From IMG/VR virus record IMGVR_UViG_3300017917_001229, positions 1-55,549 of that record: a stretch of 55,549 nt of DNA; one strand, given 5' to 3'. The notes under the pieces are model-generated. The model made no database searches and was not told where the DNA came from. It saw nothing but the letters and a program-made list of their open reading frames with translations. Shown here piece after piece: positions 1 to 55,549 of the stretch; within the stretch, counting starts at the first letter, position 1; each line of letters starts with the position of its first letter. The position numbers and the translations under genes were made by a program. The stretch is from a virus.

Positions 1-569
1 GCTTCGCATTCGTCCCAGGTGCCAATTTCATAGCGAGGACTGTTTTGCATGATGGTTTTGTAAATGTCAATCAATTCACCTGCTAGAGTATTTGGGTTGC
101 CGTCTTCGGTGCCAATCATGATCATTTCTGGATTGACCATGTCCCACTTAACTGAGCCCATGGCAATCAAATATGGGTTATACAAAAATTCATGTTTGCT
201 GTCCAACATGGGTACAAAATATTTGCGAGTTGTGCCCGGCAACACTGTTGAAATCAGCACAACTTTTTTGCTGTCTTTGGCATGTTTGTTGACCTTGGCA
301 ATGGCATCTTTTACAGCGTCGTGTCCAAAGTCCTTGGGTGTCATATGACTGCTCGGAACACTACCATCGTAGCCTTCTTCGTGCGGTGTTGGAACAGCAA
401 TAAAGATCCATTCACTTTCGTTGACCACTTCGTCGATGTCACAAACTTTTACCATGTTGCTAGTACGTGGGTAAATATCATAACCACGTACTGTGTGCTT
501 TTCAGCCATAACTTCAGCACAGTCAAGACCCAGTTTTCCAAGCCCAATAAAACCAATATTTTTTTTCAT
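1..569 (-). CDS. UDP-glucose/GDP-mannose dehydrogenase family protein, C-terminus beyond window
   Basis: NAD-dependent nucleotide-sugar dehydrogenase that would oxidise a UDP- or GDP-sugar to the uronic acid for surface polysaccharide. I translated 189 residues from the ATG at 569 without a stop. The N-terminus has a Rossmann GFIGLGKLG motif. STVLPGT and YNPYLIAMG follow, matching the family's STVxPGT and NPxFxxxG segments. The SD AAAGGA lies upstream, inside the first codons of the divergent gene at 573. The catalytic Cys region would lie outside the window. Confident on family, not on the exact sugar. Confidence 0.85.
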   Translation of the reverse strand, partial: MKKNIGFIGLGKLGLDCAEVMAEKHTVRGYDIYPRTSNMVKVCDIDEVVNESEWIFIAVPTPHEEGYDGSVPSSHMTPKDFGHDAVKDAIAKVNKHAKDSKKVVLISTVLPGTTRKYFVPMLDSKHEFLYNPYLIAMGSVKWDMVNPEMIMIGTEDGNPNTLAGELIDIYKTIMQNSPRYEIGTWDECE

Positions 570-572
570 ATT

Positions 573-1886
573 ATGAGTGTTCCTTTAGATAGATTATACC
601 ACATGTTAGAAGATGTCAGCGGCGATGATATATTAATTTATCGTTTTGCGCCGCATGGGTCAAAAAAAATAGAAGACATCTTGCCTCTGAAAAAATACTT
701 TGATCAATTGAGTTGGTTGGATATTATGACTCGGCCCAGTATTATCTTTCACGACCAAGAACCCTTGTTTTATAATTTTTACCCAGCTGAAGACTTTTGG
801 AACAATTACCAAAGCAAATCCACACCTGTGGCACGCTGTAAAATTCCTGAATATCAACACATGATAAAGAACATGCACCTAAGATCGCAGATTCTTTATC
901 CTCTAAACTGGTACGATAAAATTCTACTAGGGCATTCAGAAAAAAACAGCAAAAATCTAGAGTTGTACCAACAAAATGGATTCATTGGTGTGTACTGGTG
1001 GAGTCATGCTGTGATTGCTCGAGACTGGTTTAGATACGCTGAACACGATCAACAGTTGGCAACAAATTTTGACAATATCACCCAGGACTTTTTGATCTAC
1101 AATCGTGCTTGGTCTGGCACAAGAGAATACAGATTGGCCTTTGCTGACCTGCTGGTTGATCAACAAGTTGTTGCACATTGTAAAACCAGTTTTGCACCCT
1201 GGGACTCAGGAGTAAAATATACTGATCATCAATATGCCAATGCTCAATTACGAATTGGGCGTGGTGATCTAGAACAATATTTTGAATCAAACCGCACCGA
1301 AGCCACTGCCAGTGCCGACTATGTGGCTCAAGACTATCAACAGTGTGCCATAGAAGTTGTGTTGGAAACCTTGTTTGATGACACTAGATTACATTTAACT
1401 GAAAAGATTCTCAGACCCATTGCCTGTGGTCGTCCATTTATGTTGGCAGCCACTCCGGGCAGTTTGAAATTTTTACAAAGCTATGGATTTGAAACATTTG
1501 GTCCTTACATTGACGAATCCTACGATGACGTTGTGGATCCTCTGGAACGATTGAAAAAAATAGTTGCAGAAATGAAACGCATTACACAACTTGATCCTCA
1601 ATCAAAGAAACAACTGTGGCAAAATCTTTACGGCATTGCCGAACAAAACAAACAGATATTTTTTTCCAAAAACTGGCATGACAGCATAATTGGTGAATAC
1701 CAAAACAATCTAGCACTGGCCCGGGATCAGTTGGAACAACACAAAACAGGCCAGTATTGGAAAACCATGCTGGACATCACACAGCAATATCCCGAAGTCA
1801 ACAAAGAATTCACTGAAATAATGACAAAAAAGAACATAGTTGGGGATATTAATCAGCTGAATTATTTGCTGGGTATTTTGCAATAA
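573..1886 (+). CDS. Glycosyltransferase-like conserved phage protein
   Basis: 437 aa from the ATG at 573. An open frame extends back to 282 but only as antisense of the dehydrogenase, so I reject the longer start. A second possible start is the ATG at 603, and neither has a clear SD. The C-terminal third has LTEKILRPIACGRPF followed by PGSLKFLQSYGFETF. That arrangement (TEK, P, GxPF, PG, GF) is seen in phage proteins annotated as glycosyltransferase-like, so sugar transfer is an inference. It is divergent from a nucleotide-sugar dehydrogenase, which fits a role in glycan modification. The cyclase gene follows after 7 nt. Confidence 0.5.
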   Translation: MSVPLDRLYHMLEDVSGDDILIYRFAPHGSKKIEDILPLKKYFDQLSWLDIMTRPSIIFHDQEPLFYNFYPAEDFWNNYQSKSTPVARCKIPEYQHMIKNMHLRSQILYPLNWYDKILLGHSEKNSKNLELYQQNGFIGVYWWSHAVIARDWFRYAEHDQQLATNFDNITQDFLIYNRAWSGTREYRLAFADLLVDQQVVAHCKTSFAPWDSGVKYTDHQYANAQLRIGRGDLEQYFESNRTEATASADYVAQDYQQCAIEVVLETLFDDTRLHLTEKILRPIACGRPFMLAATPGSLKFLQSYGFETFGPYIDESYDDVVDPLERLKKIVAEMKRITQLDPQSKKQLWQNLYGIAEQNKQIFFSKNWHDSIIGEYQNNLALARDQLEQHKTGQYWKTMLDITQQYPEVNKEFTEIMTKKNIVGDINQLNYLLGILQ

Positions 1887-1889
1887 ATA
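1882..1889 (+). promoter_or_regulatory. AATAAATA late-type -10 element just before the cyclase
   Basis: AATAAATA ends 4 nt before the cyclase ATG at 1894 and there is no SD in between. It resembles the T4 late -10 box (TATAAATA). Transcription from it would give a leaderless or nearly leaderless message. Weak evidence on its own; other genes in the window have the same arrangement. Confidence 0.35.
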
Positions 1890-1893
1890 TTAG

Positions 1894-3945
1894 ATGTTGA
1901 AAAAAATCCTGCTCAGTCCTTGGACTGCAATTATTACGTTGATACTGTTGCTGGTGATTCGCGCAATAGATCCTTCATTTGTAGAAAGTGTTCGCTTACG
2001 TTATTTTGATACTTTGATTGTCAACAAGGCGCCCACCCAAAACAACATTGTGACTGTGAACATCGACGAGGCAGCATTGGATCGTTATGGTCAGTGGCCA
2101 CTAGCACGTGGCGAATATGCCAACATTGTACACGATCTTTATCAGCGTGGTGCCGGGCTTGTGGTATTCAACGTGCTCATGCCTGAACAAGATCGAGCCA
2201 GACAAGATGGTCAATTGGCCGCTGTGATGAAACAGTTTCCTGTGATCCTGCCCAATGTACCTGCAGAACGCACAAAGAACACACCACGGCAACCAGGATC
2301 AGCTGTGATTGGTGCAGAGTTTCAAGATCGTGTGATTGTGTATCCAGGTTTGATTGCCAATACTCCCTTGTTGGAAAACAATGCCTACGGTGTGGGCACA
2401 ACCAACACATTGCCAGAAATAGACGGTGTCAATCGTCGTATGCCATTGGTTGTCAGCGTGGATGGCAGACTGTATCCTAGCTTGGCCATGGAAACGCTAC
2501 GTGCTGCCGCAGGTGATACCACATTCCAAGTCAAACTAAATGAGAATGGCGTTGAAAAAATGCGTATTCCCAAGTTTGGCCCTATAACAACAGATAACCT
2601 GGGTCGTGTGTGGATTGACTGGAGTCAACAAAGTCAAAGCTACAGTTTGACCAAATTACCAAAAGACCTTGGCGGAGCCATTGTCATAGTTGGTCCCAGT
2701 GCCGCAGGCATTGCCAATCCTGTGCCTACTAGCCGTGGCGCTGTATGGCCGCATGAAGTGCAGGCCGCTGTGGTTGCTACCATGACCAATGGTGTGGTCA
2801 TACAACGTCCTGACTGGGCAGATGGTGCGGAAATATTGATCATCTTGGCAGCAGGTGTTATACTATTATTTTTAACAAGGTGGATATATGCAGGTCTTGC
2901 ATCGGTTGTTGGTTTGGTTGTTATATTTGCATATGGCAGTCACTTTATGTTTGAGCATAGCCTTTGGCTATTTGACGCTTCCTTCGCAATCGCAGGAATT
3001 GTCCTTGTTGCGCTCCATGCTTATGGAATCAAATTTGTTGCAGAGTTCTTACAAAAGCAACAGATAAAGAAACAGTTTGGCACATACCTAAGCCCTGCCA
3101 TGGTTGAGAAGTTGCAGAAGAATCCTGAACTGTTGGCATTGGGTGGAGAAAGTCGTGAGCTGTCAATTATGTTTACAGATGTTCGCGGCTTTACTTCAAT
3201 ATCGGAACACTACGGCGACAACGTTCAGGGACTCACACAGATCATGAATCGTTATATGACTGCCATGACAGCACGTATTATAGAAAATCAAGGCACCTTG
3301 GACAAATACATCGGCGACGCACAAATGGCTTTTTGGAACGCACCGTTGGATGATCCAGAGCATGCTCGTCATGCTGTAGACACAGCTTTACAAATGTTAG
3401 GAGATTTAGATGCGTTTAATCAGAGCATTGCTCAAGAAGGTGTTCCACCTTTTGGAATGGGTCTTGGTATTAATACCGGGACTGTTGTTGTTGGGAATAT
3501 GGGCAGTGATCAGCGTTTCGATTACACTTGCCTTGGGGATAGCGTCAATCTTGCATCGCGACTTGAAGGCCAAAGTAAACCGTACGGTGTCAAGATCGTA
3601 CTGGGCTCGAAGACGGCGGAATATGTAAAGTCGGACTATCTAGTGTTGGAACTGGACTGTATTGCTGTCAAGGGCAAAACACAAGGTGTCAACATTTACA
3701 CAGTGTTAGGTCGCAGAGATCAAATGACTGTAGAACGCGGCGACGAACAAATGCACGCTGCTATGCTAGAACTGTATCGTCAGCAGAAGTTTGATCGAAC
3801 TATAAAGTTCTGTCAAGAATTGAAAGGCCGCTTCGGCGGTGAGATGGATCACTACTATGACGCTTGGATTGAGCGTTGCGAGGAGATGAAAGATGTTGAA
3901 CTACCAAGAGATTGGGATGGCGTTTTCCGAGCTACCAGTAAATAA
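1894..3945 (+). CDS. CHASE2-domain class III adenylate/guanylate cyclase
   Basis: 683 aa membrane-bound nucleotide cyclase. Order: TM helix about 11-26; periplasmic CHASE2 sensor about 30-300; three TM helices about 312-328, 333-350 and 362-379; cyclase domain about 420-600. The catalytic set looks intact. Metal-binding Asp429 lies in MFTDVRGFTS and Asp475 in KYIGDAQMAFWNAP. Lys471 and Thr545 (in RFDYTCLGD) are the substrate-specifying positions. Asn552 and Arg556 in VNLASRLEG are the transition-state pair. Lys plus Thr is typical of class IIIb enzymes that make cAMP. In bacteria CHASE2 cyclases often sit beside FecR-domain genes, and a FecR-domain gene lies 1.8 kb away here on the opposite strand. 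The ligand is unknown. Confidence 0.93.
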   Translation: MLKKILLSPWTAIITLILLLVIRAIDPSFVESVRLRYFDTLIVNKAPTQNNIVTVNIDEAALDRYGQWPLARGEYANIVHDLYQRGAGLVVFNVLMPEQDRARQDGQLAAVMKQFPVILPNVPAERTKNTPRQPGSAVIGAEFQDRVIVYPGLIANTPLLENNAYGVGTTNTLPEIDGVNRRMPLVVSVDGRLYPSLAMETLRAAAGDTTFQVKLNENGVEKMRIPKFGPITTDNLGRVWIDWSQQSQSYSLTKLPKDLGGAIVIVGPSAAGIANPVPTSRGAVWPHEVQAAVVATMTNGVVIQRPDWADGAEILIILAAGVILLFLTRWIYAGLASVVGLVVIFAYGSHFMFEHSLWLFDASFAIAGIVLVALHAYGIKFVAEFLQKQQIKKQFGTYLSPAMVEKLQKNPELLALGGESRELSIMFTDVRGFTSISEHYGDNVQGLTQIMNRYMTAMTARIIENQGTLDKYIGDAQMAFWNAPLDDPEHARHAVDTALQMLGDLDAFNQSIAQEGVPPFGMGLGINTGTVVVGNMGSDQRFDYTCLGDSVNLASRLEGQSKPYGVKIVLGSKTAEYVKSDYLVLELDCIAVKGKTQGVNIYTVLGRRDQMTVERGDEQMHAAMLELYRQQKFDRTIKFCQELKGRFGGEMDHYYDAWIERCEEMKDVELPRDWDGVFRATSK

Positions 3946-4090
3946 ATTTATGGACGAAATCGTCACAGCCAATGTATGGTTGTTTTTGAGCATGTGGTAT
4001 GCACCTTCTGTGCTGATGTCACATGGTGGCGATGTTGATCAATGGATCAGTAGATTCAGTCTCAACGGTGCCAAAAGCCTTTGTGGCTAA
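3893..4090 (+). CDS. Small ORF overlapping the cyclase end
   Basis: 65 aa in another frame, overlapping the cyclase by 53 nt. A good SD (GAGGAG, 7 nt before ATG 3893) lies inside the cyclase. A hydrophobic stretch VWLFLSMWYAPSVLM suggests membrane association. Its TAA (4088-4090) interlocks with the stop of the convergent gene (4087-4089), as expected for two packed real genes. No family recognised. Confidence 0.45.
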   Translation: MLNYQEIGMAFSELPVNKFMDEIVTANVWLFLSMWYAPSVLMSHGGDVDQWISRFSLNGAKSLCG

Positions 4091-4443
4091 ACTGCACCAT
4101 TGGTGTCCACATAGCTCCAACGATTGTTTGTACCATCCCAGTAGGCAATGCGTCCTGCATTGCCTGAACTATCGCTGACAGCAATTAGTTGTCCTACCGA
4201 ACCTGATATATTACCAGCTGCTGCTGAATCATAAGTTGGAACTAGTGCAACAGCAGGGCTCCAAACCTGAGTGAGATTTCCAGTGGCATTGCCAATGTAC
4301 ACATTGCTAGTGGTTTGATTGACCACAAACTCTGCAGGTCTAGCATTGCCATTGTAGTTAATTAAAGTTTCCTGAGCATTGTCTTTCATAACCGTGCGAC
4401 TGATGCCGGCAATGTCATCATATGGTGGAGGTGGGTTTGCCAT
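4087..4443 (-). CDS. Virion-associated hypothetical protein (fibre-like repeat)
   Basis: 118 aa, SD AAGGA before ATG 4443. The segment ARPAEFVVNQTTSNVYIGNATGNLT resembles the short N-terminal repeat of phage tail-fibre and whisker proteins (ARPGELVVD..NxYVGxATGNLT). A later portion has GRIAYWDGTNNRWSYVDTNG, a fibre-tip-like segment. Probably a small structural or receptor-contact protein. No enzyme motif seen. Confidence 0.5.
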   Translation of the reverse strand: MANPPPPYDDIAGISRTVMKDNAQETLINYNGNARPAEFVVNQTTSNVYIGNATGNLTQVWSPAVALVPTYDSAAAGNISGSVGQLIAVSDSSGNAGRIAYWDGTNNRWSYVDTNGAV

Positions 4444-4451
4444 GATTTATA

Positions 4452-4784
4452 TTATCCTTCCCCAGCTGATGCTGTTTTATCGTCTTCGGACTTGTCTTTT
4501 TTCATCACTTGTTTGTTGATTTCTGCTTCGGCTTCCACACGTTCGTATTCAATGGTCTTGCCACGTAGGTGTAGTACTGTGTTTACTTTTTGATTCAAAC
4601 GAATCAAGTCGTTGTCTAACATACGAATACGATCAATCAAGGCAATTAGCACTGTATTGGCTTCGCTGATAACTGGCTTTACTTCTTTGGTGCTCCATTC
4701 CCAAACATACTTGATAATGTAGCCCATGCCAACTGCCATGACGATTGGAAATCCATATTTGTTTATCAATGATACTACGTCCAT
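4452..4784 (-). CDS. Small membrane protein, paralogue of 5288-5569
   Basis: 110 aa starting at ATG 4784 after a strong SD (GGGAGAGAAG). The frame extends to 4847, but the internal start is far better placed. There is one N-terminal TM helix (YGFPIVMAVGMGYIIKYVW), then an amphipathic segment ALIDRIRMLDNDLIRLNQKVN and a charged tail. The pattern GFPI..A..GY, then A(L)xxR....D.IR...V...L.LR, is shared with 5288-5569. The layout suits a holin-like or membrane-anchored coiled-coil protein. Function unknown. Confidence 0.7.
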   Translation of the reverse strand: MDVVSLINKYGFPIVMAVGMGYIIKYVWEWSTKEVKPVISEANTVLIALIDRIRMLDNDLIRLNQKVNTVLHLRGKTIEYERVEAEAEINKQVMKKDKSEDDKTASAGEG

Positions 4785-4785
4785 A

Positions 4786-5019
4786 TTAACTTCTCTCCCA
4801 TCTTTTAATTGTGGTGTTATATAAATTTTTAACTGGGGTAGTTTCAAATTTCTTTCCTTGTTTGGCCAAGACCAAGTACATTTCTTTTTTGACTTGAACT
4901 ATGTCGTTGCGTTTTTTTAAATTAACTGGTAAAGTTGCTACTTTATACCAAACAATTCCAACACAAGTAATTAATACCCCTAATATAAATCCAGTTTTGT
5001 TTATCAATATCAGGTCCAT
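4786..5019 (-). CDS. Small single-TM protein
   Basis: 77 aa with an N-terminal TM helix (GFILGVLITCVGIVWY) and a basic C-terminal half. The end of the gene carries the SD for the next gene, which starts one base after the TAA. It sits between two related small membrane proteins and may be a diverged third copy. No family identified. Confidence 0.6.
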   Translation of the reverse strand: MDLILINKTGFILGVLITCVGIVWYKVATLPVNLKKRNDIVQVKKEMYLVLAKQGKKFETTPVKNLYNTTIKRWERS

Positions 5020-5021
5020 GA

Positions 5022-5288
5022 CTATCTACCTTTTTCAATAATTGACAACTTGTCAGCAAAGTCTCTGAGATCTTCTGACAACGTGCCTTTGCCTATGTTC
5101 TTTTCTATCAAGCGAGCTATGTCGTGTAATTGTATCACTGCATCGCGAAGTTCGTTGTTCATTGTGTTTTTTCCTGTTAAAAATTCCTGCAACTTTTTTG
5201 TTTTTACTTCTTCGTCGTGCTGTGCCATGTACATTTCAATGTATCTCTTTTGATTTTTAACATAGTACCGACGTTCTTCAGGAGTCAT
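5022..5288 (-). CDS. Conserved small phage protein, helical
   Basis: 88 aa. Its ATG overlaps the stop of the upstream gene at 5288, suggesting translational coupling. The N-terminal half is charged and helical. The C-terminal half NELRDAVIQLHDIARLIEK followed by GTLSEDLRDFADKL is a pattern I associate with small proteins of T4-like marine phages. An internal Met (MNNELRDAV) could give a shorter 46 aa product. Function unknown. Confidence 0.65.
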   Translation of the reverse strand: MTPEERRYYVKNQKRYIEMYMAQHDEEVKTKKLQEFLTGKNTMNNELRDAVIQLHDIARLIEKNIGKGTLSEDLRDFADKLSIIEKGR

Positions 5289-5569
5289 CAGTCACGTCTC
5301 GCATCGTTTTTGCCGTCGGCACGACTGATACGATCAACGTCAGGACGTAGACCCAGAGCATTTGATACCACTGTGTCAATTCTAATAACGTCGTGATTCA
5401 TGGTTTTGACACGATTGTCCAAGGCAGTGATAATACCGGCCATGCCTCGAATACTGCCCAATACACCTTGCAATAACAGTTTGATTGTGAGATATACAAA
5501 ATATCCACCTGCTAATGCCACTGCTATTGGAAATCCTAAATCACCAATGAGTTTGAATATTTCTCCCAT
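5288..5569 (-). CDS. Small membrane protein, paralogue of 4452-4784
   Basis: 93 aa, SD AAGGAG upstream of ATG 5569. N-terminal TM region (LGFPIAVALAGGYFVYLTIKLL), then ALDNRVKTMNHDVIRID and a tail rich in Asp and Arg. It shares the GFPI/GY/R..D.IR/LR framework with 4452-4784, indicating duplication. A late-type promoter (5602-5609) sits about 35 nt upstream. Possible lysis or membrane-remodelling accessory; unproven. Confidence 0.7.
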   Translation of the reverse strand: MGEIFKLIGDLGFPIAVALAGGYFVYLTIKLLLQGVLGSIRGMAGIITALDNRVKTMNHDVIRIDTVVSNALGLRPDVDRISRADGKNDARRD

Positions 5570-5601
5570 TTTAGCTCCTTATTATTATTATTTTATGTAG
5601 G

Positions 5602-5609
5602 TATTTATT
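5602..5609 (-). promoter_or_regulatory. Late promoter element AATAAATA
   Basis: Read on the minus strand, AATAAATA overlaps the stop of the 52-aa gene. It precedes an A/T-rich leader with SD AAGGAG for the membrane protein starting at 5569. It matches the T4-type late -10 core. Confidence 0.5.
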
Positions 5610-5763
5610 CGTTATCCGGCGGCCAAAAAGTCTCAGTATCATCTTCAACACCATTGGTGTCTTTGGTGTACTTGTGTTGATCTTCACGCTCGGTGCGTTG
5701 TTTTTCTTTACGGTGTTGTTCTGCAATATATTCGCTTAACAAACGTATGGTTTTACCGTCCAT
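5605..5763 (-). CDS. Small hypothetical protein, 52 aa
   Basis: Short gene found by translating the stretch between 5570 and 5771: ATG at 5763, TAA at 5605-5607. A good SD (AGGAGAT) lies 4 nt from the start, just after the FecR gene ends. The product is hydrophilic and charged (MDGKTIRLLSEYIAEQHRK at the N-terminus, WPPDNE at the end). No family recognised. Confidence 0.6.
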   Translation of the reverse strand: MDGKTIRLLSEYIAEQHRKEKQRTEREDQHKYTKDTNGVEDDTETFWPPDNE

Positions 5764-5771
5764 GGTATCTC

Positions 5772-6872
5772 CTATTTTTGTATAATAGTAATTATTGTCG
5801 ATCCACCGCGATTGACTTGCTGTGTCAGCGGCACTGAATCTTGATTGATATTCACTGTGACATCGGCTTCACGATCTATTGTGACTTGAGCAATGTGTGC
5901 GGTGGCTCTACGCAAAATCAACTTGGATTCATCATCACTGAAAAAATAAGTCAAACCCGAAGCCGCTGAATATCCTGGCAACATGGTTTTTTCACTCAGT
6001 ATGGCTTCTTGACTTTGTGCCAGTTGCTGATTGGAAAGATCCAACAAATTTACCAACAAATCAACATCTAAATAGTTGATGTCTAGTTCGCGATATTTTT
6101 TTAATTCATCTTCATCTAGGGCATTGTATTTCAACAAGTCCTGATTTAAGAAATTAATATCCAAGGCTGTCTTTGTGGTTTTTTCTTCTTCGTCACGACG
6201 TATTTCCGGCGGTGGACTCACAATCAACAAGTTGTTGATATTGGTTTGATCCACATTGACAATCACTGGTGGTGTGGGTGCCGCAGATGTTGATGCTACC
6301 ACAGTGGCTTGGTAAGCATGTTCTAACAACACTTCACCTGCGTCATTCTTAACTGAGATAGCACCTGTGACACAGCCACGGTTGTCACAGCTGGGCAACA
6401 ACACAATAAGACTGCGACCCAGTTCATCCACGGTCATAGAGAAATCTGTACCACGCACGGCCACTGTGGCAGTAGGTGTTTGTACATTGACGTTTTGCGG
6501 GTTGGTTTTGGCTATTTGTCCCGAAGCGTATCTGGCTGTGCCCAAGACCACTTTCATGGCCACTTTGCCAGAACCCTTTTTGGGATCGTATACAAAATCA
6601 TCTATGACCAGCTTGGATTGTTCAGTGATGTTTACTGTGGTATTGTCCTCAAATGTGAGCTTGGCCTTGGCCTTGGCTGTGACAATGGTGTCATTCATTT
6701 CCACAGGGGTATTAACCGACGAAGGCAGTGATTTTTTAGATCTCACAATCTCCGTCGGCCCTGTTTGTTCAGTCACACGGCCAACACTAGCCCAACTAGT
6801 CGGACTGAGTAATGTTGACAGTATTGCTATTGCCAGTGCTATTAACTGAAACAGTTTTTGCGGTAAGACCAC
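5772..6872 (-). CDS. FecR-domain periplasmic protein
   Basis: 366 aa, probable GTG start at 6872 with GGAG 9 nt upstream, overlapping the curlin gene by 77 nt. A signal peptide ends near SPTSWA. Residues about 30-150 form a FecR domain: variants of VxxxD.IxT...A.L.F.D.T.V.I...S.L.ID, then TPTATVAVRGTDFSM, the family's hallmark RGT segment. The C-terminal half is acidic with repeated ELDIN/LDINFLNQDLL motifs. FecR-domain proteins often act with CHASE2 cyclases or sigma regulators. Here it belongs to the curli-like operon and may sense or anchor at the envelope. Confidence 0.88.
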   Translation of the reverse strand: MVLPQKLFQLIALAIAILSTLLSPTSWASVGRVTEQTGPTEIVRSKKSLPSSVNTPVEMNDTIVTAKAKAKLTFEDNTTVNITEQSKLVIDDFVYDPKKGSGKVAMKVVLGTARYASGQIAKTNPQNVNVQTPTATVAVRGTDFSMTVDELGRSLIVLLPSCDNRGCVTGAISVKNDAGEVLLEHAYQATVVASTSAAPTPPVIVNVDQTNINNLLIVSPPPEIRRDEEEKTTKTALDINFLNQDLLKYNALDEDELKKYRELDINYLDVDLLVNLLDLSNQQLAQSQEAILSEKTMLPGYSAASGLTYFFSDDESKLILRRATAHIAQVTIDREADVTVNINQDSVPLTQQVNRGGSTIITIIQK

Positions 6873-7395
6873 TCTGTGTCACTCCAATGTTGTTCAAATT
6901 ACCTGTGGCTGTTATATTAACATTCGATGCACCACTGTTGGTACTGGTATGTGTCACAGTATTGGTGTTTCCTGTTATGTTAATTGTACTGGTATGGTTG
7001 GCTCCTGTACCTAGATTCTGTGTCACTGTGTTGTCATCACCTGAGATAACCTGTGTGATTGCACTGCCACTACAGCCTGCGCTGGCTGTGGTTCCGCAGT
7101 TGATTACACTTTGGTTGCCACTGCCTGTGACGTTTACCGTTGCACTTGCTGCCGCACCATTTAACACCATGGCCAAAGTATTGTTGCTGCCTACTTGGTC
7201 AATGGTCACAACGTTGGAACCGCCACCGATAAATGCTTCATTGCCTGTGCCAGAATCTCCAACTTTGTTTCCAGTTCCATCCTGTGTTATTGCTATGGTC
7301 GAACTGTCACCTACCTGCTCGATATAAACCTCATTGGCCCATGCTCCTCCCAAGCCAGCCAACATCATTGCGACTATTAAAATAGTTCTTTTCAT
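6796..7395 (-). CDS. Secreted curlin-repeat protein (CsgA/CsgB-like)
   Basis: 199 aa with a clear signal peptide (MKRTILIVAMMLAGLGGAWA). The mature part is rich in Ser, Thr, Asn, Gly and Gln. It has imperfect curlin-type repeats such as IEQVGDSSTIAITQDGTGN, VVTIDQVGSNNT and NTVTHTSTNSGASN. These fit beta-strand/turn units with Q, G and N ladders. Two Cys (INCG and AGCSG) bracket a short loop, unusual for CsgA. It overlaps csgG by 4 nt, so it would be made together with its likely secretion channel. Whether it forms amyloid fibres cannot be told from sequence. Confidence 0.82.
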   Translation of the reverse strand: MKRTILIVAMMLAGLGGAWANEVYIEQVGDSSTIAITQDGTGNKVGDSGTGNEAFIGGGSNVVTIDQVGSNNTLAMVLNGAAASATVNVTGSGNQSVINCGTTASAGCSGSAITQVISGDDNTVTQNLGTGANHTSTINITGNTNTVTHTSTNSGASNVNITATGNLNNIGVTQSGLTAKTVSVNSTGNSNTVNITQSD

Positions 7396-8174
7396 TTTTT
7401 ATCGCTTTGGAATCTCCAAAGCCCTTTCTTTTCCCCCTCAATGATCATTTCGTACACTGCCTGTTCAATGGCAACACGAACTGCATATGTGGTGGGTTCA
7501 TTTAATGCCGCGCCGGATTCTAGCTCAATACTACGAGTGTTTTGATCTACAAACCGTAAAACGCTGACATTGTGCTGAGTGCTGTAGATTGTTTTTGATA
7601 CAGCTACATTCAACAACACTTCACCTGACGAGATTGAAATTAGTCTGAGACTGATCACAATTTCGTCCACACGGTACTGCTGACTACCTCCGATGCCCAA
7701 AAATCTAGCACCGTTGCCTCCGGACCGTATATTGCTGTCGTAGCCAATGATACCCCCTTCTAGCATGACGCCGGCCACCGTGAGTGGCTTTAAGGGCTTG
7801 GCGTCTTTGCCCTCGTAAACTTCACGCTGATTGCGTATAAGTTGACGTTCTTTGATCAAGTTGTCTAGTCCCACACGTTCAACAACTCTGAACCATTTTT
7901 TTGAATCTTGCAAACTTTTGATTAAGAATACTTCCGAACCTTGTGTCACAGCACTGCTGAACAAGGCCAAGTTTGTGCTGGTTTTCTTTTGTCCAGTTAA
8001 ATCTTTGAACCCATACACAGCCACAGTCAAAGGAGGGCCATCCAACTCTGGTAGTTTGGCCAACAAGTTTTCTCTGGGTTTCAATGGCACAGGATCTTCT
8101 TGTGCCAAATGCATGTGTATTTGAGCACACCCTGATAATGCCAAAGCAAAGATGAAAATCAAAAATCTAGGCAT
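7392..8174 (-). CDS. csgG: CsgG-like curli secretion channel lipoprotein
   Basis: 260 aa, the usual CsgG length. An N-terminal signal with lipobox LSGC (residues 14-17) predicts an outer-membrane lipoprotein. Family segments seen: VAVYGFKDLTGQKK near the start of the mature domain, QDSKKWFRVVERVGLDNLIKERQ, then a YRVDEIVISLRLISISSGEV strand region. In E. coli nine CsgG subunits form the pore that exports curli subunits. The gene lies between the CsgF-like and curlin genes in one operon, overlapping both, which supports a working secretion set. Confidence 0.95.
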   Translation of the reverse strand: MPRFLIFIFALALSGCAQIHMHLAQEDPVPLKPRENLLAKLPELDGPPLTVAVYGFKDLTGQKKTSTNLALFSSAVTQGSEVFLIKSLQDSKKWFRVVERVGLDNLIKERQLIRNQREVYEGKDAKPLKPLTVAGVMLEGGIIGYDSNIRSGGNGARFLGIGGSQQYRVDEIVISLRLISISSGEVLLNVAVSKTIYSTQHNVSVLRFVDQNTRSIELESGAALNEPTTYAVRVAIEQAVYEMIIEGEKKGLWRFQSDKK

Positions 8175-8614
8175 CAGAACGCAAAACTCCCAATGGGCAC
8201 AGTGACAGTGGTTAATCCCCCGGTGGCTTCTCTAATGGTCAATGTGACATCGGTGCCGGTTTTGATCCAGCTGATATTGGTGCCTTGAAAATCCATTGCT
8301 CCTGAATTGGCACCATCGCTAAACATAGCATCTGCCAATTGCTTGGATAATTGTGCGTAGATACGACTCTCTACGTTGACCAAGAACTTGGCCAGGTTGG
8401 TATTTTTTGCATCTCTTGCAGCTTGATCTCGTGCTGCTTTGTCAGCATCGGCAATGGCCTTGCGACGGTTGGCTTCTAGTTGCTCAATGGTCAGCACATG
8501 GTTTGAATAACCACTGCCTGGTATAAATGCTGGCGATTGGAATTGATGCACCAGTGTGTCTGCACACACGGTGATTGAAAAACCAGCGAGAATTGTTATT
8601 ATTATAGTTTTCAT
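8174..8614 (-). CDS. csgF: CsgF-like curli assembly protein
   Basis: 146 aa from ATG 8614, chosen over the ATG at 8626 because GAGGG lies 6 nt before it. A signal peptide ends near TVCA. The mature N-terminus has VHQFQSPAFIPGSGYSNHVL, matching the FxNPxFGG-type start of CsgF that enters the CsgG pore. The C-terminal part (DVTLTIREATGGLTTVTVPIG) fits the CsgF beta domain. It is followed at once by csgG (overlap at 8174). An inserted Ala/Arg/Asp-rich helix about 45-80 makes it longer than E. coli CsgF. Confidence 0.85.
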   Translation of the reverse strand: MKTIIITILAGFSITVCADTLVHQFQSPAFIPGSGYSNHVLTIEQLEANRRKAIADADKAARDQAARDAKNTNLAKFLVNVESRIYAQLSKQLADAMFSDGANSGAMDFQGTNISWIKTGTDVTLTIREATGGLTTVTVPIGSFAF

Positions 8615-8667
8615 TCTAGCCCTCATTAATATTTAATAGGATCTAGAGCAAAAACTCTATAGGTAGT

Positions 8668-8910
8668 TTATGAAGGCAGGGGTAAACTTGCTAAAACTTT
8701 GATCAGTTGATTGGCAAATAACTTTTGCTCGTGATATTGAGCTTCATCTACAATGACTTGGGTTCTAACCAAATCTTCCAACAAGGCCTCATGTTCGTCA
8801 GGAGCTATTTGCTCTTGAGCTAATGCCTGATTGATTTCTTGTGCTCTTGCGGCAAGGTTGGCAATGCCAGCATAACCTGGCAACATACCGTACAGTGTTT
8901 CATAACTCAT
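8668..8910 (-). CDS. Hypothetical 80-aa helical protein
   Basis: 80 aa, SD AGGAGA before ATG 8910, overlapping the lipoprotein gene by 4 nt. Mostly helical and acidic, no signal peptide or TM. It lies between the lipoprotein and the csgFG genes, so a link to that module is possible but only by position. Confidence 0.6.
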   Translation of the reverse strand: MSYETLYGMLPGYAGIANLAARAQEINQALAQEQIAPDEHEALLEDLVRTQVIVDEAQYHEQKLFANQLIKVLASLPLPS

Positions 8911-9305
8911 CTTGGTCTCCTAGCATTGGTGCGCTGAATAATTTCTACTTGTGTGGCTATGTTTTTCAACCGTAGCTCACAAAAGACCTTGCTGGGAGGT
9001 TTTGCTGTGTCTTGATATCGCTTGGCAAAGTCGGCTGTGGTATTTTTTAATTCCACTGCCATTCGTTCCGCTGATTCATTGTTGGGTATATATTGAGTAT
9101 AGAACAACAACCATGTGGCATCACTGTCTATATTTTCTGCTTGATAACGAGCCGTTTTGGGATCACTACAGTGATTTTCCGTTTGTGCTTGATACACTCT
9201 GTGACGTATGTCAACCATGCGACTGTGTTCCACAGGGTCGAACTTTACAGCACAAGCTGTTAATACAAGGCTACTGACTACGAGCAGTTTTTTCAATAAT
9301 ACCAT
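8907..9305 (-). CDS. Small lipoprotein
   Basis: 132 aa from ATG 9305 (SD AGGAGA, 8 nt). The frame is open to 9344, but the internal start puts a signal peptide at the N-terminus. Signal MVLLKKLLVVSSLVLTAC has a lipobox LTAC, so the mature protein is lipid-anchored. Two further Cys in the mature part. It could be an outer-membrane accessory of the curli-like system or an o-spanin-type lysis protein. Neither is proven. Confidence 0.65.
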   Translation of the reverse strand: MVLLKKLLVVSSLVLTACAVKFDPVEHSRMVDIRHRVYQAQTENHCSDPKTARYQAENIDSDATWLLFYTQYIPNNESAERMAVELKNTTADFAKRYQDTAKPPSKVFCELRLKNIATQVEIIQRTNARRPR

Positions 9306-9639
9306 CGAACAATTCTCCTGGGTCTTGTTCAATATACTTAGCAATTCGTTGGTTCATTGTGGTGTAGTAGGTGTCCATTTCTGATCCCCAAAAACCCATT
9401 AGGTGCTCCAGAGCTTGTTCACAGTAGTTCCAATCACGTTTACGATAGTTGATCAACAAATTTTCGTGTAGATTACGCATACTTTCAACTCGAGGAAGAT
9501 TTTGTATGGGTATATTTTCCACTAGACAATATGCAGTGACTAGTTGTTCTACTGGTAATATTCTAAAAGTGTCTAATTCTAGTACTGTGTATTTTTCATC
9601 AACTTGGGGTAAATTTTCTTTGCCAAATATTATGTTCAT
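9271..9639 (-). CDS. Conserved phage hypothetical protein
   Basis: 122 aa from ATG 9639, preceded by AAGGAAA; the frame continues to 9669 without a better start. Segments VLELDTFRILP, TAYCLVENIPI, LPRVESMRNLHENL and RKRDWNYCEQALEHLMGFWG look strongly conserved, and I associate them with T4-like phages of marine hosts. Cytosolic, function unknown. Divergent from the phosphoesterase at 9664. Confidence 0.7.
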   Translation of the reverse strand: MNIIFGKENLPQVDEKYTVLELDTFRILPVEQLVTAYCLVENIPIQNLPRVESMRNLHENLLINYRKRDWNYCEQALEHLMGFWGSEMDTYYTTMNQRIAKYIEQDPGELFDGIIEKTARSQ

Positions 9640-9663
9640 TGTATTTCCTTTTAAATATGTATC

Positions 9664-10452
9664 ATGCAATTTAACTTTGATTTAATTTCTGACTTACACG
9701 TAGAAACCTGGGACAACTTTGATTGGTCTGATCAGGCCACCAGTCCATATTGTATAGTAGCCGGTGATGTGGCTCAAGATCGAGAAGTCTTGCGAGAAAC
9801 ACTGCATCATCTAGGCAAATGCTATCAAGGTGTTTTTTACATTGATGGCAACGATGAGCATAGGCACAGTCTAGACGATCTTGGCAACAGCTACCGATTT
9901 TTAAATCGCACTGTTGACGACATCAACGGTGTTGTGTATCTTCAGGACAACGTGATCATAATCAACGGCGTTGCTATACTTGCTACCAATGGTTGGTGGA
10001 GTTTTGACATGAATCCTGCCCTGGATTACGAACAAAGCCAACGTTGGTATCAAGAGCGAACTCAAACTATTTCTTCCACGGGTGATTCAATAACCGGATT
10101 AGCGTTCAATGACACAACCTACATGGTCAATAGTGTGCGCAAATTACAAACACATCAAGATGTACGCTCTATTGTGTTAGTCACACATACTGTGCCAGCG
10201 CCTTGGATCATAGAGCACGACATTGATTTGGTTGATACCTGGAGATTCAACTGCATGGGCAATCCTCACATGCAATTGGTCCTAAATGAAGATACCGAAG
10301 GTAAAATACACACCTGGTGTTTTGGGCACTATCACAAACCAGTGGATCGCGATCTAAATGGTGTACGCTATGTCAACAACTGTCGTGGACGAGGCAACAC
10401 TGAGTGGTCACAATGTGTGTACTACCCAAAACGTATCACTGTCGAATATTAA
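9664..10452 (+). CDS. Calcineurin-like metallophosphoesterase
   Basis: 262 aa. Metal-binding motifs in order: ISDLHVE (D-x-H), VAGDV (G-D), IDGNDEH (variant of GNHE), LVTHTVP (H) and FGHYHKP (GHxH). The family hydrolyses phosphomono- or diesters; the substrate here is unknown. It is one of the few plus-strand genes. TAAATA lies 6 nt before the ATG and no SD is seen, suggesting a leaderless message. Its TAA interlocks with the clpS stop (10449-10452). Confidence 0.85.
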   Translation: MQFNFDLISDLHVETWDNFDWSDQATSPYCIVAGDVAQDREVLRETLHHLGKCYQGVFYIDGNDEHRHSLDDLGNSYRFLNRTVDDINGVVYLQDNVIIINGVAILATNGWWSFDMNPALDYEQSQRWYQERTQTISSTGDSITGLAFNDTTYMVNSVRKLQTHQDVRSIVLVTHTVPAPWIIEHDIDLVDTWRFNCMGNPHMQLVLNEDTEGKIHTWCFGHYHKPVDRDLNGVRYVNNCRGRGNTEWSQCVYYPKRITVEY

Positions 10453-10757
10453 TCGCTTTCGGGCTCTAGCTTGACCTGCAATGGATAATTTTGGCTTCTA
10501 GCACAAACAGTGACTTCAATGCCTTTTTGTTCAGCCACTTCATAAGGCAACACTGCTACCACTGCTGAGCCTTCGTGATGAATGTCTTCAGTGATTTTCA
10601 TGGCTGTTTGTGTGTTGTAATTAAAAAAATCAATCAGGGTTTCAATAACAAATTCCATTGATGTTTGATTATCATTGAGATAGATAACCTTGAACATAGG
10701 TGGCTCCTTGAGAGCTTGGCTTGTTCTTGTTTTTGTGACTGTATCTGCGTTTGACAT
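10449..10757 (-). CDS. clpS: ClpS adaptor protein
   Basis: 102 aa from ATG 10757 (SD AAAGGAACCAGG); the open frame to 10799 would include the leader hairpin and is rejected. The core FKVIYLNDNQTSMEFVIETL, the HHEG segment and EVAEQKGIEVTVCARSQNYPL match ClpS. The NDN and HH positions are those that hold N-degron substrates and bind the Clp unfoldase. In hosts ClpS works with ClpA. In this phage it sits near its own ClpX. First gene behind a late promoter with a 5' hairpin. Confidence 0.93.
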   Translation of the reverse strand: MSNADTVTKTRTSQALKEPPMFKVIYLNDNQTSMEFVIETLIDFFNYNTQTAMKITEDIHHEGSAVVAVLPYEVAEQKGIEVTVCARSQNYPLQVKLEPESD

Positions 10758-10776
10758 CCTGGTTCCTTTGATTAAT

Positions 10777-10800
10777 AGTGGAGAGCGCATGCCCTCCACT
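10777..10800 (-). other. 5'-terminal hairpin of the clpS transcript
   Basis: Ten-base arms (AGTGGAGGGC / GCTCTCCACT, one G-U pair) close a 4-nt loop. The hairpin starts one base after the late -10 element, at the predicted transcript start, and lies upstream of the clpS SD. Confidence 0.7.
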
Positions 10801-10801
10801 G

Positions 10802-10808
10802 TATTTAC
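10802..10808 (-). promoter_or_regulatory. Late promoter element (GTAAATA) of clpS
   Basis: On the minus strand TAGTAAATA lies about 45 nt upstream of the clpS ATG and directly before a strong hairpin. Same layout as at hsp20, groES, the tail spike and the gene at 39435. Confidence 0.5.
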
Positions 10809-10817
10809 TACATTGTA

Positions 10818-11255
10818 TTAGTTTTCGTACGTGATTGCAATGGTCTTTGGCTTGGCTGAGTCCGGAACAATACGCTCTAACTTCACAGTTAGAATACCGT
10901 CCTTGGCAACAGCACTCTTGACTTCAACATAATCACCTAGACTGAATGTGCGAATAAACTTTCTAGCACTGATACCATGATGTCGTACTATATGACCTTC
11001 TGGTAATGTTTCAGATTTTTCTCCAGTGATAACAAGTTCGCCATCCTTGACAACAATTTCAATGTCGCCTTGGCTGAAGCCAGCAACAGCTACCTGTACT
11101 TCATAGGTATTCTCGCCAGTTTCTACAATGTTATATGGTGGGTAATTTGTTGATGCGGCATGATCAATTTGATTGACAATGCGATCAAAAAGTCTATCTA
11201 CGCCAATGGCATTGCGATAGAATGGTGATAGATCAAAAGCAGTGATTTTAGTCAT
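10818..11255 (-). CDS. Hsp20/alpha-crystallin small heat-shock protein
   Basis: 145 aa, SD AAGGAG before ATG 11255. N-terminus FDLSPFYRNAIGVDRLFDRI is IbpA-like. Alpha-crystallin domain about 35-130 with YEVQVAVAGFSQGDIEIVVKDGELVITGEK. The C-terminal IxI motif (IAI) is used for oligomer contact. It would hold unfolded proteins for refolding by the co-encoded GroEL/ES. Its leader (hairpin, CTTGCTTAATAAAGGAGAA) is nearly duplicated upstream of groES. Confidence 0.95.
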   Translation of the reverse strand: MTKITAFDLSPFYRNAIGVDRLFDRIVNQIDHAASTNYPPYNIVETGENTYEVQVAVAGFSQGDIEIVVKDGELVITGEKSETLPEGHIVRHHGISARKFIRTFSLGDYVEVKSAVAKDGILTVKLERIVPDSAKPKTIAITYEN

Positions 11256-11290
11256 TTAAGTTCTCCTTTATTAAGCAAGTTGACTATACA

Positions 11291-11318
11291 GTGTGGACCC
11301 GACCATCGGCATCCACAC
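11291..11318 (-). other. 5'-terminal hairpin of the hsp20 transcript
   Basis: Arms GTGTGGA/TCCACAC enclose a second stem CCGA/TCGG with a 3-nt loop. It lies between groEL and hsp20, just downstream of the late -10 element. No T-run follows on the minus strand, so it looks like a 5' leader structure rather than a terminator. Confidence 0.7.
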
Positions 11319-11321
11319 ATG

Positions 11322-11329
11322 TATTTATT
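11322..11329 (-). promoter_or_regulatory. Late promoter element (AATAAATA) of hsp20
   Basis: AATAAATA on the minus strand, 3 nt before the hairpin at 11318 and about 65 nt before the hsp20 start. Confidence 0.55.
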
Positions 11330-11345
11330 TCAGTACAATACTGAA

Positions 11346-12977
<1,632 letters not shown>

Positions 12978-13274
12978 TTACTCTCCTTTGTTTACAACTG
13001 CCATAACATCATCTTCGCGCATGATGAGATATTCTTGATCTTCAATTTTGACTTTCTGTCCTGCTGTCTTTGAAAACAGCACACGGTCTCCGGCTTGAAT
13101 GACCATGGGTACAATTCGACCATCAACATCAAGTTTGCCTGTGCCCACGGCCAACACATCACCCTGACTGGGTTTTTCTGCGGCGGCATCTGGGATTACA
13201 AGACCTGATTTTGTCACAGTCTCGGACTCAAGTACTTTGACCACTAGTCGGTCACGAATTGGTTTTAATTTCAT
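12978..13274 (-). CDS. groES: Co-chaperonin GroES
   Basis: 98 aa, usual length. MKLKPIRDRLVVKV at the N-terminus. The mobile-loop region (ETVTKSGLVIPDAAAEKPSQG) is present, as are the roof segment and the C-terminal DQEYLIMREDDVMAVV. A true GroES rather than a gp31-like replacement. With groEL it makes a complete phage-borne chaperonin. Upstream are a sigma70-type promoter with a palindrome in its spacer and, further out, a late promoter with a hairpin. Confidence 0.97.
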   Translation of the reverse strand: MKLKPIRDRLVVKVLESETVTKSGLVIPDAAAEKPSQGDVLAVGTGKLDVDGRIVPMVIQAGDRVLFSKTAGQKVKIEDQEYLIMREDDVMAVVNKGE

Positions 13275-13312
13275 TTTTTCTCCTTAGATAATTAGAATCT
13301 GTGTCAACAGAT

Positions 13313-13342
13313 AGTATAGCACACATTGATACAATGTGTCAA
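13313..13342 (-). promoter_or_regulatory. Sigma70-type promoter of groESL with palindromic spacer
   Basis: Minus strand TTGACA, 18-nt spacer, TATACT, about 40 nt before the groES ATG. Most of the spacer is a perfect inverted repeat (13321-13339, ACACATTG-ATA-CAATGTGT), placed like an operator. TGTGTCAAC also occurs twice, 35 nt apart. No CIRCE element is present. Confidence 0.65.
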
Positions 13343-13365
13343 CGATTATTTTGGGATAAAAATAG

Positions 13366-13392
13366 CTAGATCAGCTGAGATGGTTTTGTCAT
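13366..13392 (-). CDS. Putative 8-aa leader peptide upstream of groES
   Basis: ATG at 13392 after an excellent SD (TTAAGGAGAATAAC), product MTKPSQLI, stop TAG. The preceding CTTGCTTAATTAAGGAGAA and the ATGACAAAA start nearly copy the hsp20 leader and start. It may be a leader peptide or the remnant of a duplicated hsp20 5' end. Confidence 0.35.
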   Translation of the reverse strand: MTKPSQLI

Positions 13393-13422
13393 GTTATTCT
13401 CCTTAATTAAGCAAGTTTAATG

Positions 13423-13445
13423 TTGTGACCCATTAGGCGTCACAA
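13423..13445 (-). other. 5'-terminal hairpin upstream of groES
   Basis: TTGTGAC/GTCACAA arms with a further CC/GG pair (one bulged base) and ATTA loop. It begins 3 nt after the perfect late box at 13449. Same position relative to the promoter as the clpS and hsp20 hairpins. Confidence 0.6.
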
Positions 13446-13448
13446 GAT

Positions 13449-13456
13449 TATTTATA
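13449..13456 (-). promoter_or_regulatory. Late promoter TATAAATA upstream of groES
   Basis: A perfect T4-type late box on the minus strand in the gap between bS21 and groES. It would give groESL late expression in addition to the sigma70-type promoter nearer the gene. Confidence 0.65.
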
Positions 13457-13470
13457 ACACTTATTTTGAA

Positions 13471-13695
13471 TTAGTACAATTTTTTTGGCAAACTTTGTCG
13501 AGCAAGTTCTTTGCGATGACGGTTCTTTGCGGCAGCTTTTTTTCTCTTGCGAGCAGTGGTAGGTTTCTCATAGAATTCGCGATCGCGTAATTCCTGCAAC
13601 AGTCCCGATTCCATGACCTTTTTCTTGAACTTGCGTAGAGCCTGTTCAACTTTGCCATCTTTGACTATAACTGATTTTCCGTATATTGGTTTCAC
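13471..13695 (-). CDS. rpsU: Ribosomal protein bS21
   Basis: 74 aa, very basic. [41 protein letters not shown] and a basic tail are the bS21 pattern (usual length about 70). bS21 lies near the anti-SD end of 16S rRNA and affects initiation. Phage copies are thought to enter host ribosomes. The ATG overlaps the clpX stop by 4 nt (13692-13695). Confidence 0.95.
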
Positions 13696-14900
13696 TGATT
13701 TTCCTGTACAAGTGTCATCGGATTATTTACCTGGGTTTTATTAATAACCACCTGTACGATATTTTGCTTGCGATACTGTGATAGATCAAACATGTGTGGC
13801 AACAACACTCGCTCTAGTTCACTGTGTAGTCCACGGGCTCCGGTTTTTGTGGTTATTGTGCGTTCAGCAATTAGATCTAAACTTTCCTCATCAAACTCTA
13901 ACTCTATGCCATCCTGGTTGAACAACCATTTGTACTGTGATACAAAATTGTTTTTTACCTGGGTCAAAATGTTGATCAACTGTGCTTTGGTTAGATTATG
14001 CAAAGAAACTGTGTTGGGGAAACGTCCTACAAATTCAGGAATCAATCCAAACTTTACTAGATCGTCGGTTATGACTTGACCAAGATCTGTTTCTGAAGCT
14101 GTGGCCACATCGGCTGCAAATCCAATGCTGGTTCCTTTGATTCGATTGCGAACAATGTTTTCCAGGCCAACAAACGCACCGCCGGCCACAAACAAAATGC
14201 AACTGGTATCAATTTCCACTGTATCGGACCCGTTGATTTTTTTGTTGCCCTGTGTGGGTATTTTGCACTTGGTACCTTCAACCAGTTTGAGTAGAGCTTG
14301 TTGTACACCTTCGCCTGACACATCTCTACTCACAGTAGAGCCTTCGCTTTTACGACTGATCTTGTCAATTTCGTCAATGAAGATAATTCCACGCTGTGTT
14401 CGTTCCACATCGTTGCCACTGGCTGCATACAATCGAGCAATGAGGCTTTCCACATCATCGCCCACATAACCAGCTTCAGTCAAGGTAGTGGCATCAGCTA
14501 TGACAAATGGCACATCAAGATATCGTGCCACTGTGCGAGCCAATAGAGTTTTACCTGTGCCTGTGGGCCCAATCATTAGAATGTTGGATTTTTGTAATTC
14601 TATGTCTTTGTCTGTGTTTGAAATTCGTTTGTAATGATTGGCAATGGCCACGCTCAATACTCGCTTGGCACTGTCTTGTCCAATGATATATTCGTCAAGA
14701 TATTGATAAATTTGTCGTGGATCAAGATCTACTGTGGTTGTTTTTTTCTTGGCAGTACGAATATTAGAATCCTTGAGCAAGCCACTGCACAAATCAACAC
14801 ACTCGTTGCATATTGCAACCTTGTGACTCACAATCAACTTGCCCACTTGATCTTTGTGTTTGCTACAAAAACTACAGTGATTAATTGAGGTATCTGTCAT
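13692..14900 (-). CDS. clpX: ClpX ATP-dependent unfoldase
   Basis: 402 aa (E. coli 424). N-terminal zinc finger Cys9, Cys12, Cys31, Cys34. Walker A GPTGTGKT 111-118, Walker B IFIDEID 173-179, pore loop GYVG 144-147. An IGF loop at 259-261, the contact to ClpP, is followed by GRFP. All functional elements therefore look intact, so it should be able to dock on host ClpP. No ClpP gene is seen in the window. With ClpS nearby, the phage could redirect host proteolysis. Confidence 0.97.
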
Positions 14901-14901
14901 G

Positions 14902-16425
14902 TTATTTGTTTTTCAGTCTGTGTTCAATTTGATCTTGTTCGGCTGCGCTCAACAGTTCTGGATCATATTCGCCTGATTCAATTTTTTCAATTAAGTGATC
15001 AATGTAGGCAGTGTCATAGGCATACTGATCACTGAGTGATTTGTCTACCACTATCCAACTCTTGCCATTGTATTTGTATAACACACTTGGCAATTGATCC
15101 ACACGCAAGAACATGTCGCCCTTGGCGGCCGAACTTGGGAAAGCAATACCGAACCCTACAAAGTCTCCAGAATGTGGTATATTGTCTGGCATCAACTTGG
15201 TCCAAGGCAGTTGGTCGATCAACCCTTGTTCAAGCAAATCTCTTTGATGTTTGATAGTGGCGTCTGGATTGGATTCTTTCCAACGACGCATGGCTTCTTT
15301 TTCTGCATTGACATCAAGATAGTCACCAGGACGATCCAAGATATCCGGCTCGCCATCAACATCATCCAACACTTTGTATTCCACAACCTTTGCTGGCTCC
15401 GGCAATGGATCTAAACGCTTGGAAAGATCTTCCATGCTCTTGACAGCAGGAACAGGTTCATTGACTGGGTTTGTTGGAGGTATACTAGGAGCATAGTCTG
15501 TGTCTGTTTCTGGCTCAACAGATTCTATCACCGGTTGTTCAACTGGTTCTTGATGTTTGGGTTGTTGATCCCAAAAGCGGGCACGTTCTCTAGCACGATC
15601 AAACCAATCCCTTATAGGTTGATCATCTGTTTCTGGTTCTAGCTCTTCGTCAGGTTTACGCCCACGCCATTGTCGTTCCCACTTCAAACTTTCTGTTGCG
15701 GCCAAGACCATCATGATGGCCAATGGGTCAAATACCAAAACAAGTATAACTATCATCCAACGCACAGCTCGTTCCAACAAGTTGGCGTCAGGATTGTCAC
15801 CGTAGATCAACGCAGCAATGTATTTGATTGGACCAACTTCGGCTTCAACTTTGCGAACTTCTGCTCTGATAGGAGCGGCTTCTTCGTTGAGTGCTTGAAT
15901 CTTTTTCTGTTCTGCTTCTATTTCTTTTAATAATCTAGAACGTTCTGCGGCTTGTCCACGACGTATCTGTACAGCACGTTCTGCGCCTCGTTCATCTGTG
16001 CTTCGACTCATGGTTTGATCCACAGCAGAATCTAACTGTGTGAGTGCTTTTCTATTTGCTTCAATGTTGTCTTTAGCTGTTTTGATTTTTTCATCGTAGA
16101 TTGCAATCTTGGCACCCACGTCACCTGACACAAGACCTTGATCAGTGTGGGCTTTTGACAGGAATCCAAAAATGCCCATAGAGGTAATAAACATCAACAA
16201 CACCACTGACGCTGTGAGCTGTATTCTCATGCTACGTTTGCAGTATTGCCAGTATTCGTGTAGCCACACAGTGACAGTGATCTTGGCCACTTCCATGATA
16301 CCGCCCATGATAATGATAGGAACCACAGCCGCAGCAAAGATGGCCGCTAGACCCGCAATACTATACCAAGCCGCAATCAGGCTCAACGATAATGCTACAG
16401 CAAGGGTCCAATAACTTAGTATCAT
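14902..16425 (-). CDS. Large membrane/coiled-coil phage protein
   Basis: 507 aa, family not recognised. N-terminal hydrophobic helices about 1-30, 31-50 and 72-90. A long charged coiled coil about 100-200 (GAERAVQIRRGQAAERSRLLK). A further TM at about 222-243 (MIVILVLVFDPLAIMMVLAA), then a Pro/Glu-rich linker. The C-terminal domain contains GDMFLRVDQLPSVLYKYNGK. TAAATA lies 7 nt before the ATG and no SD is seen. Similar long membrane proteins occur in marine T4-like phages. Role unknown. Confidence 0.7.
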   Translation of the reverse strand: MILSYWTLAVALSLSLIAAWYSIAGLAAIFAAAVVPIIIMGGIMEVAKITVTVWLHEYWQYCKRSMRIQLTASVVLLMFITSMGIFGFLSKAHTDQGLVSGDVGAKIAIYDEKIKTAKDNIEANRKALTQLDSAVDQTMSRSTDERGAERAVQIRRGQAAERSRLLKEIEAEQKKIQALNEEAAPIRAEVRKVEAEVGPIKYIAALIYGDNPDANLLERAVRWMIVILVLVFDPLAIMMVLAATESLKWERQWRGRKPDEELEPETDDQPIRDWFDRARERARFWDQQPKHQEPVEQPVIESVEPETDTDYAPSIPPTNPVNEPVPAVKSMEDLSKRLDPLPEPAKVVEYKVLDDVDGEPDILDRPGDYLDVNAEKEAMRRWKESNPDATIKHQRDLLEQGLIDQLPWTKLMPDNIPHSGDFVGFGIAFPSSAAKGDMFLRVDQLPSVLYKYNGKSWIVVDKSLSDQYAYDTAYIDHLIEKIESGEYDPELLSAAEQDQIEHRLKNK

Positions 16426-16432
16426 AACTTAA

Positions 16433-16438
16433 TATTTA
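16433..16438 (-). promoter_or_regulatory. TAAATA element 7 nt before ATG 16425
   Basis: TAAATA overlaps the stop of the upstream gene, and TTAAGTT separates it from the ATG. The spacing predicts a leaderless message. Tentative. Confidence 0.3.
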
Positions 16439-16870
16439 GTTCCAGGTTCGGTGCTTTTCGGCTACCCATTCATATCCATCATATTCATTAATTTCCCATT
16501 CTACATTGCCGGGAATACGCACAATTTTAAGATCAGCATAGGACGAGTTTGCCTTTGATCCCCATTCTCGTACCAACTGTACCAGCACAGGATCGTCACG
16601 AGCTATATCTCTTGAAGTCCAGTGGGCATCGTTTTCTACCACAACTTGTGGTCCAAATCTCAAGGTACTGTCACGACTTTCTCGATCTTCTAATCTAAAT
16701 GCAATGCCTCTACGACGTAGGTATTCTATTTCAGCTTCGTGACTCAATCCAAACCCACCATGCTCTGCATTGATCACAATCTCACGAATGCCTCGGAGAG
16801 TTTGAAATGTATCTTGTTCTGCGGTTATGGTTTGTCCACAGCACACACAGCGTTCTACTTTTTCAACCAT
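16436..16870 (-). CDS. Conserved phage hypothetical protein with CxCC motif
   Basis: 144 aa. N-terminal CVCCGQ suggests half of a zinc site. The centre has IREIVINAEHGGFGLSHEAEIEYLRRRGI, which resembles a widespread phage protein family (INxxYGGFxLSxEA). The C-terminal part is acidic with VRIPGNVEWEINEYDG. Overlaps the upstream gene by 16 nt. Function unknown. Confidence 0.75.
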   Translation of the reverse strand: MVEKVERCVCCGQTITAEQDTFQTLRGIREIVINAEHGGFGLSHEAEIEYLRRRGIAFRLEDRESRDSTLRFGPQVVVENDAHWTSRDIARDDPVLVQLVREWGSKANSSYADLKIVRIPGNVEWEINEYDGYEWVAEKHRTWN

Positions 16871-17073
16871 TTGTTCAATGTCAAGTTATAATCACGTTCG
16901 GCTGAAATCAATCGATTTTCCAACTGCTGTACTCGTTTGCTAAGACGTACAACTTTGATCACCAAAACTCCTACTGCCACAGCAAAAATTGTTGTGGTCA
17001 GTCCCCAGCCTGCAATCATGCCCCAGATTGAATACCAAAGATATTCTACGCTGTCACGCAACACTGGCGTCAT
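16855..17073 (-). CDS. Small single-TM protein with coiled coil
   Basis: 72 aa. TM helix GLTTTIFAVAVGVLVIKVV followed by a heptad-like segment LSKRVQQLENRLISAERDY. Overlaps both neighbours. The topology resembles small phage inner-membrane accessory proteins. Role unknown. Confidence 0.65.
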   Translation of the reverse strand: MTPVLRDSVEYLWYSIWGMIAGWGLTTTIFAVAVGVLVIKVVRLSKRVQQLENRLISAERDYNLTLNKWLKK

Positions 17074-17600
17074 CCACCCTGCTCCGAATCTTTAGGGAAT
17101 GGCCAACCTGCTTCTACTGTGCCGGGCTGAAAAGGTTCAACATTTTCTTCTAACACAGCCGAATCTCCGTAGCCATCAGCATCTACCAAATCAATCTTTA
17201 CAGGTCCAAGAATATAAACACAGTCGTCTTCGATCTGCCAATTATGGTCACCATCATAGATCCAACCAGTGCCACAACGTCCATCTTTATCTTCAGATTC
17301 CCAACGTAGAAGTGATTCAATTTCCTCTTTTTCTTGATCAGTAAATCCATCGCTGAAGTTTACATATACAGACACAAGATCGTCCAAATCACAACCCCAA
17401 CCTATCTGCGGGTTGCAACGCACACGCTCTGCTTCGGATTGCCACACAGGGTCATCTTCTTCACGAAAACCAAACCCCCAGCGCCAGGTTTCTGTGACAT
17501 CAAATCCACGTATGCTACCATCGGGTAGTTGTTCGTAGACATCTACAAAGTATTCTACACTTTTCTTTTCCAACGGTGAGATACGGTACAGCCGGTTCAT
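17070..17600 (-). CDS. Acidic conserved phage hypothetical protein
   Basis: 176 aa from ATG 17600, whose ATGA overlaps the stop of the upstream gene and has GGGA 7 nt before it; this beats the frame-extending ATG at 17612. Rich in Asp, Glu and Trp. Segments ETWRWGFGFREEDD, CDLDDLVSVYVNFSDGFT and GRCGTGWIYDGDHNWQIEDD are visible. Possibly an inhibitor or DNA-mimic type protein by charge, but no family is recognised. Confidence 0.65.
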   Translation of the reverse strand: MNRLYRISPLEKKSVEYFVDVYEQLPDGSIRGFDVTETWRWGFGFREEDDPVWQSEAERVRCNPQIGWGCDLDDLVSVYVNFSDGFTDQEKEEIESLLRWESEDKDGRCGTGWIYDGDHNWQIEDDCVYILGPVKIDLVDADGYGDSAVLEENVEPFQPGTVEAGWPFPKDSEQGG

Positions 17601-17815
17601 AGATATTCCCATTCAGTTGATTCAATGACTTCTCTACATTTTACACGAGCTTCGTCAAGATTCCTAGCAGGAATGGCACATTCCAAAATGCCATCTCGTA
17701 CATGAATATCCCAGGGTGCTGGCATTTTCAAACTGAACGTTTCTCCTACTCGAACTCGAACTTTGAACAGTTCACCATAACGGGCTTGATTAATTACGTC
17801 TATTGCTTTTAGCAT
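17597..17815 (-). CDS. Small hypothetical protein
   Basis: 72 aa from ATG 17815 (AAGG 6 nt upstream). Contains ELFKVRVRVGETFSLKMPAP and IPARNLDEARVKCREVIES, a compact alpha/beta fold by look. Coupled to the next gene by an ATGA overlap. The frame extends upstream into the neighbouring small gene but lacks a better start. Confidence 0.6.
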   Translation of the reverse strand: MLKAIDVINQARYGELFKVRVRVGETFSLKMPAPWDIHVRDGILECAIPARNLDEARVKCREVIESTEWEYL

Positions 17816-17954
17816 TGGCATCCTTGCATGGTTGATCACACTCTTTACGACCTTGGCGACAATCACCCGAACATCCGCCGGGCAACATTTTTACAATCCA
17901 AACAATGACCAACAATGCAACTGCAAATATTGATCCTATGGCTATGGCTGTCAT
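17790..17954 (-). CDS. 54-aa membrane protein with Cys-rich tail
   Basis: ATG 17954 overlaps the stop of the upstream gene as ATGA. TM helix AIGSIFAVALLVIVWIV, then a tail with four Cys (CSGDC and CDQPC). Overlaps 17597-17815 by 26 nt. The paired CxxxC motifs could bind metal or form disulphides. No family recognised. Confidence 0.6.
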   Translation of the reverse strand: MTAIAIGSIFAVALLVIVWIVKMLPGGCSGDCRQGRKECDQPCKDANAKSNRRN

Positions 17955-18202
17955 TTGCGACTCAATTCTCTAACAATGCGCTCTTGTTCAATTTGATACA
18001 AGCGATACTGAAATCGAACAAACCAGACAATGCTATCAATCAAACTGACAGCAAGACCCACTATCATAATACGGAACGGCCAAGGATCAGGGCACCCGCC
18101 TAGCTTGGCAAACAACGCCAATAGAAATATAACAAGCGCATAAAACTGAGCACTTTTATAACAGTCTCGGAACTGCCACTGTAGAAATTTCAATATCTTC
18201 AT
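17951..18202 (-). CDS. Small membrane protein, 83 aa
   Basis: ATG 18202 starts one base after the TAA of the upstream gene; the longer frame to 18325 is antisense-free but lies inside the neighbour and is rejected. Two hydrophobic helices (YALVIFLLALFAKLGG and MIVGLAVSLIDSIVWFV) and a basic C-terminus. Function unknown. Confidence 0.65.
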   Translation of the reverse strand: MKILKFLQWQFRDCYKSAQFYALVIFLLALFAKLGGCPDPWPFRIMIVGLAVSLIDSIVWFVRFQYRLYQIEQERIVRELSRK

Positions 18203-18203
18203 A

Positions 18204-19325
18204 TTATTTAAACTCCACTGGTTCGCCACATTCAGGACAGCACATCTGCCCATCCCAATCATTGCATTCGTCCACAGTACCTTGCCAATCACACTGTACA
18301 CATTCACAGTCAAAAGTAATTGCATCAGGGTCTACATTTAACCCACGCCATTGTTTAATACCCTTGACTTTGTTGCCTTCAGAATCTTTCCATGAACGAC
18401 CAGTCCATTCATATCTATTAACAGCAGGCCATGGCCAAGTAGCAACCAGCAATTCACACTCGTATGTGCCTTTGCGCACAGGCTTGACATCTACCGGGTA
18501 CCACTCAGTCATCATAGCTTCTGAGATTTTATCTAGTTCTTCTGCAGGATCCCAAGTTTCGCTGGTACAAGCACTTTCTGGAAAGTCAACCGGATCATCT
18601 GTGCCGGTTTCGTGTGCTTCATCTTCGGCATCATCTTCTTCATCGTCATCTTCGCTTCGCTCTTCGCCTTGATATACTTCTTCACCATTGCAAAGCACCC
18701 ACTTGTTTTCGTTCCACTTGCCTGTGGTACTGTATCCACCTGTGCCATCAATCTCAACACCATCATATTCAACATAGTTAATGATCCACCATCCATCACA
18801 GTTCTCATAATTGACTGTGAGTTTCTTTGGATCAAACGGTGCTTTAAGCTCAATCTCACCATCAAAGAATGTGCCCTTCTCGCCTTGACCGCCCCAGTGG
18901 ACCACAGTATCTTCTGGCAAGTCATCAAAGTCGCAACCACCGTGTTCGTTTACAGTGACTCCAGCATCTTCTAGTTCATTTAGGCCTGCGGCACAGGTCC
19001 AGTGCTCATTGCCGTGCTCATCATTGACTTGAATTTCGTTCAAGTTAGATAGTTCTGCACCTGATGCATGGAACAAATTGTCGCAATCGTATGGGCTACC
19101 TGGACTGAATGGCTGTAGCTCACGTGGCACATCTCCAAACAAATCATCCCAATCGTTGGCATACTGCTCAATGTCAATTCGCTTTTGTTTGAAGTAATCG
19201 TACACAGCACGATCTACTTTGCCAGCATAGGCTTCACCACCGTAGCCACCGATGTAAATTTGATAGGTACATGGTGTAAATTTAAGAGTTGCAATCAACT
19301 CTTCTTTTTGTTTTTTAGTTGCCAT
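18204..19325 (-). CDS. Acidic conserved phage protein with C-terminal zinc ribbon
   Basis: 373 aa, strongly acidic and Trp-rich. The N-terminal domain begins ATLKFTPCTYQIYIGGYGGE and has DWDDLFGDVPRELQPFSPG. A highly acidic linker lies about 230-245. A domain around 265-330 has EWYPVDVKPVRKGTYE and YEWTGRSWKD. The C-terminus holds CxxC pairs (CVQC and CCPEC), typical of a zinc ribbon. Likely cytosolic; function unknown. Start overlaps the stop of the next upstream gene. Confidence 0.7.
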   Translation of the reverse strand: MATKKQKEELIATLKFTPCTYQIYIGGYGGEAYAGKVDRAVYDYFKQKRIDIEQYANDWDDLFGDVPRELQPFSPGSPYDCDNLFHASGAELSNLNEIQVNDEHGNEHWTCAAGLNELEDAGVTVNEHGGCDFDDLPEDTVVHWGGQGEKGTFFDGEIELKAPFDPKKLTVNYENCDGWWIINYVEYDGVEIDGTGGYSTTGKWNENKWVLCNGEEVYQGEERSEDDDEEDDAEDEAHETGTDDPVDFPESACTSETWDPAEELDKISEAMMTEWYPVDVKPVRKGTYECELLVATWPWPAVNRYEWTGRSWKDSEGNKVKGIKQWRGLNVDPDAITFDCECVQCDWQGTVDECNDWDGQMCCPECGEPVEFK

Positions 19326-19555
19326 TATTGTAGTTTCCTTGGTTCTCTGTTGAGTGCTTGAAACAGTAGTTCAATTTCATCATCGTCCATGGCTTCAATG
19401 TCTTCGTCGGTCAACACACGACTGCTGGCTTCTAGTTCGCCTGACTCTGCCAACTCAGTCAGCATTTCCACAATCTCGTCTAGTTCATCTTGCGAAACAT
19501 CTAGGTTGTCAAAACAGCCTGGTGCAAATACTATTTTTGGTTTCTTTTCAGACAT
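19325..19555 (-). CDS. Small acidic conserved phage protein
   Basis: 76 aa from ATG 19555 (or 19558, adjacent ATGATG), coupled to the upstream stop. KPKIVFAPGCFDNL and SQDELDEIVEMLTELAESG look like a conserved small protein of T4-like phages. Acidic C-terminal half. Function unknown. Confidence 0.65.
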   Translation of the reverse strand: MSEKKPKIVFAPGCFDNLDVSQDELDEIVEMLTELAESGELEASSRVLTDEDIEAMDDDEIELLFQALNREPRKLQ

Positions 19556-19824
19556 CATGCTCTTTCTAACACGTTCCAGGCCATCCACTGCTTGAATGCA
19601 TTGTACACTGCCACAGCTTCTTGATCATCTGCAGGAACCTTTACTCCACGCACATAAAATCCGTCTTGTGCAACACGAAGCATTTCACAGCCTTGTGCAT
19701 ATAGTTGTATAGTGTTGGGTTCCAGTTCGGATCTGAAATTTATTTTTGATTGGTCAGGTGTGTCCATTTCAATTTCCATGCGATTGTCATAGTCGCTGTT
19801 GGGCGCTATGACTAAGGTTGCCAT
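19555..19824 (-). CDS. Small conserved phage protein
   Basis: 89 aa. The C-terminal segment MLRVAQDGFYVRGVKVPADD followed by VYNAFKQWMAW is a pattern I recognise from many phage small proteins. Cytosolic. Overlaps both neighbours. Function unknown. Confidence 0.7.
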   Translation of the reverse strand: MATLVIAPNSDYDNRMEIEMDTPDQSKINFRSELEPNTIQLYAQGCEMLRVAQDGFYVRGVKVPADDQEAVAVYNAFKQWMAWNVLERA

Positions 19825-19898
19825 TTGATATTACGACGTTCTAAAAACTTTTTGATGCGCCACTTGATGTAGTGCAACCATTCCTTGCGTTGAATCAT
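19812..19898 (-). CDS. 28-aa basic peptide gene
   Basis: ATG 19898 has GGAG 6 nt upstream, placed at the end of the preceding 30-aa gene, and overlaps the next gene by 13 nt. Product is basic and Trp-rich (MIQRKEWLHYIKWRIKKF at the start). The tight packing and SD support it, but short ORFs can be chance. Confidence 0.45.
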   Translation of the reverse strand: MIQRKEWLHYIKWRIKKFLERRNIKWQP

Positions 19899-19899
19899 G

Positions 19900-19992
19900 T
19901 TATTCTCCAAACATTTCGCAGATGCGACAAACAATATAAACTACCAACATTCCAACTGCTATTATAATTAAACCTGCTATGATTATGTTCAT
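19900..19992 (-). CDS. 30-aa membrane peptide gene
   Basis: ATG 19992 with GAGGT 7 nt upstream. Product is almost one TM helix (IIIAGLIIIAVGMLVVYIV) with a short polar end. The ATG overlaps the TATAAT of a promoter, so translation would depend on read-through transcripts. Confidence 0.45.
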   Translation of the reverse strand: MNIIIAGLIIIAVGMLVVYIVCRICEMFGE

Positions 19993-20019
19993 TATAGCAC
20001 CTCTTGATTTTTGTGTCAA
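19991..20019 (-). promoter_or_regulatory. Sigma70-type promoter TTGACA-17-TATAAT
   Basis: Minus strand TTGACA (20014-20019), 17-nt spacer, TATAAT (19991-19996). It lies at the end of the gene at 20016 and would drive the small genes below 19.9 kb. Confidence 0.65.
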
Positions 20020-20291
20020 TAACCCCAGGTATCAGTTTCGTCATTCCAGTGTCGGCGATCATAAATTCTAACATCAAACTGCCAACCAAACAAATTTAAC
20101 ATAACCCAAGGTCCAGCATGATCAGTTTGACGCCAATTGAGATCGATTTGAACTTCCAACCAATTGAAAGCATATCTACTGATCTGTAGTTCTAGACTTT
20201 TGTTTGAAGTCAACTGTTTTTCATAACTCCAAACAGCACGAAACGGTTGAGCCTTAAAAGGATTACGCAGTGCTATCCAAACGTTGATCAT
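20016..20291 (-). CDS. Conserved phage hypothetical protein
   Basis: 91 aa, SD GGAG before ATG 20291; ATGA overlap with the ligase stop. Ends with PWVMLNLFGWQFDVRIYDRRHWN, a segment typical of a small phage protein family. Function unknown. Confidence 0.7.
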   Translation of the reverse strand: MINVWIALRNPFKAQPFRAVWSYEKQLTSNKSLELQISRYAFNWLEVQIDLNWRQTDHAGPWVMLNLFGWQFDVRIYDRRHWNDETDTWGY

Positions 20292-21691
20292 AGTTTTTCT
20301 CCAGCATCAAAATCACGGAATCTCAAGAATCGAGGAAATCTCAAACTGTACGATCCGTCTTGGTTTTGCGTGATTGCGTCAGCTTGGACTTCAACCAAGT
20401 GACCAAGTATGTTATTGCGACCGGTCCAGAAAACGTCGCGATCGCTATCAGACAAACCGCTACCAACATTAACACGAATGTGTCGTTCATTGTCAACTCC
20501 TTCACAAATAAATGCGCCTAAACGTCCGGCATTGCGACCTGTGCCTTCTTCCATGCCAATCACAGTCAGGTCTACACTGATGGTTGGTTTCCACTTCATC
20601 CAAAAACTGCTACGCTTACATTCATAAGGTGCTTCAATGTCTTTGATCATGATACCTTCAAACCCTTGTACCACAGCATCATTGGCAAAACGACGCATAA
20701 CATCGTGCCCTTCTGCTGTGTCTAGATCAACATTCACACCCGGCATGATTCGAAGACAATTTTCTGATTCAATTGTTTCACGAACTGTTTCCAACCAAGC
20801 AGTTCTCTTGCGTTGTTGAGCATTCCAAAATCCACGTTCAAAATCATCTATAGGAATGATATCAAAAATGTTGAACACCATGCCTTCAGTTTCAGCATCT
20901 GTTTTACGATGTGCTTGACGCATGAGTTGTTGAAAACTTTCGCCCACAATCTCACCATCCAACACAAAACGTCCACTGGCACCGTAGCCTGTTCTCAATC
21001 GATGACTGATTTTGGCAATGGCTTCAGCAATCTGCGGAAAGTTTTCAAAAGGTTTGCCATTGCGACTGTACAACACAGTGGCCGCACCAACCACAGCCAA
21101 CACACGCACACCATCTAGTTTGACTTCTAGACGTTTGTGGCCTGTCATTTTCTTTTGATGATCGTTTGAGTCTGTGGCCAACTGACAAGCAAACACAGGA
21201 ATTGCCCACTCTGAATTTTTAAGAACTTTGTTCAAGGTCTTTTCTGAAATACCACAGCGTAGATCCTTGATCATGACTCTGCGTGCCAGCCCATTCCATT
21301 CTTCTGAATCAAACAGTTCTGCTGTTTCTTCAATGGTACGACGTGCCGCATGACCTGACAGGCTTCGAGTGCGTAGAGCTTCTAACAAGGCCCAAAAACG
21401 TGGCCATGGATTGGGTCTATCTACCAGCCCTTGAGTTTCAGGAACTTGTTTGACATTGTAGATATAATAGGGGTTGTAGGCCAAGTAGCAATTGAACAAA
21501 AAGCATTGTGCATTGGCCGATCCCAACTTGGACGCCATGTAGGCTTTTTCAATTACCTGTTCTTTGTGGAGCCTACTGTCACTGCTCTCGAGGTCGCGTA
21601 TCCAGTCGGCGGCCAATTTCAATCCTTCATAGTCATCTAATCGAGGAATAATAACCTTCGACGGTGCATCTACATATGGTTCTGTTGTCAT
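20288..21691 (-). CDS. ATP-dependent DNA ligase
   Basis: 467 aa (T4 gp30 is 487). Nucleotidyltransferase motifs: I EVKLDGVR with the adenylated Lys, III FVLDGEIVG, IV EGIMIKD, V WMKWKP. An N-terminal DNA-binding-like domain and a C-terminal OB-type region (LTVIGMEEGTGRNAGRLGAF) are present. Seals nicks during replication and repair. First gene of a run behind the small-gene cassette at 22.1-22.6 kb. Confidence 0.95.
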   Translation of the reverse strand: MTTEPYVDAPSKVIIPRLDDYEGLKLAADWIRDLESSDSRLHKEQVIEKAYMASKLGSANAQCFLFNCYLAYNPYYIYNVKQVPETQGLVDRPNPWPRFWALLEALRTRSLSGHAARRTIEETAELFDSEEWNGLARRVMIKDLRCGISEKTLNKVLKNSEWAIPVFACQLATDSNDHQKKMTGHKRLEVKLDGVRVLAVVGAATVLYSRNGKPFENFPQIAEAIAKISHRLRTGYGASGRFVLDGEIVGESFQQLMRQAHRKTDAETEGMVFNIFDIIPIDDFERGFWNAQQRKRTAWLETVRETIESENCLRIMPGVNVDLDTAEGHDVMRRFANDAVVQGFEGIMIKDIEAPYECKRSSFWMKWKPTISVDLTVIGMEEGTGRNAGRLGAFICEGVDNERHIRVNVGSGLSDSDRDVFWTGRNNILGHLVEVQADAITQNQDGSYSLRFPRFLRFRDFDAGEKL

Positions 21692-21699
21692 TATATTTA

Positions 21700-22110
21700 C
21701 TACCAGCTGGAGTTATAAAATACACGCAGTCCTAGAAACAGTTCTGCACGAGCTTGTTTGATGAATTCTAAATCTTGAGCAAGATAGTAATCGTCAGCAC
21801 CGTCGCCAAAGAAGAATCCTGAGGTGGCCGGAAGTTCTCCATTGACCACTGCCGACTCCAGTCGTTCCAACATGTCCCAAGTGATTTCCAATTGGTCACC
21901 ATTGAATTCTCCGGTGTTGCCTTGACTTTCCCATTCTCGATGGAACCAGCCATGCAGGTTTGGATGCTTGCGCCAGTAGGCCAACTCTTTGGGCTTGTTC
22001 ACTGTGGGATTGACATAATCTTTGGTGTCAGGATCATACTCACCATTTTCCCAGTATTGCTCATACTGTTTTTCATTGGCAGCCGCATAGGCATACATGT
22101 CCAGACCCAT
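21700..22110 (-). CDS. Conserved phage protein of the MGLDMY type
   Basis: 136 aa beginning MGLDMYAYAAANEK. Contains LAYWRKHPNLHGWFHREWES and GFFFGDGADDYY. This N-terminus and WRKxxxLHxW core occur in many phage and bacterial proteins of unknown function. Overlaps the stop of the upstream gene. Confidence 0.7.
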   Translation of the reverse strand: MGLDMYAYAAANEKQYEQYWENGEYDPDTKDYVNPTVNKPKELAYWRKHPNLHGWFHREWESQGNTGEFNGDQLEITWDMLERLESAVVNGELPATSGFFFGDGADDYYLAQDLEFIKQARAELFLGLRVFYNSSW

Positions 22111-22307
22111 TACATGCTCCTGATGTGATCAATCACTTGAGTAGCTTCTGGGAAGCCCTGTTTCTCTTTGCGACTGACTAATTCTTCAATCATGGCTTCT
22201 TGCATGTCATGTAGTCCAGACACAAAAGTCATGATGTCTTTCTTGTTCATGGTCATACGAATACTGCTGTAAAACTGTTTGGGATCAATTTTGCGATTTG
22301 GTTCCAT
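22110..22307 (-). CDS. Small hypothetical protein, 65 aa
   Basis: SD GGAGC before ATG 22307. Helical and charged (MTMNKKDIMTFVSGLHDMQ). No family recognised. The stop overlaps the next start. Confidence 0.6.
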   Translation of the reverse strand: MEPNRKIDPKQFYSSIRMTMNKKDIMTFVSGLHDMQEAMIEELVSRKEKQGFPEATQVIDHIRSM

Positions 22308-22316
22308 AGTTGCTCC

Positions 22317-22574
22317 TTAGTCCCACGACTTTTTGTCGCCGTGTAATTCATTCCAGGCATAACCAGCCATGTATTCTTCAATCTCAGCATCGGTGAGTTC
22401 AGTGACTTCTTGACCATGTCCGGTGCCCTCAGGCCACCAGTGCGGTCTTTGTCTACGACTATAATAGCTGTCAGCTGATCCGCGATCAAACAAACTGCCA
22501 TGACACTTGCGATCAAACTGTGGGCCCTTCAATGCCCGTACTACTTGTTCTTTATCGTCTAATTCTGGATACAT
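22317..22574 (-). CDS. Widespread small phage protein
   Basis: 85 aa, SD AGGAGC. ALKGPQFDRKCHGSLFDRGSADSYYSRR and EIEEYMAGYAWNE are the recognisable core (GPQxDRK..GxxFDRGxADSYYxR, then MAGY) of a small protein found in many T4-like and jumbo phages. Function unknown. First gene after the promoter at 22606. Confidence 0.8.
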   Translation of the reverse strand: MYPELDDKEQVVRALKGPQFDRKCHGSLFDRGSADSYYSRRQRPHWWPEGTGHGQEVTELTDAEIEEYMAGYAWNELHGDKKSWD

Positions 22575-22605
22575 ATTCAGCTCCTAATTTCTAACTATAT
22601 GTAAT

Positions 22606-22634
22606 ATTATAACATTTTGGTTATTTCTGGTCAA
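22606..22634 (-). promoter_or_regulatory. Sigma70-type promoter with hairpin-forming spacer
   Basis: TTGACC-17-TATAAT. The -35 overlaps the left arm of TTGGTT/AACCAA around a GACCAGAAAT loop. Drives 22317-22574 and downstream genes. Member of the repeated element family at 22.6-24.4 kb. Confidence 0.7.
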
Positions 22635-22649
22635 CCAATTGGTAAATGT

Positions 22650-22677
22650 GCCGGTTTTATTTAGAGTCAAAACCGGC
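22650..22677 (-). terminator. Strong hairpin downstream of 22744-23094
   Basis: GCCGGTTTT / AAAACCGGC, perfect 9-bp stem, 10-nt loop. No long T-run follows, so termination is likely but not certain. Between it and the gene end (22678-22743) is a short stretch with no gene, described in the findings. Confidence 0.5.
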
Positions 22678-22743
22678 GAAATTGACTTGCTTCTCGTTTT
22701 GGGCATTAAGGTTCCCAAGGACGGCATCGCCCTACTACCTTTG

Positions 22744-23094
22744 TTAATCTAGTCGGCTACCAGCATAGGCACGGAAACCATATTTCTCAAACACCTTTTG
22801 AGCGGCATAGGCGCCGGCTTCTTTGGTGTCAATGTTTTGAGCACCGTGTTCACTGGGATTCCAGATACTAAATGCTTTGGTATAATCTTGACGAATACCA
22901 GCTTCTTTCATGGCACGACCCAACTTGGTGTTGCCTTTGATGCCAAAGATGTTTACCCAGGCAAAACCACAAGCATACTGATCTTGCCCACCTAGCTTGG
23001 TTTGGAAGTATTCATCAGCGGCTTTCTTTGCTTCTGCTTTGGCTTCGGCTACGATAGCACGGATTTCTTCTGCTGTATAATTCAAAGTTGTCAT
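22744..23094 (-). CDS. Conserved phage protein, 116 aa
   Basis: SD AGGAGC before ATG 23094. A helical Ala/Lys-rich N-terminus (IVAEAKAEAKKAADEYF), then DQYACGFAWVNIFGIKGNTKLGR and YTKAFSIWNPSEHGAQ. The core CGFAWVxI..K.NTKLG is one I associate with a widespread phage protein of unknown function. It forms its own one-gene cassette between two hairpin/promoter elements. Confidence 0.75.
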   Translation of the reverse strand: MTTLNYTAEEIRAIVAEAKAEAKKAADEYFQTKLGGQDQYACGFAWVNIFGIKGNTKLGRAMKEAGIRQDYTKAFSIWNPSEHGAQNIDTKEAGAYAAQKVFEKYGFRAYAGSRLD

Positions 23095-23123
23095 TTTAGC
23101 TCCTTTTTTAACACTATAGTAAT

Positions 23124-23152
23124 ATTATAGCAAATCGGCTATTTCTGGTCAA
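23124..23152 (-). promoter_or_regulatory. Sigma70-type promoter with hairpin-forming spacer
   Basis: TTGACC-17-TATAAT about 30 nt before ATG 23094. Arms CGGTT/AGCCG around GACCAGAAAT, a covarying version of the element at 22606. Confidence 0.7.
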
Positions 23153-23183
23153 CCGTTTTAAACTGTTGCTAAGTCATTGATTT

Positions 23184-23384
23184 TCAAGGACTTTTTAGCA
23201 AATCCAGCATGGTTGCGTATTGATTTGCTTGGTATCTACGCATAAGATACCATGCATTACGTCGGTATATCCAGCGAAACCAAACTGTTTGATCTGAAAC
23301 TGTTCGGACCGGACGCCATGCAAACCAAGGTCGCCAAGGTCCGTGATGCGAATAGCTAGACTTTTTGACGATGCCGGAACTCAC
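23184..23384 (-). CDS. Small Trp/Arg-rich phage protein
   Basis: 66 aa from a GTG at 23384. PWRPWFAWRPVRTVSDQTVWFRWIYRR matches a common small phage protein pattern (W..WFAW.PV......W...V.RR). Overlaps the upstream 53-aa gene by 29 nt, which leaves the start uncertain. Confidence 0.55.
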   Translation of the reverse strand: MSSGIVKKSSYSHHGPWRPWFAWRPVRTVSDQTVWFRWIYRRNAWYLMRRYQANQYATMLDLLKSP

Positions 23385-23517
23385 GTCTTAGCCACCATTT
23401 GTACTTTTGAAAATACTCGCTTTGGGTGTAAGGCAGTTCGCCAAACTCATCTCGCTCCACGCAGTTCTCTGCCCATAGCTGTCGCAACCATGTTCTAAAA
23501 TTTGTATCTTTGTTCAT
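23356..23517 (-). CDS. Small phage protein, 53 aa
   Basis: ATG 23517 overlaps the preceding stop as ATGA. Product contains FRTWLRQLWAENCVERDEFG and YFQKYKWWLRREFRHRQ. It is basic and Trp-rich, and looks like a conserved short phage protein. Function unknown. Confidence 0.6.
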   Translation of the reverse strand: MNKDTNFRTWLRQLWAENCVERDEFGELPYTQSEYFQKYKWWLRREFRHRQKV

Positions 23518-23657
23518 AATAACATGTCCAAAACCACTGCTAGATTAAGACTGCTGGCAAACAAGTTCATCCAGCCCCAAAACTCTTGCTCTCGATCAAA
23601 GCAACCCTTGGCCCACCAAAGTCCGGCCAACATCACTATGATGTGTAAAACAATCAC
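23514..23657 (-). CDS. 47-aa membrane protein
   Basis: GTG start at 23657 overlaps the preceding stop (GTGA) and the stop overlaps the next start (ATGA), so it is coupled on both sides. Two hydrophobic stretches (IVLHIIVMLAGLWW and LFASSLNLAVVLDMLL) with a charged turn. Family unknown. Confidence 0.55.
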   Translation of the reverse strand: MIVLHIIVMLAGLWWAKGCFDREQEFWGWMNLFASSLNLAVVLDMLL

Positions 23658-23893
23658 ACGGCGCCCAAGTAAGGACTGTAGACTTCTTCTACAGAACCCA
23701 CAAAGTCAATGGCGTACTCTGCACCAACTCGGTGAATTTCTACCTGACCGCTTTGTTGACGAAACAGTTCACTGAAGATTCTACGACTCTGTGCCTCAGT
23801 GGCTGTGTAGAACAAAGTACCTGAATAAAAGTAGGCTTCTACTTCAGGCTCAACTTGTCGGATTGTGTTGAGAACAGTTTTTTCAAATCCCAT
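23654..23893 (-). CDS. Hypothetical protein, 79 aa
   Basis: ATG 23893, likely SD GGAG in the gap. Alpha/beta look: VEAYFYSGTLFYTATEAQSRR, then VEIHRVGAEYAIDFVG. No TM. Function unknown. Confidence 0.6.
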   Translation of the reverse strand: MGFEKTVLNTIRQVEPEVEAYFYSGTLFYTATEAQSRRIFSELFRQQSGQVEIHRVGAEYAIDFVGSVEEVYSPYLGAV

Positions 23894-23895
23894 GA

Positions 23896-24120
23896 TTACT
23901 CCTTTGAGTTAAGACGATCACGACCTTCTAGGATACTGGCCTGTAGCATGACCAGGTTGTAAAATGTATAAACAAGACATCCAATGGCCAACACTGTCAA
24001 AATCTGTGTGGGTGTTGGGTTGAAATAATTTAAAAATGATGCGGTGATTGTGGCACATACCACAGCAAACGCTAATACCGCTAAAATTTGGCCCGTGGCC
24101 TTGACTACATACTGATTCAT
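23896..24120 (-). CDS. Small membrane protein, two TM helices
   Basis: 74 aa. TM1 ILAVLAFAVVCATITASFL, TM2 ILTVLAIGCLVYTFYNLVM, polar C-terminus. SD AGGAG before ATG 24120. First gene of the cassette behind the promoter at 24150. Confidence 0.65.
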   Translation of the reverse strand: MNQYVVKATGQILAVLAFAVVCATITASFLNYFNPTPTQILTVLAIGCLVYTFYNLVMLQASILEGRDRLNSKE

Positions 24121-24149
24121 ACTACTCCTTTTTCTAACTCTATGTCCAT

Positions 24150-24178
24150 ATTATAACAAAACGGTAAATTCTGGTCAA
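24150..24178 (-). promoter_or_regulatory. Sigma70-type promoter, same element family
   Basis: TTGACC-17-TATAAT, starting 2 nt beyond the stop of the upstream gene. GGT/ACC arms around TGACCAGAATTT, then GTTTTG. Drives the five-gene cassette 23896 to 23184. Confidence 0.7.
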
Positions 24179-24180
24179 CC

Positions 24181-24384
24181 TCAGTCAATTTGTATATCTG
24201 CGATGCCACCATCGCGAAAAATAAAGTATTGATTGATTGAACCATAATAAACCCAAATACAATTATTGCCCGGTGTCATAGTATAATGAACTTCTGGATA
24301 ATGCCGATGCATATAATCTGCAACTTTGATAATTTCGAACTCATTGAGCTGTTCACCATTGACAATTCTAACATTTTGAAACAC
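24181..24384 (-). CDS. Hypothetical protein, 67 aa, GTG start
   Basis: GTG 24384 with AAAGG 8 nt upstream. Contains EFEIIKVADYMHRHYPEVHY and CIWVYYGSINQYFIFRDGG. Single-gene cassette between two promoter elements. Function unknown. Confidence 0.6.
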   Translation of the reverse strand: MFQNVRIVNGEQLNEFEIIKVADYMHRHYPEVHYTMTPGNNCIWVYYGSINQYFIFRDGGIADIQID

Positions 24385-24410
24385 AACAAAACCTTTCTTA
24401 CTGTGCTGTT

Positions 24411-24439
24411 AGTATAGCAAAAAAGGCATTTCTGGTCAA
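24411..24439 (-). promoter_or_regulatory. Promoter embedded in a terminator hairpin
   Basis: TTGACC-17-TATACT for 24181-24384. The -35 sits in the loop of a terminator (GGCATTT/AAATGCC stem, then TTTTTT), so ending the upstream transcript and starting the next use the same 35 bp. Confidence 0.7.
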
Positions 24440-24451
24440 GCCAAAAATGCC
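24419..24451 (-). terminator. Rho-independent terminator of 24482-24712
   Basis: Seven-bp stem GGCATTT/AAATGCC (24425-24431, 24445-24451) followed on the minus strand by six T. It overlaps the next promoter. Confidence 0.65.
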
Positions 24452-24481
24452 CCTGCGTAAGTCATTGATTCTTAAAGGTTT

Positions 24482-24712
24482 TTAGTCAAAGCCCCTTGTT
24501 TTCCGTGCTTCCAGTGGAAACACTTTGTCTTGTCGATCCACAACATCTTGTATGATTTGGCGGTAAGACGCATCATCCAACACAGTTTTGTAGATACGCA
24601 TGCCCATGACCATGAGTACCGCGGCCACTGCCAGTGCGTCAAAATCTTCACACAAAGTATGTGTGACCCTGCCCACAATTTCGTAGGCTTCGTTGATATC
24701 TTGTTCGTCCAT
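24482..24712 (-). CDS. Hypothetical protein, 76 aa
   Basis: ATG 24712 overlaps the stop of the 54-aa gene (TAATG). Hydrophobic helix ALAVAAVLMVMGMRIYKTVL in a mostly helical protein. The frame runs open to 24787 but only antisense-like sequence lies there. Function unknown. Confidence 0.6.
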   Translation of the reverse strand: MDEQDINEAYEIVGRVTHTLCEDFDALAVAAVLMVMGMRIYKTVLDDASYRQIIQDVVDRQDKVFPLEARKTRGFD

Positions 24713-24876
24713 TATTTCCAAGGATTGTAAGTTGATCGGATGATTTCGGTCCAATACTGTAGTGTGGCCTGTTGTTGTTGTTTCCAATAGTCTTGATACA
24801 TTTTGTAAACAGCATAGGTCATGTCTTGAGCCGGATTGTTAAATTGAGGTTGTTGATTTTCTTTTTCTTGAGTCAT
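24712..24876 (-). CDS. 54-aa Gln-rich protein
   Basis: ATG 24876 with SD AAGGAG, directly behind a perfect sigma70-type promoter. Product has DMTYAVYKMYQDYWKQQQQA and ends STYNPWK. Gln-rich central helix. Coupled to the next gene. Function unknown. Confidence 0.65.
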   Translation of the reverse strand: MTQEKENQQPQFNNPAQDMTYAVYKMYQDYWKQQQQATLQYWTEIIRSTYNPWK

Positions 24877-24896
24877 GGTTTCTCCTTGTTTTAAAC

Positions 24897-24925
24897 AGTA
24901 TAAAACAATTAAGGTTAGATGTCAA
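24897..24925 (-). promoter_or_regulatory. Sigma70-type promoter TTGACA-17-TATACT
   Basis: Overlaps the last codons of the large structural gene. About 20 nt before ATG 24876. Starts the early cassette 24876-24482. Confidence 0.7.
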
Positions 24926-26889
24926 ATAATTTTTTGATTTGCGGCTTCAGAAACAGTGTATTGTCCATTGCTGAGTTGAGCCTGAGGTTCTGGTACTTCG
25001 TCGCTGATTATGATTGTGGTTTCTATGCCGGCTGTGCTTAACCGTACTTGGTTTCTGGCTTCTCGCATGGTAGAGATAATGGCCTGTCCACCTTGTGTGT
25101 TGGTTGCAAGACTTTCCAAAATAAAGGCAGCGCCGCCTTCGTTGGTATCCAAACCATAGCCTGCCAAATTAGTTGCTATGCCAGTGGGTTGAGTATTGGG
25201 TACAAGATTGGCAAAGTCTATGTTGGACAATATCAGATTTACCTGAACGTTGTTGACCTGTGCCGCAATTGCGTTCCAATTGGTATTAGTGTTTCCTACC
25301 AAGGTTGAATTCAAGCTCACAATGGAGTTGACATTGGCCACCATGTTGGCGTTGAGGTTTACAAATGCCGCTGTGAGTGCTTGATCGTTTGAGCCAAACG
25401 GACCATAGGTTCCTGAGGCTGGAAGACCTGCCGGAATCGTGATTGTGTAAGAGTATGTGGGCGGTACTGGAGGATCTGCCATGGGATCTCCAGGAGATAC
25501 TTCAATGACTGTGGTGTAGTTGCCAGCAATGGTATTGGCCATCACTGTGTACACACCATTGAAACTGTTGGTCAAGTTGGCAAATGTTCCTGCTGTGGTC
25601 ATAGTGTTCAACACAGCGATAGTATTGCTAAATGCATCTGTGATTATATAACCCGATGGTGTTCCAATCACATCAGTAAGCAACAATATCCCGTTGGGAC
25701 CTGTGCCAGTAGCAAAGGTATTTTTAAAATAAGCCAATACATCCGGTGGACAAGGTGCAGTAAAAGAATTGATTAGATTCAATCCTTTGTTGGTTTCTAA
25801 TCCTTGTGTGGCTGTGGCCAATCTTGGACCGCTGGTGTTGAAAATTGTTTTGACTTGAATCAATGCTACCGATATAGCTTTGCTGGCCAAGGCTTGATCA
25901 GCTGGTATGATTTTTCTCAAACGAGCATAAGTCATAGTCGGAGACACAGTGCCTTGCAATGCTACTAGAACATCAGCTGGCAATTCAGTTTCCAATGCCG
26001 AGTTTACTGTGCCTGCAGAATTCAAGTATATGGCTCGTAGTCCATTGACTGTGGGTGCTGTGAACGTGACAAAACTTTCTGGAAATATTTTCACAGGGTT
26101 CAACAAGTCTGACATCACTGTCAAACCAGGAGTGGTTATTTTTAATAGCTTTAATATTTCTACTAGGTCGCCACCTGTGATAGTGGTCATGGCCTGATAG
26201 ATCAATTTCTGTTCAGCATCAGTGAAAGTTGCATTGGCAAGATCGTTGACTTTGTCTTCAGGTAAGCCAGCATTGATCAATGCAGTGTTCAGAGAAGGAA
26301 CACTATAACTATAGGTACCAATCTGTTGTAGTATTGCCGCCGGAGTTCCAAAGTTATCTAGGTTTTCAAAATTTATCAAAATACCAAGTCTAGCAAGGTC
26401 GTTGCTGAAAGGCACAAATGCCAAAGTGAGATCGCTGAGCTCGCCAGTTATGATATTGTCTTGATTGGTATAGTTTGTTGTGACGTTTGAATTGTTGGCA
26501 TTGATTGCACTTTTTATCAACTGATTGTTGGTAAAAACAAAACCATCTGCTGTGGAAAATACCTGATCAAATTGTCCTAGGTCACCGTTGCACATGATCT
26601 GATTGATCTGTGCTGTCACAATCGAAGTCAACGTTCCACTGCCGATGTCGCCCTGGTATGCTGTTGGCACAGCATTGGTCAAGGCCGGAAATGAATTGGC
26701 CACAATGTTGATAGAAACATAGCCTGATGAGGCCACGTTGGCAAATTGATTTACTACTCCAACATTGGTATAGGCCGTGATGTTTGATGTTAGATTCAGG
26801 TTGGCGCCAAGTGCAACACCACCAACGTTGCCCAACAAACCAGCGGCAGCAGTGAGATTAATTGCACTCAGTGTGCCCAGTACTGTCAT
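24922..26889 (-). CDS. Large virion (tail/baseplate) protein
   Basis: 655 aa, rich in Asn, Thr, Ala and Val, with few charged residues, as in many T4-like structural proteins. No enzymatic motif seen. It overlaps the PAAR gene by 4 nt (ATGA), so it is probably a spike-, baseplate- or tail-tip-associated component. The hydrophobic N-terminal region (LTAAAGLLGNVGGVALGANL) is notable and may insert into a membrane or core. Confidence 0.6.
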   Translation of the reverse strand: MTVLGTLSAINLTAAAGLLGNVGGVALGANLNLTSNITAYTNVGVVNQFANVASSGYVSINIVANSFPALTNAVPTAYQGDIGSGTLTSIVTAQINQIMCNGDLGQFDQVFSTADGFVFTNNQLIKSAINANNSNVTTNYTNQDNIITGELSDLTLAFVPFSNDLARLGILINFENLDNFGTPAAILQQIGTYSYSVPSLNTALINAGLPEDKVNDLANATFTDAEQKLIYQAMTTITGGDLVEILKLLKITTPGLTVMSDLLNPVKIFPESFVTFTAPTVNGLRAIYLNSAGTVNSALETELPADVLVALQGTVSPTMTYARLRKIIPADQALASKAISVALIQVKTIFNTSGPRLATATQGLETNKGLNLINSFTAPCPPDVLAYFKNTFATGTGPNGILLLTDVIGTPSGYIITDAFSNTIAVLNTMTTAGTFANLTNSFNGVYTVMANTIAGNYTTVIEVSPGDPMADPPVPPTYSYTITIPAGLPASGTYGPFGSNDQALTAAFVNLNANMVANVNSIVSLNSTLVGNTNTNWNAIAAQVNNVQVNLILSNIDFANLVPNTQPTGIATNLAGYGLDTNEGGAAFILESLATNTQGGQAIISTMREARNQVRLSTAGIETTIIISDEVPEPQAQLSNGQYTVSEAANQKII

Positions 26890-27176
26890 CGACCAACTAC
26901 CACGTTAGGACTTCCACTTGACGATCTACCATGACTACAGGTATCTTTGTCACTGCTGGTCAACAAAGGTTTGCCATTTACCAACACACTTGGACTGCCG
27001 CCACGGGTAAATGCTGCACAGTGTTGCGGAGCTTTGGGACCACAAGGCGGATGAGGCGTCACCAAAGAACCCGGTGTGGCAGCAGGGCGCCCGTTGATCA
27101 ACACCGAGCTATCTCCTCGTGTTATCAATCCTCCACCTAAGTTAGGATCACCTTGTCTTTGCGCCTTTCCTGCCAT
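26886..27176 (-). CDS. PAAR-domain spike tip protein
   Basis: 96 aa. Repeated PAAR features: RQGDPNLGGGLITRGDSSVLINGRPAA, then HPPCGPKAPQHC and SPSVLVNGKPLLTSSD, with His and Cys for the metal at the tip. PAAR proteins sharpen the central spike of contractile tails (T4 gp5.4 position). Located beside a large structural gene. Confidence 0.9.
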   Translation of the reverse strand: MAGKAQRQGDPNLGGGLITRGDSSVLINGRPAATPGSLVTPHPPCGPKAPQHCAAFTRGGSPSVLVNGKPLLTSSDKDTCSHGRSSSGSPNVVVGR

Positions 27177-27180
27177 TGTT

Positions 27181-27483
27181 TTAACCCATTAAAATCTTGC
27201 TTGACACAGGCTTGATTCCTGTGGTTGCTTCAATGTAGCTGTCGCGAACTTCGTCACGAGCCAAGGCAATCATTGAGCATTGACTTTTATTTAGTGAGAA
27301 GTTTTTGTCAGGATTTGCAGTAAACAAGCTCATGATCATTTGGATACCTTGTGGGCCCGGTACCACTGTGAGTGGTTTGCTGATAATGTAGTTTCCGTCA
27401 GCATCGATGTCTACTACTTTGGTCACAACTTCGTCGCCGTTGGCAATTTTAATGGTATAAATTAGTTCTTTTTCTACGTTCAT
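27181..27483 (-). CDS. Small Sm-like conserved phage protein
   Basis: 100 aa. The N-terminal IYTIKIANGDEVVTKVVDIDADGNYIISKP pattern resembles an Sm-like beta barrel opening (NGEEVVxKV). No confirmed family. Overlaps the glutaredoxin gene by 4 nt at the end of the RNR operon. Confidence 0.5.
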   Translation of the reverse strand: MNVEKELIYTIKIANGDEVVTKVVDIDADGNYIISKPLTVVPGPQGIQMIMSLFTANPDKNFSLNKSQCSMIALARDEVRDSYIEATTGIKPVSSKILMG

Positions 27484-27710
27484 TGTTTGCTTTCAAAATG
27501 TCGTTTGAGTTCTGTAAAACCGCCGATGTGTTGATCATCCAAAAAAATCTGCGGTACTGTTCGGGCTGTTGGTACAGCTTCTAATAACTGTTCTTTGGTC
27601 CAGTCTTCATTGATGTTGCGTTCTTCAATCTCTACACCTTTCATTTTGAGCAGGGCTTTGGCCTGATCGCAAAAAGGACAGTGATGCTTACTCCATACTA
27701 TGGCTTTCAT
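27480..27710 (-). CDS. nrdC: Glutaredoxin
   Basis: 76 aa. Redox motif CPFC (residues 11-14), then the TVPQIF cis-Pro segment and IGGFTEL. Reduces the phage ribonucleotide reductase, whose large subunit carries the matching C-terminal CxxC. A promoter (27731-27760) precedes it, so it can be expressed apart from nrdB. Confidence 0.92.
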   Translation of the reverse strand: MKAIVWSKHHCPFCDQAKALLKMKGVEIEERNINEDWTKEQLLEAVPTARTVPQIFLDDQHIGGFTELKRHFESKQ

Positions 27711-27730
27711 TATTAACTCCTTTGATTTGT

Positions 27731-27760
27731 ATTATAAACTAGGCAATGCCTCGTAGTCAA
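27731..27760 (-). promoter_or_regulatory. Sigma70-type promoter at the nrdB end
   Basis: TTGACT, 18-nt spacer, TATAAT overlapping the nrdB stop, about 20 nt before the glutaredoxin ATG. Confidence 0.5.
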
Positions 27761-28832
27761 GCGTGTCGCTCATGATACCAATAACATAGTTAGTGGATTC
27801 ATTTTCCTGCAGTGCTGTTTGCTTGTTGCTGGTATTAACGTGTTTGTTGAACCACGGAATAGGCGTTGTCTTTGGTGCTGGCGTTTGGTATTTGATACCA
27901 ATCTCTTTCAACGCACCTGCGGCTGTGTAGTCCACAAAGTCTTTGAGAATGTTGGCATTGAGACCAATCACAGGACCTTTCTTGAACAGGTAATCAGCCC
28001 ACTGCTTTTCTTCACGTATAACATCCATGTACATTTGATACACTTCTTCTTCGCACTCAACCTGTGCAGCTTTGAATCGTGGATCTTCTTTGACCACTTG
28101 ATTGATCAAGAAAGCTGTCCATTCTTTGTGTAAGATTTCATCTTGTAGAATTAGGCTGATGATGTTGCCGTTGCCGATAAAGATACGATTCTCTACCATG
28201 GCCAAACTTGTGGCAAATGATACCATAAAGCGGAATGCTTCCAATCCGTATGATGCGTTCAGTGCCAACCAAATGGCTCGGACGTGTTGACGCTCATCAA
28301 TCTTTTCACCTGCTTCTTTGCGGCAGTTGATAACGTGCAAGTCATCATAATACTTGCCGATGCTTGATGCCATACCAATAATCTCTTGAGTGTCATGGAT
28401 AGTGTTGAATACTTCCTTGGGCACGTTGTAGATGTTGCGAATGATATGGCTGTAAGAGCGACTGTGAATGTTGGTTTCAAAGAATGTCCAGTTATACACC
28501 AGAGCTTCTAGTTCGGGCAGACTCACAACCGGAGTAAAGATTTGACTTGGACCTCGACCTTGTAAACTGTCTAATGCTGTTTGGCGCAACAAGTTCGACG
28601 TAAAGATGTGTCGCACAGTATCTGAAGAATCTTTGAAATCTGCGGCGTCCTTGGTTAGACTGATCTCTTCCGGAATCCAAAAGAAACCACGTGCTTCTTG
28701 TTCAAACTTTACAATCTTGTTGTACTTGACTTCTTCAAATCGTTGAATGGTCACAGGACCAGCTGGGTCCAAGAACATCTTGCGATTGAGATAATCGGTT
28801 TTGGTATTTAAATCGTATTGTTGTTTGCTCAT
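27732..28832 (-). CDS. nrdB: Ribonucleotide reductase small subunit (class Ia)
   Basis: 366 aa. Di-iron ligand and radical segments seen: FKDSSDTVRHIF, PELEALVYNWTFFETNIHSRSYSHII (with the Tyr of SRSY), LEAFRFMVSF and ILQDEILHKEW. Makes the tyrosyl radical for dNTP synthesis. Starts on the isocitrate lyase stop (TAATG), so expression is tied to that gene and nrdA. Confidence 0.97.
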   Translation of the reverse strand: MSKQQYDLNTKTDYLNRKMFLDPAGPVTIQRFEEVKYNKIVKFEQEARGFFWIPEEISLTKDAADFKDSSDTVRHIFTSNLLRQTALDSLQGRGPSQIFTPVVSLPELEALVYNWTFFETNIHSRSYSHIIRNIYNVPKEVFNTIHDTQEIIGMASSIGKYYDDLHVINCRKEAGEKIDERQHVRAIWLALNASYGLEAFRFMVSFATSLAMVENRIFIGNGNIISLILQDEILHKEWTAFLINQVVKEDPRFKAAQVECEEEVYQMYMDVIREEKQWADYLFKKGPVIGLNANILKDFVDYTAAGALKEIGIKYQTPAPKTTPIPWFNKHVNTSNKQTALQENESTNYVIGIMSDTLDYEALPSL

Positions 28833-30037
28833 TAGAATTGATCCGTTTCTGTTGAGTGGGCCATGGCTGCTGTTGATGTTGCGCCAACTGCTGTGGCAAT
28901 GGCATCAAAGTATGGAACACCTGCTTCGCTTTGATGTTTGACTGTGGTAAAGCCACGTTCGCCGGCTGCAAATTCACGCTGTTGCATTTCACTATAACCA
29001 GCCATACCACGTGCTCGATATGCTTCTGCCAATTCAAATGTAGCAAGGTTAACACTATGGAAACCAGCCAATGTAATAAACTGGAACTTGTAGCCTAGTT
29101 TACCTAGTTCAATTTGATACTGAGCACATTCATCTTCTGTAAGAAACTTGCGCCAGTTAAAACTTGGTGAGCAGTTGTAGGCCAACATCTGGTCTGGATA
29201 CACAGCATGAATAGCATCAGCAAACTTGCGAGCCTGTGCCAAATCTGGAGTAGATGTTTCAAACCACAACAGGTCAGCATAAGGAGCATAAGCCAAGCCA
29301 CGTGCTATACAAGCATCGATGCCGTTCTTGAATCCATAAAAACCTTCTTCTGTGCGTGTGCCATCAATGAATGGTGCATCTGCTGGATCAATGTCGCTGG
29401 TAATAAGTGTTGCGGCTTCAGCGTCTGTGCGAGCCATGATAACTGTGTCTACTCCTGCTACATCAGCAGCGAGTCTTGCGGCATTGAGTGTACGAATCAT
29501 TTGACGTGTTGGTACAAGTACTTTACCGCCAAGGTGACCGCATTTCTTTTCTGAAGCCAATTGATCTTCAAAGTGAACGCCTGCGGCACCTGCTTCAATC
29601 ATGTGATACATTAGCTCGTAGGCATTCAACGCACCACCAAAACCTGCTTCAGCATCAGCTACAATAGGAGCATAAAAATCAATGTTGCCAGATCCTTCCA
29701 ATGTCTGCATCTGGTCAGCTCTGCGGAAAGCATTGTTGATTCCTTTGACCACTGTGGGTACAGAGTTCACTGGATACAAACTTTGATCAGGGTATGTGGT
29801 GTTGGCTGTGTTGTTGGCAGCTGCTACTTGCCATCCTGACAAATAGATTGCTTTGAGTCCGGCCTTGACATGTTGCACCGCTTGTTGTCCTACATAGGCG
29901 CCCAGGGTTGGTACAAATGCTTCTGTGGCCAGCAACTCACGCAACTTCTTTGCACCACGTTTGGCCAATGTATGTTCTACTTGAACTGATCCTTGTAATT
30001 TCTTTACTGTTTCTGGTGTGTAATTTCTTTTCTTCAT
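28832..30037 (-). CDS. aceA: Isocitrate lyase
   Basis: 401 aa from ATG 30037 (SD AGGAAA). Cleaves isocitrate to glyoxylate and succinate, the first step of the glyoxylate shunt. The catalytic loop KKCGH is at 164-168. Also seen: SGWQVAA 68-74, [28 protein letters not shown] and [11 protein letters not shown]. All key residues are present; slightly shorter than E. coli (434). No malate synthase is seen. It lies between nrdA and nrdB, coupled to nrdB. A striking metabolic gene for a phage. Confidence 0.97.
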
Positions 30038-30050
30038 TGTATTTCCTAAA

Positions 30051-32378
30051 TTATAATTTGCAACTTTCGCAATCTTCCGCATCGTCATAATCAACGGGCT
30101 TCATTGCTTGAACATTGTTAGGTTGTGTGTTGTTTGACTTACTGCCTGCCTTGTTGATCAAACTGTAGTAGAATGTTTTCAATCCCCAATGATGTGCTTT
30201 CATCAAGTTCTTGGCAATCAATGTAGTTGGTACTTTACGATCCGCAAAGTGCGCAGGATTGTAGAATGTGTTGGTCGAGATACTTTGGTCAACATAGGCA
30301 GCAATAACACTGGCTGTTTTTAAATAACCATCACAGTCTTTCTGTTCCCACATCAACTGATATTTGTTTTTCAACTTGTGATACTCTGGAACAACCTGTG
30401 TAAGACTTCCTGCTTTGCTTTCTTTGACAGTGATCAAACTCATGGGCATTTCAATACCATTGGTTGAGTTGATAACAACACTGGAACTTTCCACAGGTGC
30501 CACTGCCATCAATGTGGCATTGCGTACACCATATTGTTTCATGTTGGTTCTCAGTGTTTCCCAGTCTAGTTCTGGAGTAAAGTCTGTTAGTTCGTTGACA
30601 CCACGGGCACGTAATTCCCATGGGAATGTGCCTTGACCATAACGTGTCTTTTCACTGTGTAAGCATGGCCCACGTTCTTTGGCCAGTTCAACTGTGGCTT
30701 CTGTCAAGTAGAATGCCTGATGCTCCATCCATGTCTTGACTTCGTGCAAGGCATCCTTCTCACCGTACTGTAAACTGCGCTTGGCATGCCAGTAAGCAAG
30801 ATTTGTGACACCAATGCCCAAGGGTTGAATCTCATCATTGCTTAGTTTACTTTGAATACTCAAGAAATCTTGATAATCCAAAATATTGCAAAGGCTACGC
30901 TGGAGTATGCGGCAAGCACGACGCATGTCCTCAGGATTGCGGAAGGCACCCCAGTTAATGGACCCCAGGGTGCAAAGAGCAATTCGGCCCTCTTCGTCGT
31001 CCAGTCTCTTGAATGGTTTTGTAGGTAGTAGGATTTCACAGCAAAGATTACTCTGATAAATGGTATGAATTTCAGGATCAAAAGGTCCTTGATTCATCAC
31101 GTTGTCTACATACACAAGATAGATACGACCAGTGTCAGTGCGTTCTTTTAAGATGCCACCCTTGAATACTTCTTCAGCTGACATAACTTTCTTGCGTAGG
31201 TCCGTACGACGTTCATACTTGACATACAGCTCTTCAAACAATTCTGTGTTGCGATAAAACGCTTCATACAGATCAGGTACTTCATTGGGATCAAAAAATG
31301 TGATGTTCTCACGATTTTTGAATCTGCGCCAGAACATGGCATTTAATACGACTCCGTAATCCATGTGTCGCACTCGAGTTTCTTCAGTACCTTGGTTGTT
31401 TTTAAGTACAATAAGATCGTCGAACTGATGATGCCATATAGGATAAAATACAGTAGCAGATGCATTGCGAATTCCTCCTTGTGAACATGAGCGTAGATCT
31501 CCAAACCACTTCTTCAAGAATGGAATCATACCTGTGTGCATGATTTCGCCACCGCGAATGGGACTACCCAGTGGGCGTAAACGACCAATCTCTAGACCAA
31601 TGCCAGCTCGCTTGCTGGCATACTTGGCCATCATTTCTCCCGAAGCAAAAATACTGTCAAGATCATCATCGCTACGAATGAGTACACAACTTGAGAACTG
31701 CTTAGTAGGCGTACCCAATCCAGCCAACACAGGAGTAGCCAAAGTAAAAAGACCGTCACTAGCCGCGTTGTAATATTCTTTGATGTAGCGCATTCTAGCG
31801 GCATTAGGTTCCTCGCGATGGAACACAGTGGCTGCCGCAACCATGTATCGCACTTGAGGTGTTTCATAGATTTCCTTGGTGGCTCTGTTGCGAACAAGAT
31901 ATTTTTCAATCAACTGTTCAATGGCCGCATAAGAATACTGTTCGTCTTTTTCATGATCGATAATATCATTCATGCGATTCCAGTCTTCTTCAGTGTACCA
32001 CTCAAGAAGTTCCGGAGTGTAAAGACCCACGGCCACATTTTTCTTCACAATCTCATAGAGGTGAGGCGGCTCATACTGTCCGTAGACATCTTTGCGCAAC
32101 ATTGATAAACGTTGCTTGCCGGCCACATACTGATAGTTAGTATGTCCCACATCTGGATTTTGTTCTACGTCAATTAGATCTACTATAGCACGTAAAGTGA
32201 TGCCATCAATTTCTTCTGTGCGGATGCCATCATAGAAATGTAGTTGTGCTTTGATTTCAATCATGGATTGACTGACGTCTGCAATTCCTTTACAGACTTT
32301 TGCTACCTGGGCTTGCCACTTCTCAATATGAAGAGGCTCACGTTGCCCACTACGTTTAACTACTGTAATCTGCGTCAT
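30051..32378 (-). CDS. nrdA: Ribonucleotide reductase large subunit (class Ia)
   Basis: 775 aa. N-terminal ATP-cone ([16 protein letters not shown]). Active-site Cys pair in SSCVLI and LCTLGS, radical-site NLCCEI, and C-terminal redox pair CESC. Full length for class Ia. Reduces NDPs with NrdB. SD GGAAG before ATG 32378. Upstream of aceA and nrdB in the same operon. Confidence 0.98.
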
Positions 32379-32395
32379 TTAACTTCCGTATGTTT

Positions 32396-32821
32396 TTATA
32401 GGTACTGCTGTTTTACTGCCGATTGTGTCAACTGCTTCTTGAAATTTACTGCTTGGATGGTATTTACAATTGTATCTCGGTCCCAATTAAGTATATATTT
32501 TGATTTTGCCACTAGGACTAAATTATCACCAGTTTCAGTCAAAACCAGCGTTGCATCGCCTAAATCTGCACGATCCAACAAAGTTATAGTATACAGGATT
32601 CCCAGGGCTCTTGCAATATCGCAATAGTAGTTATCGCTCAAAAGTTGCCAAGGATCGGGCCAGGTTTGAATGTCATCCCAGTGTAGATAATAGGGTTTCC
32701 ATGGTGCATCAAACCACCAGGAATTGATTTTCTCCAGAGCTTGTTCTGCAGAAAGAGTTTGAGTTTGATCCCGTAGACGATTCCACGACTCCAGTCTACC
32801 AGCAAAGTCAGCAGGCCACAT
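32396..32821 (-). CDS. Conserved phage hypothetical protein
   Basis: 141 aa, start overlapping the tail-spike stop. WKPYYLHWDDIQTWPDPWQLLSDN and YYCDIARALGILYTI are its recognisable core, one I associate with T4-like phages of marine hosts. May be structural (it follows a tail spike). Function unknown. Confidence 0.65.
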   Translation of the reverse strand: MWPADFAGRLESWNRLRDQTQTLSAEQALEKINSWWFDAPWKPYYLHWDDIQTWPDPWQLLSDNYYCDIARALGILYTITLLDRADLGDATLVLTETGDNLVLVAKSKYILNWDRDTIVNTIQAVNFKKQLTQSAVKQQYL

Positions 32822-34413
32822 CAGAGTTGGAAGTAAGTGGTTGAATAAGAAATTGATCCGTCAAGATCTGGATTAGTGTCTGTGGTGGTATAGCTCACAG
32901 TGACCACATCGCCAACTTGTGCAGCTGACAGTGTCAAACCAATGTTTTCATTGGCAGTGTAATCATCGTCGTAGGCCACAGCAGAACCATCTTCAATTGT
33001 GACACGGAATGTTCCTACTCTGACACCAGTGTCTCGACGTGCTGTGTAAGTGACTTGAACACCAAGTGCATTGGCAGCATCAAATGAGAATAGATCATCT
33101 GTGGTATTGTTTGTCAACACTGCGGTTTGGCCAGATTCAATAACATGAGCACCCATTTGCAACTGTTTGCCATTGACAAAGCCAATGCTGATGCTATTTC
33201 CAAGCTCAATTCGCTGATATACTATGGCATAATCATCACTGCGTTCAAACATGTCGCCAACGCTGATATTGTTGTCAGCAGTAAATCTAATGACCGGTGT
33301 TGCAGGATTTAGTGTGCCTGCAAAATGATTGCCTACATCATAAAAAATATTATAACCAGTGGCATTTAAACTTACTTGACCAAACACAATACCTTCTGCG
33401 TAGATGTCATTGAAGAAGTTATGTAAAATTCGGAACCCTGTGGGACCATTGTCCACTGGAGATGGATAGCCCAAAGAAATACCCTGATACAAGGTTTCAA
33501 ATTTGCTGTTTGCCACAGTGATTCCTTGAATTTCATTGTTGGTTTCAATGCCGTAGGTTGTGCCTGTGAACTCACAACGATCAAACACAATGTTGTTGCA
33601 GGCCAATATGGGTGTGCTGCTGAAATCAACACACCGAGTGGCATCTGAATCTGTGGTCAGCGATGAGTTGGTTCTAGGACCAGCAAACTGTACATTAGTG
33701 AAATTACACTTTGTGGCTGCATCAACTAGGAACACATCAAGCGTATCGTCCAATGATGTAAAACCAAGATTGCTCACAGTGACATACTGTGGAGGTAGTG
33801 CACCATTGAGACCAATGTTTACACCTGTTTGCTGTAAACTGTCACCAGTGCGGGCCACGTAGGCTCGCAAGGCTGAATCATCGCCTGGGGCCATTTGAAT
33901 CACGGAATTGTCAGGACCTTCTCCTACCAAGGTAGCAAAAGGAGGAATAATGATAGTGCCGCTGATTTTGTAAACACCAGCTGGGAAAAACAAACTTCTA
34001 CGTATCTGTGGATTGACTTCTCTACAGTACAGTTGATAAAGAGCTCGGTTGATAGCATCTGTGTCATCAGTGACACCGTCACCAGTGGCTCCAAAGTCCT
34101 TGACTGTGGCAAATTGATCCAACCATGATTGCAAGCTCTGTGTCACTGGAGAACTGGGTGTGACACCTGTTTGTACTATGTAGCCAGCGGCTTCACCCTT
34201 GTAGGTATAGGTGGTTTGGAATTCTAAAATATCGGAAAATTCAGTGAGAATTTCTGTGTTGCCAATAACAGGCGCACCTTCTTGTAGTGTGCCATTGCCA
34301 ATGAACAATCTGCGCTCGTCAATTGACCAGCCAAATTCAGCACCAGCCAATTGTGGTAAGTTTTCTTGTAGCCCTTTGCGTTGGGTAATTCTTGATATTT
34401 GTACAATAGCCAT
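32821..34413 (-). CDS. Tail spike/fibre with pectate-lyase-like beta helix
   Basis: 530 aa. N-terminal virion-anchoring region (QISRITQRKGLQENLPQLAG and FGWSIDERRLFIGNG) as in many phage fibres. Then FGATGDGVTDDTDAINRAL, the signature opening of a right-handed beta helix, followed by repeated short strands. A beta-strand C-terminal domain ends it. Probably binds or degrades host surface glycans. Leader has a late promoter and a hairpin with GGAG in its loop. Embedded in a nucleotide-metabolism operon. Confidence 0.85.
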   Translation of the reverse strand: MAIVQISRITQRKGLQENLPQLAGAEFGWSIDERRLFIGNGTLQEGAPVIGNTEILTEFSDILEFQTTYTYKGEAAGYIVQTGVTPSSPVTQSLQSWLDQFATVKDFGATGDGVTDDTDAINRALYQLYCREVNPQIRRSLFFPAGVYKISGTIIIPPFATLVGEGPDNSVIQMAPGDDSALRAYVARTGDSLQQTGVNIGLNGALPPQYVTVSNLGFTSLDDTLDVFLVDAATKCNFTNVQFAGPRTNSSLTTDSDATRCVDFSSTPILACNNIVFDRCEFTGTTYGIETNNEIQGITVANSKFETLYQGISLGYPSPVDNGPTGFRILHNFFNDIYAEGIVFGQVSLNATGYNIFYDVGNHFAGTLNPATPVIRFTADNNISVGDMFERSDDYAIVYQRIELGNSISIGFVNGKQLQMGAHVIESGQTAVLTNNTTDDLFSFDAANALGVQVTYTARRDTGVRVGTFRVTIEDGSAVAYDDDYTANENIGLTLSAAQVGDVVTVSYTTTDTNPDLDGSISYSTTYFQL

Positions 34414-34417
34414 CTAA

Positions 34418-34430
34418 TGATCTCCGATCA
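34418..34430 (-). other. Hairpin with SD in the loop, tail-spike leader
   Basis: TGATC-GGA-GATCA lies 4 nt before the ATG at 34413, directly after the TAAATA core. The GGAG partly sits in the loop, so folding could modulate initiation. Confidence 0.5.
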
Positions 34431-35147
34431 CGTATTTAGCAGATAATACTGCTCCACACGTTTCCACCATAGCTGTCGATATTGTTCAAATTCTGCGCCT
34501 TCCAGCACAAATTCCTGGTATTCCGGCGGTGTAATAACATTGCCCATGTCGTCTACTTCGGGTTTGACGCACATCAAAATAACACCCTTTTTGATAGCAG
34601 TACCGTGTAGCTCATTGTGTGCTTCTGCATAGGCGCAGAGCTGTAGGAAGTAATCTTCAATCCATTCACGACGTTTGGGCTTGTTGGTTTGTTTGTAGTC
34701 CAATATCGCTTCGTTGTTTAGGTGTACACCTGCGGCATCTGTGGTGCCTGCATATACACTGGGAAAATACAGCGGAACTTCATAACCCCAGAACTCGTTG
34801 ACTCTGTTGACAATGCCCTGCGTGATCACAGTTTCTGCCATGGCATGACTGGCCCAGCCAAATGGGTTTGTGCCACGGTCTTTTAGCTCACCATTTTTTA
34901 CATAGTGTTCTAGATAGGTGTGCATGCGTGTGCCACGATTGGCAGCTTCAGTGGTAATTTGTTGAGCACGTTCTGTGCCCACTCGCTTGCGCCACTCGTT
35001 GAGTGCCTGTACTTTTTCAGCAGGTTTGGTTTTGTCCAGAATAGTGGTCACACTAGGCAATTTGTTGCCGTCGGGTGTGGCATAAAAACGCTTGCCGTTG
35101 ACTTCTACTCTGGGCACAGGAGTGTAGGTAAATTTGGGATTAAACAT
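34428..35147 (-). CDS. PD-(D/E)XK-type exonuclease-like protein
   Basis: 239 aa. Catalytic-type residues: YAGTTDAAG (the D), ILDYKQTNKPK (the D-x-K) and IEDYFLQLCAYAEAHNE. This is a RecB/Cas4-like nuclease fold common in T4-like marine phages. Likely acts on host or phage DNA ends. Only two nearby Cys, so no obvious Fe-S site despite adjacent Fe-S genes. Confidence 0.75.
   Translation of the reverse strand: MFNPKFTYTPVPRVEVNGKRFYATPDGNKLPSVTTILDKTKPAEKVQALNEWRKRVGTERAQQITTEAANRGTRMHTYLEHYVKNGELKDRGTNPFGWASHAMAETVITQGIVNRVNEFWGYEVPLYFPSVYAGTTDAAGVHLNNEAILDYKQTNKPKRREWIEDYFLQLCAYAEAHNELHGTAIKKGVILMCVKPEVDDMGNVITPPEYQEFVLEGAEFEQYRQLWWKRVEQYYLLNT
34433..34439 (-). promoter_or_regulatory. Late-type element (CTAAATA) before tail spike
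   Basis: CTAAATAC lies inside the last codons of the nuclease gene, immediately before a hairpin. Gives the tail spike its own late start within a longer operon. Confidence 0.45.
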
Positions 35148-35577
35148 CTAGTTGCTCGACTTGTATGTTGGAGTTTTTGAGAAAGTCAACGCCGGCTGTG
35201 TCACGATAGGCGTGGCCAAAGTACACACGACGTATTCCGCTTTGGTAAATCAATTTAGCACAGTCCAAACAAGGAGCATGAGTGATAAAAATATCAGCAC
35301 CTTGCCCACTGTCGCTGGATCGGGCCAACTTGGCTATGGCATTGGTTTCAGCGTGTAGCACTTCGGGTCTGGTTTTGAGAACTTGCCCGCCATCTTCGTG
35401 CTGTTCAACCACTGTTTCGCAATCGTTATCCCAGCCTGCGGGCATGCCGTTGTAGCCAATGCTAATAATTCTGTCATCTTTGACAATGATAGCACCCACA
35501 TGCAGTCTACGAGCATGACTGAGTTCAGCGAATATCTTGGCTGTGGCCATGTAGGCCTGTTTAAATTTTGTTTTCAA
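35140..35577 (-). CDS. dCMP/deoxycytidylate deaminase
   Basis: 145 aa from a TTG at 35577, whose TTGA overlaps the iscA stop. Zinc motifs: HAETNAI (HAE) and APCLDC (PCxxC), plus GYNGMPAGWDNDCE. Converts dCMP to dUMP for dTTP synthesis, matching the RNR genes downstream. Usual phage length. Confidence 0.93.
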   Translation of the reverse strand: MKTKFKQAYMATAKIFAELSHARRLHVGAIIVKDDRIISIGYNGMPAGWDNDCETVVEQHEDGGQVLKTRPEVLHAETNAIAKLARSSDSGQGADIFITHAPCLDCAKLIYQSGIRRVYFGHAYRDTAGVDFLKNSNIQVEQLDV

Positions 35578-35894
35578 ATTCTAAATGATTCACCGCAGCC
35601 GCAGCGATCTTTTTCGTTGGGGTTATTAAATTCAAAGCCTTCATTAAGACCTTGACGCACATAATCAATCTGTAAATTTTGTAGATATGGTTGATCTTTT
35701 TTGTTTACTATCACACTGAATCCATCATGTAATTCTGCATCGTCACCAGGATTTAATGTATCAACATATTCTAACACATAAGCAAGCCCAGAGCAACCAG
35801 TGGTTCTTACTCCTATGCGAATGCCCAGACCGTGCCCGCGACGTTGCAGTTGTTGTTGTATCTTTTTGGTTGCAGATTCAGTGACTGAAATCAT
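35574..35894 (-). CDS. iscA: A-type Fe-S carrier (IscA/ErpA family)
   Basis: 106 aa, the typical size. Three conserved Cys: 34 (TTGCSGLAY), 98 and 100 (CGCGESF). Receives and delivers Fe-S clusters. In the same operon as IscU. Function intact by sequence. Partner IscS is not seen and would come from the host. Confidence 0.95.
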   Translation of the reverse strand: MISVTESATKKIQQQLQRRGHGLGIRIGVRTTGCSGLAYVLEYVDTLNPGDDAELHDGFSVIVNKKDQPYLQNLQIDYVRQGLNEGFEFNNPNEKDRCGCGESFRI

Positions 35895-35904
35895 TGCTTG
35901 TTGC

Positions 35905-36576
35905 TTATTCCTTGCGTCCGCCCAACAACTGTAGCAAGTTCAAGAACAAGTTGATGAAGTCTAGATACAGGGTCAGGGCACCAATGACTTCAGTGTTGCC
36001 ATTGCTGTCTACTGAAACCAACTCACGAATCTTTTGTGTGTCATAGGCAGTGAGTCCTAGGAACACAATGATGGCCAAGGCTGATATGGTCATTTGTGCT
36101 ACACTGCTACCAATAAAGATATTGATAATTGATGCTATGATAATAGCAATCAAGCCCACAAACATCCACTTGCCTAAGCTATCCAAACTTTGTTTGGTAA
36201 AGTAGCCATAAAAGCTCATGGTAGCAAACAACACAGCCGCGGCCATGAACGCACCAACAATACTGCCAATGTTGAACACCACAAAGATAGTGGCAAAGCT
36301 CACACCCATGAGTGCGGCAAAACTATGCAAGGCCAATTGTGCCTGAGGCCGGGTCATTTTTTCCATGCCAAAAGTCAAGAACAAAATAACTGCCAAGGGT
36401 GCAAATATCACAATCCACTTCATTGCTCCTGTGAACAAGAACTGCATCAAGGCTGGACTCGAAGCTACCAGCAAGCTGACCAACATTGAATTGATCACTG
36501 CCAAGAACATGTTGTTGTAAACACCCAGCATGGCTGAGTTTATTTCTGAGGCTGATCTATAAGTCAAAGTATTCAT
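35905..36576 (-). CDS. Bax-inhibitor-1/YccA-like membrane protein
   Basis: 223 aa with about seven hydrophobic helices. Family end motifs LGLTAYDTQKIRE and LYLDFINLFLNLLQLLG are present. Bacterial YccA is known to modulate the FtsH protease. A phage copy could shield phage or host proteins from FtsH, but that is inference. Start overlaps the iscU stop (ATGA, SD AAGGAG). Confidence 0.9.
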   Translation of the reverse strand: MNTLTYRSASEINSAMLGVYNNMFLAVINSMLVSLLVASSPALMQFLFTGAMKWIVIFAPLAVILFLTFGMEKMTRPQAQLALHSFAALMGVSFATIFVVFNIGSIVGAFMAAAVLFATMSFYGYFTKQSLDSLGKWMFVGLIAIIIASIINIFIGSSVAQMTISALAIIVFLGLTAYDTQKIRELVSVDSNGNTEVIGALTLYLDFINLFLNLLQLLGGRKE

Positions 36577-36956
36577 ACGTCTCCTTGTTTTTTACGATAA
36601 TCTTCTATGGCTGCTTTGATGGCATCTTCTGCCAGGATTGAGCAGTGAATCTTAACAGGCGGGAGTGCGAGTTCTTCAGCAATCTGGCTGTTCTGTATTG
36701 TGCCTGCTTGGTCAAGTGTCTTGCCCTTGACCCATTCGGTAACGAGTGACGAGCTCGCAATTGCTGAGCCGCAACCGTAGGTTTTAAATTTAGCATCTGT
36801 TATAACTCCATCCTCTACACGTATTTGTAGTCGCATGACATCACCACAGGCCGGTGCCCCTACTACGCCAGATCCTACTGCGGGATCTGTGGGATCCATT
36901 TTGCCCACGTTGCGTGGATTTTCATAGTGATCGATTACTTTTTCAGAATAGGCCAT
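36573..36956 (-). CDS. iscU: Fe-S cluster scaffold IscU
   Basis: 127 aa, the usual length. Cluster ligands Cys37 (APACGDVM), Cys62 (YGCGSAIASSS), Cys105 (KIHCSILAEDAI). The HscA-recognition LPPVK motif at 98-102 is conserved, so it should engage host HscA/HscB. First gene of the long operon, with its own promoter. Confidence 0.97.
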   Translation of the reverse strand: MAYSEKVIDHYENPRNVGKMDPTDPAVGSGVVGAPACGDVMRLQIRVEDGVITDAKFKTYGCGSAIASSSLVTEWVKGKTLDQAGTIQNSQIAEELALPPVKIHCSILAEDAIKAAIEDYRKKQGDV

Positions 36957-36975
36957 AGTGATATCTCCTTTAGAT

Positions 36976-37004
36976 ATTATAACAGCTTTGCTTGATATTT
37001 ACAA
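36976..37004 (-). promoter_or_regulatory. Promoter of the iscU operon
   Basis: TTGTAA-17-TATAAT on the minus strand, then SD AAAGGAGATATC and ATG 36956. Sigma70-like with a weak -35. Confidence 0.6.
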
Positions 37005-37013
37005 CAGTTTTGG

Positions 37014-37352
37014 TTATTTCATTCGCCGCTTGAGTGCGGCCTTGGCGTTGGAATCCACTGTGGCTCTGGCTTGATCCACGGTCATTCCGGTTGTGGCATC
37101 CAATTCGCCTTTGAACCGAATTACACCCGAATTTGGGTCCAATGGTTCTAGAACATTTTTGAGAGGATCTCGATCAATAAGATCCCCAAGATTTTCTTTG
37201 GTGACGTTTACACCTAGACTTTTTGCAGCGTCAATAAAGGCATTTTGAGAGATTTGCCCTTGAGCATTTTCATCCCGGGCGCGGTCGGCCAGCCATGTAG
37301 ACAAGGCCAACAACTTTTGCGATTCGGGCTCAGCAAACTCTCTTAAACGCAT
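37014..37352 (-). CDS. Probable head/internal protein, 112 aa
   Basis: ATG 37352 overlaps the upstream stop (TAATG). N-terminus MRLREFAEPESQ resembles the starts of the neighbouring proteins at 37352, 39898 and 41781. Helical, Ala-rich, no signal. Possibly prohead-targeted. Function not identified. Confidence 0.5.
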   Translation of the reverse strand: MRLREFAEPESQKLLALSTWLADRARDENAQGQISQNAFIDAAKSLGVNVTKENLGDLIDRDPLKNVLEPLDPNSGVIRFKGELDATTGMTVDQARATVDSNAKAALKRRMK

Positions 37353-38224
37353 TATCGTTTGCCACGACCCAGAGTTGTTTCTAGATCTGTTGGCTCTTCT
37401 TCAGCATCTACTTCAAGGTCTAGTTCTTCTTCGTCGCCTGTGGGCAATTCAGCAGTGACATCCGGTGCTGGAGCTTCCAAGTCTTGACCTGGAACAGCAG
37501 GTGCTTGACCTGTGACCACGCCTAGAGCTGTTTCCAATTGACCTTTTGAACCTTGTAAATTCTGTGTCAGGCCTGCCAATGCCGCTGTGGCATCTGCATT
37601 GAATTGTTGTGCTTGATCAACGCCAACTTCGTTCTTGATTTGATCAACTAGAGCTGGCAAATCCTTGAACTGCATGGCAGTGACTTGTTCAATCATTTTT
37701 TGTACTTGATCAACCATGTCTTGTGATGCTAGTACAACTTGAGCCTGTTGTACTTCTGATTCTTTTAATTTGCGACGCAAACTGTGCTTGCCTTCGGCCA
37801 TGCTCAACTGCTTTTGTAGTTCAGCTTTTTGTTTGGCATGAGCTTGATCAAGCTCACGCATTTGATCTTGAATCTGTTTGCGCTTTTGAACTTGTTGTTG
37901 AGCTTGCAATGCTGCTGCTTGTTGTGGAGTTTGTCCGGCTGGTGCTTGACCTGTGGCAGCAGTAGCGGCCATGTCTTGTTCACTCAACTTGCTGGTCAAT
38001 GCCTGTTCCATCATGACCAATTTTAAATAAGCAGGATTCTGCTCACTACGATGAAATTCAGGTTGACGGCGATGTTCACCGATCAGTCCACGCACACGGT
38101 TCAACATTTCCTGTGCTTGGCGCTTTGAAATTGATTCAAATGCGATTGATTTACCAAAGTGACTTTCCATCACTTTAGCGACTTGTTTGGTTTTTTGCGG
38201 CGCGGCCAGATCTTGCAGTTTCAT
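37352..38224 (-). CDS. Probable prohead/scaffold-like protein
   Basis: 290 aa from ATG 38224 (AAGGA, 8 nt); the frame's TTG at 38230 is less likely. N-terminus MKLQDLAAPQ. Helical Gln/Ala-rich middle (AAALQAQQQVQKRKQIQDQM) and a very acidic C-terminal third (GDEEELDLEVDAEEEPTD). A coiled, charge-segregated protein like scaffold or core proteins. Overlaps the upstream gene by 50 nt. Confidence 0.5.
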   Translation of the reverse strand: MKLQDLAAPQKTKQVAKVMESHFGKSIAFESISKRQAQEMLNRVRGLIGEHRRQPEFHRSEQNPAYLKLVMMEQALTSKLSEQDMAATAATGQAPAGQTPQQAAALQAQQQVQKRKQIQDQMRELDQAHAKQKAELQKQLSMAEGKHSLRRKLKESEVQQAQVVLASQDMVDQVQKMIEQVTAMQFKDLPALVDQIKNEVGVDQAQQFNADATAALAGLTQNLQGSKGQLETALGVVTGQAPAVPGQDLEAPAPDVTAELPTGDEEELDLEVDAEEEPTDLETTLGRGKR

Positions 38225-38672
38225 TATCAAATCCTTTTTGTTGTAAATATTTAGCCAAATTCACACATTTGGTCAATTGATTTTCCAGCTCTTTTCTACG
38301 AATTATTTTGGTTTCTAATTTGATATCCACAGATTCACGGAAATCAGCTCGCTTGCTACGACCTGCAACTCCGGCTCTCACAAATACATCATTGTTTACA
38401 GCCGTCAGTCTTGTGTCTGTGTTGTGAATTTCACGAGCCAGGTTATAGTCTCGATATTTGTCAGCCACACACCAACTCACAGCAGTCTTGGTTGAGCTGA
38501 ATTCACCCACAGCATTGGCCGCACAATAAACAGTATATCCAGGGCGGTTTGGAACTATGCGATATTTTCCAAACAACTCGTATTCTCCATCGTCATTGCG
38601 CCAAATACAATTGGGCAGAATGGTACGCAATTCACTGCGAACCCAGTGTTCTAAATCTTGATCTTTTATCAT
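38175..38672 (-). CDS. Conserved phage hypothetical protein
   Basis: 165 aa. LRTILPNCIWRNDDGEYELFGKYRIV and a Lys/Arg-rich C-terminal half (KLETKIIRRKELENQLTKCV). Likely cytosolic or virion-associated. Function unknown. Confidence 0.6.
   Translation of the reverse strand: MIKDQDLEHWVRSELRTILPNCIWRNDDGEYELFGKYRIVPNRPGYTVYCAANAVGEFSSTKTAVSWCVADKYRDYNLAREIHNTDTRLTAVNNDVFVRAGVAGRSKRADFRESVDIKLETKIIRRKELENQLTKCVNLAKYLQQKGFDNETARSGRAAKNQTSR
38248..38276 (-). promoter_or_regulatory. Hybrid promoter TTGACC-17-TAAATA
   Basis: Combines a sigma70-like -35 with a late-type -10 at the right spacing, upstream of ATG 38224 and inside the 38175 gene. Confidence 0.4.
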
Positions 38673-38936
38673 TTATTTTAATGCGTAATGAGCAATCAGC
38701 CAGCCTATAACTCCAACCAATACTCCAATGGTGCTCACACCCCAGGCAATGATTCGATCATTGTGCTTAGCCACGTGATTTGACATGATCTGGCGAATTT
38801 CTTCCGCACATTCTTCAACTTTGTCAATCTTATTGCCAAGAGTGTCTAGTCGCTGGTCCAGGCTGTTGTAGCGTTCTGCACACAATTCAACGTGTGCTTC
38901 TAAACTTTTCTTTTCAATTTCTGTGGTGTCAGACAT
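38673..38936 (-). CDS. XhlA-like coiled-coil/TM protein
   Basis: 87 aa. N-terminal coiled coil (YNSLDQRLDTLGNKIDKVEE) and a C-terminal TM helix (WGVSTIGVLVGVIGWLIAHYAL), the topology of XhlA and of small holin-associated proteins. Possibly part of lysis. Perfect late box TATAAATA lies about 20 nt before the ATG. Confidence 0.6.
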   Translation of the reverse strand: MSDTTEIEKKSLEAHVELCAERYNSLDQRLDTLGNKIDKVEECAEEIRQIMSNHVAKHNDRIIAWGVSTIGVLVGVIGWLIAHYALK

Positions 38937-38948
38937 GTTTGTTTATCC

Positions 38949-39362
38949 TTATTCTATATTTATAGGCAATGTGTCAAACCATATATTCTTATCTACAGTC
39001 AACACACTGTCTGCGGCTTCTGATTCGCTTAGCCCCAGAATCATGGGCACATCAACACAGTCATTTTTTAGCACTGCCAGGGGATCTTGATCAATCACAA
39101 ACAAATGATCATTGACAAATTCAAATTCAAACTCCCATCCCTGAGCAGTTTTCTTGGGCTGTGAAAAATCAACCTGAGTGCGCAGACTTATTATCTGTGT
39201 GATTGTTTCCCAATTTCTTTGTTGATTTCTAGCAGTGTTCCATTTTTCTGCTGTGTCAATGCAAGTGCCTGTCAAGTCTTGAAATGGCATGCGAGATGGT
39301 TTGAAATGGCCAGTGACTCCAGTGGCTGTGATATCAAAAAGAGTTCGGCATTGTACACGCAT
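38949..39362 (-). CDS. Conserved T4-like phage protein
   Basis: 137 aa. Begins MRVQCRTLFDITATGVTGHF, then NTARNQQRNWETITQIISLRTQ, a pattern I recognise from T4-like marine phages. May be virion-related. No SD is obvious at ATG 39362. Confidence 0.65.
   Translation of the reverse strand: MRVQCRTLFDITATGVTGHFKPSRMPFQDLTGTCIDTAEKWNTARNQQRNWETITQIISLRTQVDFSQPKKTAQGWEFEFEFVNDHLFVIDQDPLAVLKNDCVDVPMILGLSESEAADSVLTVDKNIWFDTLPINIE
38957..38964 (-). promoter_or_regulatory. Late promoter TATAAATA of the 38673 gene
   Basis: Exact T4-type late box on the minus strand, short A-rich leader with AAGGA, then ATG 38936. No hairpin here. Confidence 0.65.
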
Positions 39363-39381
39363 AAGTGTACATATTTAACGG

Positions 39382-39414
39382 CCAAAAAGAAACCCCAGTA
39401 ATAACTGAGGTTTC
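39382..39414 (-). terminator. Rho-independent terminator of 39435-39827
   Basis: Stem GAAACC/GGTTTC plus CAG/CTG with one C-A mismatch, TAATAA loop (39389-39414), followed on the minus strand by TTTTT. Ends the one-gene unit above. Confidence 0.75.
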
Positions 39415-39434
39415 CGATACAAGCTAAGTTTAAA

Positions 39435-39827
39435 TTAGTTTGTGAATGTTGCAGAAGCAGCTACACTTGATGTGCCACCAGTTGCAGCGTCAACAGCAGC
39501 AGCCAATGATGTTGTGTCATAAGCGCCTGTTGGGTACAAAGCTAATGCCAATGTGTCTGTGCCTGTGTCAGTGAATTCATAGATAGCGATAGTTGCTGTC
39601 TGTTGAATTGCCTGGATTGCTTGGTTAGCGATTGTGGTGTTAGCCGCAATGTTTGCCAATGTCACAGTGAAAAAGTCTAACTTTGGACCTTGTGGTTGAA
39701 CTGTTGCGCCACTAACTAATGCGTTAGCGCCTGAACTCCAACCTGCGCCACTTGATGTGTTTGCAACGCCTTGGTCAAATACTACTACCGGTTTTAAGTC
39801 ACCGTTTGTGCGTGGGAATTGTGCCAT
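39435..39827 (-). CDS. Probable abundant virion (decoration-like) protein
   Basis: 130 aa, low charge, Ala/Thr-rich. MAQFPRTNGDLKPVVVFDQG at the N-terminus is a pattern I associate with structural proteins of marine T4-like phages. The gene is a self-contained unit: perfect late promoter (39869), 5' hairpin, strong SD (AAGGAG) and a rho-independent terminator. That suggests high late expression. Capsid decoration or similar role is inferred. Confidence 0.6.
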   Translation of the reverse strand: MAQFPRTNGDLKPVVVFDQGVANTSSGAGWSSGANALVSGATVQPQGPKLDFFTVTLANIAANTTIANQAIQAIQQTATIAIYEFTDTGTDTLALALYPTGAYDTTSLAAAVDAATGGTSSVAASATFTN

Positions 39828-39848
39828 TTTAAAATCTCCTTAATGTGT

Positions 39849-39862
39849 GGACTTGGTTGTCC
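39849..39862 (-). other. 5'-terminal hairpin of the 39435 transcript
   Basis: GGAC/GTCC stem with AACCAA loop, starting 6 nt after TATAAATA. Short but at the same position as the other late-leader hairpins. Confidence 0.5.
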
Positions 39863-39868
39863 TACTTT

Positions 39869-39876
39869 TATTTATA
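39869..39876 (-). promoter_or_regulatory. Late promoter TATAAATA of the 39435 gene
   Basis: Exact late box on the minus strand, about 40 nt before ATG 39827. Confidence 0.7.
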
Positions 39877-39897
39877 CCGTTTGACAAAAATCCAGGT

Positions 39898-41781
39898 CTA
39901 CTCACCCAAATTGGGGTTGTTTAAGATGCGGTTTCCTGCTGAAAATCCAAAGCGATTTACCAACTTGGCACGTCCTGCAGGAGCCGCTATGACCCAGCCT
40001 TCTTGTCCAGGTTGCTGGCGATCCAGCTGATTCAGCATGTCTGTTTTGATTTCGTGCAACAACAAGAAGCTGGTAAAGGCCGCTGAAATACCATCTATGT
40101 TTGAGCTTGGGCTCTGTAGGTATTCCACAATGTTGTTGTACTTGCGCGGTGTCACGGCTGTTTGCAACCATGGGCCAAAATCTGCCAACAAATTGTCATA
40201 GTTGCTGGTGATTCTTGAATTGATATAGCGTTTGCACAACTGTGGCAAATCAGTGATGCCAGCGGCTCGTAGATCTGCAGGGTTGAAAAGACTGTCAATG
40301 GCAGCACCATTTTGTGCCACAACTGATCTCAGTTCGCGTTCGAGCTTTCTGCTGGGTGTGACATTTTGAATGTCTTTTACAGTGGGCTCAATCAACAACA
40401 GTCCTGGATGCGGATTGAACTTGATATTTTTAATGGGTTCAGCCTGTGACTGTGCATCGTCATAGCGAGTGTGTATGGCAATGCCCACTTCAGATTCGCC
40501 AATGGCCTGGCCCAAACGGCTGGTCACAGGAATACGATATTCAACAAAGTTGGGCTTGAACACATAAGCACCTGCTTGTTCCGGCGGCGTTGATGTGTAC
40601 AGCAAGTCACCTTGAATATAACCACGGAGGTTCTGTGGTGTGGCCTTTTCTAGCATGGGCCATAATTGTGTGTAAATTCCAATCAACTCACTGCGTTCAC
40701 CTGAGCGCATGTTCTGTATGCGGGCCAGCATGTCTGGGCTTGTGGCCAAGCCGTCGTAGCCCTTGGCCAGGAATCCTGACTTGTCTGTGAGCACAAACTC
40801 ACCTGTGGGCTTGCGACCAAATATGATAGCGGGTTTTCCGTCCCATTTAACTGTGGTTGTGTCAGCTGTGTTTTCAGCGGCTGCTTTGATAATGTCTAGA
40901 GCTTCCTTTATGCCACGTGTGCCTTTTTCAAACACCAGATCTTCCAGGTGTTCAATTCTGGCCGCTGCTTCTGTGACCACTTGTCGGCTTTCAACTATGG
41001 GTTGCATGCCTTGATTCACAATACGATCACGCAAGCGAGCTAGAAAGTTTACTTCTGTATAGCCTGTTGGTGCGGGCAATTCCATGCCTTCCATAAAAGG
41101 CACACCTTCACGAGCAAAATGCTCACGTGCATCTTTTAATTTGGCATCTTTTTGGGGATCCGCTTCCAAGGCTGCTACAATTGATTCCACACTGATTAAA
41201 TCTTCTCGTGTGGCCTTTTTGTTCAATAATATCTGAGCAATGGCGTCCGGATCATTTGAAATGATTTCATTTGTCACACGATCCTGTAGACCTGCTGTTT
41301 GATTTAATTTGTAGCCCATTGATTTGGCAATTGAATTCATCAACACATTGCGGTCTTGGCCTTTCCAATTTGAATCAGCTGGTGCTGACAAAATGAATTT
41401 TGAAAATGGCACATCCTTTAAAAACATAAAGTCTGTTTGTACATAGCCCTGATCAGGACGTCCATTAATGGGTGTGCGCAAATGCACACTGATACCACTT
41501 TTACGAATATATTCTTCGGGCTTGAGTCCGTGACTCTGTGCCCACTGTGTGAGATGTTGTACCAATTGTTCTTTGGTCACTTGATTGGCATCTACTGCCA
41601 GATCCAAATCTCCTGATGTGGGTTTACGTCCTGTTGAGCCCAAGGTGTTGTCTTGTAGTTCCAAGCCAGTGAGTTGCTCTAGCCAAGCAATGGTGCTCTT
41701 GACATCTGTTTGGTTGATGCGCTGTGTTAGTGCTCGTCCAGACGCATCTTTGAATATGTTTCCACCTTCGTGTAGTTGCAT
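39898..41781 (-). CDS. Nucleotidyltransferase-fold / KxDG ligase-like fusion protein
   Basis: 627 aa, ATG overlapping the upstream stop (TAATG). The N-terminal domain has LGSTGRKPTSGDLDLAVD (48-64) and VQTDF (Asp117), the G-S..D-x-D..D pattern of nucleotidyltransferases. The second half has TTVKWDGKPAIIFGR (Lys312 in KWDG), LTDKSGF and GYIQGDLLYT, resembling the adenylating core of DNA/RNA ligases. It starts MQLHEGG, like neighbouring presumed head proteins. Substrate unknown. I am confident of both motif sets, less of activity. Confidence 0.7.
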   Translation of the reverse strand: MQLHEGGNIFKDASGRALTQRINQTDVKSTIAWLEQLTGLELQDNTLGSTGRKPTSGDLDLAVDANQVTKEQLVQHLTQWAQSHGLKPEEYIRKSGISVHLRTPINGRPDQGYVQTDFMFLKDVPFSKFILSAPADSNWKGQDRNVLMNSIAKSMGYKLNQTAGLQDRVTNEIISNDPDAIAQILLNKKATREDLISVESIVAALEADPQKDAKLKDAREHFAREGVPFMEGMELPAPTGYTEVNFLARLRDRIVNQGMQPIVESRQVVTEAAARIEHLEDLVFEKGTRGIKEALDIIKAAAENTADTTTVKWDGKPAIIFGRKPTGEFVLTDKSGFLAKGYDGLATSPDMLARIQNMRSGERSELIGIYTQLWPMLEKATPQNLRGYIQGDLLYTSTPPEQAGAYVFKPNFVEYRIPVTSRLGQAIGESEVGIAIHTRYDDAQSQAEPIKNIKFNPHPGLLLIEPTVKDIQNVTPSRKLERELRSVVAQNGAAIDSLFNPADLRAAGITDLPQLCKRYINSRITSNYDNLLADFGPWLQTAVTPRKYNNIVEYLQSPSSNIDGISAAFTSFLLLHEIKTDMLNQLDRQQPGQEGWVIAAPAGRAKLVNRFGFSAGNRILNNPNLGE

Positions 41782-42542
41782 TATAATCCCAGGGTCTTTT
41801 TCAGTTGATCAGCCAAGGCAGGGTCAGCTTTGATTGCCTGTTGTAGTTGATTGATTTTGGCTGTGTCAATGCCCAGTTGTTGTAGCACTGTGTCAACTGC
41901 GTTGGTTTGTGTTTGTGACTTAGGAGCTGTTTGTTGTGCAGCCGTGGGTGTGGCCTTGGCCAGTTCTTGGTCCAAGAATGCCTGGAAACTTTGATCAACC
42001 ACTGCTTTTGTTGTTTGATCAGCCCACTCTCCTTGATCATTGATGATGTATGTTTTGTTTCTAAACTGTAGCACAGCAGGATCAGGATTGATCACTTTGA
42101 CCATTAATTGTCCTGCGCCAGATGTTGTGTCTGTGGTTGATGTTGCTGCCTGCTGAATCAGCTTGGGAAATAGATTTTCAACTGCGGCAGGATTGTCTGC
42201 TTGATCACTGATAGCATCAACCAGCTGTGTGATTTCTTGTTGGTTGATGGCATTGGCAATGGGTTGCCCTTTTAACAAATTCTTTTGTACAAAAGCCATG
42301 AGAGCCTGTTTGTAAAGTTGACTGTAGCGCACAGGATCAGGATTCGCGGCTTTCAATTGTTTTGCGTACAGGTTCCAGGCCTTGACAGCACGGTCTGAGA
42401 CATTTTGTACACCCTGTTGAGATCTACGGTCTTGCTTGGCCTGCTGATAACCTTGAAGTGCGCCCTTGGCACCGGCAGCAGCTGATTTAATACCTTGCAG
42501 TATGCCCTGCTCATTTAATTGTGTTAGCTCATGTATTTGCAT
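41781..42542 (-). CDS. Probable internal/virion protein, 253 aa
   Basis: Starts MQIHELTQLNEQGILQG, a likely capsid-targeting-type N-terminus shared in style with its neighbours. Gln/Ala-rich helical body with many QQ/AQ runs. No enzyme motif. Overlaps both flanking genes. Confidence 0.55.
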   Translation of the reverse strand: MQIHELTQLNEQGILQGIKSAAAGAKGALQGYQQAKQDRRSQQGVQNVSDRAVKAWNLYAKQLKAANPDPVRYSQLYKQALMAFVQKNLLKGQPIANAINQQEITQLVDAISDQADNPAAVENLFPKLIQQAATSTTDTTSGAGQLMVKVINPDPAVLQFRNKTYIINDQGEWADQTTKAVVDQSFQAFLDQELAKATPTAAQQTAPKSQTQTNAVDTVLQQLGIDTAKINQLQQAIKADPALADQLKKTLGL

Positions 42543-42777
42543 CTGTTTTTCTCACTGTGCGGGTAAACTTACCAGGGTCTTTGAGCTTGATCGCATTGAG
42601 TAATTTACGTGTGAGATTTTCAGCCTGCTCTGGTGTGTAGTTTTGTTCGATATATTCTAGCAAGCGTATGGCACTGGCAATCACATTGCTGGCACGATTT
42701 TCAACGATATGGCGCTGATCGCGCTCAATGTACATTGAATCCAATTCTTCTAATAAACTGCGAGTTTTCTTTTGCAT
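42529..42777 (-). CDS. Small conserved phage protein
   Basis: 82 aa. TRSLLEELDSMYIERDQRHI and RASNVIASAIRLLEYIEQ form a pattern common in T4-like phages. Helical, charged; function unknown. GATAAATA (42798-42805) lies just upstream. Confidence 0.7.
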   Translation of the reverse strand: MQKKTRSLLEELDSMYIERDQRHIVENRASNVIASAIRLLEYIEQNYTPEQAENLTRKLLNAIKLKDPGKFTRTVRKTDANT

Positions 42778-42797
42778 AATGGCTAGAACCTTTTTGT

Positions 42798-42805
42798 TAT
42801 TTATC
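42798..42805 (-). promoter_or_regulatory. Late-type element GATAAATA
   Basis: About 20 nt before ATG 42777, with AAAGG between. One-base variant of the late box. Confidence 0.4.
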
Positions 42806-42811
42806 GGTAAT

Positions 42812-43501
42812 TTATATTAATTTGTCTTTTATTTTTTGCCAGATTTCTTGTCGATCTGGGTCGTATGCTTGCCAATGCTGTTGTTTTAGTAGATTTTCCA
42901 AGGCTGATTCATGTACACTGTTCAAATTCAACGCCGGCATTATCTTTTCTTTTAAAAAATAAAAATGACTCAGCGGTTGCGGCTGTATTTCTTTGCCGCG
43001 AATTTCTGGACGTAGTTGACTGTGCAGTTCTTGTTCCTGTGTGGATGTAAAAACATAATCACAGTGTGATTTTTCTAGAATTTGCTGTACCAACTGTTGA
43101 TATGTCCACAGTCTGTTTTGTGCTTGTTTGGGTTGAATATAGTGCCGGTGATAGTGTTGTACTTCAGGATTGTGACTGGCACTGCTCAGCCACCAATCAT
43201 TGTTGTGACGTTGATATGTGTTGAAATGATACACTGGGTCCGATGCCACAGCTTGACGCCAATGGTCGTCTTCGATTATTTTGTCCAATCGTTGTGCGTC
43301 GGGCCACTGAAAAATCACTGTGCCTGACACTGGCAAACAGTGTGCAAATTCTGATACAAGATATTCAGCGCCAGCGCCAATACCAGAAATAACTGTTATT
43401 TCTCTGTTAGGAAATAGGGCTTGCAACAATTGGGGCCATTCGGGCCATATATGCCCGTGTGCGAATCCATCGCCCACACAGAGTATTTTATTGATAGACA
43501 T
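42812..43501 (-). CDS. SGNH-hydrolase-like protein lacking the Ser
   Basis: 229 aa. N-terminus ILCVGDGFAHGHIWPEWPQLL fits block I of SGNH/GDSL proteins but reads GDG where the catalytic GDS would be. GIGAGAEYL may be block II. It may be a non-catalytic or diverged member. Overlaps the upstream gene by 14 nt. A second SGNH-like gene lies 3 kb away at 46481. Confidence 0.5.
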   Translation of the reverse strand: MSINKILCVGDGFAHGHIWPEWPQLLQALFPNREITVISGIGAGAEYLVSEFAHCLPVSGTVIFQWPDAQRLDKIIEDDHWRQAVASDPVYHFNTYQRHNNDWWLSSASHNPEVQHYHRHYIQPKQAQNRLWTYQQLVQQILEKSHCDYVFTSTQEQELHSQLRPEIRGKEIQPQPLSHFYFLKEKIMPALNLNSVHESALENLLKQQHWQAYDPDRQEIWQKIKDKLI

Positions 43502-44132
43502 AGCGTTGTTGGCAAAGAATTTCGGATTCAGCTTCGTGAAATCTTTTCACAGGAATAGTGTTCCAAAAATCTGCATGATATAAAAAATCATTGGCCTGAC
43601 GCCAGCGATCCAAACTGAGCTGATAATTATGATCTTGTACAATGTTTAAAAAACTGGGTTGTCCTTCAACAATGTCGCTGAATTCAATGTTTACTGCTCC
43701 AGGAACAGGCTCAAAAGGAGTTAGATAATTTTTTGCTGTTTCTCTTTGTTTGTCTATCAACTCCATGCCGGTCAGTTGCCAAGGATCACTGTGTTGATAA
43801 TAGTTGTAAAAACAACGACTCCAGCGATAGACCTTGCTTCGATAGGTCATAGTGGTTATACAAATCACTTGAGAAAATCTTGAGAGACTGATTCGGCCCG
43901 GCCAACAGTGTGTGCCCACACATTTTTCATCACTGGGTATCTGATCTATAATGCGCTGAAATTCGTCGGGATTGTAGTCAGTGTACACAGAATCTGAATC
44001 ACCAATTTTTCCCAAACTGTGTTGAAAACTGTAAATGGCTTTGCTAACAGGATCCATGGGAGAAAAGTTTTCGGACAGAATATCGCACAACAATCCACCG
44101 CAGGTGTAGTGAGGGAAAGCAATAAGAATCAT
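43488..44132 (-). CDS. Conserved phage protein, sulfotransferase-like N-terminus
   Basis: 214 aa. MILIAFPHYTCGGLLCDIL resembles the N-terminal phosphate-loop region of sulfotransferase-like phage proteins, and KCVGTHCWPGRISLSRF follows. Activity is not established. Coupled to the helicase stop (TAATG). Confidence 0.5.
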   Translation of the reverse strand: MILIAFPHYTCGGLLCDILSENFSPMDPVSKAIYSFQHSLGKIGDSDSVYTDYNPDEFQRIIDQIPSDEKCVGTHCWPGRISLSRFSQVICITTMTYRSKVYRWSRCFYNYYQHSDPWQLTGMELIDKQRETAKNYLTPFEPVPGAVNIEFSDIVEGQPSFLNIVQDHNYQLSLDRWRQANDFLYHADFWNTIPVKRFHEAESEILCQQRYVYQ

Positions 44133-45532
44133 TAGAAGTTTGTCTTTATTGATCCCAGCAACTGTTTTAGTTTGGCACTTTGTACATCTGCTGTGGGTGC
44201 GGCTGTTTCTTCTTCGCCGGCATCTTGTATGCCTACTCTGCTGGATGCTTTGATCTGATCCATGACATTGGGTCGTTTGACAAATCCGCTACTCTGTTGT
44301 TGATCTTCGCCCAAGTCTGTGATACGCATGGTTTCAATGTTGTATTCCAAGTCTACCTTTTGGCCAACACCTGTTGAACTACGACTCTTCATACACTGAA
44401 TTTGATAACGTCCACGCTCTTTCATGGCACGACTTGTAAAGATACCAAACACGTTGTCAGCTGTGTTGATCTTTGAAATACCACCGGAAATATGACTATG
44501 GTCAAATTCTACTTCTTCCACTGCTCCACGATTCAACTGCGATGCTGTGACCAGCAATACATTCAACTCTTTGGCCAAATTACGCAACTCTTCCGATACA
44601 TATTTGTCTTTGACAAACAAATCATTGGGACTGACTTTGGCACTCACAGGCATCAACAAGTCCAAATAGTCAACCATCACAAAATCTACCTTGATGCCTG
44701 TTTGTACTTGTACTTCTTTTAGATAAGCTCTAACGTCATTGATATTGCTTTGTGCTGGCAGAGCTTTGATACGATACTGCCCGGACTTTTTGCTGTATAA
44801 CTTGACCTTTAGTTCAGTGGTATCCATGTCGCGTCTGATATCTTTGGTGCTCATCCCTGCCAACATAGCATCTGTACGCAACGCACACAGTTCTTCACTA
44901 AGTTCCAATGATACATACACACCGCTGAGTCCTTGTTGCAACCAACTCAATGCAATGTTCATCATCACAAGCGATTTACCTGATCCAGATCCACCTGCAA
45001 AAATGTTCAGTTCACCGCGACTGAATCCGCCATACAACAGTTTGTCCACACTGGGCCATCCTGTTGACACTTGTCCGCCTGAGCTAAAATACTTTTCTAG
45101 TCGACTCTTAGGATCATCAAAATAGTCTGTGCCCATGTCTTTGGTCAAACTGATTTGTACAGCGTCTTTGATCAACTTCTCCACTGGATCAAACTCACCC
45201 TTTTCCAACAAATCTGCTGATTTAAGAATAGCACGTTCCAGTTCTTGGCGCTTGGTAAAGCCTTCAAACTCTTCCATGAACCAATTGAAATGATCCTCGT
45301 TTAGATCAGGAATGTGATTTAATTTGATACCTGTGGCAGCACTGATCTGTTCTGTGACGGGCATGGTTTTGAAATCATTGACATGTTTTGCAATAAACTC
45401 AGCCGCTGGTCTAAGACTGCGATCAAAGTTTTCAGCGTTGTAGATATTTTGTACACGCACATAGCTGGCTGCATCTTGAAGCATCATCTCCAAGAACAAT
45501 CTTTGTACATCAAGTCCGTAGTCTTTTAACAA
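44132..45532 (-). CDS. DnaB-like replicative helicase (T4 gp41 type)
   Basis: 466 aa from a TTG at 45532 overlapping the primase end. Walker A GGSGSGKS, RecA-core VDFVMVDYLDLL (Walker B) and LLVTASQLNRG. N-terminal DYGLDVQRLFLEMM matches gp41-type starts. Unwinds the fork and partners the adjacent primase. Confidence 0.95.
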   Translation of the reverse strand: MLKDYGLDVQRLFLEMMLQDAASYVRVQNIYNAENFDRSLRPAAEFIAKHVNDFKTMPVTEQISAATGIKLNHIPDLNEDHFNWFMEEFEGFTKRQELERAILKSADLLEKGEFDPVEKLIKDAVQISLTKDMGTDYFDDPKSRLEKYFSSGGQVSTGWPSVDKLLYGGFSRGELNIFAGGSGSGKSLVMMNIALSWLQQGLSGVYVSLELSEELCALRTDAMLAGMSTKDIRRDMDTTELKVKLYSKKSGQYRIKALPAQSNINDVRAYLKEVQVQTGIKVDFVMVDYLDLLMPVSAKVSPNDLFVKDKYVSEELRNLAKELNVLLVTASQLNRGAVEEVEFDHSHISGGISKINTADNVFGIFTSRAMKERGRYQIQCMKSRSSTGVGQKVDLEYNIETMRITDLGEDQQQSSGFVKRPNVMDQIKASSRVGIQDAGEEETAAPTADVQSAKLKQLLGSIKTNF

Positions 45533-46487
45533 TTTGCTTTTTCCTTAATTCAATCTTTATTTTACTTGATTCAGTGGCGGCAAGTATAGTTATTAGGGTG
45601 GCCATGCGCCCATATTTAATCACAGCATCGTTGACATCTTTGCAGTCGGGCCATTCGGGCATGCTCACTGACCAACCTAGTTCTACTGCACGGTCCACTA
45701 GATTCATGCCCGCGGCATCTTGGTCGGGCACAACAATAACCTTGCGCCCCAGACTGCGTATGAGTCTGACCTGAGCATCGTTGATATCAGCATGCAACAC
45801 AGCCAAGCCCCCAATGCTGAGTGCATCAAACACACCTTCCATGACCAGCGCATATTCCCACGTGGGTTGTTGCAGATCTGTGCCAAACACATAGCCCGGT
45901 TGTATGTCATTGATGTATTTTGGTATCTTGTTGTCTAAAAATCTACAACTGTATCCTACTATGGTGTTGTTGTGAGTAAACGGTATCACCACATGTGGTC
46001 GTGTCCAGTGTACATTGTCTGTTTCTAGCTGTACCATCACAGGATAATCTTCGGGTACACCACGACTGCGTACATAATTCCAATAGTGTTCTTGCTCGGG
46101 CGTGAGTAGTTCTGCAAACGGCGGAAGATCACGTTCTTCAAAATTAACAACCAACTGCTCAAATGTTCTGCGACTGTCTAAGATACCTTCTATGCTCTTG
46201 TGTCGTAGACTTTCTAGATTCAGGCGTTCTATTTCTACATCGGGCACATTCATCCAAGTCAACAATCTGCGAGCTTTGAAACTCAGTGTGCGACCTAGAA
46301 TAAAACTGGCTGTGTAGTTGCAGTTGAAACAGTGATAACTCCAACCTTGATCTGACAGTTTTAATCCACCACGTTGTCGACGATCAGCGTTTTCGCTGTT
46401 GTGAACACAACAAGGTGCATTGAAACTTATCCAGCCCGAACTAGACGTTTTACGTTTAGCTGGAAGATAGGATAAGATGTCTAACAT
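45510..46487 (-). CDS. DNA primase (T4 gp61 type)
   Basis: 325 aa. N-terminal zinc motif (PCCVHN and CFNCNY). TOPRIM motifs VMEGVFDALSIGG and VVPDQDAAGMN. Makes RNA primers at the fork. Overlaps the helicase by 23 nt, so both are coupled. Confidence 0.94.
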   Translation of the reverse strand: MLDILSYLPAKRKTSSSGWISFNAPCCVHNSENADRRQRGGLKLSDQGWSYHCFNCNYTASFILGRTLSFKARRLLTWMNVPDVEIERLNLESLRHKSIEGILDSRRTFEQLVVNFEERDLPPFAELLTPEQEHYWNYVRSRGVPEDYPVMVQLETDNVHWTRPHVVIPFTHNNTIVGYSCRFLDNKIPKYINDIQPGYVFGTDLQQPTWEYALVMEGVFDALSIGGLAVLHADINDAQVRLIRSLGRKVIVVPDQDAAGMNLVDRAVELGWSVSMPEWPDCKDVNDAVIKYGRMATLITILAATESSKIKIELRKKQIVKRLRT

Positions 46488-47221
46488 TCATACAGTTTAC
46501 ACGAATCAATGTTAGAAATCAAGCGATCTCGAACAACCTGGTGCCCAATTTCGTTGGGGTGCCCACCGGGCATGATCAGCTCTCTTTTTTGGTTGTCTGC
46601 TCGGTCTCTAAAATGCACAGTCCAAGCAAAGTCAGGTTCCGGTATAGTAGTCAGCGGAATAGTAATCGGTGGTGGCATCACATGAAACTGCACAGTGGGA
46701 ATCTGGCGTCGATGGCTCATGCTGTCAAACAACAACACTGCTTGTTGATAGTTCAATGTGGACAGTTCTCTGCAATCAGTCAACACCAAATAGCGTTTGA
46801 TCATGTCTGTGAATTCTGGACCAATCACGCTGCTGCCAAAATGAATCCAAGTGCTGTGTACAAACTTGTTCCAGGGTGGATCGTTGCTGTAGTGTCGGTG
46901 ATTGGGATTGTAGAAACTGGTACGGTCGGCTTCGGTCAAGGCTATCAACACCATGCACTGTTCAGGATTGGGTTCATGATCCAACCACCAAAGGTATGTC
47001 CAAATGGTACTTTGTAAGCTACCGCCGGGTATGCCAAAGTTTTCAGTGGGCACAGAGTAGTGCTGGCCCAACAAACCCAAAAAGCAATGGCTTTCTCTAT
47101 AGGATACATTTTGTACCCAACAAGGGTGTGCTTCGGGGTCTTGTTTGGCCAGTTCTGGGTCCAGTAATTCGTCTCCGTACATCCACGAATCGCCAAATCC
47201 TACAATTTTTTTGAATGTCAT
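46481..47221 (-). CDS. SGNH/GDSL hydrolase-like protein
   Basis: 246 aa. Block I IVGFGDSWMYGDEL (with Ser), block II-like GIPGGSLQST, and block V GGHPNEIGHQ with His. Possible esterase on host or virion glycans. Overlaps the primase by 7 nt. Contrast with 42812, which lacks the Ser. Confidence 0.7.
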   Translation of the reverse strand: MTFKKIVGFGDSWMYGDELLDPELAKQDPEAHPCWVQNVSYRESHCFLGLLGQHYSVPTENFGIPGGSLQSTIWTYLWWLDHEPNPEQCMVLIALTEADRTSFYNPNHRHYSNDPPWNKFVHSTWIHFGSSVIGPEFTDMIKRYLVLTDCRELSTLNYQQAVLLFDSMSHRRQIPTVQFHVMPPPITIPLTTIPEPDFAWTVHFRDRADNQKRELIMPGGHPNEIGHQVVRDRLISNIDSCKLYEC

Positions 47222-47239
47222 CTAGTAATTATTTGATTG

Positions 47240-48352
47240 CTATCGATAGCTCAAATTAACTACATAGCCCGTTGAAATGATTACTTGCGCAGCACTCATA
47301 GTAGGAGGCACAGGACGATAACCTGAACCGCCTTCGACCACGGTAATTCCTGTGACTGATCCATTGGTGATTGTGGCAGTGGCTACAGCGCCAGCACCTT
47401 CGCCCACAATGTCCACTCTAGGAGGAGCTTGATAGCCCATGCCCGGTACTGTGACATTGATATCTGTGACCACACCGTTGATCACTGTGGCTGTGGCCTG
47501 TGCTGGGTTGCCCATGACCTGTTGTCCGTTGACACCAGTGGTGTACACTGAATTGTTGAAACACAAACGCAACAAAGGATGCCAGCCCACAATGTTCATG
47601 TGTATGATGCCGGTTTTGTTTAGATACTGTGTGCTTTCCGTGACATTGTACCAAAGGCTTTGATATGTTTCTGCGGCCTGTGCTTTGATAGTTCCAGTGT
47701 AGTTGATCAATTCCATTTGAATTGTGGTCACTGGACCAGTGGGTTCTATATAACTTGAATAAAATTCAGTGGGCTGATATGGACTGTAGTTGTTGATGGG
47801 TGATCCACCTTGCAAGGCCCAGTCTGGGTAATCAGAGCTGGAACTGCCGCCATAGCTGCTTTGTGCAGTCAAATCTGTAGTAGGTATTGTGAGTTCAGCA
47901 CTGGGCACAAATTCTGGGTATACTGAATCCACAATGTCCACTGGTGCACGTGCACCTGCTTGGGCATCAGTAAACACTGCTTCTGTTAGATTTCCGGATG
48001 TACGACTGATACTGTAGCCAGCAGGCTGTGCCTGTAGATTCACCAGTTCTTCTGCCAGCAATGTGACTTTGGCACGTCCAGCAGTGGCATTGATTATGAC
48101 CATGGGTTTTTCTAACAAAAGCTCGTCACCGTTTTGGCTCACCAATCTAAACATCAGCGAGCTGCCTGTGATGTTCACAGGTTTTTGGTCTTGGTTGATA
48201 AACTCAAATAATATGACGTTATCAACACCTAGGTTGATTGTTAGTTTTTTTGCGTACACAGGGTCGTACCTCATAGTAAAGTAAGCACCACCGGTGTCTA
48301 CTGCCAATACTCTGGTTTTCTGTTGATATAGATACGCTGTGGTCGAATACAT
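47240..48352 (-). CDS. Virion (tail/baseplate or fibre) structural protein
   Basis: 370 aa. The N-terminal half is beta-rich (LTINLGVDNVILFEFINQDQ) with a low-complexity Ser/Tyr/Pro middle. The C-terminal region has PGMGYQAPPRVDIVGEGAGA and VVEGGSGYRPVPP, the Gly-Tyr-Pro repeat seen in tail fibres and baseplate wedges. GATAAATA lies 6 nt before the ATG with no SD. Confidence 0.7.
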   Translation of the reverse strand: MYSTTAYLYQQKTRVLAVDTGGAYFTMRYDPVYAKKLTINLGVDNVILFEFINQDQKPVNITGSSLMFRLVSQNGDELLLEKPMVIINATAGRAKVTLLAEELVNLQAQPAGYSISRTSGNLTEAVFTDAQAGARAPVDIVDSVYPEFVPSAELTIPTTDLTAQSSYGGSSSSDYPDWALQGGSPINNYSPYQPTEFYSSYIEPTGPVTTIQMELINYTGTIKAQAAETYQSLWYNVTESTQYLNKTGIIHMNIVGWHPLLRLCFNNSVYTTGVNGQQVMGNPAQATATVINGVVTDINVTVPGMGYQAPPRVDIVGEGAGAVATATITNGSVTGITVVEGGSGYRPVPPTMSAAQVIISTGYVVNLSYR

Positions 48353-48358
48353 AGTTAT

Positions 48359-48366
48359 TATTTATC
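48359..48366 (-). promoter_or_regulatory. GATAAATA 6 nt before ATG 48352
   Basis: Late-type box so close to the start that the mRNA would be leaderless. No SD is visible. Confidence 0.4.
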
Positions 48367-48380
48367 GTTTTTTAAATTGG

Positions 48381-48386
48381 TAAATA
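48381..48386 (+). promoter_or_regulatory. TAAATA 9 nt before ATG 48396
   Basis: Plus-strand TAAATA, divergent from the element at 48359. The leader would be 2-3 nt at most. Tentative. Confidence 0.3.
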
Positions 48387-48395
48387 TCTCTGATC

Positions 48396-48776
48396 ATGAG
48401 CAACGATATCTTTTCAAAACTTGCCGACAAGTACCCATTTATCACTTTGTGTGTGTATGCCTCTCAGGAGTATGTTGGTATCATACAAAACAAAGATGAT
48501 GCAATCACCACAATTTACGATTTTGGCAGTATTCAGGATACTTATTTAAAGCAGCAGTTTTTGGAGTTGGCCAATGTTTGGTGGTGGGAAAGCAATCGTA
48601 GCATACCCATCAACATATTCTTAAAATCTGAATGGGATCCGTTCAAGGCCTACTTGAAAACTTTTGTCAACAAAGATCTAGAAATCATACATGGCCCAGC
48701 TTGTAGCCTAATTGATATGTCTAGAAAAAAATCAAAACGAAAATCAATTACTTTGGTTCGTCGATTGGACCAGTAG
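48396..48776 (+). CDS. Conserved T4-like phage protein
   Basis: 126 aa. NRSIPINIFLKSEWDPFKAYLKTF and KRKSITLVRRLDQ are the recognisable core of a conserved protein of T4-like phages. Basic C-terminus. Overlaps the convergent gene by 29 nt. Function unknown. Confidence 0.7.
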   Translation: MSNDIFSKLADKYPFITLCVYASQEYVGIIQNKDDAITTIYDFGSIQDTYLKQQFLELANVWWWESNRSIPINIFLKSEWDPFKAYLKTFVNKDLEIIHGPACSLIDMSRKKSKRKSITLVRRLDQ

Positions 48777-49338
48777 TTCCGTCAATCAAATTCATGTGCA
48801 GTGCTACCAAAGCTGCATAACTTATGGCATGTGCTTTTTTAAACGTATAGCCACGACTGTCGTCGCCATCCCACACTGATTCAAACACTTCAGCCCAAGG
48901 GCGATTCTGTAGATGTGCTTTGCCTGGACGAATAATACTGATAAAAGCTGCCATTCTGGGTATGCTGTCGGGCTTCATCTGCTTCAATAGCTCTGTGTAG
49001 TTGCCCACGTGCACCAGTTGTTGTGCCCAAGCTGCGTCTGTCCATAATCGATGCCACGGCGGATCTTGTGCCATCATCTGCTCATAGTGTTCTGGGCTCT
49101 TGATCAAACTGTACACATTCAAGTTAAGGAAATCTATCTTGAAATAGCCACGTTGTTCTGCTGTTTCATAGTCAATGGCTGCACATTGATTCACAGGATC
49201 ATAGGGTATGTCTGTGACATATACTCCTGAGTTGTGTCGTCTAACTTGTCCTTGATGTAGTTGACGTGCAGGTATGTGCTGAATCAATTTCAACACCGAA
49301 TCTCTATCGGCAAAGTCAAGGTCAATGTCTGCGCTCAT
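48748..49338 (-). CDS. Miniature DNA polymerase III alpha-like protein
   Basis: 196 aa. MSADIDLDFADRD parallels the PDFDVDF..RD metal site of DnaE. RRHNSGVYVTD parallels RHAGGVVI, YFKIDFLNLNVYSLI parallels VKFDFLGL, and ISIIRPGK parallels ALYRPGP. FKKAHAISYAAL parallels FNKSHSAAYAL. The three catalytic-type Asp (6, 8, 69) are kept, but most of the polymerase is absent. May be an accessory or remodelled protein. Expressed from a leaderless sigma70-type promoter. Confidence 0.65.
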   Translation of the reverse strand: MSADIDLDFADRDSVLKLIQHIPARQLHQGQVRRHNSGVYVTDIPYDPVNQCAAIDYETAEQRGYFKIDFLNLNVYSLIKSPEHYEQMMAQDPPWHRLWTDAAWAQQLVHVGNYTELLKQMKPDSIPRMAAFISIIRPGKAHLQNRPWAEVFESVWDGDDSRGYTFKKAHAISYAALVALHMNLIDGTTGPIDEPK

Positions 49339-49688
49339 GATACAATTATAGCAACAATAGCAATGTAAGTCAATGCATGGGCCAATTGATCAGCACCAAA
49401 CCATACCCAATAGGCCCAGTGATGTGTTTGCCACTGACCACTGAGCTGTATCTTGAGCCAATCAACATGATAATGCACAACACCGTCCACTGCGGCCATG
49501 CTGGTAGCTGTGAACAAATCGGTAAACGGAAACAATACCACCCAGGTTCCCAGGCTGTGCAACCAAGCATGATGCACACCACCATCGGCTCCGTATATGC
49601 CCTTTTCCTTCAGCATGTACTGAGCTTGTATCACAAAGTCACACACAAAATGTTTGACAAACAACAATGCTAACATTAAGAATTCCAT
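49335..49688 (-). CDS. DUF3307-like membrane protein
   Basis: 117 aa from ATG 49688 (TAATG overlap, AGGA upstream). KHFVCDFVIQAQYMLKEKG, HHAWLHSL, HYHVDWLK and DQLAHALTYI match the DUF3307 type. Several hydrophobic helices. Function unknown. The promoter of the next gene is embedded in its last codons. Confidence 0.8.
   Translation of the reverse strand: MEFLMLALLFVKHFVCDFVIQAQYMLKEKGIYGADGGVHHAWLHSLGTWVVLFPFTDLFTATSMAAVDGVVHYHVDWLKIQLSGQWQTHHWAYWVWFGADQLAHALTYIAIVAIIVS
49345..49373 (-). promoter_or_regulatory. Perfect sigma70 promoter, leaderless (ATG 49338)
   Basis: TTGACT-17-TATAAT, then 6 nt to the ATG with no SD. Lies in the coding end of the DUF3307 gene. Confidence 0.8.
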
Positions 49689-50359
49689 TACCATCCTGCT
49701 TTCTTTAATATGTCTCGAGCATATTCTTGATCAGCCATGTAGTCTGAAAACTTTTTGGTCCAAACTTCTGAATCAATATAGGGCCAGACCATGGCCACCT
49801 GAGTGGCATCTAGTTCGCTCAAAAACTTCAATCCTGATTCGCAATTGTACAACACCCAAGGACTGATACGTCCTGTTGTGACAGCATAGGCCATTGCATT
49901 TGAGTTGCCATAACGCAGACAGTCCTGTGCTGGATGTCCAGACTTTTCGGCCCAATCCATACTGAACTCTATGGCACGAGCTAGGGCGTCTGAAACATTT
50001 TCTACACGCAAATAATCTAGCAAATATTCAGTATAGATACTGTCCTTGCACCAGTAGTCAATCTTTTTGTTTTGTCTAATCAACCATTCAGTGAAGCGTG
50101 CTGGATTGATGGCTCGGATGTCTACACAGTAGCGACCAAACTTTACAAACGCACGATAGAAACTTGACTCTGCAAAGTGTTCAAATGTTTTTAACTTAGC
50201 TGAACCTTGAGTGACTTCATAAAACTTGATGTAGGCTTGGAAACCCAACTGCACTCCTCGTTCGTTTTGTTCTTGAAAGCGCCGCTTGGGCTCACAAACG
50301 TGAACTGCCAGTGTTGTTTCTCTAGTGAAATCTTTTTTGCAATACCTACATTGATACAT
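49688..50359 (-). CDS. Conserved phage protein with N-terminal C2H2 zinc finger
   Basis: 223 aa. MYQCRYCKKDFTRETTLAVH is a C2H2-type finger. The rest is helical with FTEWLIRQNKKIDYW and EYLLDYLRVENVSDALARAI. I associate it with T4-like marine phages. Possibly DNA-binding. Confidence 0.7.
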   Translation of the reverse strand: MYQCRYCKKDFTRETTLAVHVCEPKRRFQEQNERGVQLGFQAYIKFYEVTQGSAKLKTFEHFAESSFYRAFVKFGRYCVDIRAINPARFTEWLIRQNKKIDYWCKDSIYTEYLLDYLRVENVSDALARAIEFSMDWAEKSGHPAQDCLRYGNSNAMAYAVTTGRISPWVLYNCESGLKFLSELDATQVAMVWPYIDSEVWTKKFSDYMADQEYARDILKKAGW

Positions 50360-50811
50360 TATTTGTCAGTGCCACCGTGTGCTTTGATGTATGCGTCAAG
50401 TTCTTTCTTGGTTGTGATTGCAGCCATTAATTCTATTTCGTCAGACTTACGATTGGGAAACAGTTCAGCCAGTTGCTTTTTGATTGCACTGGATCCTGTG
50501 GCTGTGTCTTTCTTTTTTGGAGCAATCCAAGTGTGTCTGTGTGTGCCCATGCCAGGACTCACTGCTGTGGCCATGAGCCATTGCAGTTTGGGATGTCGAC
50601 TCAGAGCAAAGAAGTGTTTGTTCAAATAGTGATTGCAACTCTGCACATAGTATTCTTGCAATTCACGTGAACCTTGTATGCTGGAACCCCAACGTATCAT
50701 CAAGAATGTTGAGAACTTCTTCTTTTCTTCATCAGTAAGGCTGTCGTAGAAGTCTCTGTTCTTGCGATCGAACTGTGCCATTTCGTTTTGTATGTTTAGT
50801 TTATCGCTCAT
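50359..50811 (-). CDS. Conserved T4-like phage protein
   Basis: 150 aa. NEMAQFDRKNRDFYDSLTDEEKKKFS and FLMIRWGSSIQGS, then HRHTWIAPKKK: a pattern seen in T4-like marine phages, location among replication genes. Activity unknown. Confidence 0.65.
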   Translation of the reverse strand: MSDKLNIQNEMAQFDRKNRDFYDSLTDEEKKKFSTFLMIRWGSSIQGSRELQEYYVQSCNHYLNKHFFALSRHPKLQWLMATAVSPGMGTHRHTWIAPKKKDTATGSSAIKKQLAELFPNRKSDEIELMAAITTKKELDAYIKAHGGTDK

Positions 50812-51061
50812 CTTTGCTTAACTCGTATATAACTTTAACACGATCCAGGGCTTCTTGTAAAGCAGGATTGGTCCGGGCTGCTAATCTAATTTCGTGCCAC
50901 AGTTGATTTTCTTGAACACTGTTTCTAACTGGATCATAGTCCTTGGCATATTCATAACCCACCACAAATCTTTCTTCAGGATCTGCGCCATGCTCACGAG
51001 CATACACAATGCCATCGGCTCGTTCATAAATGTAAGTTGCTCCGGGTTTCAATGTTCCCAT
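50801..51061 (-). CDS. Small conserved phage protein, 86 aa
   Basis: TYIYERADGIVYAREHGADP, then HEIRLAARTNPALQEALDRV. Coupled to neighbours by small overlaps. Function unknown. Confidence 0.65.
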   Translation of the reverse strand: MGTLKPGATYIYERADGIVYAREHGADPEERFVVGYEYAKDYDPVRNSVQENQLWHEIRLAARTNPALQEALDRVKVIYELSKDER

Positions 51062-51062
51062 A

Positions 51063-51563
51063 TTACCATGCCTTGTTGTAGTCTACTATTTCGCAGTTGC
51101 GACTGATGTCTTTGACAAAGTAAACACACTCTGGCTTGTCGCTGTCGTCCAATGGAACGCACAACATCTGTCCGTTTTTTAGTTTGGGTGCATACCAGGC
51201 AACTTCTTGATACACATCAATAATTTCAATATCAGGAAAGCTGGGACGGAAACTGCTGAGTGGGTTGAATTGAAATGCTTTGAATCCACGATCGTTGATT
51301 GATGTCAACGGCAGTACTTCTAGATCACCAAGATCAGGTTCACCAATCAAGATTTGCCAATCCACAGGCATCTTGATTTTTTTGTTGCCAATTCGCAATA
51401 CCAGAGCAGGAGCATTAAAGCTCTCTAAAAATATCAACGGTATGTAGTGATAGTCAGGGTCTGCTGGTGTACTGTTGTCCAGGATAGCAAAACGCATGTC
51501 GTCTACTTCTTCCGGCAAGTGATCCAAATCAAATGGAGTGTTATCTAATGTTAGTATTCTCAT
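51063..51563 (-). CDS. Conserved phage protein, 166 aa, leaderless
   Basis: Contains IGNKKIKMPVDWQILIGEPD and LEVLPLTSINDRGF, plus MLCVPLDDSDKPECVYFVK. Beta-rich. No family beyond phage conservation. The start follows a sigma70-type promoter with no SD. Confidence 0.65.
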   Translation of the reverse strand: MRILTLDNTPFDLDHLPEEVDDMRFAILDNSTPADPDYHYIPLIFLESFNAPALVLRIGNKKIKMPVDWQILIGEPDLGDLEVLPLTSINDRGFKAFQFNPLSSFRPSFPDIEIIDVYQEVAWYAPKLKNGQMLCVPLDDSDKPECVYFVKDISRNCEIVDYNKAW

Positions 51564-51569
51564 AATATA

Positions 51570-51598
51570 ATAATAAAGGATTTGTCTGCTAATGTCAA
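51570..51598 (-). promoter_or_regulatory. Sigma70 promoter, leaderless (ATG 51563)
   Basis: TTGACA-17-TATTAT, 6 nt to the ATG, no SD. Same layout as at 49345 and 53952. Confidence 0.75.
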
Positions 51599-51599
51599 G

Positions 51600-53075
51600 T
51601 TATTTTATTTTCATCCACTCAAGTTTTTCTTGTGTAAATGGATACTTGGCTTCTTTGTAAAACTGTTTGCGTTTGGTCAAGTGCCGTTTGGCAAATTTAC
51701 AAGTTGATGTTAGATCCCAAATCTGCACAAAGTCTTTGTCCTCGGCTTTACGGATACCGCGTCCTATACTTTGAATAACACGTACAAAAGATTTACCAGG
51801 CTCCACAAGCACCAAGTTGAATATGCGAGGAATATTAATACCAACGGCAGCCACTCCGTATGTTGCCACAATAATTTTGTCGTTGACTTCAGCCACTTCA
51901 TCATATTCTTCCTTTCGATCTTTGGCTTTGGTTGCGCCCGATACAAACACAGCTCGATCCCCTAGCCGTTTGACTAGTTCTTGTCCAGCTGCTACACGAT
52001 CCACCAGCACTAGAGTGTTGCCTGTTTCATTTACACGAGCAATCACACTGGCCATGGCATCCAATCTACCACTTTCTTCCAACAAGTACTTTAGCTCGCT
52101 TTGATAGTTGTTGTATTCCACGTGGTCCTGTAGTTGCACAATGTTCACATGGCAGTTCGACAAGTGTCCCATTTCCTGTAGTTCGCTTGCTGCCAATCGA
52201 CTGATAACAGGACCGATGCTGACATGCAAACTTTGAAACTCAAACATTTCTTTGGGCACAGTGCCCGTGAGTCCCCAACGTATGGGAATACGACTCATCA
52301 CACCTGTGAGTAGAGTTTTTAGCGCATCGGCCTTGGCCATGTGTACTTCGTCTACCATGACACATACTACATCTTCCAAAAACTCTGTAATGGTGCAATC
52401 CTCTGCAGCCGATCCTGCTTTGGTATTTTTAAGTAGAACGTTTAGACTTTGCCAAGTACAGATAGTGTGAGTACGACCCCACTCTTTTCTATCACCAAAG
52501 TACACACCCACATCCAGGCCCATGTTGCGATAGTCGTCTTCTGTTTGTGTCACAAGACTCTTGTTGGGCACGATCACAACAGTACGTCCATAGGGCTCAC
52601 AACGCTGACTCAGTGCCGCGGTCATGATTGTTTTACCTGCACCGGTGGCAATTTCCTGTAGGCACTGTGGATTGTTTAAAAAGTTATTGACAATGGCACA
52701 CTGATAGTCACGCATCATTATAGGCTGGCCAGCAGCCGGATGTCCTTTGGGCCATAGCACATGAGCAAAGCTGTCTTCGGCCACAGGTTCAAAGTCAAAC
52801 ACAGTTGAATATTCACGCTGATCATCCAGCTCAATGTCGTAGTTGTATTCTTCTAGAATGGGAATAATCTCTGGCAACAAGTTTACATAGGTACTGCCGC
52901 CCAGTTGAAAGTAGCTGACTTTGCCATCCCAACGTCCTAGACGTACCGCTGGTAGATATCTAGCATAAGGTACATCGTATTTGAATTTGTTTACCAGCGC
53001 CTTGCGAACATCGAGTTCTAGTCCTTCTATCTTGATGTTGACTTCGTCTTTGATAATAATAGTAGCTGTTCTCAT
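51600..53075 (-). CDS. uvsW: UvsW-type ATP-dependent helicase
   Basis: 491 aa (T4 UvsW 503). SF2 motifs: I ATGAGKT, II VDEVH, III GLTGT, VI QSIGRGIRK. N-terminal LVNKFKYDVPYARYLPAVRLGRWDG fits the UvsW start. Branch migration and the switch from origin- to recombination-primed replication. SD GGAACTAC before ATG 53075. Confidence 0.94.
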   Translation of the reverse strand: MRTATIIIKDEVNIKIEGLELDVRKALVNKFKYDVPYARYLPAVRLGRWDGKVSYFQLGGSTYVNLLPEIIPILEEYNYDIELDDQREYSTVFDFEPVAEDSFAHVLWPKGHPAAGQPIMMRDYQCAIVNNFLNNPQCLQEIATGAGKTIMTAALSQRCEPYGRTVVIVPNKSLVTQTEDDYRNMGLDVGVYFGDRKEWGRTHTICTWQSLNVLLKNTKAGSAAEDCTITEFLEDVVCVMVDEVHMAKADALKTLLTGVMSRIPIRWGLTGTVPKEMFEFQSLHVSIGPVISRLAASELQEMGHLSNCHVNIVQLQDHVEYNNYQSELKYLLEESGRLDAMASVIARVNETGNTLVLVDRVAAGQELVKRLGDRAVFVSGATKAKDRKEEYDEVAEVNDKIIVATYGVAAVGINIPRIFNLVLVEPGKSFVRVIQSIGRGIRKAEDKDFVQIWDLTSTCKFAKRHLTKRKQFYKEAKYPFTQEKLEWMKIK

Positions 53076-53944
53076 TGTAGTTCCACTCGACTCACGTGCT
53101 GTCTCTGTTGTATTTCTTGTAGTAGTTGATCTCTAGGCATGGTTTCAACTAACTCGGCCACTGGAAATCTCAGTGGCATCATTCTTGGATCGTCCAAGTT
53201 TGTGTATCCTTGTTTGTGAAAGAACTTTTTGTTTTGTTCATAGTAGTTTGTTATTCTTTCTAAATTTTCTTGTAGTTCTTGTTCTGTGGAATCCCAAAAC
53301 TTTACCACAAAGTCTGCACTGTAAAAGTCAAATGGCTTGAACGCTTGATCACTGATATAACGATCACGATCTTGTGCAAGGTCTTCCAAGGTCTTGCCAA
53401 TTTCGCAATAGTTCAAATACACAGTGCCAAACTTGGTAGACAATGTTCCATATTGTAGCATGATTTCCGGTGCAAGGTGTAGAGTTTTTGGCATACCATA
53501 CCAAGTACAAACAAATCGTGGGTGTGTGCCACGTGCCACACTTTCACAACGGTGTACTGCTAGATTGAGTTCGGCTAAGGCCTGGCGCACTGTGTCGGGT
53601 GCTGTGCTCCAAAGATCTCCGGTTTGTTGATCCAACAAGCCATGGCACTGTTCAAATATGCTGTGCAAATAATTCAAACAGTCTTGATCGTAGCATGTGG
53701 TAAAGTCTTGTTGTATGACCGGACTGAATCGATTGATGGTTCTGATACATTCACGTATGTAGGATTCAGCTCGTTGTATTTCCTGAGCATGAGGATCAAA
53801 CCCATAGAATCTTCGAGGGTGGTCCAAGATATAGTCGCCGCGACTGTGCATTCGTTCGGCCCAGAGCTGGGCAATTGGGCTATCAATCAAACGAAATTTC
53901 AGTGCAAGAGTATTATGACCCAGGAGGTCAATGTTTAAGAGCAT
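53072..53944 (-). CDS. Conserved phage hypothetical protein, leaderless
   Basis: 290 aa from ATG 53944. The open frame to 54055 crosses a terminator and a promoter, so I reject that extension. N-terminus MLLNIDLLGHNTLALKFRLI; PRRFYGFDPHAQEIQRAESYI and FRFPVAE-type segments follow. Helical. It is the first gene behind a perfect sigma70 promoter with no SD, and uvsW follows. Confidence 0.7.
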   Translation of the reverse strand: MLLNIDLLGHNTLALKFRLIDSPIAQLWAERMHSRGDYILDHPRRFYGFDPHAQEIQRAESYIRECIRTINRFSPVIQQDFTTCYDQDCLNYLHSIFEQCHGLLDQQTGDLWSTAPDTVRQALAELNLAVHRCESVARGTHPRFVCTWYGMPKTLHLAPEIMLQYGTLSTKFGTVYLNYCEIGKTLEDLAQDRDRYISDQAFKPFDFYSADFVVKFWDSTEQELQENLERITNYYEQNKKFFHKQGYTNLDDPRMMPLRFPVAELVETMPRDQLLQEIQQRQHVSRVELQ

Positions 53945-53951
53945 ACTAGAT

Positions 53952-53980
53952 ATTATATACTTAGCGGAACAAAAAGTCAA
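53952..53980 (-). promoter_or_regulatory. Perfect sigma70 promoter, leaderless (ATG 53944)
   Basis: TTGACT-17-TATAAT, then 7 nt to the ATG. Lies directly after the terminator at 53979-54010. Confidence 0.8.
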
Positions 53981-54010
53981 AAAAACCGGTGCCTTTTTAG
54001 GGACACCGGT
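53979..54010 (-). terminator. Strong rho-independent terminator
   Basis: ACCGGTG/CACCGGT stem with inner CC/GG, followed on the minus strand by seven T. Ends the operon from the AAA+ ATPase to the HAD gene. Confidence 0.9.
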
Positions 54011-54048
54011 GTAAAATGAACTGTGTTGCCACAGTTCAGGAGCTAACC

Positions 54049-54375
54049 TTACCACCCACCTCGGGGTTCATCATCGTAATCAAATAATCGGCGACCTTCT
54101 ACAATGGCCTGCGGCATATCATCGCACCATACGTCTATGTTAATGTTAAGGTCCCAACAAAACTTCTGTTTGGGTCTACCGTCGGTAAAGATACAGTGTT
54201 TTTTACCAATCAATTGACCGATTGTGTCCCAAACTTCGGTTTGATCTAGACCACGTGGGCCACGTGCTGTGACACAATAAACTGTATGTCCACGTTGTTG
54301 TGCCAGTGACACAAACAAGTCCCACATTTCTGGATCACGAGTATATGTGTCGTCGAAGTCTATGCTGATGTTCAT
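54049..54375 (-). CDS. HAD-superfamily phosphatase
   Basis: 108 aa from ATG 54375, coupled to the upstream gene (ATGA). Motif I ISIDFDDTYTRDP (nucleophile Asp), motif II-like VYCVTARGPRG, Lys region KKHCIFTDGRPK, motif IV NIDVWCDD. Substrate unknown; small phage HAD enzymes often act on nucleotides. Confidence 0.85.
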   Translation of the reverse strand: MNISIDFDDTYTRDPEMWDLFVSLAQQRGHTVYCVTARGPRGLDQTEVWDTIGQLIGKKHCIFTDGRPKQKFCWDLNINIDVWCDDMPQAIVEGRRLFDYDDEPRGGW

Positions 54376-54545
54376 TTTCCAATTTCCAATTTGATAGGTT
54401 CCTGATCTCCCCACTTGGCTGCAAATACCAAGGCCACCAACAAGATCCAGGCTGACCAATCATGTTTCACTATCATGTATGCTGAACCAGCCAACAGTGC
54501 CAAGTTATACACGCATACCAAAAAGATTTCTACCAATCTATTCAT
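54372..54545 (-). CDS. 57-aa membrane protein
   Basis: Two hydrophobic stretches (IFLVCVYNLALLAGSAYMIV and WILLVALVFAAKWG). Start 54545 follows the preceding 30-aa gene by 2 nt. Coupled to the HAD gene. No family identified. Confidence 0.6.
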   Translation of the reverse strand: MNRLVEIFLVCVYNLALLAGSAYMIVKHDWSAWILLVALVFAAKWGDQEPIKLEIGK

Positions 54546-54547
54546 TA

Positions 54548-54640
54548 TCAATCACCTGCCAACAAAATCATCGCGCCCAATATCACAGCCCAACCGGGGT
54601 GTCCTAGTACCATTAGTAATATGACACCCACCCAAGCCAT
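54548..54640 (-). CDS. 30-aa hydrophobic peptide
   Basis: MAWVGVILLMVLGHPGWAVI followed by LGAMILLAGD; one or two membrane spans. The ATG at 54640 is 1 nt past the ATPase stop. No good SD, so less sure. Confidence 0.4.
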   Translation of the reverse strand: MAWVGVILLMVLGHPGWAVILGAMILLAGD

Positions 54641-54641
54641 G

Positions 54642-55549
54642 TTAGGCACCAACCTTCATACAAGTGATCTTGGCCATGTCCTTCCAACGCAGTGCAAAGC
54701 TCTTACGCAACTGACCAATCTTGATTGCCATACGCAAACTCACTTCACGCAACGAGTTCTTGTGTTCTTCCATAAACTCAATTACTTCTGTTTCTGCTTG
54801 TTTGTCCAAGTCCATGTTTTCAAACAATGCACCATCTGAAGCAATTTGTTTGATACGCAAGATCTTGTCACGCATTGTGTCCAAGGTCAAGTCAAGATAG
54901 TGACAGCGTGATTGCAATGCGTCCAAGTGATCCTTGAGCTTTTGGCTTTTCATCTTGTCAAACTTCAAGTTTGTGATAAAGATAATTGAACCGTTGAAGT
55001 TGAAGCTGTCTGGAATGCCCTCACGGCGCAATGAACTTGATTCACTCAACCATGAAATCTTACGCTTGGAACCAGAGTCCAGGGCACCTTTGAGCAAGTT
55101 CAGTGCAACATCATCTACCAAAATTGAGTCACAGTCATCAAACACCAACATACAGTTCTTGTCAGAATACTTGTACAGTGTCTGATACAAACCAATAGGT
55201 GTTGCTGAACCTTTAACAACTTCTGCTCGCAATCGCTTGCCCGACAATTTGTCAAACAAACAGGCCTGCTCAACAATCTTTTCTACACCATATGATTTGC
55301 CCACACCTGGAGGACCTGACACAATCATGGCACGGATGTCACCAGTGGTTGCGGCCTTGGTCATTTCATCCAAGATCTGGAAACGAGTGCGAATACGCTC
55401 AATGGCTTGTTCATCAGTTTCATGTACAACTGCCACAGACTCTTCCACAACTGGCTCACTGGCCAACACCGGAGTACCGGCGGCAAATTCAATGTCTTCG
55501 ATTGAATCTACTTTGATACGCACTTCATCAAACTCAGGACCAAAATAAC
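54642..55549 (-). CDS. AAA+ ATPase, N-terminus beyond window
   Basis: At least 293 aa. Open reading continues upstream of the GTG at 55523 (FGPEFDEV) to the window edge, so the true start is outside. Walker A SGPPGVGKS, Walker B MLVFDDCDSI, sensor-like FITNLKFD. A phage AAA+ protein of the kind found near replication genes in T4-like phages. Role unclear (loader or remodeller). Confidence 0.85.
   Translation of the reverse strand, partial: YFGPEFDEVRIKVDSIEDIEFAAGTPVLASEPVVEESVAVVHETDEQAIERIRTRFQILDEMTKAATTGDIRAMIVSGPPGVGKSYGVEKIVEQACLFDKLSGKRLRAEVVKGSATPIGLYQTLYKYSDKNCMLVFDDCDSILVDDVALNLLKGALDSGSKRKISWLSESSSLRREGIPDSFNFNGSIIFITNLKFDKMKSQKLKDHLDALQSRCHYLDLTLDTMRDKILRIKQIASDGALFENMDLDKQAETEVIEFMEEHKNSLREVSLRMAIKIGQLRKSFALRWKDMAKITCMKVGA

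Follow-up and report, generated by a model that had tools for sequence, protein, structure and literature searches.

Why does a phage carry genes for curli secretion next to genes for a FecR-domain protein and a membrane-bound adenylate cyclase, and do these genes work together? The question is raised by a 55.5 kb virus fragment from IMG/VR (hereafter the window, i.e., the whole stretch of DNA analysed), in which a preliminary description had recognised a CsgG channel, a CsgF-like partner, a curlin-repeat protein, a FecR-domain protein and a CHASE2 cyclase. HMM searches against Pfam bear out all of these identities, with every match, including that of the cyclase domain, above the curated cut-offs (Table 1). 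The genes for CsgF, CsgG, curlin and FecR form a chain in which the end of each overlaps the start of the next, by 77 nt for curlin and FecR, and the cyclase gene follows 1.8 kb past FecR on the opposite strand, i.e., inverted relative to the operon. The named genes are thus all present, and two further members of the module located between FecR and the cyclase, m93 and m131, had been overlooked. We interpret the set as a curli (type VIII) secretion module that carries a dedicated sensor relaying envelope state to cAMP, in which FecR and CHASE2 would monitor secretion and cAMP would be the output, and give this reading a probability of about one half.

Table 1. Location of the module features in the window and the evidence for each.
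Feature	Position	Strand	Evidence
CsgF homologue	8174..8626 (likelier start 8614)	-	Pfam CsgF E 1.2e-13; alignment; dN/dS ~0.16 in relatives
CsgG outer-membrane secretion channel	7392..8174	-	Pfam CsgG E 4.3e-51; alignment; dN/dS ~0.10
Curlin-repeat protein (CsgA/B-like substrate)	6796..7395	-	Pfam Curlin_rpt E 5.2e-07; AF2 model; alignment
Secreted FecR-domain protein	5772..6872	-	Pfam FecR E 1.2e-11; fold match PupR 6ovk; tail tests
Dual-frame coding stretch, 77 nt (FecR signal peptide and last curlin repeat)	6796..6872	-	Sequence
m93, small module protein	5288..5569	-	phrog_18771 E 8.8e-30
m131, m93 paralogue	4452..4784 (ORF opens 4847, likely start 4784)	-	phrog_18771 E 3e-29; weak holin PHROG; alignment; converse scan 43/45
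CHASE2-class III adenylate cyclase	1894..3945	+	Pfam CHASE2 E 3.6e-39, class III cyclase E 1.6e-20; catalytic residues
CHASE2 periplasmic sensor part, residues 15-323	1936..2862	+	Pfam
Exchangeable catalytic cassette, ~residue 390 to end, Thr/Asn type	3061..3945	+	Identity profiles of relatives, blastn breakpoint; trees

Phage context and linkage of the module

Origin of the window from a host chromosome is ruled out by the virus record, by its phage replication genes (DnaB-type helicase, primase, UvsW-type helicase, RNR, and DNA ligase) and by its jumbo-phage relatives; a tail-spike match is also present. The DnaB protein is 80–83% identical to that of module-bearing contigs of 317–364 kb, the upper figure being the largest size reached by module-bearing relatives. 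Judged by its sequence the window, itself a 55.5 kb fragment, most likely belongs to a lineage of jumbo phages (genomes >200 kb) and not to the pelagimyophages. The latter identity was ruled out, as DnaB is nearest to that of PA5oct/Atu_ph07-type jumbo phages and unclassified jumbo contigs. A scan for promoters (40 against 29.8 expected) and terminators (9 against 12.3 expected) was uninformative.

Linkage of the genes is complete in related phages with sufficient flanks, where curlin was found in 75/75, CsgG in 68/68, the cyclase in 48/48 and m93/m131 in 32/32 cases; for non-redundant loci the counts are 65/65, 58/58 and 39/39 for curlin, CsgG and cyclase, and m93 or m131 was present in all 25 such loci with long flanks. 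A match to CsgG from a Salmonella phage (OR851715), a 1.5 kb unverified contig, was left out. The converse scan found type VIII secretion system (T8SS) genes in 43 of 45 and the cyclase in 44 of 45 cases, and one of the two exceptions carries csgG about 20 kb off. The linkage persists despite inversion of the cyclase, as in the window, and spacing of up to 7 kb. All module genes are under purifying selection, with dN/dS values of 0.05–0.16 in the relatives. With co-occurrence found and a host-chromosome origin excluded, the proposal that these genes are phage-borne and inherited as one set has held.

The supposed novelty of FecR, cyclase and curlin on a phage has not, as T8SS genes, curlin, FecR and cyclase are already published for pelagiphages (Wittmers et al., 2022; PMC9599517) and annotated in the Methylophilales phage Melnitz. 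In addition, csg genes are known in one T4-like environmental genome (PMC7198788) and csgGF in sediment viruses (PMC9636769); only these and the pelagiphage papers emerged when the literature, with few subscription papers or preprints covered, was searched for curli in jumbo phages and for adenylate cyclases of phages. New relative to this literature are the total linkage, m93 and m131 as constant members, the tailed FecR, the frequency of FecR-CHASE2 pairs in Alphaproteobacteria, the Caulobacteraceae operon, the cassette exchange and the probable jumbo-phage context of the window.

Protein parts and their relatives

In sequence the CsgG, CsgF and curlin-repeat proteins conform to a type VIII secretion system. 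CsgF has a signal peptide, an N-terminal F-x-x-P-x-F segment and a C-terminal beta region in the alignment (a profile search against PDB sequences gave nothing at E 0.01), and the lipoprotein cysteine of CsgG, C16, is invariant. The curlin protein is modelled as a beta-solenoid with a CX7C pair (AF2 pLDDT 86.6), consistent with the curlin fold; it matches the E. coli CsgA fibril 8enq with Z 13.6 at 21% identity, as well as other beta-solenoids. The preliminary description had called the surface-fibre module complete, which applies to channel, partner and curlin; a Pfam scan of neighbouring genes in the window, itself a fragment, gave no homologue of the CsgE gate, the CsgC chaperone or the CsgD regulator. 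The same three are reported missing by Wittmers et al. (PMC9599517), and CsgE is dispensable according to earlier work cited in PMC7029224. With neither the gate nor the chaperone found, regulated secretion is only putative, which counts against our preferred reading. Compared to E. coli csgBA/csgDEFG, the phage module thus shares CsgG, CsgF and a curlin substrate and has FecR, the CHASE2 cyclase and m93/m131 in addition.

The FecR protein consists of a signal peptide, a FecR domain (residues ~30–215), a Leu-Asp-rich linker and a curlin-like C-terminal tail ending in an invariant Gln. A PDB profile search gave chance matches only, whereas fold comparison succeeded, the modelled domain (57–215) matching the PupR signalling domain 6ovk with Z 15.2 over 134 residues at 2.7 A. 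The sole helix ahead of the FecR domain in the model is that of the signal peptide (2–21). An anti-sigma domain and a transmembrane helix are absent from the model and the neighbouring genes belong to other families, without FecI or FecA; a FecIRA-type iron regulator is therefore unsupported, and the protein appears from its model to be a secreted signalling domain without the anti-sigma part. The tail resembles curlin only weakly: the score is 7.7 bits, where the 99th percentile of shuffled sequences is 6.7, and hhalign assigns a probability of 17%. The model has low confidence in this region. Among 385 genomes searched, tailed FecR is confined to the curli context, the FecR of other bacterial FecR-CHASE2 clusters lacking the tail. 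In such clusters, found in Campylobacterota (PMC9239204) and Alphaproteobacteria, the FecR gene adjoins that of a CHASE2 cyclase. Comparison of coordinates in Alphaproteobacteria gave 25 pairs at most 5 kb apart against ~0.65 expected, and FecR lies upstream on the same strand in 19 of them. By analogy, this pairing strengthens the case that the phage proteins may link envelope state to cAMP.

The cyclase carries the residues expected of a class III adenylate cyclase, which it would therefore seem to be: two metal-binding Asp (D429, D475), a substrate Lys (K471) and a transition-state Arg (R556), all invariant in 96/96 sequences, and the specificity pair T545/N552. In 43 of the 96 relatives this pair is Asp/Ser instead, a type unseen in the sampled bacteria. 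The catalytic type changes at least 15 times on the CHASE2 tree and once on the cyclase tree; together with the boundary located by identity profiles and a blastn breakpoint in the relatives, this demonstrates that the catalytic domain has been swapped repeatedly, as a cassette, beneath a retained CHASE2 sensor.

m93 has 93 residues with one hydrophobic N-terminal segment and a polar helix, and m131 has ~110 residues with one short hydrophobic segment, a polar helix and a conserved LIDRIRMLDNDLIRL. From their sequences the two appear to be paralogous small membrane proteins that are constant members of the module. They are probably the "histidine kinases" reported in pelagiphages, which they match in position; as no HisKA or HATPase domain was matched in Pfam up to E 10, a histidine-kinase reading of these genes is not borne out.

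The pelagiphage module (HTVC008M, NC_020484; PMC9599517, PMC7029224) has csgF-csgG-curlin-FecR-(second curlin)-CHASE2 cyclase in common with the window (CsgG 48% identical, FecR 48% over 64%, cyclase 37%), and its upstream short genes, "histidine kinase, sometimes two", are the positional counterpart of m93/m131. The window differs in its jumbo lineage, in lacking the second curlin, in the inverted cyclase and in m93/m131, without a kinase domain, lying between FecR and cyclase. Melnitz (MZ577097; PMC9004378) has the same gene order, all on one strand (CsgG 49%, FecR 39%, cyclase 41%), and its cyclase is of the Asp/Ser type, whereas that of the window is Thr/Asn. The Melnitz record carries annotated curlin-repeat genes, although csgA/csgB are said to be missing (PMC9004378). 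Outside phages, a chromosomal operon of Caulobacteraceae (L055, L056) has the genes in the order csgF-csgG-curlin-curlin-FecR-CHASE2 cyclase, and the homology of its FecR extends along the whole protein, tail included (36–37%); the operon has two curlins before FecR, is without m93/m131 and is possibly related to the donor of the phage module.

Possible functions of the module

In our preferred reading CsgG and CsgF would form an outer-membrane channel during infection and export the curlin-repeat protein, which would stack into amyloid-type fibres. FecR would be exported to the periplasm or the surface, where its FecR domain may act as a ligand that signals to CHASE2, the sensor of the inner-membrane cyclase, much as is thought for the bacterial pairs. 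The curlin-like tail would tie FecR to fibre nucleation, and cyclase activity would consequently report the state of secretion. As no cNMP-binding protein was found in nine related contigs of up to 364 kb, cAMP would act via a putative host receptor. The likely benefit would be an altered surface of the infected cell, either a coat against competing phages or clumping. Attachment and a block to superinfection, roles put forward in the preliminary description, are likewise putative. Clumping was not seen in Melnitz-infected cultures (PMC9004378), which counts against this reading.

It is conceivable, though unlikely, that the module is instead a lysis device in which CsgG is a gated outer-membrane pore and m93/m131 a holin-like inner-membrane pair, the cell being depolarised and lysed with curlin and FecR as accessories. 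This would extend the CsgG-triggered lysis proposed by Buchholz et al. (PMC9004378) and agrees with the short hydrophobic segment and polar helix of each small protein, with their constant tie to the module and with the match of m131 to holin phrog_4898. That match is, however, weak (E 9e-4 over 20 residues), and the curlin substrate, tailed FecR and CHASE2 cyclase would be superfluous, yet are strongly constrained and never absent. It has also been proposed (PMC7029224, PMC9599517) that CsgG without CsgE stays open and admits siderophores, vitamins and other medium-size nutrients, FecR sensing iron or ligand status. CsgE was indeed not found beside the module, but with a FecR that lacks the anti-sigma part and an adjacent FecI/FecA partner, with bacterial FecR-domain proteins pairing with CHASE2 cyclases, and with curlin invariably present, we regard an uptake pore as very improbable. 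A pure takeover of signalling, where cAMP is the main product and reprograms the host via putative CRP/Clr-type receptors, the curli genes being merely the structure sensed, seems hardly more probable. Fully conserved catalytic residues and repeated replacement of the catalytic domain under a kept sensor argue that cyclase output itself is under selection; on the other hand, curlin and CsgF/G are constrained as much as the cyclase.

So far the curli genes of phages have passed for a peculiarity of SAR11 phages that lacked an explanation. The same indivisible set is now found in jumbo phages, and the readings "iron regulator" and "histidine kinase" give way, respectively, to a putative signalling partnership of FecR with CHASE2 and to a pair of small membrane proteins. 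It is tempting to speculate, as a tentative extension, that the module is a modular cyclic-nucleotide switch, in which CHASE2 is kept and tied to curli secretion via the tailed FecR and the cassette alternates between two chemically distinct types. The Asp/Ser type, seemingly found only in phages, may have its own product, rate or degree of resistance to a counter-measure of the host or a rival phage. If so, this would be an arms race fought through second-messenger synthesis, and, with cassettes exchanged while the sensor stays the same, the contrast between the two catalytic types offers a testable handle on the role of the cyclase in infection.

Gene content, lineage and linkage of the curli module

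All five genes that the preliminary description had read as a CsgG, CsgF-like, curlin and FecR operon with a CHASE2 cyclase were found in Pfam searches. Curlin and FecR share 77 nt, read in different frames, and the last curlin repeat and the FecR signal peptide are thus encoded by the same DNA. The module also includes m93 and m131, small paralogous membrane proteins (phrog_18771) with a hydrophobic segment at the N-terminus and a conserved polar helix.

Features of the window in and around the curli module
Feature	Position	Strand	Remarks
CsgF, CsgG, curlin repeat, FecR	8626 to 5772	minus	overlapping ORFs; Pfam
Curlin	6796-7395	minus	
m93	5288-5569	minus	
m131	4452-4784	minus	
CHASE2 + class III cyclase	1894-3945	plus	Pfam
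Large ORF immediately ahead of cyclase	282-1886	plus	true start probably downstream; no match in Pfam and PHROG searches
118-aa ORF, m131-cyclase gap	4087-4443		weak RHS-repeat match only
Small uncharacterised ORFs, metallophosphoesterase-csgF gap	8668-9669		kept mainly in closest relatives L005, L029
ClpS, small heat-shock protein, GroEL, GroES	10449-13274		consecutive genes

The record, a 55,549-bp IMG/VR virus entry, encodes helicases, primase, RNR, ligase and a tail-spike match. The nearest named phages by DnaB helicase are PA5oct (287 kb) and Atu_ph07 (490 kb), at about 48%, while six module-bearing viral contigs of 129-364 kb have DnaB 78-86% identical to that of the window (80-83% for those of 317, 337, 349, and 364 kb). 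Because of this closeness to large phages and contigs the window most likely derives from a jumbo phage. Many jumbo relatives carry small heat-shock protein and ClpS genes upstream of csgF, and a gene resembling the large ORF adjoins the cyclase in viral loci L005 and L029.

Scanning viral sequences for CsgG yielded 46 loci; for FecR, at least 580 stretches matched, and the 80 best were used. Linkage was counted with HMMs from phage proteins at FecR loci with enough flank. Among these best 80 of at least 580, curlin was present in 75/75 and CsgG in 68/68, the cyclase inside the downstream flank in 48/48 and m93/m131 in 32/32; with near-copies removed the counts were 65/65, 58/58, 39/39, and 25/25, respectively. 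The co-occurrence across viral contigs that the preliminary description had named as a check was seen in this set for csgG, curlin and cyclase wherever flank sufficed. A converse scan from m131 found T8SS (curli secretion) genes in 43 of 45 loci and the cyclase in 44 of 45. The two loci in which no T8SS gene lies in range have identical m93/m131/cyclase coordinates; in one contig csgG is about 20 kb away, and the second is a fragment of 41.5 kb.

Gene order differs between loci, and the cyclase may lie up to 7 kb off or be inverted (in the window, L005, L029, L191, L204-L207, L216, L222, L234, and L262), yet it was never lost from FecR loci with enough flank. This retention despite shuffled order, distance and inversion argues for a functional tie over passive operon inheritance. 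All module genes are under purifying selection (median dN/dS 0.05-0.16).

Exchange of catalytic cassettes in the cyclase

All 96 cyclase sequences keep the metal aspartates, the substrate lysine and the transition-state arginine. The two remaining catalytic positions are Thr/Asn, the type of the window, in 51, Ser/Asn in 2 and Asp/Ser in 43. Mapped on a tree built from the CHASE2 part, catalytic type switches at least 15 times, with at least nine switches forced by well-supported branches; mapped on the cyclase-part tree it switches once. Loci L019 and L024 match at 88% of DNA positions in the CHASE2 half, are nearly unmatched in the catalytic half, and match at 87% again just downstream; their protein identity drops near residue ~390. 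Trees and identity breaks together indicate that catalytic cassettes have been swapped beneath a retained CHASE2 sensor. The 68 fetched loci that have the Asp/Ser motif are without exception viral or phage-type contigs in MAGs; the motif was found in 0/349 Pseudomonadota genomes and 0/50 bacterial cyclase motifs examined. As the search pattern was strict and the sample limited, its designation as phage-only is provisional.

FecR, curlin and the proposed mechanism

The FecR model (pLDDT 69.8) comprises a signal-peptide helix, FecR domain, low-confidence linker and six-stranded C-terminal tail, the anti-sigma domain being absent from the model. The FecR domain resembles PupR 6ovk (Z 15.2, 134 residues, 2.7 Å) and 4m0n (Z 14.4). 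In 190 alphaproteobacterial genomes at least 25 FecR domains, a lower bound, have a CHASE2 domain no more than 5 kb away vs. ~0.65 expected by chance; of the 25 pairs listed, 19 have FecR upstream of CHASE2 on the same strand, and one of the 25 is the Caulobacteraceae curli operon itself. The pairing has likewise been reported in Campylobacterota (PMC9239204). Against the curlin HMM the FecR tail has a median score of 7.7 bits, compared with 0.9 for shuffles (6.7 at their 99th percentile), and its alignment falls on the two final curlin repeats (hhalign P 0.0015, probability 17%); this is suggestive, not proof, of a curlin-like tail. Only 1/385 alphaproteobacterial genomes has a tailed FecR, the one with the curli operon.

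Curlin is modelled as a beta-solenoid that matches the CsgA fibril 8enq at Z 13.6, several unrelated solenoids scoring higher. Its cysteines C100 and C108, seven apart, are invariant across 18 aligned phage curlins and may form a hairpin disulphide controlling folding or export.

Beside the established gene identities, linkage, selection, catalytic residues and bacterial FecR-CHASE2 pairing, we infer that curlin would be exported by CsgG/CsgF and then form fibres, that FecR would couple fibre assembly to CHASE2, and that cAMP would act via a host receptor; nine viral contigs held no cNMP-binding protein. The gain to the phage could lie in coating the surface against rivals or in cell clumping. 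Rival roles for the module are lysis, as suggested by Buchholz et al. (PMC9004378), uptake, and a pure cAMP takeover.

Bacterial relatives and earlier reports

Two of the 80 closest CsgG loci in genomes, L055 and L056 (Caulobacteraceae MAG contigs), read csgF-csgG-curlin-curlin-FecR-CHASE2 cyclase among ordinary chromosomal neighbours (acyl-CoA dehydrogenase, amidohydrolase, cytochrome c554, S9 peptidase, glycosyltransferases). The curli operon of some bacteria therefore includes FecR and cyclase. Six other loci (L051-L054, L057, L058), csgFG contigs within Rhodobacteraceae, Pirellulales, Flavobacteriaceae, and Pelagibacter MAGs, look like binned phage contigs, and four carry m93/m131. Such mis-binned csgFG could confound phylogenies of "bacterial" curli genes. 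An unverified 1.5 kb "Salmonella phage" record (L003, OR851715.1), with CsgG 41% identical to the window's, is probably contamination.

CsgG/CsgF in some pelagiphages, as noted in the preliminary description, agrees with the csgFG reported in pelagimyophages (Zaragoza-Solas et al., PMC7029224). For pelagiphage T8SS regions, Wittmers et al. (PMC9599517) described curlin and FecR along with adenylate cyclase and a "histidine kinase", and stated that bacterial T8SS operons do not contain the FecR, cyclase or kinase genes. The pelagiphage HTVC008M and the Methylophilales Melnitz phages carry csgF-csgG-curlin-FecR-second curlin-cyclase on a single strand. Given these published sets the window is not the first report, and the preliminary interpretation as a fibre-plus-signalling module, supported in part, was in part pre-empted, the combination of curlin, FecR and cyclase being already in PMC9599517. 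In HTVC008M and Melnitz m93/m131 homologues lie immediately upstream of csgF, where Wittmers et al. (PMC9599517) place "a histidine kinase, sometimes two". By position, m93/m131 would be these genes; neither has a detectable kinase domain, and among named phages m93 is restricted to module carriers. New here are the jumbo-phage lineage, m93 and m131 as further module genes, the revised view of FecR, the Caulobacteraceae operon and the exchange of catalytic cassettes.
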